From a virus, in IMG/VR virus record IMGVR_UViG_3300010373_000115, positions 1 through 27,653 of that record: DNA of 27,653 nucleotides, one strand, 5' to 3'. The notes under the pieces are model-generated. The model saw only the letters and a program-made list of their open reading frames with translations, had not been told where the DNA came from and ran no database searches. The position numbers and the translations under genes are program-made. This document shows, in pieces, positions 1-27,653 of this stretch. The stretch's first letter is position 1, and every line of letters begins with the position of its first letter.

Positions 1-205
1 GTGCATCACCGGCGCGCTGGCAGGCGTGCCCGAGTTGCTTCCATGCCGCGGAATAGCCCGTGTCGAAATCGAGCGCCGCGCGCAGGTGCACCATCGCTTC
101 CGCTGCGTCGCCGGCTTCCAGCAACGTCGTGCCGAGCGAATAGCGCAGCAGCGCACCATCGCGGGGCCCGTTCAATTGCGCCCTCAAGACGTCGATACGC
201 TTCAT
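1..205 (-). CDS. TPR-type host protein, N-terminal part, runs off the window
   Basis: The first 68 residues can be read from an ATG at 205 and the gene continues past base 1. The text begins MKRIDVLRAQ and contains LLEAGDAAEAMVHLRAAL and YSAAWKQLGHACQRAGDA, which fit the alternating small and large residue pattern of tetratricopeptide repeats (two helical hairpins visible). TPR proteins act as protein-binding scaffolds; no partner can be named here. I associate short TPR proteins starting this way with Xanthomonadales. Its start overlaps the stop of the fragment at 202-326 as ATGA, so the two were probably one host operon before the prophage inserted. It lies outside the prophage. Confidence 0.7.
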   Translation of the reverse strand, partial: MKRIDVLRAQLNGPRDGALLRYSLGTTLLEAGDAAEAMVHLRAALDFDTGYSAAWKQLGHACQRAGDA

Positions 206-326
206 GTGGAGCGGCTGTTGTGGAATGTCAGGCCACGGAGCTCTTGGCCATGGATGGCGGCTTTTAAGGCCCTGGTGGTCTCCATGAAGTTCGCGCGCTC
301 CAGCGTGCGGCCTGGTTCGTCGATGC
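202..326 (-). pseudogene. C-terminal fragment of a host gene cut by the prophage
   Basis: About 40 codons in one frame run from the proposed prophage end to a TGA at 202-204, ending ...LRGLTFHNSRST. Third positions are about three-quarters G or C, as in real genes here, and the stop overlaps the start of the downstream TPR gene as ATGA, the usual sign of operon partners. Upstream of 326 the frame continues only into the repeats of the prophage end. I infer that this is the 3' end of a host gene whose 5' part lies beyond the other prophage end. I do not recognise the family. An ATG at its 14th codon could allow a 27-residue peptide, but nothing supports that. Confidence 0.5.
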
Positions 327-331
327 TGTAA

Positions 332-375
332 CGCGCCACTTGGTTTGATCGGTCGCGACGTTTGGTTTGATCGGC
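332..375. repeat. Two tandem 22-bp repeats at the prophage end
   Basis: Units 332-353 and 354-375 both begin CGCG and share the 13-base core TTGGTTTGATCGG (340-352 and 362-374). They differ at a few positions before the core and at the last base. MuA binding sites in phage Mu are about 22 bp and are clustered at the ends, so these are candidate transposase sites. They start 5 bp inside the proposed terminus. Confidence 0.6.
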
Positions 376-404
376 ATTTATTGGCGCGTGGAAGCGGCAT
401 TTAT
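372..404. repeat. Direct repeat CGGCATTTAT, 23 bp apart
   Basis: CGGCATTTAT occurs at 372-381 and 395-404. It partly overlaps the second 22-bp unit and continues the repeated structure inward to the methyltransferase stop. It may be a second class of transposase or accessory protein site at the right end. Confidence 0.5.
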
Positions 405-421
405 GGGTCACCGAAGCGAGG

Positions 422-1186
422 CTACCACGTCGTAACCAGCAGTTCGCTGGCCTGCTTCGGGCTGGCATTGCCGCCGATTGTGTAGGTCGTGCGCAGCCGC
501 CGCGAGCGGAAGGCGCCATAGACCCGCCGCATGGTCGGATGATCATTGATCGACAGGACGGCTCGACCGCGCAGCGCGGCCATTGCGGTCGCGAGCGCCT
601 CATGCTGCCCTAGGTCGAAACTCTGTCCGTATCCTTCCGTCTCGAAGTACGGCGGGTCACAGTAAAACAGCGTCTCGGGACGATCGTAGCGGGTAATGCA
701 ATCCTGCCACGGCAGATGCTCGATGGTGACGCGGGCGAGCCGCAGATGCGCGGCTGACAAGTCTTCCTCGATCCGAAGCAGGTTCAGGCGCGGACCGGCT
801 GTTGCAGCCGTGCCGAAGGTCTGGCCGGCGACCTTGGCGCCAAAAGCGAGCTTCTGAAGGTAGAAGAACCGAGCCGCGCGCTGGATGTCGGTCAGCGTTT
901 CGGGGCGCTCCATCTGCGTCCACTTGAACATCTCGCGGCTCACCAGCGCCCAGCGAAACTGCCTGACGAGCTCGTCCAGGTGATGGCGCACACAGCGGTA
1001 CAAGCGAACCAGCTCGCCGTTGAGGTCGTTGATGATCTCGACCGGCGCCGGCGTGCGCATGAACAGGATGGCCGCGCCGCCGGCGAACGGTTCGACGTAA
1101 CAATGGTGCGGCGACTTTTCAATGAGCGGAACGATGTGTTTTGCGAGCCGGCGCTTTCCGCCAGGCCAAGGAACAATTGGAGTCAT
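422..1186 (-). CDS. DNA N6-adenine methyltransferase, D12 class (Dam-like)
   Basis: The enzyme transfers a methyl group from S-adenosylmethionine to the N6 of adenine in DNA. The 254-residue protein begins MTPIVPWPGGKRRLAKHI, the N-terminal D12 motif with PGGK. It then has YVEPFAGGAAILF (AdoMet-binding FxGxG type), NDLNGELV, and the catalytic DPPYFETEGYGQSF. Length is normal for the family. I chose the ATG at 1186 because the family motif starts there; the frame is open upstream to 1492 but that part lacks family features. It is the last gene before the right end, where Mu carries its mom DNA-modification gene, so a role in protecting phage DNA from host restriction is likely. The exact target sequence cannot be read from the protein. 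Confidence 0.9.
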   Translation of the reverse strand: MTPIVPWPGGKRRLAKHIVPLIEKSPHHCYVEPFAGGAAILFMRTPAPVEIINDLNGELVRLYRCVRHHLDELVRQFRWALVSREMFKWTQMERPETLTDIQRAARFFYLQKLAFGAKVAGQTFGTAATAGPRLNLLRIEEDLSAAHLRLARVTIEHLPWQDCITRYDRPETLFYCDPPYFETEGYGQSFDLGQHEALATAMAALRGRAVLSINDHPTMRRVYGAFRSRRLRTTYTIGGNASPKQASELLVTTW

Positions 1187-1335
1187 GGTTCTCAATTCCG
1201 ATGAACGTGATGGCTTAGCCTTCACCTGCTGCGACGTCGCGGCAGGGGGCCTTGCCTGACTCCACCGTTCACGCGGTGGTACTCGGGGATCGGCGACGCG
1301 CTCCAACGCAGCGTCGATCGCCCTCTTCTTTCCAA
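1187..1335. other. Gap between tail fibre-type gene and methyltransferase
   Basis: I see no convincing gene here. The minus strand has a possible 37-codon TTG-started ORF beginning just after the DUF2793 stop, and the methyltransferase frame is open throughout. Neither has a clear ribosome site. No strong hairpin or T-run was seen. Confidence 0.3.
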
Positions 1336-1698
1336 CTACACCGCAACGCCAGCTGTCCAGGCACCCGCGATGTAGGTGGTGATCTTGGATTCGGCCTCGA
1401 TGACGAAACGCCAGCCAGTCCGCGGCGCGCCGAATACCCATGCGGCATTGAGGCCATCCCACACCGCGACCTGGCCATCTTTGCCGGCCCATGCCCCTGT
1501 GGCACCGGCAGCAACGATGTAAGTATCGCCCGCGGCCGGAGATGCCGGCGGCGCTGCGGTAGTGCGGTTCTTTGCTGATGGGTGAAAGGCAAAGCGGCCA
1601 ATGGCCAGCAGATTGGCGTCCATGCCTGCGTTCCAGTTCTGCTCGCCCAACGCCCAGCCGTAATTGAGACCGCTGCGCGGCTCGATTGAAGCGCTCAT
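1336..1698 (-). CDS. DUF2793-domain tail fibre-associated protein
   Basis: A 120-residue protein with N-terminal GLNYGWALGEQNWNAGMDAN followed by PPASPAAGDTYIVAAGATGAWAG, then DGQVAVWDG, WVFGAPRTGW and a short C-terminal beta-rich end. This pattern (Asp-rich turn, TGAWAG, repeated Trp) is the DUF2793 domain found at the ends of phage tail fibres or as a separate small tail protein. It starts with ATG at 1698, overlapping the stop of the tail-tip gene as ATGA, so it is made together with it. It probably forms part of, or caps, the receptor-binding apparatus. The full length of such domains is about 90 residues, so little else is present. The family call is fairly sure and the role is inferred. 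Confidence 0.75.
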   Translation of the reverse strand: MSASIEPRSGLNYGWALGEQNWNAGMDANLLAIGRFAFHPSAKNRTTAAPPASPAAGDTYIVAAGATGAWAGKDGQVAVWDGLNAAWVFGAPRTGWRFVIEAESKITTYIAGAWTAGVAV

Positions 1699-4600
1699 GG
1701 TGTACCTCCGTAGAACATGCCGTAGTTGAAGCCGTAGCCCGACCGGAGCAGCAGAAAGCCGTGGTGCTGCGCGCTTATCAATGCGTCGCGCTCACTTTCA
1801 AGCTCAATGCGCAAGCTGCCATTCAGAAGGCCAAAACTCGCATTGGGAAAGGCAGCATTGGGTAGCATGAAACTCGCGGTATAACGACCTACGCCCTTGG
1901 TGATGCGCAGATCGTCGATGTAGCCGGGGAAAGATGACGGCGAAACTGTACTGTCCCAGCGCGTGCCGATGCGCACATCCTGCGTTGTGGCGGGCAGATC
2001 GCCTACGATGGTCGCAGACGCCATCATTGTGCCGTTGACGTACAGCGTGAACACGTCGCCGTTGCGCGACACCGCAATATGCGACCATGCCCCCACAGTG
2101 ATCGGGTTGGGCGATATCAGCCCGTGCCAAGCGCTGTTGTAGTAGCCAAAGGCAGGATAGGTCAATGTGCCCGAATTAGCGCCCAGCGTCGTCGAGCTCG
2201 CAAAGTGAAGAGCGTATTGAATGTTGCCGCTGCCGGGATAAACCGTCGTTAGCAGGCCCTGCCCGCTGGGAGCTGAGGTCGGATAGCACCAACACTCAAG
2301 AGTAAAGTCGCCAGACGTAATATTGAGACCGGCGTTGTGGGGGCAGTCGGCCCCTCCTGACGCGAGACAGCCGAGACTCGCTCCTCCGAACTTCGACTGT
2401 GCCGTCTTGATGGATGACGTGCCGACCACCGCCCAAGTATTCCCGGCGATCTCATCCTTGAAGACTTTGCTTCCGTCGGTGCCATCAAAATGCAGGAGCG
2501 CCGTCACATAGCTCCAATAAGGATCGTCCGATCCGCCGCGTTCCGCGTCATTTGTGAAGGTGAAGGTTGTCCCGGCCATGCCGGTCTCGGAATGCAGAAG
2601 CGCGTCGGCCTGGTTATAGATGCGCAGATTGTAGGTCGTCCCGGCTTCCGGCCCAACATCCGCCTGCGTCGTGTCGATCAGTTGATCGGCCTCAAGGATA
2701 CGATCGCGGTGTGCCCACGTGAACACCAGGTCTCCCGTCACAGAGGCGGGATAAGCAACGCCATTGACCTGCACATCGGCAGGGGGGTACGGCCGGTATT
2801 GTCGCTGGGCGAATGTAACCTCCAATGCCGTTGCCAACGATGGATCGAGCTGCGTGCTACCCATATTTGTCAGCAACTTGGCATCGATGGTTTCGCCAGC
2901 CGTGTATTCCGCGCCGTCCGTGCCGTCGAAGCCGTCGAAAAACCAGATGCGGCTGCTGGCGGCGTGTGCGACGGGCACTGTGTCAGCGCAACCGCGTCCG
3001 AGCGTGATCGTGCCGGCGTCTGCGTCGATGGCATCCACGCGCACAATTTCGTCATCCCACAACGCGGCCGAACCAACTGTCACGCGGTCGAGCAAAGTTC
3101 CTTCGACGAGCGTGAAGTCGGTCACCAGTACGCCCGTGAGCGTATCGCTCTCAGCGATCAGCGCGGCGGGGCACCAAGGCGCGGTTGCAGTGCCGGCATA
3201 GCTTGCGCCGCCGTCGGTGGAGACTGTGACGGTGTAATCGCGGCTTGTGGCCGGATCGATCGCCGCCGTCATCAGGTAGCCCGCGTCGTCCGGAAGCGCG
3301 CCAAGGTCGGCACGCGAAAGACTGCGCACAACTTCGAAATAAGGTGCCTCGAACGCCGTCTGGTAGAGGATTCCGAGCGGGATTTGCGAGGGGCGCGTGT
3401 CTACACCTGGCTCTTGCCCCATGAAACTGGAAAGGGGCAAGCTGTAGATGTCTTCGACGGCAGTGAGCTTGATGGCGCCGCTGGTGAGCGTGCCGCTATC
3501 GGGATCGCCGACGATGCACACCATGTCCGCGATGCCATGCTTGGGCGCCTCCATTCTGAAATAGGTGCCTTTTCGCCACGCGTGTGCCACGCGTGTGGCG
3601 GTGATTTCGAAGCCGTGCGTGGGTGTCGCCGTCGATTGCAGATCGCGTTGTGCAACGCGCAATGCGAGATCACTTGTGGGGATCTCTGGAGAGCTCGTGT
3701 CCTGGTGGCTGCGGCCGTAGGCACTCACCAGTGCCAGAGCTTCCACGGGGCGCGTCGAAACCGTGGTCTTCTGCTGCGGATCGAAAAATTGCACGCTGAC
3801 GCTGTTGACGGCGCTGTCGAGCGTCGCCGGTTGCATGGTGAACGCAAGAATGTCATCGTCGGTAAGAACCGGCAGCGCGTTGATGTCGTACTGACCATTC
3901 GCGATGTCGAGATACCAGAGGCCATCGGCGGGGCTGCGCGTCATGCTGCAACCGGCCACCTTTTCGATGCGCGCGATGAAGGCGTCGATCGTCTCCTGCG
4001 ACGCATCGTAGTTCGTGCAAAGCCCGAAGCCCTGCGACGAAAACCAATCGGCAGCCGCCTTGAAGCTGGCATCGTTCATGTTGGCCGTGGGTTCGCGGCC
4101 CATATGTTGCTGGGTGCGCGCGTAGTACAGGATGTGCGCAGGATTCATGCCGACGAGCCCCGCACCAGCGTCGGTCGTCAACAGTTGGCCATCCTGATGC
4201 ATCCAGTAGCGCGCACCATCCCAGCACAGGGAAACGAAGGCCCACCGCCCAAGCGCGGGCGAGTCGATGGTTTCAAGCACCTGCGGTTGAAGTACATTGA
4301 TGTCCTGCTGCTGCACATAGCGCCATGCGGTGCCGACGACCGACCACTCGGTTTCATGTCCCGTGATGTTCTTGTCGCCGTAGCCGAAAAGCGATCGCCC
4401 GAACCCTGAACTGCTGGTGGATTCCAGCCATACCCATGCGTCCATCGTCCACGGGATGCTTCCCAGCGATTCATCGGCGCCCATCTGGATATCCAGGTAA
4501 TCGTCGACGCCATCGAAGTACGCCGAGGAACCTCCGAACATCGATTTGTCGGTAGTGATATGCGCACCGTTGAAGGCGGTGACGGCGTGGCCGCAATCGT

Positions 4601-5309
4601 CTGAAAAATCGGTGGACCCGTCTGGGCCATCCATGTTCAGCAGCATCACCGTGCTGCTGTCGCGCGCGAAGGCAGTCGTGGGCGCTTGATACTGCATGGC
4701 TGCGTAATATGCGCCCCGACGCAGGCGAATCGAATCGACGTAGCCCTGCCACCAGCCGGCGAGCGCGGAATAGGGGCCGTCAAGATGCTTGGAAGTGCCG
4801 ACCAGAAAATAGCCGGTGTTCCAGTCCGGCCACGGCCAATTGCCTGCAACGGGCGCGCGCGCATCGCTCATCGCGACCGGCGCTTTCTCCGGGTACCAGC
4901 AGTTGTTGTCATCCCAACCCTTCGTAATTTTCCGCCACTTGTAGCTGATCTTTTGCGGGTAGGGATTCATGGCGCCGTAGCGGCCGCCCTTCCACGCCGC
5001 GGTCATGAAGCCGCGCCATGCTGGCTGCTGATCGCCGAAGGTCGCCGTCAGGTACGCATTCGGCTGCTGGGTCGCTTCGCCGAACATGATGTCCATGTCA
5101 CCGGCCATGCCGCCCTGGTCTTTCTCGCCGCCCCATAGGTTCGGCGCGTTGACGGTGATGGTGCCGCTGGCGGTCAGCTCGCCTGACCACGCCGTCTTGT
5201 CGCCGCCACGGATCTCCAGCAGTGCGTCGGCGGGGCCGTAGCCGAGACCCATGTGGAAGGCCGGGTGGTACCAATAACCGACAGTGGTCTTGCTGCTCTT
5301 GCCGCCCAT
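1695..5309 (-). CDS. Tail-tip / host-specificity protein (J-like) with two LamG insertions
   Basis: A 1204-residue tail protein of the kind at the distal end of B3-like and lambda-like tails, expected to contact the cell surface. Residues 1-145 are the conserved start, including GYWYHPAFHMGLGYGPAD and a Trp-rich stretch ending in WYPEKA. The J-like core resumes at about 388 (MNPAHILYYARTQQHMGREP, then FKAAADWFSSQGFGLC) and runs to about 640. Fibronectin-like or beta segments follow at about 640-920. Between 146 and 387 lies a LamG/concanavalin-like insertion whose order looks permuted: the last strands (WWQGYVDSIRLRRGAYY, 187-202) come before the first strands (VMLLNMDGPDGS, 221-232). A second LamG in normal order lies at about 930-1157 (LLHFDGTDG ... 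GYIDDLRITKGVGRYT). The protein ends at a Gly/Tyr-rich FNYGMFYGG tail. Start ATG at 5309 is 2 bp from the previous stop. Confidence 0.88.
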   Translation of the reverse strand: MGGKSSKTTVGYWYHPAFHMGLGYGPADALLEIRGGDKTAWSGELTASGTITVNAPNLWGGEKDQGGMAGDMDIMFGEATQQPNAYLTATFGDQQPAWRGFMTAAWKGGRYGAMNPYPQKISYKWRKITKGWDDNNCWYPEKAPVAMSDARAPVAGNWPWPDWNTGYFLVGTSKHLDGPYSALAGWWQGYVDSIRLRRGAYYAAMQYQAPTTAFARDSSTVMLLNMDGPDGSTDFSDDCGHAVTAFNGAHITTDKSMFGGSSAYFDGVDDYLDIQMGADESLGSIPWTMDAWVWLESTSSSGFGRSLFGYGDKNITGHETEWSVVGTAWRYVQQQDINVLQPQVLETIDSPALGRWAFVSLCWDGARYWMHQDGQLLTTDAGAGLVGMNPAHILYYARTQQHMGREPTANMNDASFKAAADWFSSQGFGLCTNYDASQETIDAFIARIEKVAGCSMTRSPADGLWYLDIANGQYDINALPVLTDDDILAFTMQPATLDSAVNSVSVQFFDPQQKTTVSTRPVEALALVSAYGRSHQDTSSPEIPTSDLALRVAQRDLQSTATPTHGFEITATRVAHAWRKGTYFRMEAPKHGIADMVCIVGDPDSGTLTSGAIKLTAVEDIYSLPLSSFMGQEPGVDTRPSQIPLGILYQTAFEAPYFEVVRSLSRADLGALPDDAGYLMTAAIDPATSRDYTVTVSTDGGASYAGTATAPWCPAALIAESDTLTGVLVTDFTLVEGTLLDRVTVGSAALWDDEIVRVDAIDADAGTITLGRGCADTVPVAHAASSRIWFFDGFDGTDGAEYTAGETIDAKLLTNMGSTQLDPSLATALEVTFAQRQYRPYPPADVQVNGVAYPASVTGDLVFTWAHRDRILEADQLIDTTQADVGPEAGTTYNLRIYNQADALLHSETGMAGTTFTFTNDAERGGSDDPYWSYVTALLHFDGTDGSKVFKDEIAGNTWAVVGTSSIKTAQSKFGGASLGCLASGGADCPHNAGLNITSGDFTLECWCYPTSAPSGQGLLTTVYPGSGNIQYALHFASSTTLGANSGTLTYPAFGYYNSAWHGLISPNPITVGAWSHIAVSRNGDVFTLYVNGTMMASATIVGDLPATTQDVRIGTRWDSTVSPSSFPGYIDDLRITKGVGRYTASFMLPNAAFPNASFGLLNGSLRIELESERDALISAQHHGFLLLRSGYGFNYGMFYGGTP

Positions 5310-5310
5310 G

Positions 5311-5532
5311 TCAGCATGCCCCCTTTTCTTCGCACTCGCGCGCCCATCTCACCAACGCAAGCGCCAGCGCATCGCCGGTGGCCTCCAGCTTTTCGGCCTC
5401 GATCCCGTGCTTCACGAAATCGGTCCAGTCGAGGCCGTGCGCACGAAACCAGGTGCGCGCGCCGCCGCGACAAAACCCGCGGCGCTTGCTGAAACCGCGG
5501 ATGGTGAACAGGTGGCGGGTGGTCACGATCAT
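5311..5532 (-). CDS. Small conserved tail-operon protein
   Basis: A 73-residue protein, MIVTTRHLFTIRGFSKRRGF, then CRGGARTWFRAHGLDWTDFV and a helical end with ATGDALALALVRWARE. I recall close relatives in the same place, just before the tail-tip gene, in other Mu/B3-like prophages, but I know no function. There is no signal peptide or membrane segment. Its ATG overlaps the stop of the membrane-protein gene upstream by 4 bp, and the tail-tip gene starts 2 bp after its stop. It may be a tail-tip assembly factor by position only. Confidence 0.75.
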   Translation of the reverse strand: MIVTTRHLFTIRGFSKRRGFCRGGARTWFRAHGLDWTDFVKHGIEAEKLEATGDALALALVRWARECEEKGAC

Positions 5533-5957
5533 TTCTTGCCGCCGTCGCTCTGGATGGCTTCAGTCCCCATCTGCTTCCATGCCAGGATGAAGCTGTCGTC
5601 GGTCCAGCCGGTGCCGAACAAATCGACCACCTGTTGACCGTCCGTCGTCGTCGGCGTGTCGGCCGCCGTCGGCTGCGGGCCTTTTTGCTTGGGCATCGAC
5701 GCGATCGCGATCGCGGCAACCAGCAACGCGACGATCAGGTACACCACGAACCAGATGATGCTTTCCTTCGGCTGGCCCGCTGGCGCGGGGCGAAGCATTT
5801 CGACGACGGCATACACTGACCAGCCCATGACGCCGGTCAGCGCCACAGCGGCCAGCGCGATGCGCGTGACCAAGCCGTCGCGCGTGTCCAGCCACCAGTA
5901 GCGCAGGCGCCAGCCGTAGACGTAGCGCAGGCGCGCGATTTTCTTCTTCAGCCCCAT
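5529..5957 (-). CDS. Membrane protein of the tail operon, two transmembrane segments
   Basis: A 142-residue protein starting MGLKKKIARLRYVYGWRLRYWWLD, basic and aromatic, then two hydrophobic helices: IALAAVALTGVMGWSVYAVV (about 33-52) and IIWFVVYLIVALLVAAIAIA (about 67-86). A polar tail follows with PTAADTPTTTDGQQVVDLFGTGWTDDSFILAWKQ. The start is the ATG at 5957, which overlaps the end of the DUF2163 gene. A membrane protein inside a tail gene set is not needed for a tube. It could act at the cell membrane during infection or assembly, or in superinfection exclusion. I do not recognise the family. The C-terminal segment 115-142 looks like a small soluble domain. Confidence 0.75.
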   Translation of the reverse strand: MGLKKKIARLRYVYGWRLRYWWLDTRDGLVTRIALAAVALTGVMGWSVYAVVEMLRPAPAGQPKESIIWFVVYLIVALLVAAIAIASMPKQKGPQPTAADTPTTTDGQQVVDLFGTGWTDDSFILAWKQMGTEAIQSDGGKK

Positions 5958-6817
5958 GACATGCTTTGTCCGTCGTAGGGGTTCTGCACCGGCTTGTAGA
6001 TGGCGCCGCCGTAATTGATGGTGTTGTTGCGCGCGGTGCACGCGGCCCATGTGCCGGGACACGTCGGTCGCACCGTGACGTTGAGGCCGACGGCAAGATC
6101 GGCCGCGCCGTACAGCAGCGTGATCGTTGTACCGGTATGCGCCCAGATCGGGCGCCGGATGACGAGGCCGCTCGCTGCATCGGTCCACCAGATGTCGCCG
6201 CCGGCGAGGTTGAACGGTGCGGTGCCAAACGCATCGGCCGTCAGGTTCAAGCCGTCGACAGCCGTCAGCGTCGCAGCGATCTCGAAATCGGCCGAGACCA
6301 GGTTGCAACCGCGCAACCCGGTCGAATAGGGCGTCTTCCAGCACGCCACCTGGAACTTCGCGCCCTGGTACATCGCCTTGCCGATCTGGCCCGGAGGCAC
6401 GCAGGTGAGCGCCAGCGTCTGCGTGGCATCATCGAACTTGGGCTGTTGCACGAAGCCCAGCCATTCCACGACCACTTCCTGGTCGGGATCGTCCAGGTGC
6501 GTAGCCATGCACGACACGCTGATCGGATCGCTCGGCACGAACGGCAACCAGTTGTTGCCGAAATCCTGCGTGGGTGGCAGCTCGGCCGCGTTCGGGTTGA
6601 GGGAATACGGTAGCGTGATCGTGACGGTGTTCTGCTGGCTCTCCGCGCTCTGCTTGATGGCGGTGCGGCTGATCGCGCACGCGGTGTACGTCTGGCCGCC
6701 GCGCACCTGGTCGCGATCGCACGCGATGAATCGCCACGCCTTCGACTGGCGGCCGAACAGGAACAGGTGCGTTGGCTTGCCGCCGCGCGCGCTGGTTTCG
6801 TAGGCTTCAAACGTCAT
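5948..6817 (-). CDS. Distal tail protein, DUF2163/BR0599 family
   Basis: A 289-residue protein starting MTFEAYETSARGGKPTHLFLF. The N-terminal part (FIACDRDQVRGGQTYTACAISRTAIKQ ...) and the C-terminal part with CVPPGQIGKAMYQGAKFQVACW, YSTGLRGCNL and VRPTCPGTWAACTARNN fit the BR0599-type phage protein family, which lies between tail-completion proteins and the tail tip in flexible-tailed phages and gene transfer agents. The cysteines near CWKTPYSTGLRGCNL and CPGTWAACTARNN are typical. By position it forms part of the hub joining tube to tip. It overlaps the upstream gene by 11 bp. Confidence 0.85.
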   Translation of the reverse strand: MTFEAYETSARGGKPTHLFLFGRQSKAWRFIACDRDQVRGGQTYTACAISRTAIKQSAESQQNTVTITLPYSLNPNAAELPPTQDFGNNWLPFVPSDPISVSCMATHLDDPDQEVVVEWLGFVQQPKFDDATQTLALTCVPPGQIGKAMYQGAKFQVACWKTPYSTGLRGCNLVSADFEIAATLTAVDGLNLTADAFGTAPFNLAGGDIWWTDAASGLVIRRPIWAHTGTTITLLYGAADLAVGLNVTVRPTCPGTWAACTARNNTINYGGAIYKPVQNPYDGQSMSWG

Positions 6818-8009
6818 TGGCCAGCGCCTGCCAGTTGATCGTGGTGGTCGCGCCCGTCGCAGCGTCCGCGTCGTACTGCAGTTGCACCGTGTCGCTCGCC
6901 TGCGCCGCCACGCTCATGAGGTTGATCTGGCGCACCTTCGATGGATCCACGGACTCGCCCAGCGCGCTGTCGAGCTGCAGCACTTCGTGATCGGTGGCGT
7001 CCGCGCTACCGGTGATGCGCCGGTAAAACACCGTGCCGTCGTACAGCTCGATGCGCAGGTCGCGCCGATTCACCTGCACGAAGTCGAACACCGTATAGCC
7101 TTGCCGCGCGACGGTCAGGTTGGTGCTTGCAGCGTCGATCGGCGCAGACATGCGCACGCTGTTCTGCCAGTCCGGCACCCAGCATTGCGCGACGCGGCCG
7201 GCCAGCTGGTACAAAAGCGCCTTCAACATGCCGTAATCGGCCCGTGACTGCGCTTTGAAAAACTGCGCCTGCGCGCGGAACGGCATCGCGGGCTGGTCGT
7301 AGTACCAGATCGGCCCAGTGGTCGCATCGACGGTGCCGCTGACGCGATCGTATTCGTCGGTCGGGTCGGTGCTCTCGTCGCCGCGCCAATCCATCACCGG
7401 CACGCCGCGATACACGGTTGCGCTGGGCCATGCCGCGGGCCAGTCGCATGGCTCGTCGATCAGTGCCTGCAGCTGCAGCGTGGAAATCTCATCGCTGCCC
7501 TGCGTTTCCTGCGGTGGCTGCGTCAAGCGCGCCTTGCGCACGGGGTAGATGCGATCGCCCGCACCCCACGCGTTCGCCGTTGCGCCCGTGAACGCCAGGC
7601 TGCCATCGGCGATGCTGTCTATCGTCGCCAGCTCCCAGTTCTGCACGTCGCGCCACAGCAGCGCCTTGCCGCCGGCGACGAAGTCGAAGTTGGCGGTATC
7701 GCAGTCGATGCCAGCCGAACCGACCGCGAGCGGCGCGGAAAGCCACTGCACGTCGGGATAGATCGGTAGCAGGAACTGGCCCACGCCGATCTGCCGGCGA
7801 ATCGCATCGACAATGCGGCGCTCGTCGTTGTCGATCGACGATTGCCAGGCAAACGCGCGGCGCGGCGCATCGAGTAGCTGTCGAACCTGTTGCGCGGCCG
7901 TCGCCGACGACTGCATCACGTCGGTAAGCCACGACAGCGTTTCGTTCACCGGATTGGCCCAATCCGGCGGGCATGGCCACACGATCGGCTGGCCGACGGC
8001 GTAACCCAT
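6807..8009 (-). CDS. Minor/distal tail protein
   Basis: A 400-residue protein beginning MGYAVGQPIVWPCPPDWANPV. The text is rich in Trp, Asp and beta-type segments, for example IYPDVQWLSAPLAVG, AWGAGDRIYPVRKARL and VFDFVQVNRRDLRIELYDG, and shows no signal or membrane helix. It lies between the tape measure and the DUF2163 protein. In B3-like phages that position holds a protein of this size and start, so I take it as the distal tail or hub protein. The ATG at 8009 overlaps the tape-measure stop by one base (TGATG). An earlier in-frame ATG at 8024 would lie inside the tape-measure gene and is less likely. I cannot name a Pfam family with confidence. Confidence 0.8.
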   Translation of the reverse strand: MGYAVGQPIVWPCPPDWANPVNETLSWLTDVMQSSATAAQQVRQLLDAPRRAFAWQSSIDNDERRIVDAIRRQIGVGQFLLPIYPDVQWLSAPLAVGSAGIDCDTANFDFVAGGKALLWRDVQNWELATIDSIADGSLAFTGATANAWGAGDRIYPVRKARLTQPPQETQGSDEISTLQLQALIDEPCDWPAAWPSATVYRGVPVMDWRGDESTDPTDEYDRVSGTVDATTGPIWYYDQPAMPFRAQAQFFKAQSRADYGMLKALLYQLAGRVAQCWVPDWQNSVRMSAPIDAASTNLTVARQGYTVFDFVQVNRRDLRIELYDGTVFYRRITGSADATDHEVLQLDSALGESVDPSKVRQINLMSVAAQASDTVQLQYDADAATGATTTINWQALANDV

Positions 8010-11000
8010 CAGCCTGCGCTCCACTTGCCCTGGATGGCGCGCGGGTTGTTGCCCACCGTCACGACGATCACCTTTTGGCCGGTATGGCTATTCATCACCT
8101 CATGCGCCGCCTGCTCGCGGTCCCACACGGCCACCACCTTGATGTCCTGCGGTCGCTGCGCAGCGTGCCGTGCGGCCATCGCCTGCATCGACACACGCGG
8201 CATTGAACGCACGTTGAAGCCAACCTCCTGCGGCGACGGCACATTGGCGAACGGCGACACGTAACCGCCGTCGGCGTAGCCGACGCCGATGGCGCGACGC
8301 AACGCATTGAAGCCCGCTTCGCCGCCGATCGCTTGCACTTCCGACGCGGACAAGACGCCTTCGCGGCCATGCACGACGCCGACCGCCTGTGTAACGGGCG
8401 CATCGCCTGTGTAACCACCACGGGAATAGCCGCCCGTGCTCTGCGCGCGGATCTGCGCCACGTTGGCCAGACCCGCGGCAATCGCGACGGCGGCATACGC
8501 CGCACCGATGGCCGGGGCTGCCGGGCCGCCCACCGAGACGCCGGCCTTGTACGCGGCCACCGCGCTCGCGTACGTATTGATCATCGCCTGCGTGATTGCG
8601 GCGGCCTTGCCGACGGCCGCAACCTTTTTGTTCTGGCTGTTCGACAGCTGGGCCAACTGTCCCAAAAGGTCGCTGGCCACCTGCAACCGTCCCCAATATT
8701 CGGCCTGCGTGATCTGCGCCATTGCATCCTTGTGCTGGTTGGCGTACATCTCGCTTTCTTTCTGGTACTGCTGTTGCAGCTGCAACAGCTTGTCGTTGTT
8801 GTCTTGATATGCCTTCTGCGCGGCGGCATAGTTCGCCGCCAGCTGCGCCTGCTGCTGCGCGTAGGCGACGTTTTCGTTCTGGCGATCCTGGTCGACCAGC
8901 GCCAGCGGGTTGTCGCGTTTGTTCTCGCCGGGAATGTTGCGCAGGCTGCGCAAGCGCGGCGATTTCTGGACGCCTGTCGCCAGGGCGGCGCCGACCATGC
9001 TGTCGACCTCGTCAGCGCTCGGTGCTTTGCCTTCATCCTTCAACTTTTCCAGCAGGTCGTAGAGGTCCTTCAGCTTCTTCATTGCCTTGGCGGTGTCCAC
9101 GTCCACGGGCCGGCCAAGGCTTGCCTGCAGATCGAGCCACGCCTGCGCGGTTTTTTCGATGGATGCTTTTTCGTCGGCGTCGATCTGCATGCGCTTCGTC
9201 GCACGCTCCTGCTGCAGGTCGCTGATCTGCTGATCGATCTGATCGGCCTTTTTCTTGGCCGTGATGCGCTCGGCCGCCGTTTTCGCGTCGGCCAGCACCT
9301 GCGCCTTTTCTTTTTCCAGCGCTGCGGTGCGATCAGCGACGTAATCATCGAGATTGGTGCGCAACGCGTTGTAATACGCCGTGTCGTTGAGCAGGTCACT
9401 CTTGCGCAGTGCCGCCAGTTGCTTGTCGGCGTTCTGGTAGGCGTTCTGGATCGCGGTCAGCGAGTCCTGGATGGCCGCGAGGTTGGCGTTGGCTTGCAGC
9501 TTGTCGAGATTGGGGCCCTTCGGTCCGCGCGCTGAAGCGCCGAGTTCCTTGTTGACGAGATAATCGAAGCCTTTGCCCGAATACGTGAATTGATCGACGC
9601 CCGCTGGCGTTGCCAGGACGCCTTTGGGCAAATCCCGATTGGCCAGCATCAACTTGTTCAGGGTTTCAGTGACCTTGGCCACTGCGGCGGCGCGGTCTGC
9701 GGCCTTGTCGTAGCCCTTCGCGAGCTTCTGGATGCTCTGGCTGGCTGCGTCCCCGGCTTCCGCAATCTGCTGCTGCTTGGCGGCGGTTTTCGCGCTGGCC
9801 TGGGCCGCGTCTTCTGCAGCGCCGTTGAGCTGTTTGTACGCTTCGGCAGCGCCTGCCAGACGCTGCGACAGCGACCCGCCGAACACGTTGGCGCCTTCGC
9901 TTTGGCCAATCGCCGCAAGCGCTTGTCCCTGCGCGGTCAACGACAGTGCGCCCGATTCGTCGCGCTGCACGTTGCCGGAAGCAATGTTCTGTTCCAGGAC
10001 CGCACGCGCGGCCGCAAGTTGCGCGGCATGCTGTGCCTTGTCGCCGAAGTCCACCACTTCCGATGCCGCGTTGGAGATGGCCGTTTTCAAATCCTGCCAG
10101 AAGGTGCGCACGGTGCCGAGGTCCTGCTCGTGCTGCTGCAGGACGGTCTGCGCGATGCGCCCGTATTCGTTGATGGCGATCTGTGCCGCGTCAGCCTTGT
10201 CGCCAACATCCACGTAGGCGCGCGCCTGGTCGAGCGCTTCGATCGACACCATGTGCATGGTGCTTTGCAGGGTTTCCAGACCACTGATGGGGTCCTCTGC
10301 GAGATGGAGGGCCTGCTTGGTCGCATCCTTCAGCGACATGCCGGTCGCGCGCGCCATGTTTTCGACGGCCTGCGCGACCTGACGAATCTGATCGCCCGTG
10401 AATCGTCCGGTAGCGGCCACTGCGAGCACCGCCTGGTCGGCCGAGCGCGCGCTCGCGCCCGACGCCTGCAACGACGCGGACATCTCACGCAGCCCTTCCG
10501 CGGTGGTGCCTACGTAACCACCGGTTTGCGTGATCGTGTCATTGAACTTCGAGTTTTCGCGCTCGGCTGAAACAAACGCGGCCGCCAAACCTGCGAGCGC
10601 CAGCGTCACGGCGCCAATCGCCAATCCGACCGGGTTCAGCAGGCTGCCCAGGATGCCGGTTTCGTTGGCGAGCGCCCCGAGTTCGCGTTTCGAACGCGAG
10701 AATTGACCGGTCGCCGCATCCGAAATAAGCGCGAACGCCGAATACTGGGTGCGTGCGTTCAGCGCGGATTTGCCGACGGTTTCAAGATCTTTGCCGACGC
10801 CGGTCAACGTCGCACGTTGGCCGGCCAGGATTTCGCCCATGCGCGCGAAATCCTCCGGGTCCATCGCGCTCTTCAGCCTCTTGAGCGACGCTTCCAGCGC
10901 ATCCAGTTTCGCCAGCTTGCCCGCGGTGGGGTCGATCTGCGACATCAACGCCAGCGCGTCGGCAGTGTTTTTCGCCTGCTGCGCGGTCTGCTGATTGGTC

Positions 11001-11170
11001 TTCGTCAGCGCGCTCATCTGCTGCGTGTAACGCTGCGCGCTATTGGTCGCGCCGCCGGCGGCCTGTTCGACGCCCTTTATTTGGGCTTGCGTCTCCTGGA
11101 GCGCCGCTTGCGCCTGTTTGGCGTCGGCGGTGATCTTGAGCGCGAGGTTGAGATTGTCGGAACCGGCCAT
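8009..11170 (-). CDS. Tail length tape measure protein
   Basis: A 1053-residue protein starting MAGSDNLNLALKITADAKQA. It opens with a coiled-coil run (LQETQAQIKGVEQAAGGATN), then has a lambda-like region with a hydrophobic stretch GLAIGAVTLALAGLAAAFVS. Next comes the typical segment with YVGTTAEGLREMSASLQ and ALHLAEDPISGLETLQSTMH, and long helical parts rich in Ala, Gln and Lys. Near the C-terminus is a second hydrophobic part, VGGPAAPAIGAAYAAVAIAAGLANVAQIRAQS, then GGYTGDAPVTQAVGVVHGREG, commonly seen at the end of such proteins. Tape measures set tail length and are ejected with DNA; at about 0.15 nm per residue this predicts a tail of about 160 nm. The ATG at 11170 is used because homologous N-termini begin there. 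Confidence 0.92.
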   Translation of the reverse strand: MAGSDNLNLALKITADAKQAQAALQETQAQIKGVEQAAGGATNSAQRYTQQMSALTKTNQQTAQQAKNTADALALMSQIDPTAGKLAKLDALEASLKRLKSAMDPEDFARMGEILAGQRATLTGVGKDLETVGKSALNARTQYSAFALISDAATGQFSRSKRELGALANETGILGSLLNPVGLAIGAVTLALAGLAAAFVSAERENSKFNDTITQTGGYVGTTAEGLREMSASLQASGASARSADQAVLAVAATGRFTGDQIRQVAQAVENMARATGMSLKDATKQALHLAEDPISGLETLQSTMHMVSIEALDQARAYVDVGDKADAAQIAINEYGRIAQTVLQQHEQDLGTVRTFWQDLKTAISNAASEVVDFGDKAQHAAQLAAARAVLEQNIASGNVQRDESGALSLTAQGQALAAIGQSEGANVFGGSLSQRLAGAAEAYKQLNGAAEDAAQASAKTAAKQQQIAEAGDAASQSIQKLAKGYDKAADRAAAVAKVTETLNKLMLANRDLPKGVLATPAGVDQFTYSGKGFDYLVNKELGASARGPKGPNLDKLQANANLAAIQDSLTAIQNAYQNADKQLAALRKSDLLNDTAYYNALRTNLDDYVADRTAALEKEKAQVLADAKTAAERITAKKKADQIDQQISDLQQERATKRMQIDADEKASIEKTAQAWLDLQASLGRPVDVDTAKAMKKLKDLYDLLEKLKDEGKAPSADEVDSMVGAALATGVQKSPRLRSLRNIPGENKRDNPLALVDQDRQNENVAYAQQQAQLAANYAAAQKAYQDNNDKLLQLQQQYQKESEMYANQHKDAMAQITQAEYWGRLQVASDLLGQLAQLSNSQNKKVAAVGKAAAITQAMINTYASAVAAYKAGVSVGGPAAPAIGAAYAAVAIAAGLANVAQIRAQSTGGYSRGGYTGDAPVTQAVGVVHGREGVLSASEVQAIGGEAGFNALRRAIGVGYADGGYVSPFANVPSPQEVGFNVRSMPRVSMQAMAARHAAQRPQDIKVVAVWDREQAAHEVMNSHTGQKVIVVTVGNNPRAIQGKWSAG

Positions 11171-11174
11171 GTGA

Positions 11175-11318
11175 TTACTTCCGGAGTGCCTCGACCAATC
11201 GCTCCGCGGCGCTGCCGCTTTCCTTACTCTTGCAACCGGCATAGCCGGTGGCCACGGCCTCGATCAGATCGGCCTTGAAGCGCCGGCGGCGTCGCTGTTC
11301 AGCGTCGTGCAGCAGCAT
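11175..11318 (-). CDS. Downstream part of the tail assembly chaperone (-1 frame)
   Basis: In the -1 frame relative to the chaperone gene, sequence ending ...FKADLIEAVATGYAGCKSK...VEALRK runs to a TAA at 11175. Conserved-looking text begins well before any start codon (YCWGDILNTL, GQRYTERQLMLLHDAEQ), so I think it is made mainly as a -1 frameshift extension of the gene at 11318-11845. The only ATG is at 11318, overlapping the upstream stop as TGATG, and would give a 47-residue peptide lacking the RYTERQ motif. In lambda the equivalent GT product binds the tape measure and brings tube subunits. The tape measure starts 5 bp downstream. The frameshifted protein would be 223 residues if slippage is at 11471-11477. 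Confidence 0.6.
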   Translation of the reverse strand: MLLHDAEQRRRRRFKADLIEAVATGYAGCKSKESGSAAERLVEALRK

Positions 11319-11845
11319 CAGTTGACGCTCGGTGTAGCGCTGGCCAAGCTCGTCGGCGGCTCCGTGTCCGGCGCCGGCGAGGGTGTTGAGGATGTCGCCC
11401 CAGCAGTAGCGGAATCCACCAGCGCCTGCATGCGTATCTCGTCGGCCAGGCGGCGCGCGATCTGGCGGACGAAAAAAGGCCCGCAACACGTCCACCAGGC
11501 CAAGAGAAGCTTTTCGCCGTCGGCATCGGACAAGCCTTCGATCCAGTCGACATCCGCGCCTTCGGTCACCTCGCACACCAGCTCGCGCGCCAGCTCGTCG
11601 TGCTTGGCCAACACGTCCAGCACATCGTCGGTGAAACCTTCGCCGCTTTTGATGCTGGCGGTCAGGTCGCGCGTCAGTTCATGCGCCTTGGCACGAATGC
11701 GCAGCCCCTGCACGAAACGCGGTTCGCGCACCGTGACCGTGCGGCCGGCAAGCTCCAGCGTGATGTCAGGGTTCAGGATGCCCAGGTCTTTCGAGCCGTC
11801 GTCCGGCTTGGGCGCCGGCACCGGCTTGGTATATTTACGGGCCAT
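11318..11845 (-). CDS. Tail assembly chaperone (lambda G-like)
   Basis: A 175-residue soluble helical protein starting MARKYTKPVPAPKPDDG. Text includes LELAGRTVTVREPRFVQGLRI, then DWIEGLSDADGEKLLLAWWTCCGPFFVRQIARRLADEI, a form I know from chaperones between tube and tape-measure genes in B3-like prophages. The last 30 residues (ATSSTPSPAPDTEPPTSLAS) are low-complexity, which suggests that the overlapping -1 frame is the constrained one there. The ATG at 11845 has GAGG 5 bp upstream. The protein keeps tape measure and tube subunits soluble and ready for assembly. A T TTT TTC slippery heptamer lies in frame at the GPFF codons. It is separated from the tube gene by a plus-strand insertion. Confidence 0.8.
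   Translation of the reverse strand: MARKYTKPVPAPKPDDGSKDLGILNPDITLELAGRTVTVREPRFVQGLRIRAKAHELTRDLTASIKSGEGFTDDVLDVLAKHDELARELVCEVTEGADVDWIEGLSDADGEKLLLAWWTCCGPFFVRQIARRLADEIRMQALVDSATAGATSSTPSPAPDTEPPTSLASATPSVN
11471..11477 (-). promoter_or_regulatory. Candidate -1 ribosomal frameshift site T_TTT_TTC
   Basis: On the minus strand the zero frame reads CCT TTT TTC, giving the canonical X XXY YYZ heptamer T TTT TTC. A short stem, GCCAG with CTGGC, can form about 5 nt downstream. The -1 frame is open from here to 11175. The heptamer is about 50 codons before the zero-frame stop, further than in lambda, and the first residues after it in the new frame do not look conserved, so the exact slip point is uncertain. 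Confidence 0.4.
11808..11835 (+). promoter_or_regulatory. Possible sigma-70 promoter for the plus-strand gene
   Basis: TTGGGC (11808-11813) and TATATT (11830-11835) are spaced 16 bp and point at the plus-strand gene starting at 11866. The -10 match is 5 of 6 and the -35 match is weak. It lies in the first codons of the chaperone gene, an AT-rich spot (Lys-Tyr codons) in GC-rich DNA, so it may be chance. Confidence 0.3.
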
Positions 11846-11865
11846 CGTTGCCTCGGGGAGATGTG

Positions 11866-12123
11866 ATGGATACGCACGAAATGCTGCACCGCGTAGCAGG
11901 GGAATGCCGCGCGACAAACTGGATGGTGATGCTGCTCATCGCGACACACCCCGATCCGATTCGGCTGCAACAAAGCTTCCGCGCAGCCAGCCCAGAATGG
12001 ATCGACGAGCTGGCTGACCACCCGTCCGCGCAAACACCTTCGCCATTCCACCACGCGATTCAAGACCGTTTGGCGGAATACACCGAGGTAATTGATGCTG
12101 CTGTTCGAGCATCCGGAGAATGA
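11866..12123 (+). CDS. Plus-strand small gene of unknown function (moron candidate)
   Basis: An 85-residue protein, MDTHEMLHRVAGECRATNWM, then LIATHPDPIRLQQSFRAASPEWIDELADH and RLAEYTEVIDAAVRASGE. It is the only convincing plus-strand gene in the window. GGGGAG lies 5 bp before the ATG at 11866 and a promoter-like sequence lies upstream. About 61% of third codon positions are G or C, lower than in the flanking tail genes, and the last third is lower still. The composition is that of a normal soluble helical protein without signal or membrane segment. It sits between tube and chaperone genes, antisense to a minus-strand frame. I do not recognise it. It could be a cargo gene expressed from the prophage. 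Confidence 0.5.
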   Translation: MDTHEMLHRVAGECRATNWMVMLLIATHPDPIRLQQSFRAASPEWIDELADHPSAQTPSPFHHAIQDRLAEYTEVIDAAVRASGE

Positions 12124-12205
12124 CGCCAGAACCGGTGCTGTGCGCGAGCATCGCTTCGCGCAGATCGGCGCGGTCGAACATGCTGATGGTGCGTTTGCGG
12201 GCCAT
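11936..12205 (-). pseudogene. Possible truncated minus-strand gene start
   Basis: An ATG at 12205 has GAAGAGG 6 bp upstream, and the first 27 codons (MARKRTISMFDRADLREAML ...) have very GC-rich third positions. From about 12123 downward the frame overlaps the plus-strand gene in antisense and loses that bias (about 43% GC3), although it stays open to 11936. The first codons, ATGGCCCGCAAA, resemble those of the chaperone gene (ATGGCCCGTAAA). I infer that the true start of a small tail gene, perhaps a chaperone relative, remains here and that its body was replaced by the plus-strand segment. It could also be a genuine 89-residue gene. Confidence 0.25.
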
Positions 12206-12265
12206 GAAAAGCCTCTTCTAATGATGTTTCCGCAGGCGTTGCGCGCAGCGGATTGAAGCGGTGGA

Positions 12266-12294
12266 ACCGATGCGGCCGCGCGCGGCGGCCGCAT
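12266..12294 (-). terminator. Strong GC hairpin after the tail tube gene
   Basis: A perfect 12-bp stem begins CGATGCGGCCGC, has a 5-nt loop GCGCG, and lies 20-48 bp after the tube stop on the minus strand. There is no T-run on either side, so it is not a standard intrinsic terminator. It could slow RNA polymerase or protect the 3' end of the abundant tube message, giving more tube than chaperone and tape measure. Confidence 0.45.
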
Positions 12295-12313
12295 CGTCGA
12301 ATCAACGCGCCGA

Positions 12314-13093
12314 TCAGGCGCTCTCGTCGGGCAGTTCGAGCTTGCCGAAGCCGCCGAGCAGGGGGTCGGCCGCATTCAACGCGTCGTACAGCACGGTGCC
12401 CGTCAGCTGCAACTGGCCGAACGTGTCGCTGATGAAGTCCAGCTGTCCCACCGGGTCGAACACGCACTGGTACAGGCGCACCAGGATGCGCTTGCCATAG
12501 TCGTCGCCCAGGGTGGTGTTGAGACCATCCAGGATCAGGTAGCGCGACGGAATGGGCGCCGAGAACATCGCCAGGTCCACTCGCGCGGCCATGCTGCCCG
12601 CAGCCTTGAACGGCTGCGTGTAGGCGCCGGCGTTGAGGAGGGTTCCGATGCCGGAGCCGGAAGGCTCCATTTCGTAGTCGGTGTTTGGCGTCAGCGTCGC
12701 CGGGCCGACGGCGCTGTCGGTGATCACGACATCCGACACGTTGGAGTTGTCCAGGATGAATCCGTCGCCCGCCACAAGACCTGTCGGCAACGATTCGGCC
12801 GTGAACGTGCCCGCGGCGATGGTGTTGACGTTGCCGTACAGGCCCAGCGCCAGCTGCTTGCTGCCGAAATAGTTCAGCGTCATTGACAGCGCCGCTTCCT
12901 TCGACTTCTGCACGGTGGCCGACTGCACGCGCTGGCCATCCATGCTTTCGGTGCGGTTGTCGCGCGCCGCGGTGAGCTTGAGCTGCAGGGCGGGCGCGTC
13001 ACCCACCTGGGTCAATGCACCGGCCTTGCCCGCCGAGGTCCGCGTGCCAAGCCAGATCTTGCCCTGGAAACTGAAATCTTTGATTTGCGACAT
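12314..13093 (-). CDS. Major tail tube protein
   Basis: A 259-residue protein starting MSQIKDFSFQGKIWLGTRTSA. Beta-rich text includes ALQLKLTAARDNRTESMDGQ, SMTLNYFGSKQLALGLYGNV, a central DFxLDNSN-like hydrophobic part (GFILDNSNVSDVVITDSAVG), and RYLILDGLNTTLGDDYGKRI near the end. This is the arrangement of siphovirus tube subunits of the B3-like group, which stack as rings around the tape measure. No sheath gene precedes it, so the tail should be flexible and non-contractile. AGGAA is upstream of the ATG at 13093. It is the last gene before the hairpin at 12266-12294. Confidence 0.85.
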   Translation of the reverse strand: MSQIKDFSFQGKIWLGTRTSAGKAGALTQVGDAPALQLKLTAARDNRTESMDGQRVQSATVQKSKEAALSMTLNYFGSKQLALGLYGNVNTIAAGTFTAESLPTGLVAGDGFILDNSNVSDVVITDSAVGPATLTPNTDYEMEPSGSGIGTLLNAGAYTQPFKAAGSMAARVDLAMFSAPIPSRYLILDGLNTTLGDDYGKRILVRLYQCVFDPVGQLDFISDTFGQLQLTGTVLYDALNAADPLLGGFGKLELPDESA

Positions 13094-13143
13094 TGCTGCG
13101 GTTCCTGTTCGGGAAAGGGGTCAGTGCGGTGCGCCCGCGTGCG

Positions 13144-13338
13144 TCACGCCTTGGGCGGATCGTTCTTCACGACCGACAGCGCCGGGCCTGCCGAGCCGTC
13201 GTCGACCAGGTCGTGATCGCGCAGCCACTTCAGGTCGGCATCGTTCACCTCGATCGAATCGCCGACCTTGTACGGCTTGCCCGCATGCGTATGGGCCTTG
13301 GCCAGTTTCACCTTGGTGGTTTTCTGCTTGTCACTCAT
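13144..13338 (-). CDS. Small phage protein, DUF7210-like
   Basis: A 64-residue protein MSDKQKTTKVKLAKAHTHAG followed by KPYKVGDSIEVNDADLKWLRDHDLVDD. I recognise the HAGKxYxxGDxIEV pattern as a small phage family (I believe DUF7210), probably a compact beta fold. The start at 13338 overlaps the tail-terminator stop as ATGA, and the longer upstream reading is rejected because it lies inside that gene. Function is unknown. It is encoded just before the tube. The gene at 14459-14638 shares its pattern. Confidence 0.75.
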   Translation of the reverse strand: MSDKQKTTKVKLAKAHTHAGKPYKVGDSIEVNDADLKWLRDHDLVDDGSAGPALSVVKNDPPKA

Positions 13339-13802
13339 GGGTCGACTCCGATCACGTGGTTGGTTTGAAACACGTCGGCCCACAGCGAGCGGCCGGCGTC
13401 GTACTGCAGCAAGTTACCCTGCTGCAGGCTGATGGGTTGCGAAGCGCCAGGCGGAACCCAGCCGAGCAGCGCGCCGCGCACGGCGCCGAGCACCGACAGC
13501 AGCGAATCCTGCGATTGCGCGCCCAGCTGCTCGCGGAAGTTCTGCACGGCCACCATGACGCCGAAGGTCACGTCGACCTGCTGCACCATGCGCTGCTGGA
13601 CGTTCGGCATGCCGTTGCCCGCCGGATGCGGACGCGCTTTCTCGCGCGCCAGAATCACGTACGCGCACGGCGGTGCGAAGTTCGCCAGTTGCTGCACCGA
13701 TGCATACGCCGCGGCGCCCTGCACCTGGCGCAGCGTGGGCGCCGGTACCAGCGTCGCAATGCGCGCGATGACCGGCTGCACATCGAAGGGCGATGCCAAC
13801 AT
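13335..13802 (-). CDS. Tail terminator-type protein (gp37-like)
   Basis: A 155-residue protein beginning MLASPFDVQPVIARIATLVP. It has a conserved-looking core, AYVILAREKARPHPAGNGMPNVQQRMVQQVDVTFGVMVAVQN, then a helix REQLGAQSQDSLLSVLGAVRGALLGW and an end with SLWADVFQTNHVIG. This matches the alpha/beta layout of tail terminator proteins that cap the tube at the neck in B3-like and lambda-like phages, and its place between the DUF1320 adaptor and tube genes agrees. ATG at 13802, 3 bp after the previous stop. Confidence 0.75.
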   Translation of the reverse strand: MLASPFDVQPVIARIATLVPAPTLRQVQGAAAYASVQQLANFAPPCAYVILAREKARPHPAGNGMPNVQQRMVQQVDVTFGVMVAVQNFREQLGAQSQDSLLSVLGAVRGALLGWVPPGASQPISLQQGNLLQYDAGRSLWADVFQTNHVIGVDP

Positions 13803-13805
13803 GCA

Positions 13806-13922
13806 TCACACTACCTTCGACCACAGCGCGGCCAGCTTCGGCTGAAGCTTCGGCCACACGTATTTCTTGAATAGCGGCGCCGAGCCATAACCGAATGCGA
13901 CGCCGAGCGTGAAATCGAACAT
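13806..13922 (-). CDS. 38-residue mini-protein between head-tail genes
   Basis: Reads MFDFTLGVAFGYGSAPLFKK, then YVWPKLQPKLAALWSKVV and TGA. GAGGTG lies 4 bp upstream of the ATG at 13922, and the gene fits between two neighbours with 8-bp and 3-bp gaps, which supports translation. The N-terminal half is hydrophobic and the C-terminal half basic and amphipathic. Too short to assign. It may be an accessory neck protein or a membrane-active peptide. Confidence 0.55.
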   Translation of the reverse strand: MFDFTLGVAFGYGSAPLFKKYVWPKLQPKLAALWSKVV

Positions 13923-13930
13923 GGCTCACC

Positions 13931-14452
13931 TCACAGGTTGCCGTAGAAATCCGGGAGCACGCCGCAGTCGCGATCGAACACGGCCGGTTTGCTTTGCACT
14001 TGCGGAAGGCCGCCCTCCGGCGTGGGGTCGTTCGCGCCCAGGCTGAACTTGCCGTCGCGCGTCAGCCCAAGAAACTGCAGCGCATCCTTGTAGTCGCGCA
14101 CGATCGGATCGTCAGTCGCCAGGCTGCGGCGATCCTTGTGCAGCAGATAGCGCACGATGGCCGTCGCCCACACCGTGACGATGGGAAACTGCGTAACGTC
14201 CACTGGCAGCGTGACGCGGCCGCCCAGGTAACCGTCGATGGTTGCGTCGGCATTGGCGATCGCCGCATTGATGCGCGCGAGCGCGGCATTGGCGACGTCG
14301 ACGTCGGCCGGTTGCCAGGCGCTGGTGTCACTGCCGCGCAGCACGGCATCCATCAGATCCGCGGCGACGATCGGATCGCGCTCGGGCGTGGCGACCTGCG
14401 CCAGCTCGGTCGGGCCCGGTCGTTCCGCAAGATCGGAGGGCTGCACGTACAT
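13931..14452 (-). CDS. Head-tail adaptor, DUF1320 (Mu gp36-like)
   Basis: A 173-residue protein beginning MYVQPSDLAERPGPTELAQV. It has alternating helices with RINAAIANADATIDGYLGGRVTLPV and PIVTVWATAIVRYLLHKDRR, then DDPIVRDYKDALQFLGLTRDGKFSLG. This is the DUF1320 form, the Mu gp36 family, in which helices form the connector ring below the portal. Length is slightly above the usual 140-150 residues. It follows the capsid genes and precedes the terminator protein, as expected. The upstream ribosome site is weak (AGTAATCCCAT before ATG). Confidence 0.88.
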   Translation of the reverse strand: MYVQPSDLAERPGPTELAQVATPERDPIVAADLMDAVLRGSDTSAWQPADVDVANAALARINAAIANADATIDGYLGGRVTLPVDVTQFPIVTVWATAIVRYLLHKDRRSLATDDPIVRDYKDALQFLGLTRDGKFSLGANDPTPEGGLPQVQSKPAVFDRDCGVLPDFYGNL

Positions 14453-14458
14453 ATGGGA

Positions 14459-14638
14459 TTACTTCGCTGCCTTCTTGTCGTCGCCCGCATCTTCGGCGGC
14501 CGGAACGTCGACCTTGGTCGGCACCACGAAACCGTCGCGCGCCAAGCGCGCACCCTTGGCTTCGTCCAGCTCGATCTGGCTGCCGATCTTCAGCAGCTTG
14601 CCGTCGTGCTTCATCTGACCGATAACGATGTGCTTCAT
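14459..14638 (-). CDS. Small phage protein after the capsid gene
   Basis: A 59-residue protein MKHIVIGQMKHDGKLLKIGS followed by QIELDEAKGARLARDGFVVP and a Lys/Asp-rich tail ending DDKKAAK. GGAG lies 6 bp before the ATG at 14638. The pattern H-x-G-K, K-x-G-x-x-I-E, D/E-A and L near the end parallels the 64-residue protein at 13144-13338, so the two may be related small beta proteins. Similar small genes after the capsid gene are usual in B3-like phages. Function unknown. The next gene starts 7 bp downstream. Confidence 0.7.
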   Translation of the reverse strand: MKHIVIGQMKHDGKLLKIGSQIELDEAKGARLARDGFVVPTKVDVPAAEDAGDDKKAAK

Positions 14639-14759
14639 GGTGTTCTCCGTGCGCGTGCCGCGACATGCGGCATCAGGAATTCAATGCTCGTCTCTCCGGG
14701 CCGTCACGCCAGCCAGCCGGCGTTCGCAACCACTGCGCTACGCGCGCCTGGGTGTTCGG

Positions 14760-15704
14760 TTACTGCGCGGTGCCGGCGCCGGTGATCAGGAAGCCGGAGG
14801 TGATGCCCGACAGCACCGGCTGGTTGTCGAAGCTGACGCCGTAGATCCAGCTCTTCGAACCATCGGACCAGTAGGGCTTCTCGACGAACGGATGGCCCTG
14901 CATCACGTAGGTGTACGCGAAGCTCGGTTCCTCGACGTTCGGGTTGGCGCTGACGTTGGTGTTGGCCAGGATCACGTCGTCGCCCCATACGTCGCCGAAG
15001 GCGTCGCTGGCATCGGCCACCATCGCCTCGCCGATCAGCACGTTCTGGATCTGGAACAGGTTGGCCAGGATCGCCGTGGTCACCGAATCGCGGCCGGTGT
15101 ATTTGATGCGGTCGAGGATCTTCGCGTTGCTCTGCAGCGCGGAGAAAGCCGTCGCAGAGATCTCGATCGTGTTCGGGTAGACACCCGTGCTGGCGCGGAT
15201 CGCCTCGCGGCCTGCGGTGACGTCCGCCACCGGGTCGGAGGCCGCGCCCGTCCAGGTGGACGTGCCGGAAAGAGCCAGCTTGTGGTTGCTGTCGTAGTTC
15301 GACGCGCCACGCGCCAGCTGCGCGCAGTTGTACTCGTGCTCCAGATTGAGGCTCCGCAACACGGTGTTGACCGCGCGCACGCCGAGGTCGATGCCCGGAA
15401 CCACGCGGGCATCCTGCATCAGCTCACGCGGAACCGCCGCTTCCAGCGCGGACGGCACGATGGCGTAGGGCTTGCCCTGGTAGCCGAAGCGGATACGCTT
15501 GGTTTCGGTGCCGGGGGCGCGCTTGGAACCGTACAGCTTGAACGCCTCCTTGCCGAACTCGATCACCTGGCCGCCGTACATCGCGACCGGCGCCAGCGGA
15601 AACAGCTGCCGCGCGATCAGGTTGGGCTGACGGTAACCCAGCGCATGGGTAGAAAGGACCGGATCAATGATTCGGGCTTGGGACGGGGTCAGCTGGGGTG
15701 CCAT
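14760..15704 (-). CDS. Major capsid protein
   Basis: A 314-residue protein starting MAPQLTPSQARIIDPVLSTH. It has ALGYRQPNLIARQLFPLAPV and GGQVIEFGKEAFKLYGSKRAP early, then ELMQDARVVPGIDLGVRAVNTVLRSLNLEHE and a long central domain with GVYPNTIEISATAFSALQ and AILANLFQIQNVLIGEA. The C-terminal part, YTYVMQGHPFVEKPYWSDGSK, is that of capsid subunits of Mu/B3-like phages, with the HK97 fold. It follows protease/scaffold and decoration protein genes in the expected order. GGAG lies 8 bp upstream of the ATG at 15704. The subunits build the icosahedral shell. Confidence 0.9.
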   Translation of the reverse strand: MAPQLTPSQARIIDPVLSTHALGYRQPNLIARQLFPLAPVAMYGGQVIEFGKEAFKLYGSKRAPGTETKRIRFGYQGKPYAIVPSALEAAVPRELMQDARVVPGIDLGVRAVNTVLRSLNLEHEYNCAQLARGASNYDSNHKLALSGTSTWTGAASDPVADVTAGREAIRASTGVYPNTIEISATAFSALQSNAKILDRIKYTGRDSVTTAILANLFQIQNVLIGEAMVADASDAFGDVWGDDVILANTNVSANPNVEEPSFAYTYVMQGHPFVEKPYWSDGSKSWIYGVSFDNQPVLSGITSGFLITGAGTAQ

Positions 15705-15748
15705 GTGCGTTACTCCGGATAAGTGTCAGGTGTCGAGTACTGCGTGGG

Positions 15749-15768
15749 AAAAGACGCGAGTACGCGTC
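15749..15768 (-). terminator. Weak intrinsic terminator or processing hairpin before the capsid gene
   Basis: On the minus strand, GACGCG-TACT-CGCGTC forms a 6-bp stem followed by TTTT. It covers the stop codon of the decoration gene and lies 45 bp upstream of the capsid start. The short stem and T-run suggest partial termination or an RNA cleavage site that separates the two abundant messages. Confidence 0.4.
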
Positions 15769-16105
15769 AGCCGTTGGGAATCAGGAACACTTCGATGTCG
15801 TCGCCGGCCGCCGCCGCCGCTTCCAGCGCCACCGCGACCACCTTGCCGGCCGCATGCGTGACAGCCTGGCCACCGGCCGCAACATCCAGCGATGCGCCTG
15901 CGGCGATCGCCGCGCTGGCCGTGACGATGGCCGTGCCCAGCACGTCCACGGGCACCACATCGCCGACCGCGCCGTCGCTGCGCGCGACGCCGAAGGCATT
16001 CCCGGCGGCAGTGGCAACCGCGCCTTGCGAGGTGACGAAGGTGCCCGCGGTGATCGCGACGGCCGCGACGACCGAAAGGGCCATAAGCGAATGGTTCTGG
16101 GACAT
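15767..16105 (-). CDS. Capsid decoration (cement) protein, DUF2190
   Basis: A 112-residue protein starting MSQNHSLMALSVVAAVAITA. The text is full of Ala, Gly and Val, with SQGAVATAAGNAFGVARSDG, VGDVVPVDVLGTAIVTASAA and VAAGGQAVTHAAGKVVAVAL, the pattern of the DUF2190 cement family, which binds the outside of capsids and stabilises them. Family members are about 110 residues, as here. GAGG lies 8 bp before the ATG at 16105. It lies between protease/scaffold and capsid genes, its usual place. The hydrophobic start might be mistaken for a signal peptide, but the family begins this way. Confidence 0.85.
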   Translation of the reverse strand: MSQNHSLMALSVVAAVAITAGTFVTSQGAVATAAGNAFGVARSDGAVGDVVPVDVLGTAIVTASAAIAAGASLDVAAGGQAVTHAAGKVVAVALEAAAAAGDDIEVFLIPNG

Positions 16106-16158
16106 GGAAGGTTCCTCGGTGTGTTGGGGTGCGTTTCAACCGCTGCGCGTCGCCGGTG

Positions 16159-16716
16159 TCAGCCGCCGACCGCGCGCGCGGCGTCGATGTAGCTGACGTC
16201 CTTGTGGGCCGCCTGGTAGGCCAGTGCCTTGGCGTGCAACTTCGCGCCGGCCGGATCCACCGCGGTGCCCGTGGGTGCGGTGAAGTTGACGACGTTGACG
16301 ACGTCCTGCCCGGCTTCGGCACGCTCGGTGTAGTCGACCGCAGGCGGCAGGTGTTCCAGGAAGCCGCGCAGGAAATCGGCGGACGGCTTCTTCACCTGGG
16401 CGCCTTCCTCGGCGAACTCGACCTGCGCACCGGTCGCGAAACTCGCGAGCAGCGCGGTGAGGCCAGCCTTGTCACGCGGCAGAACCTTGCCGTCGGTCAC
16501 CAGCTTCTCGACGAAGTCGGTGCAGCTTTGGTCGCGCGCCTTCTTTTCGGCCGCGGCCAGGGCCGTCTCGCGCGCCTTTAACTGGGTTTCGCGCTCGGCG
16601 AATTCGGCCTGCAACTGTTCGGTGGTCTTTTCCACGACGGTTTCCTCGTGCGGGGTTTCGGAAAAATCGGCCAACTTGGCCAGGGAAGCGGCCGGCGCGA
16701 TACTGTTGTCCTTCAT
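16159..16716 (-). CDS. Possible internally started scaffold (Mu gpZ-like)
   Basis: An in-frame ATG at 16716, residue 269 of the protease gene, has GGTGGG 4 bp upstream and would give a 185-residue protein beginning MKDNSIAPAASLAKLADFSE that contains the whole coiled coil. In Mu the scaffold Z is made from an internal start in gene I. This is an analogy and not proof. Confidence 0.4.
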   Translation of the reverse strand: MKDNSIAPAASLAKLADFSETPHEETVVEKTTEQLQAEFAERETQLKARETALAAAEKKARDQSCTDFVEKLVTDGKVLPRDKAGLTALLASFATGAQVEFAEEGAQVKKPSADFLRGFLEHLPPAVDYTERAEAGQDVVNVVNFTAPTGTAVDPAGAKLHAKALAYQAAHKDVSYIDAARAVGG

Positions 16717-17520
16717 CAGGCCCACCAGCTTTTTCGCGGCCGCACGCTTGATGTTCTCGGGCAGCTGCACGCCACCGCGTGCGCCGACCAGCGCACCTTG
16801 CGCAGCCATGAGCGCATGGCGATTCAGCGCACCGCCCGGTTCGCGCACGGGCAGATGGCACATCGCCTGTACCTTCGGCTTGCCCGCTTCGTTGGTGTCG
16901 ACCAGGCAGGCTGCGCAGTACGCGGCGGCGTCTTTGTACTTGCTGGCGTCGCCCGTCCACGCAGCCGTGGACAGCTCGGCGAACGCCACCTGCGAATCGC
17001 GATCGATGCGTGCGCCCAGCCAGCCCATGAACTTCTGCCACAGGCGGTCTTCGACATCGCTGGCGCGTTCGGCGAACTCGACTTCGACGATGCCCTGGTC
17101 GTCGGCGGAAAACTCGGCCTGCTTCAGGCCCTTCACCGCCGGCGCCGCGGCGCCCAGGAAGCCGACATGGCGCAAATACAGGTGGCCCGGCTTGGGATTG
17201 GCCGGCGCATCCGGCAGGTAGAAGCTGGCGGAAACCTTCTTGAAACGGCCATTGCGGACCATTTCCGCAAACTCGGGATCGACCTGCGCCGGATGCGCGG
17301 AAAGCCCCTCGTCGGCGTAGGACAACCCTGACACCCAACCGTAGGCAGGTGCGTTGACTTGCGGATGCCCCACCACCAGCGGGGCTTCGTGCACGCCCGG
17401 ATCGTAGACGGCGGCGGCATCGAGCAGCTGCGCGTCGGAGAAATCCAGGGTGACGCCGGAATTGGCGGTGTGCCGCCCGGCGCGGAAAATATGGATGTCA
17501 GACAGCGAAGGCTGATTCAC
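16159..17520 (-). CDS. Prohead protease and scaffold, Mu gpI-like
   Basis: A 453-residue protein with two parts. The N-terminal part, IHIFRAGRHTANSGVTLDFS, then EAPLVVGHPQVNAPAYGWVSGL and RFKKVSASFYLPDAPANP, is the Mu I protease family; the Ser in VSAS is a candidate catalytic residue. A middle part has CAACLVDTNEAGKPKVQAMC and CHLPVREPGGALNRHAL, seen in some relatives. The C-terminal third, with TEQLQAEFAERETQLKARE and AAAEKKARDQ, is coiled coil, as in the scaffold. It directs shell assembly and then cuts itself. The GTG at 17520 is preferred because GGGA lies 8 bp upstream; an in-frame TTG at 17547 is possible. An ATG at 16716 after GGTGGG may start a separate scaffold. Confidence 0.88.
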   Translation of the reverse strand: MNQPSLSDIHIFRAGRHTANSGVTLDFSDAQLLDAAAVYDPGVHEAPLVVGHPQVNAPAYGWVSGLSYADEGLSAHPAQVDPEFAEMVRNGRFKKVSASFYLPDAPANPKPGHLYLRHVGFLGAAAPAVKGLKQAEFSADDQGIVEVEFAERASDVEDRLWQKFMGWLGARIDRDSQVAFAELSTAAWTGDASKYKDAAAYCAACLVDTNEAGKPKVQAMCHLPVREPGGALNRHALMAAQGALVGARGGVQLPENIKRAAAKKLVGLMKDNSIAPAASLAKLADFSETPHEETVVEKTTEQLQAEFAERETQLKARETALAAAEKKARDQSCTDFVEKLVTDGKVLPRDKAGLTALLASFATGAQVEFAEEGAQVKKPSADFLRGFLEHLPPAVDYTERAEAGQDVVNVVNFTAPTGTAVDPAGAKLHAKALAYQAAHKDVSYIDAARAVGG

Positions 17521-17597
17521 ACGACACGTCCCGGCTGGTAACGGCAAACACCGTCAATCGCAGTAGGGGTGAAGTGTCGGGAGATGGCGCCCCGGCG

Positions 17598-17617
17598 TGG
17601 GAGCGAAACGTTTCGCC
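17598..17617 (-). promoter_or_regulatory. Late-promoter palindrome, copy 2 (before gpI)
   Basis: On the plus strand TGGGAGCGAAACGTTTCGCC contains the perfect 12-bp palindrome CGAAACGTTTCG at 17604-17615. It matches the copy at 26282-26301 in 18 of 20 positions, in the same orientation. Its location before the protease/scaffold gene equals that of Mu PI. It could be the site of the Mor/C-like activator or of a host regulator. Confidence 0.55.
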
Positions 17618-17902
17618 GGTGGCGATGCGCGGAGCGATGCTCGACGCGCGAGCGGAAAGAGTAGCACCAACCGATGCTGACGATCATCGATCGCCCACAT
17701 GTCGGCGAACGCCTACACGACGCCGAGGGGTTCACCGATATCGGCGTCCAGAAGGATTCGCGATCATGCCTGTGCCCCGGTTGTCCTGGCGCGCCACGGA
17801 CAGGTGCAAAGCCGACGACCGGGGCGCTCTCCCAAAACGGCCGATTCGGGGGTCAATCGCCCATTCGGCGCAAACGGAGGCAACACCAACGCCCCAGACC
17901 CC

Positions 17903-17921
17903 ATTTAAAAGGCGTTTAAAT
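17903..17921. repeat. AT-rich inverted repeat ATTTAAA-N5-TTTAAAT
   Basis: A 7-bp perfect inverted repeat with loop AGGCG, conspicuous in GC-rich DNA, 77 bp after the gpG stop on the minus strand. It could be a dyad binding site or a promoter element. It has no T-run or GC stem and so is not a terminator. Confidence 0.4.
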
Positions 17922-17997
17922 CGCCGCGTGTGCCCGACAGGGGGGCGGCCGCCGGCAAGGACACCACCGAGGGGCTCACAGGCGCTTACACGCGGTT

Positions 17998-18471
17998 TCA
18001 GGGCGACGCGGATTCGCTGCCGCCCAGCACTTCGCGCAGGAATTTCATCGTGCGCTCCTGGATGCCCTCAACATCGGCGTCGCTGACGCCCAGCCACGGC
18101 CGCGCCGGAATGCCGCCACCGCCGAATTGCTGGCGCGCGCCGTAGGGCGCGTTGGTGCCGACGTACAGCGCGTCGCCGTCGATCTGCCACGACAGCCCGT
18201 CGCCCAACATGTGGTTTTCGAACACCAGCATGTGTCTGCCTGGCTGCAGCCGTTGCTTGCGCTTCGCGTAACGCGGCGACAGCGCCGGCCACGCTTCACC
18301 ATCAGGCCCGGTTTCCGTGGCGGCGCGATCGCGCGTGGTGCCGAGCAGGTATTCGCCCAACTCGCCAAGCAGGGGCGCCAAGCCATCCGGACCCAACGCA
18401 TCGACGGCCTGCTGCAGCGCGGCCTGCACATCCTTGTCGTCGACCGTGATTTCAACGCGTGCGCCGCTCAT
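17998..18471 (-). CDS. Virion morphogenesis protein, Mu gpG-like
   Basis: A 157-residue protein starting MSGARVEITVDDKDVQAALQ. It has EYLLGTTRDRAATETGPDGEAWPALSPRYAKRK, then LVFENHMLGDGLSWQIDGDALYVGTNAPYGARQQFGGGG and IPARPWLGVSDADVEGI. The D-G-x-x-W-x-x-L, Y-x-x-R-Q-F-G and P-x-R-P-x-L-G motifs define the phage virion morphogenesis family (Mu G), which acts in joining tails to heads. Its length is typical. The ATG at 18471 overlaps the MuF stop as ATGA. It ends the head-gene run, followed by the intergenic region. Confidence 0.9.
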   Translation of the reverse strand: MSGARVEITVDDKDVQAALQQAVDALGPDGLAPLLGELGEYLLGTTRDRAATETGPDGEAWPALSPRYAKRKQRLQPGRHMLVFENHMLGDGLSWQIDGDALYVGTNAPYGARQQFGGGGIPARPWLGVSDADVEGIQERTMKFLREVLGGSESASP

Positions 18472-19691
18472 GGCTGGCCCCACCACAGCATGCCGCTGCG
18501 TTGGTGCATGGCGTCGGTCGTCTCGGCCGCGCCCAGCACGCGCCAGTCGACCAGGGCGCCGTCCTGCTGGTGCGCGAGGATCCACACCGCGCTGCCATCC
18601 GGAAACACGTAGCGCTTCAATATCGTGGTGCGCACGCGGCTTTGCCCTGTGGTAGCGCGATCGAGCTGCACCCACACCTCGTACGGATCGGCCAGCGTAT
18701 CGATCAGCAGCGGAAGATAGGCGCCATCCGCCGGCGACGTAACGCTGCCCAGCGTTTCGGCCGTCACGTCGACAGGCAGTCCGCGCACGTCGAATACGCG
18801 CGCATCACCGCCCAGCAGCTCGCGCGCGGCGTTCTCGACTTCGATGGCTGAAGTGGTTGGCGCATCCAGCTGCACCGGCGCAGGCACCGCAGGCACGATC
18901 GAGGGACGCCCGACATCTTCGGCAGTGGCGTTGATCAGCGGCTGCCATTGCGCGGAAGCCTGCGCATCGGCCGCCTGGGCGACGCGCTCGGCCTGCTCGC
19001 GCAGCCACGCGTCGCGACCGGGTGCATAGCCGAATCCGGGATCGATGCCGGCCGGCGTTTCCACCACGCGCGGGCCACCGGGGCTGCGCTGGCCGACGGT
19101 GACCTGCAGCATGTCGATCGGTGGCGCCTGGTCCGGGCCGGCTTTGTCCATGCCGGCCAGGTCGAGCATGCTCCGGCCGCGCACGGTGCACTCGCAGCCC
19201 CAGCCGCCCGGCGGAAAGTGCGTGTGCCACCAGGGATCATCCGCCGACAGGATCAGCCCGTTCCACGCCAGGTGCATCGGGCGCGGATGCAGCTCGCCGT
19301 CGGCGTGCACGTATTCCCAATACGGCACGCGTTGCTTGATCTGCTGCAGCTGCGCCCAGCGTCCCGCCGCATAGCTGCTGCGCAGGTTGGTTTCGTAGAT
19401 CACGCGGCTGCGCCAGTTGCGGCCGCCGTTGTAGTCCCAGCCGTACTTGGCGACGATCGCATCGAAGCGCTTGCGGAACTGTTGCAGCGTTTCACCGTTG
19501 GCGATCGCGGCATCCACGGCCTCGCGGAAATCCTGCAGCATGTCCATGCGGTTCACGCCGGCGACCACGAACGCGTGGTCGTGCGCTTCCTGCCAGATGT
19601 CGGTCCACGCATTGGTGGGCAGATTCAGCTTGCGCCGGAAAAACGCGATCTGCTCGGCGAAGGGCAGCGAACCGTAGGCGACGTCAGCCAT
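18468..19691 (-). CDS. MuF head morphogenesis protein with C-terminal PBECR2-like nuclease domain
   Basis: A 407-residue protein with a MuF (Mu gp30) domain at about 90-170: NWRSRVIYETNLRSSYAAGR, then VHADGELHPRPMHLAWNGLI and DDPWWHTHFPPGGWGCECTV. Such proteins are minor head components near the portal and may be injected with DNA. After a linker, residues about 325-405 read LPLLIDTLADPYEVWVQLDR, then RVRTTILKRYVFPDGSAVWI and a WRVL end. This resembles the PBECR2 domain, a predicted RNase-type toxin fold fused to MuF in other phages. The active-site residues cannot be proved by eye. Start ATG at 19691 overlaps the previous gene by 8 bp. Confidence 0.88.
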   Translation of the reverse strand: MADVAYGSLPFAEQIAFFRRKLNLPTNAWTDIWQEAHDHAFVVAGVNRMDMLQDFREAVDAAIANGETLQQFRKRFDAIVAKYGWDYNGGRNWRSRVIYETNLRSSYAAGRWAQLQQIKQRVPYWEYVHADGELHPRPMHLAWNGLILSADDPWWHTHFPPGGWGCECTVRGRSMLDLAGMDKAGPDQAPPIDMLQVTVGQRSPGGPRVVETPAGIDPGFGYAPGRDAWLREQAERVAQAADAQASAQWQPLINATAEDVGRPSIVPAVPAPVQLDAPTTSAIEVENAARELLGGDARVFDVRGLPVDVTAETLGSVTSPADGAYLPLLIDTLADPYEVWVQLDRATTGQSRVRTTILKRYVFPDGSAVWILAHQQDGALVDWRVLGAAETTDAMHQRSGMLWWGQP

Positions 19692-19908
19692 TGCGCACTT
19701 TGGACGTCAGATGCCAGCCATTGCAGGCCGGACAGCGATACACGCGCAACGCGCGCGCGTTGTATTTGCCGGCGCAACGCGCAGCGCGGACCAGCGCCCG
19801 TTCTTCGGTGCGATGCCGGATCTTCCGCATGCACGCATCAATGTCCGCCCGGGTCGCCGACGCATTGATCCTGCGCCCGCGAAACGGATGCGTGAAGTGG
19901 TTGATCAC
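19684..19908 (-). CDS. Small zinc-ribbon-like phage protein
   Basis: A 74-residue basic protein, GTG start at 19908 overlapping the portal stop as GTGA: VINHFTHPFRGRRINASATR, then CMRKIRHRTEERALVRAARC and YRCPACNGWHLTSK near the end. The CPxC-x-x-W-H-L-T pattern is common in small phage proteins and may bind zinc, with the upstream Cys residues as further ligands. It is located between the portal and MuF genes. Function unknown; nucleic-acid binding or a structural plug is possible. Confidence 0.7.
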   Translation of the reverse strand: MINHFTHPFRGRRINASATRADIDACMRKIRHRTEERALVRAARCAGKYNARALRVYRCPACNGWHLTSKVRNG

Positions 19909-21392
19909 GACCCCGCTTCCTGCAGAATCTCGTAACGCCCCGCAAGTGCGGCCGCGGCGAGCGCCTGCTGCATCGCAAAGGTGTACTGATCCAGCGACAT
20001 GCCGGGCGCCAGCGCCATCAGGCCGTCGCGCACCTGTTCGAGCGTGTCGGACTTGTCCACCAACGCCTTGATCTGCGCAATCCACGCGTCCATCAGCGGC
20101 GACACTTGCGCCGAGGCACGCATGGATTGAATGGCAGGCGGATCCGGCAACACCGGTGAGCCTTCGGCGAACGCAGGCACCGCGCCGGGATCCGTCGCAC
20201 CCGCCGGCTTGATGGGCGTGCCTTGCACGTAGCCATCCCCGTAGGTTTCGGTGATGCGATCTTGTGTCGGCACGAAGCCGATGGACGCCAGCGTCGCGTC
20301 GCGCTTGGACAGCGCGTCCAGATCCATCGGTTCGCTGACGTCACGCCACACGCGCGGGACGGCCGCGCCGGGAAAGTTCCACTCGGTCAGCCATTTCGCG
20401 ACCGTCACGTTGAAGCTGTTGCACACGAGGTCCGCATCGGCCTTCACGGCCTCCATGCGCACTTCGTTCTGGATCAGCGCAATGCCGGAGTTGAGGCCGG
20501 TGCTGTGCGATTTGCTGGACAGTTCCTGCCCAAGGATGATGCGGCTGATCGAATCTTCCATGCGCTGGCACAGCGTGTCGTAATCGGCCGTGCCGCTGCG
20601 CTTGGCTTCCAGCAGGTCGATCAGCATGCCCTCGGGAATGATCATGCCGGTGTCGGTGCGCACGGCCTGCACCGCATCCAGCAGGGTCTGCTTTTGCGCG
20701 TTGTCGGCGCCCGTCGGGAAGTGCCCGACGGCCGTCGGCTGTCCGTACTTTTCCAGGAAGAGCAGCCAGAACTGGATTCCGCGGCGTTTGAACAGCACCG
20801 GCCAGTACAGCCAGTGCGCCAGGCCAAGCCCGTACGGATCGTCGGAATGCTGGCCGCCCGCGGTGTAGGTCCAGAACTTGCGGTCGGGCAGCGGAATGCC
20901 CTCCAGCATGCTTTGCACGGTCAGCATGCGCAGCGAGAAATCCGGATGGAACACGAAACGGCGCGGATCGCGCACACGGATCTGGTCGATCACCACCTGC
21001 GCGCCGTCGCGCGCCCACAGGCATTCGGCCACGCTGTAGCCGTAGAAGATGCCGTACAGCATCTTGTCGGTGATGTCGTCGAAGCGGATCGCGTTCAACT
21101 GCGCCTTCAGGAAGTCCGCGGCCTTCTTGTCGATGGCGCGGTTGCCGCCGGCGTCGACATTCCACTCGCGGCTGGTGACGGCCAGGCGGCGCTGCGCGAA
21201 GCAGGCGCCCACGTGATCGTCGGTCAGCACCGCACGGTAGATCTCCAGGTCGCCGGTGCCGCGTACCTCCAGCACGCTGTCCTGCGGCAGCAGCCGCAGC
21301 ATCTGGTCGACATAGGGCCGCGTGATGTCTTGGCCATCGCGCGTGGTGGCGATCGCATCGAAGTTCGGCTTCGCGATTTTCTGCTCGGTCAT
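19905..21392 (-). CDS. Portal protein, DUF935 (Mu gp29-like)
   Basis: A 495-residue protein starting MTEQKIAKPNFDAIATTRDG. It has VDQMLRLLPQDSVLEVRGTGDLEIYRAVLTDDHVGACFAQRRLAV, then DKMLYGIFYGYSVAECLWAR, HWLYWPVLFKRRGIQFWLLF and KYGQPTAVGHFPTGA. These are hallmarks of the DUF935 family, the Mu portal. The C-terminal part (about 400-495) is less conserved and may contact MuF. The portal ring at one vertex docks terminase and the neck. It overlaps the terminase stop as ATGA, and the length is close to the Mu value of about 510. Confidence 0.93.
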   Translation of the reverse strand: MTEQKIAKPNFDAIATTRDGQDITRPYVDQMLRLLPQDSVLEVRGTGDLEIYRAVLTDDHVGACFAQRRLAVTSREWNVDAGGNRAIDKKAADFLKAQLNAIRFDDITDKMLYGIFYGYSVAECLWARDGAQVVIDQIRVRDPRRFVFHPDFSLRMLTVQSMLEGIPLPDRKFWTYTAGGQHSDDPYGLGLAHWLYWPVLFKRRGIQFWLLFLEKYGQPTAVGHFPTGADNAQKQTLLDAVQAVRTDTGMIIPEGMLIDLLEAKRSGTADYDTLCQRMEDSISRIILGQELSSKSHSTGLNSGIALIQNEVRMEAVKADADLVCNSFNVTVAKWLTEWNFPGAAVPRVWRDVSEPMDLDALSKRDATLASIGFVPTQDRITETYGDGYVQGTPIKPAGATDPGAVPAFAEGSPVLPDPPAIQSMRASAQVSPLMDAWIAQIKALVDKSDTLEQVRDGLMALAPGMSLDQYTFAMQQALAAAALAGRYEILQEAGS

Positions 21393-23023
21393 GATCCAAA
21401 GCCTCCAAATTCATTGCTGCCGCCAATGCCGCCCCAGCCGTTGGACGTCTGCTGCGAGTGGAGAGCGTCGACGTAACCTTTCGTGTCGAGGGATTGGCGA
21501 CGCCCTGCGGACTGGAACTCAATTTCGGCGGAGAGATTGCGGCTGGCGTAATGCATGAGTGCAATCGCGATCGCTGCGTCGCCGTGTCGTTTCTGGCCAT
21601 CGCTCGAAGTCGCGCGTTCGTCTGGCACGCGCGCCACGCCGCGGATCAGCTTGATCATGCGCAGGTCGCTGGCCACATCCTTGTCGCGCGGCAGCTCGAT
21701 CGTTGCGTCCTGAAATGCGGCCTTGAGTGGCGCCATCTGCTCGCGATACCAGGTCTCGGTCAGCATCACCTGCTCGATGCGACCGAACCCGTATTTCTGC
21801 GCGAGAAACTCGGCCACCGCGCTGCCGTTGCCGCGCGCGTCGACGGCGGCTTTGGAGAACAGCGGAAGGCGATCGCAGATGAAGTTCAGCACCTGCGTCT
21901 GCTGCTTGTGCGGCGTGTTGCGCAGCTCGACCATAAACGGCACGCGTCGCGTGAGCGTCTGACTGATTTGCGCCGGAGCGATGACGGTGAGGTCCTGGCT
22001 GCGTCCGAAATCCTCGCCCAACACGCTTTGCAATTTCGGATCGAGCTGTGCGAGCAGGGGCGCGACTTCGAATTCAAGCCACGCCTGCATCACCGCGTGG
22101 CGATGTTCGTCGGGTTCTCTTTCGAAGCCCTTCGGACAGCTGTAACGCAACACCGGCGCCGAGACCATGCGCGCTTCGATCAGCACACCAGACAACCACG
22201 AGCCGGATCCCTGCGACGGAATGACGTCCAGCTCTTCGTCAGCCGCGTCGCCGTAGGTCTTGCGAATCTCGGCTTTCCATTTCGCTTCAGCAGATGGCGT
22301 CCATTCCTTGCCCAACCGCAGGCAAACGCGTCGATACAGGCCCTCCGAACAGGCTTCATCGAACGTGGTGCGATGCAGGCTGCCGGAACGCTTGAGCGCG
22401 CGGATGTCTTCGATCAGCTGATTGAACGGATTGTCGGCGCCATTGTGCGTCGAGATCACGCGCACCTTGCCGCCCCACATCAGCAGCGCGATCGCCGCCT
22501 TCAACAATTCGTCGAGATCCTGGTGGAACGCGGCTTCGTCGATGACCACGACGCCCTGCTTGCCGCGCAGGTTGGCCGGGCGGCTGGACAACGCGACGAT
22601 GCGGAAGCCCGACGCGAACCGGATGGTGTAGGTCTTGATCGATTTTTCGTCATCGCCTTGCTTGAACAGCTCTTCGCCTTCCTCGATGGCGCCGGCCGCC
22701 TGGTCGAACACGCGCGCCCACATGGCGCAGGCCTCGATGTACTCGATGGCCATGTCCATGTTGTAGCCGATGTAGTAGACGTTCTGGCCGCCCGCAGTGC
22801 GCTCGCTGCCGGCGATCAGCACGTCATCCGATGCTTCCGCCCAGGTGAGCCCGGTTCGACGGCTCTTTTCGCTGACCTTGAAGTCGGATTTATCCGCAAC
22901 CCAGCGCTGCTGATATGGCAGCAGCGCTGCGGGCACGTCGCTCATCGACGTGTCGGGCAAGTCGCGGCGCAGTTGCTCGTCGAGCGTGAGCGCCAGCTTT
23001 TTCTTGGCGGCCGCGCGCGTCAT
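21389..23023 (-). CDS. Terminase large subunit, Mu gp28-like
   Basis: A 544-residue DNA-packaging motor protein. LLPYQQRWVADKSDFKVSEK at about 34-53 leads into the Walker A-like SEKSRRTGLTW (51-61). The Walker B GVVVIDEA is at about 157-164, and the nearby VRVISTHNGADNPFNQL is the motif III segment. The nuclease domain starts about residue 330 with VLGEDFGRSQDLTVIA, whose Asp would bind a metal. The protein cuts the replicated DNA and pumps it into the prohead using ATP, in Mu with host DNA attached. ATG at 23023 overlaps the DUF3486 stop as ATGA. A Gly/Asn-rich end (GWGGIGGSNEFGGFGS) is unusual but probably harmless. Confidence 0.93.
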   Translation of the reverse strand: MTRAAAKKKLALTLDEQLRRDLPDTSMSDVPAALLPYQQRWVADKSDFKVSEKSRRTGLTWAEASDDVLIAGSERTAGGQNVYYIGYNMDMAIEYIEACAMWARVFDQAAGAIEEGEELFKQGDDEKSIKTYTIRFASGFRIVALSSRPANLRGKQGVVVIDEAAFHQDLDELLKAAIALLMWGGKVRVISTHNGADNPFNQLIEDIRALKRSGSLHRTTFDEACSEGLYRRVCLRLGKEWTPSAEAKWKAEIRKTYGDAADEELDVIPSQGSGSWLSGVLIEARMVSAPVLRYSCPKGFEREPDEHRHAVMQAWLEFEVAPLLAQLDPKLQSVLGEDFGRSQDLTVIAPAQISQTLTRRVPFMVELRNTPHKQQTQVLNFICDRLPLFSKAAVDARGNGSAVAEFLAQKYGFGRIEQVMLTETWYREQMAPLKAAFQDATIELPRDKDVASDLRMIKLIRGVARVPDERATSSDGQKRHGDAAIAIALMHYASRNLSAEIEFQSAGRRQSLDTKGYVDALHSQQTSNGWGGIGGSNEFGGFGS

Positions 23024-23574
23024 GCAATTCCGAGAATCTCTTTGCGGATGGTCTCGGCGGTCTTGGCCGTAAGGCCCGCCTTCTTCGCGACGCTGGCCAG
23101 GTGCTCGGCCTGCTCGCGCTGGAGCGCTTCGCGTGCATCCCTGGCGATCTGCTGGCGTTCGGACAGGCTCATCTTCCGCGCTTCCAGCACGGCTCGCGCG
23201 GCACGCGCGAGCTGCGCGATCTCCTTGATGGAGAGTTCTTCATCCTCCGGCGCGCCCGTGGCCTTCAGCGCGGCGTGCGAGGCAAGCGTGGTTACCGCCT
23301 GCACCAGCAGCTGACCGCCGCGATCGTTGGGATCCTCGCCCAGCTCCGCGACCAGTGCCGTCCCCGCCGCCTGGATGTCGCGCATGCGACCGGCCAGTTC
23401 CTCGACCTGTTGTTTGTAGCGGCCGAGCCCAGAGCGGCTGGTCTGGATGTCCGGAAACTGCGCGCGCGCCCGCGCGAACACTTCATCCAGCGTCAGGCTG
23501 TCGTCGCGCAGCAGCTTCTCGACGAAGCGGCGTTGCGCGGCAGGAAGACGCACGACCTTGCTCTTGCGTGGCAT
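23020..23574 (-). CDS. DUF3486 protein, Mu gp27-like (small terminase candidate)
   Basis: A 184-residue protein starting MPRKSKVVRLPAAQRRFVEK. It continues LRDDSLTLDEVFARARAQFP, then SGLGRYKQQVEELAGRMRDI and a long helical region with RAARAVLEARKMSLSERQQIARDAREALQRE. This is the DUF3486 family. It lies directly before gp28 and has the helix-turn-helix start followed by coiled coil expected of a small terminase, which recognises phage DNA. GAGGTG is 4 bp before the ATG at 23574. Length is close to the usual 180-190. Confidence 0.9.
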   Translation of the reverse strand: MPRKSKVVRLPAAQRRFVEKLLRDDSLTLDEVFARARAQFPDIQTSRSGLGRYKQQVEELAGRMRDIQAAGTALVAELGEDPNDRGGQLLVQAVTTLASHAALKATGAPEDEELSIKEIAQLARAARAVLEARKMSLSERQQIARDAREALQREQAEHLASVAKKAGLTAKTAETIRKEILGIA

Positions 23575-23582
23575 GGATCACC

Positions 23583-23888
23583 TCACCGCGGCGCCGGCGT
23601 GCTGACGCCCACGACCGTCTGCACGCCTTCCACCACTTCCTTGCCGGCGTAGGTCATGGTGATGCCGTACAGACCGCTGATGTCGGCAATCGGCTCCATG
23701 CGCACCAGGCCGTTGTCGGCCAGGAAGCGCAGATCCTCGATCACCTCCGCGCGCGTGCACGGGATGTGCAGCATCGACAGGCCCATGTGCACCTGGCTGC
23801 TGTTGAGCATGTAGCCGCGCGATTCCTTGAGCAGCCGCAGGATGGCCAGCCGCGTGTCTTCACGCATGCGTTCGGCAAAGGATTTCAT
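23583..23888 (-). CDS. Winged-helix-like Mu gp26-type protein (VpaChn25_0724 family)
   Basis: A 101-residue protein: MKSFAERMREDTRLAILRLL, then YMLNSSQVHMGLSMLHIPCT and DLRFLADNGLVRMEPIADIS, ending with GKEVVEGVQTVVGV. Three helices followed by a small sheet look like a winged helix. I know this text pattern from the VpaChn25_0724 family found in this position in Mu-like phages, between DUF2730 and DUF3486. Its task is unknown; DNA binding in packaging or late control is possible. It overlaps the previous gene as ATGA. Confidence 0.85.
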   Translation of the reverse strand: MKSFAERMREDTRLAILRLLKESRGYMLNSSQVHMGLSMLHIPCTRAEVIEDLRFLADNGLVRMEPIADISGLYGITMTYAGKEVVEGVQTVVGVSTPAPR

Positions 23889-24181
23889 CGGTCACGCTCC
23901 AGCAGATGGTTCTGGATGCTGCGCAGCAGATCGGTCTGCGCGGTCATCACTTGCGACATGCCGGCCACCTGGCCGGCAACCCCCGCGATTCGGTCACGGA
24001 TCGCGTTCAAGTCGGCATGGGACGGTGCGGTGCGCGTGGTTTCTTCCAGCACCGCCAGCCGTCGCTCGTAGCCTTCGTTGCGCGCGCCGCGGATCTCCAC
24101 GCGCAACCCCACGATGATCAGGCCGACGAAATTGATCCCCATCGCGGCCAGGATCAGGCCCAGCATCAAGTCACTGCTCAC
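23885..24181 (-). CDS. DUF2730-type protein, Mu gp25-like
   Basis: A 98-residue protein with an N-terminal membrane segment, LMLGLILAAMGINFVGLIIVGLRVE, followed by a coiled coil (RRLAVLEETTRTAPSHADLN, then QVMTAQTDLLRSIQNHLLER). This layout is that of the DUF2730 family, which lies after the lysis genes in Mu-like phages. The start is GTG at 24181, overlapping the Rz stop as GTGA; an ATG five codons on is an alternative. Function is unknown; it may be another lysis or membrane-associated accessory protein. Confidence 0.8.
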   Translation of the reverse strand: MSSDLMLGLILAAMGINFVGLIIVGLRVEIRGARNEGYERRLAVLEETTRTAPSHADLNAIRDRIAGVAGQVAGMSQVMTAQTDLLRSIQNHLLERDR

Positions 24182-24629
24182 TGGACCCCCGCTTGAACAG
24201 GCGTTGCCACCACGACGTTGCCGAGGGCGGTTTCTCCACGTTCTTCGCCGCCTCCCGTTCGCGCTGCATGCGCGCTGCTTCCTGCGCCTCGGTGGTTTTC
24301 ACCGCCTTGATCAGGTCGTGCTTGCCGGCGCGGCAGTCGTTGTACAGGTGCGCCACTTCCGTGTGGTTGCGCTGCAGCGCTGGAAGATGGCTGTCGCTGG
24401 CCAGCGGCAGCGGCGGACATTCCACCAGCAGGCTGGGATCGACCTTCGGCGTCGGCTGTTCCGCTTCCACCGTCGCCGGGCTGGGCAGCGTCGCCACGAT
24501 TGGCGTCGTTCCACAGCTGCAAACCGACAGGGCCAATGTCACAAGCAGCAAGATCCGGACGGCTGGCCAGAAAGGAATCCAGCCGCGGCTGCAGACCGAT
24601 GTAGAACTGATCCCGCGCAACACGTCCAT
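24171..24629 (-). CDS. Rz1: Rz1-like outer membrane spanin lipoprotein
   Basis: A 152-residue lipoprotein in a frame different from Rz. Residues about 24-36 (VRILLLVTLALSV) are the hydrophobic core of a signal, and C39 in VCSC is the best lipobox Cys (C37 is the alternative). The mature part contains PSLLVECPPLPLASDSHLPAL and NHTEVAHLYNDCRAGKHDLI, typical of Rz1-like proteins. It would be anchored in the outer membrane and bind Rz to fuse the two membranes in the last step of lysis. The ATG at 24629 has GAGG 9 bp upstream; the frame is open further, so the start is uncertain. The gene lies almost wholly inside Rz. Confidence 0.8.
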   Translation of the reverse strand: MDVLRGISSTSVCSRGWIPFWPAVRILLLVTLALSVCSCGTTPIVATLPSPATVEAEQPTPKVDPSLLVECPPLPLASDSHLPALQRNHTEVAHLYNDCRAGKHDLIKAVKTTEAQEAARMQREREAAKNVEKPPSATSWWQRLFKRGSSEQ

Positions 24630-24861
24630 TGGCATAGTCCTCGGCGATGCCGCGCAGCACATTCGCGTCGCGCTCGAACTGCGCGCTCGATTTCTGCAAG
24701 GCGACGTGGTAATCGGTCAGGTCGTTGCGCGATGCCGTCAGCGCGGCTTGCGTGGCGGCAAGATCAGCCTTCGCATGCGCGCGATCGCAAACCGCCCAGC
24801 CGAGCCAGAAGAAAAAGCCCAGCAGCACCGCCAGCACGATCCCGAAGGCCCAGTCCTTCAT
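24178..24861 (-). CDS. Rz: Rz-like inner membrane spanin
   Basis: A protein of 227 residues, MKDWAFGIVLAVLLGFFFWL, then a periplasmic coiled coil with DRAHAKADLAATQAALTASRNDLTDYHVALQKSSAQFERD. This single N-terminal anchor plus coiled coil is the Rz layout. The conserved part seems to end near GPVGLQLWNDANRG. The rest (Gly, Ala, Gln-rich, low complexity) overlaps Rz1 in another frame and is probably free to vary. Normal Rz proteins are about 150-170 residues, so the tail is long. ATG at 24861 overlaps the transglycosylase stop as ATGA. It fuses inner and outer membranes with Rz1. Confidence 0.8.
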   Translation of the reverse strand: MKDWAFGIVLAVLLGFFFWLGWAVCDRAHAKADLAATQAALTASRNDLTDYHVALQKSSAQFERDANVLRGIAEDYANGRVARDQFYIGLQPRLDSFLASRPDLAACDIGPVGLQLWNDANRGDAAQPGDGGSGTADAEGRSQPAGGMSAAAAGQRQPSSSAAAQPHGSGAPVQRLPRRQARPDQGGENHRGAGSSAHAARTGGGEERGETALGNVVVATPVQAGVQ

Positions 24862-25538
24862 GTGCACACCGCCTGTCCGGCCCAGCCGGCGTCGATGTAG
24901 GCGGGTTCCAGCACCAGCAGGATCTGTCGCACATAACCGCGGTTCTCGCGCCACGCGGCCATGCTTCGGTCGCGATAGTCCGCCACCTGGCCGAACCACA
25001 TCAACGGATTGGCCCCCGCGCGTTCGGCGCGCGTCTGCTCGGCCTGCAGCCGGAATTCGCCGCCGTTGTAAGCGGACAATGCGAACGCCCAACTGGCGCA
25101 CACGGTGTCACCCTGGTTGCGTTCCAGCAGCCATTGATCGTAGATCGCCGCCGCCAAGGCGGCCTGCTGCGGATTCCACGGATCGAACTGGCCGAGCTGA
25201 TCGGGAAATTGGCGTGCAATCCATTTCGCCGTCGATGGCATGAACTGCGCCCAGCCTTCGGCACCGACCGGACTCCGCGCCTTCGGTCGCCAGTGCGATT
25301 CCTGGTGGATCTGCGCGGCGAGGCGCGCGGGCGACGCATCGACGCCCCATACTTCCTCGGCCGCCTGTTCCACGTAATGACGTTGTACTGCGTTGACCTC
25401 CGGCACGACGACGGCCGCGATCTGCTGCGTAACCGTCGGTGCCGCATTCGCGTGCAGGGTGAACGCCAGCGCGATCACCACGACCATTGCGCTCGCAAGT
25501 AGTCCGAACCCGATGGTGCGGCCAATACCGCGGCTCAC
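24858..25538 (-). CDS. Lytic transglycosylase (SLT family endolysin) with signal-anchor
   Basis: A 226-residue protein. An N-terminal hydrophobic segment (GFGLLASAMVVVIALAFTLHANA, about 10-32) followed by a catalytic domain with IHQESHW (Glu80), GAEGWAQFMPSTAKW (92-106) and ALSAYNGGEFRLQAEQ, the three motifs of SLT-type lytic transglycosylases. It cleaves the MurNAc-GlcNAc bond of peptidoglycan and forms 1,6-anhydroMurNAc. The segment may be a signal-arrest-release anchor, so the enzyme may need no holin hole for export. The GTG start at 25538 overlaps the preceding small gene as GTGA. It is the lysis enzyme of this phage. Confidence 0.9.
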   Translation of the reverse strand: MSRGIGRTIGFGLLASAMVVVIALAFTLHANAAPTVTQQIAAVVVPEVNAVQRHYVEQAAEEVWGVDASPARLAAQIHQESHWRPKARSPVGAEGWAQFMPSTAKWIARQFPDQLGQFDPWNPQQAALAAAIYDQWLLERNQGDTVCASWAFALSAYNGGEFRLQAEQTRAERAGANPLMWFGQVADYRDRSMAAWRENRGYVRQILLVLEPAYIDAGWAGQAVCT

Positions 25539-25681
25539 AGCACACCTCGATGGCCGCAGCGCAACAGCAGCTTCCGCAACAGCACGCGTGCGATGAACCG
25601 CGCCTTTTGCCAGCGCCAGCTTTGCGGAATCGGATCGATCGGGCTCAAAGCAAGCAGCCGATAGGCTTGTGTGACGTTCAC
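25535..25681 (-). CDS. 48-residue lysis-cassette gene
   Basis: GTG start at 25681 with perfect GGAGG 7 bp upstream. It reads VNVTQAYRLLALSPIDPIPQ, then SWRWQKARFIARVLLRKLLL and RCGHRGVL. It is basic and amphipathic at the C-terminal half and overlaps the previous stop (GTGTGA) and the next start (GTGA). The strong ribosome site and coupling support a real gene. The Arg/Leu-rich helix could bind membrane or partners. No family is known to me. Confidence 0.65.
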   Translation of the reverse strand: MNVTQAYRLLALSPIDPIPQSWRWQKARFIARVLLRKLLLRCGHRGVL

Positions 25682-25854
25682 ACGAAACCTCCGTTCATGC
25701 GCCGGATGCCGAATAGGTCTTCCAGCACATATCGCTTGACTCGTCCGATTGGCGGCGACTGCGTCGACGCACGCGTCTGCATTGGTCGACCGCACAGCGG
25801 ACACTCGCCGGCGACTGCCGAAGACTTGCGGGCCGCATCACCGGACGGATTCAC
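25678..25854 (-). CDS. 58-residue CxxC protein between holin and lysin
   Basis: GTG start at 25854 overlapping the holin stop as GTGA. Reads VNPSGDAARKSSAVAGECPL, then CGRPMQTRASTQSPPIGRVK and RYVLEDLFGIRRMNGGFV. The CPLCG knuckle is half of a zinc-ribbon motif and lacks a second clear CxxC, so zinc binding would need dimers. Codon bias fits a real gene and the overlaps with both neighbours are the same as elsewhere in the operon. Function unknown. Confidence 0.6.
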   Translation of the reverse strand: MNPSGDAARKSSAVAGECPLCGRPMQTRASTQSPPIGRVKRYVLEDLFGIRRMNGGFV

Positions 25855-26168
25855 GGCATCAACCCCGTTGCCACGATGGTGGCCGCCATCAGCGTCACGC
25901 GGCGTGTGAACGCCATCGCGCGCTCGATACCTTCAAGTTGTTCCGGCTGGTTGCCAGCGCTGGACGCACGGTCGAAGCCATAACCCAGCACCGCGGCCAA
26001 CGAAAGCTTGGACACGATCCAGAGGTAGCTGCCGAACTTGGCCGGGTTGAACACGACCGCGATCACCAGCAGAAGCAGCAACGACAGGAGTGCCCATGCG
26101 GCCATCATTCCGAAGCCTTCCAGCGACCGTGAAAGGCGGACGTAAATGGCGGTCAAACGATCTTTCAT
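25851..26168 (-). CDS. Holin, three predicted transmembrane segments
   Basis: A 105-residue protein beginning MKDRLTAIYVRLSRSLEGFG. Segments MMAAWALLSLLLLLVIAVVF, SYLWIVSKLSLAAVLGYGFD and VTLMAATIVATGLMP are hydrophobic. YLWIVSKLSLAAVLGYxxDR is a pattern I know from the putative holin family in Mu-like phages. Holins form pores at a set time and start lysis. The ATG at 26168 has AGGGAG 6 bp upstream; the 18 residues before it in frame (Pro/Gly-rich) are not part of the protein. It is first in the lysis operon, after the candidate late promoter. Confidence 0.85.
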   Translation of the reverse strand: MKDRLTAIYVRLSRSLEGFGMMAAWALLSLLLLLVIAVVFNPAKFGSYLWIVSKLSLAAVLGYGFDRASSAGNQPEQLEGIERAMAFTRRVTLMAATIVATGLMP

Positions 26169-26304
26169 GCCGGGCTCCCTGAAGATGCCGAGCGGCGGAC
26201 AGGGAGGGCCGCCGCCCGGCAAACGCCCGTCGACAGGGGTGCGGCGAGCTTCGGTCAGGCTATGGGTTGACCGTCAGGGATTGGGGACGAAACGTTTCGC
26301 CCAA
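26169..26304 (-). promoter_or_regulatory. Late promoter region before the lysis operon
   Basis: The 136 bp between the terminator of the secreted-protein gene and the holin gene hold the 20-bp palindrome motif (26282-26301) at the far end and a good ribosome site at the near end. This position equals Mu Plys. No clear -35 or -10 box is visible, as in Mu late promoters, which need an activator. Confidence 0.45.
26282..26301 (-). promoter_or_regulatory. Late-promoter palindrome, copy 1 (before lysis genes)
   Basis: Plus strand TGGGGACGAAACGTTTCGCC with the perfect palindrome CGAAACGTTTCG at 26288-26299. It lies 4 bp beyond the terminator and about 125 bp upstream of the holin start. It is nearly the same 20 bp as at 17598-17617, also before a late operon. 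The centre GAAACGTTTC also resembles LacI-family operators. Confidence 0.55.
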
Positions 26305-26330
26305 CAAAAAGCCCCGCACGTGGCGGGGCT
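26305..26330 (-). terminator. Intrinsic terminator after the secreted-protein gene
   Basis: On the minus strand AGCCCCGC-CACGT-GCGGGGCT forms a perfect 8-bp GC-rich stem with a 5-nt loop followed by a run of five T (including the last stem base), the standard rho-independent form. It closes the Mor/secreted-protein transcript 49 bp after its last stop and keeps it apart from the lysis operon. Confidence 0.85.
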
Positions 26331-26378
26331 AGAACGGGTGGAATGCTAGCACGCTCGCTTCATGGCGCGGCTTCCATT

Positions 26379-27047
26379 TCAAAGTCCACTCGTCGGAGGC
26401 CCCGACACGAACAATAGACGGGATTCGTGCTCGACGACGCAGATTTCTCCAGAGTTATAGGAATCGTCATCGCGCAACGCCCTTGAACACGCGTCGGCGA
26501 TCCAGTCGGCGGTAGGGTGCGAAGCCAGCCACGCCTTCGCGTTCACCTCTACTTCGTGGCAGCGGCCTCCGCCGGCCGCTTCATTCAGGAATTTGCTAAG
26601 CTTCGCGCACTTTCGGTCGATGTTGATATTGGGGAGGTTCACCAGCGCGTCGCCGAGCTTCGTGCGCGCCTCCGGGTGGCACCTATACCAGCCTTCCGCG
26701 AACTGGTAATGATTGTTGAAGATCTGGTCTGCGTCATCATCGTCGCGAATCTCCGCATTGGCGCCCATGACGAAAAACGGCTTGTAGCCGACGTAGCCTC
26801 CGAACGAATTTTTGGCGTTGACCCAGCCGCAGACCACCTTGTCCCTGACGATCAGGTCGATGTAACGCGCGCTGTCGGGGTCTTTCAGCTTCAAAGCCAT
26901 GACGGCTTTTGCATGCGCAATGGCGGCCGCCGGATCAGGTGCCGACGCCCGCAGCGCGGCGCTCGATGCGGAAGCAGGAGACGCGGCACTCGCTGCGCCC
27001 ACGAAAAGCACACTCGCGGCCAGCGCCGCGGCAAGCATCTTCTTCAT
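26379..27047 (-). CDS. Secreted Cys-rich protein, phage cargo candidate
   Basis: A 222-residue protein with a clear signal peptide, MKKMLAAALAASVLFVGAAS, cleaved near ASA, then IAHAKAVMALKLKDPDSARY and VVCGWVNAKNSFGGYVGYKP. I recall the LKDPDSA ... VCGxVNAKNxFGGYxG pattern from small secreted proteins of unknown function in bacteria and phages. Six Cys in the mature protein (VCGW, RCHP, KCAK, RCHE, ACSR, ICVV) could make disulfides in the periplasm. It overlaps the Mor stop as ATGA and has its own terminator downstream. It is not part of any known lysis or virion function, so it is a candidate lysogenic-conversion gene. Confidence 0.8.
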   Translation of the reverse strand: MKKMLAAALAASVLFVGAASAASPASASSAALRASAPDPAAAIAHAKAVMALKLKDPDSARYIDLIVRDKVVCGWVNAKNSFGGYVGYKPFFVMGANAEIRDDDDADQIFNNHYQFAEGWYRCHPEARTKLGDALVNLPNINIDRKCAKLSKFLNEAAGGGRCHEVEVNAKAWLASHPTADWIADACSRALRDDDSYNSGEICVVEHESRLLFVSGPPTSGL

Positions 27048-27472
27048 GGCATTTCCCCGTTTTGTGAATCAAAAAGCTGCGGCTGGATGCGCCGCAGGTG
27101 AACAGCACGTTGTTCGGCGACGATCTGTTCCACGCGCCGTTCGGTCAGTTCGAATCGTAGCGCAAGCTCGGCCTTGTTGCGGCCGTTGCTCGCCAGGTAG
27201 ATGGCGCGGTCGCGCACGAAGCCCTTCAGGCGTTCGCCCGTCGGCAGGTAGTAATTGCGGCCGCCCTGGTACTCGGCAATCGCGATGGCGCAGCGCTGCG
27301 CATCTTCCAGCGCCACGTCATCGTCGTAGCCGCGATCGCGCAGCGTGGCGTGCAGCACGTCCACCATCGCCGCGAGGTTGGCCGGCCATTTGGCGTCCGG
27401 CGCGGTGATGCCGGCGCGGTCAGGATCGCCCTGGGCGTCAGGAAACATGTCGATGGCGACTTGAGCAGTCAT
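27044..27472 (-). CDS. mor: Mor/C-family transcription activator
   Basis: A 142-residue protein starting MTAQVAIDMFPDAQGDPDRA. The conserved part is AIAIAEYQGGRNYYLPTGER, then VRDRAIYLASNGRNKAELAL and ALRFELTERRVEQIVAEQR. The GGRNYYLPTG loop and the helix-turn-helix NKAELALRFELTERRVEQIV (about 98-117) are those of the Mor/C family, which in Mu binds as a dimer to dyads upstream of middle (Mor) and late (C) promoters and recruits RNA polymerase. It is the only regulator in the window, so it probably turns on the genes downstream. Mor and C belong to one family; Mor is chosen because of position, and C is possible. Confidence 0.9.
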   Translation of the reverse strand: MTAQVAIDMFPDAQGDPDRAGITAPDAKWPANLAAMVDVLHATLRDRGYDDDVALEDAQRCAIAIAEYQGGRNYYLPTGERLKGFVRDRAIYLASNGRNKAELALRFELTERRVEQIVAEQRAVHLRRIQPQLFDSQNGEMP

Positions 27473-27501
27473 TGCGGCGATCGTTTAACGCTCACGTAAG
27501 G

Positions 27502-27543
27502 TGTTATACGGCAGATGCGGGGTCTAACTCTTGTTATACGGCA
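27502..27543. repeat. Direct repeat TGTTATACGGCA upstream of the Mor gene
   Basis: The 12-mer occurs at 27502-27513 and 27532-27543, exactly 30 bp apart (about three helical turns), in the short gap between two minus-strand genes. On the minus strand each copy contains GTATAAC, close to a -10 box. It may be an operator controlling the activator gene. Confidence 0.55.
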
Positions 27544-27653
27544 TCAATCCAGTCCGCTTTCGGGCGGCGCAGTGCGAAAGATCGTCGCCAATTCCTCGAA
27601 TGCGAGCGCAATGGATTCGCGGCGATCCTGCGACTTCGGCAGCCAAAACGTCA
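27544..27653 (-). CDS. C-terminal part of an early/middle phage gene, runs off the window
   Basis: Thirty-five codons end with TGA at 27544-27546: TFWLPKSQDRRESIALAFEE followed by LATIFRTAPPESGLD. The composition is that of a soluble helical protein with normal third-position bias. In Mu-like genomes a series of small early-region genes precedes Mor. The family cannot be named from so little. The direct repeat begins immediately after its stop. Confidence 0.55.
   Translation of the reverse strand, partial: TFWLPKSQDRRESIALAFEELATIFRTAPPESGLD

Follow-up and report, generated by a model that had tools for sequence, protein, structure and literature searches.

A 27,653-base virus record (the window, meaning the whole stretch of DNA that was analysed) encodes a tail-tip protein in which the last strands of a LamG-like domain were initially annotated as standing before the first ones. 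The locus raises the question of whether this segment forms one complete, circularly permuted LamG or is what was left of a tandem pair trimmed at both ends, and how such an order could have arisen within a tail-tip protein.

Position and strand order of the insert

The protein (P0001) is encoded by an intact ORF (5309-1695, - strand, 1204 aa). It matched the JBD30 baseplate hub (8rk3_o, E 8e-117) and the minor tail protein 8vjh_A (E 1e-108), which we take to be a phage Chi protein, in phmmer searches, and also matched phrog_1101 (E 5e-214). Hub core homology flanks the insert on both sides, which places the protein among JBD30-type baseplate hubs. Tail assembly and tape measure genes lie near the hub gene on the same strand. 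A DNA methyltransferase gene (phrog_56; window 425-1492, -) directly follows the hub gene; in JBD30, the hub gene is followed by gp54, which encodes a receptor-binding protein (PMC11445458). The hub gene is laid out as follows, in window positions.

1695..5309, -: baseplate hub (tail-tip, JBD30 gp53-like) protein, 1204 aa; phmmer matches to 8rk3_o and 8vjh_A, and phrog_1101
4857..5309, -: hub core upstream of the insert, residues 1-151 (JBD30 gp53 1-148); phmmer match to the JBD30 hub
4155..4859, -: inserted module, very probably a circularly permuted LamG, residues ~151-385; missing between JBD30 148/149, and read from order, complementarity and the AlphaFold2 model
4665..4835, -: N-part, last LamG strands (GYFLVG ... 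WWQGYVDSIRLRRGAYY ... APTTAF), residues ~159-215; identity to the N-parts of relatives
4650..4667, -: linker bridging the former C- and N-termini, residues ~215-220; alignments
4164..4649, -: C-part, first LamG strands (VMLLNMDG ... WMHQDGQLL), residues 221-382; LamG profile
2550..4148, -: hub core downstream of the insert, from MNPAHIL, residues 388-920; residues 385-918 correspond to JBD30 149-682
1839..2522, -: second LamG, residues ~930-1157, natural order and close to the C-terminus; Laminin_G_3, best stretch 995-1137, and LamG profile 1-210 (E 1e-59)

Because residues 1-151 correspond to JBD30 1-148 and residues 385-918 to JBD30 149-682, ~235 residues are inserted between JBD30 positions 148 and 149, which are adjacent in that hub. 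The hub core resumes at MNPAHIL (residue 388, nt 4148), as the initial annotation had it, and the strings that it quoted lie where it placed them: WWQGYV at residue 186 (nt 4754), VMLLNM at residue 221 (nt 4649) and, in the second LamG, GYIDDLRI at residue 1129. The insert thus presents the end of LamG first and its start second, departing from the natural strand order as claimed, and this order recurs in L002/L003, L012, L190 and L014 and is therefore no accident of one contig. GC3 is 0.734 in the insert and 0.735 in the core that follows it; composition thus gives no hint that the insert was imported recently.

Complementary coverage and predicted fold

Complementarity was read off a 210-position LamG profile in natural strand order, built from the second LamG of P0001, two others and their relatives. 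The C-part of the insert (residues ~219-381) matched profile positions 4-159 (E=5e-26), and the N-part alone gave a weak match to positions 170-210 (E=0.075). The latter was assigned as the LamG end because homologous N-parts match the profile, namely those of L012 (170-208, E 1.5e-8), L190 (174-210, E 3.8e-7) and L002 (166-210, E 1.4e-5); the P0001 N-part is 41-43% identical to those of L012, L002 and L014 and 31% identical to that of L190. Since the N-parts of the permuted relatives correspond to ~166-210 and their C-parts to ~1-163, one domain is covered once. All profile positions are represented in L002, L012, L190 and L014, with the P0001 N-part assigned by homology. Two random trims would leave a gap or overlap of ≤10 on the 210-position profile with a chance of ~0.1, and both types of cut point found here (see below) fall within this limit. 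The length agrees as well: the period of tandem-array LamGs is 222 ± 12 aa (n=121) and the insert equals one period, while anchor-to-anchor spans are 232-253 residues in permuted hubs versus about 11 when the loop is empty. In alignments, the P0001 linker (residues ~215-220) is shorter than those of its relatives.

AlphaFold2 with 122 natural sequences (5 permuted and 117 natural tandem tiles) predicted a compact domain (pLDDT 87, pTM 0.88); because the halves of the tandem tiles come from neighbouring domains, closure owes something to what the method already knows about this fold, and the result supports it without proving it. With only 4 sequences, the pLDDT was 34. Residues 160-215 and 218-387 were placed in one compact body, and not in the two separate folds that would have spoken against the initial reading. 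In Foldseek comparisons with viral models, alignments to some LamG-bearing targets spanned 240-243 columns, but at 18.6-19.9 Å, and those to others 168-187 columns, at 3.4-4.9 Å. The pattern is one expected of two halves packed against each other, and not of neighbours in an array. The insert model had no match in the PDB at E≤0.001 in Foldseek.

The proposal that the two parts together make one complete LamG is supported by their complementary coverage, the one-period length, the compact AlphaFold2 domain and the presence of the same unit in L014. We conclude that residues ~151-385 are very probably one circularly permuted LamG (a ConA-like jelly-roll) in the loop of a JBD30-type hub, most likely with a single closed fold, as the model predicts. 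It is very unlikely that the insert is instead what was left of two tandem LamGs after trimming on either side, and no longer forms a complete domain. Its order is that of a repeat junction, one also seen in S-SKS1, and relatives commonly have tandem arrays. Against this reading, trimming was complementary in both types of cut point, the insert is 45-57% identical among P0001, L002 and L012 and 44% identical in the unrelated protein L014, and AlphaFold2 predicts one compact body. A domain swap, in which each half is completed by the other half of an adjacent subunit in the hub trimer and not by that of its own chain, would satisfy the sequence evidence equally well, and JBD30 hubs are indeed trimers (PMC11445458); we nevertheless regard it as very unlikely, given that the permuted unit also occurs in L014, a protein of another kind, and that AlphaFold2 closes the insert within one chain, though it was given a single chain alone. 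Between the two explanations offered initially, a permuted domain and a trimmed tandem pair, the permuted single domain is favoured, but the two are not exclusive. Complementary trimming of a tandem pair is one classic route to circular permutation.

Relatives and origin of the permuted order

The permuted insert with the order of P0001 is also present in the hubs of L002/L003, L012 and L190, with identities to the P0001 insert of 53% (L002), 47% (L012) and 29% (L190). A first scan of genome contigs yielded no relative; a second one identified L014, from a Lysobacter metagenome-assembled genome, in which the same permuted unit lies near the C-terminus of a 545-aa fibre-like non-hub protein. 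The region around this fibre-like protein (L014:4179-5816) is prophage-like and includes an integrase-like ORF close by. Among 395 scanned genomes of the L014 family, only partial LamG matches were found besides L014's own genome. One further hub, L126, carries a permuted LamG at this loop (L126:3308-4000) with another cut point on the LamG profile, in which an N-part (126-205) is followed by a complementary C-part (1-116).

The end-before-start order was thus found in all five hubs with LamG in the loop and in L014. All 5 of the 5 LamG inserts at the loop are permuted, the five not being independent, and LamG matches downstream of the loop were found in 21 hubs, in natural order among the matches listed.

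In some relatives, possible donors lie close by. A natural-order LamG is encoded in a non-hub ORF in about 20 loci of the hub set; at least two natural-order LamGs share one ORF in L141, L190, L298 and L302, and in L190 a tandem LamG array lies downstream of the hub. Outside the permuted family, the nearest relatives of the P0001 insert are mostly tandem arrays. The insert was probably taken up as one out-of-register repeat period of a tandem LamG array like those downstream of some relatives' hubs; alternatively, an inserted LamG could have been duplicated and then trimmed. Either route would yield the permutation, and one of them is the most likely origin. The former inter-repeat linker would then join the old termini, and the new termini would lie between two strands (profile 160/166), joined to both ends of the hub loop.

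In the tree, P0001, L002, L012 and L014 are grouped (support 94), and L126 and L190 lie nearby on long branches. That all six permuted sequences are placed near each other would agree with a single permuted ancestor of L126 and the P0001 family, whose cut point later slid, an account that is compatible with the permuted-LamG reading and that we consider close to an even prospect. However, apart from itself, L126 is matched best in blastp by a natural tandem array and not by the permuted family, and the cut points are ~45 positions apart. The long branches of L126 and L190 limit the weight of the tree for either reading. We tentatively suggest the other possibility, that the hub loop may select permuted LamGs, which would have arisen there at least twice independently, cut at different points, as out-of-register pieces captured from tandem arrays nearby. 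If so, phage tail tips would naturally generate permuted lectin-like domains.

The hub loop and comparison with known systems

Hubs were collected in three scans, giving 155 non-redundant proteins, 149 of which were measurable at the loop between WYPEKA and MNPAH (hub loci L103-L315). The loop has ≤20 residues in 48/149 hubs and 21-60 in 11/149 (≤60 in 59/149), and exceeds 60 residues in the remaining 90/149. Inserts of >45 residues fall into about 24 blastp groups. These include a Gal-binding-like group of 34, assigned by reading, whose one tested member had no Pfam match, as well as 18 vWA-like inserts (L110 matches PF00092, E 6e-5), 8 ConA-like ones (by reading), the 5 LamGs and many singletons. 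The vWA-like domains of L110, L122 and L131 carry a DLSGSM/DTSSSM motif. Because so many other domains occupy the same site, permutation is unnecessary for insertion into the loop. These data suggest that the hub loop is an insertion hotspot, a site at which binding modules are swapped in.

Identities of inserts and cores are discordant, the pattern expected if the insert is exchanged as a unit: L002 and L012 have inserts 57% identical and cores 31-43% identical, L012 and L190 have cores 51-57% identical and inserts 42% identical, and L004 shares 55-63% core identity with P0001 and carries an insert of another kind. The permuted LamG is most likely an exchangeable host-binding module. It is presumably surface-exposed and, judging from its fold class and the variety of modules at the loop, would decorate the hub and contribute to the binding of a glycan or receptor on the cell surface, being exchanged as a cassette. 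With its range of unrelated modules, among them LamG and vWA-like ones, the loop is a candidate site for host-binding change.

In the literature, which was covered in part, we found no paper on LamG permutation from tandem repeats or on a multi-module hub loop. The insert offers a sequence-level case of how tandem repeats can give rise to a circular permutation; in some relatives, possible donors are encoded in the same gene neighbourhood. JBD30 gp53, named as the baseplate hub (PDB 8rk3, PMC11445458), and the Chi hub (8vjh) share the flanking core, and their loop is without an insert. In lambda gpJ, too, the N-terminal part of a hub protein houses an extra domain, the Ig-like FNIII-A in the HDII-insertion domain (PMC10721106), but its fold differs from that of the LamG insert. 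The alignment to lambda gpJ (hhalign probability 0.8%) was too weak to equate the two loops. The insert resembles Laminin_G_3/ConA-like lectin domains (PF13385) in the profile match of its parts and its predicted jelly-roll strands, and differs from them in its rotated strand order. Circular permutation in the same fold class is found in concanavalin A among legume lectins, where it is made by protein cutting and rejoining, whereas the P0001 permutation is encoded in the gene. Cyanophage tandem LamG arrays, such as S-SKS1 AGH31518, show the same end-then-start junction, but each half there is part of a separate domain, unlike in the P0001 insert.
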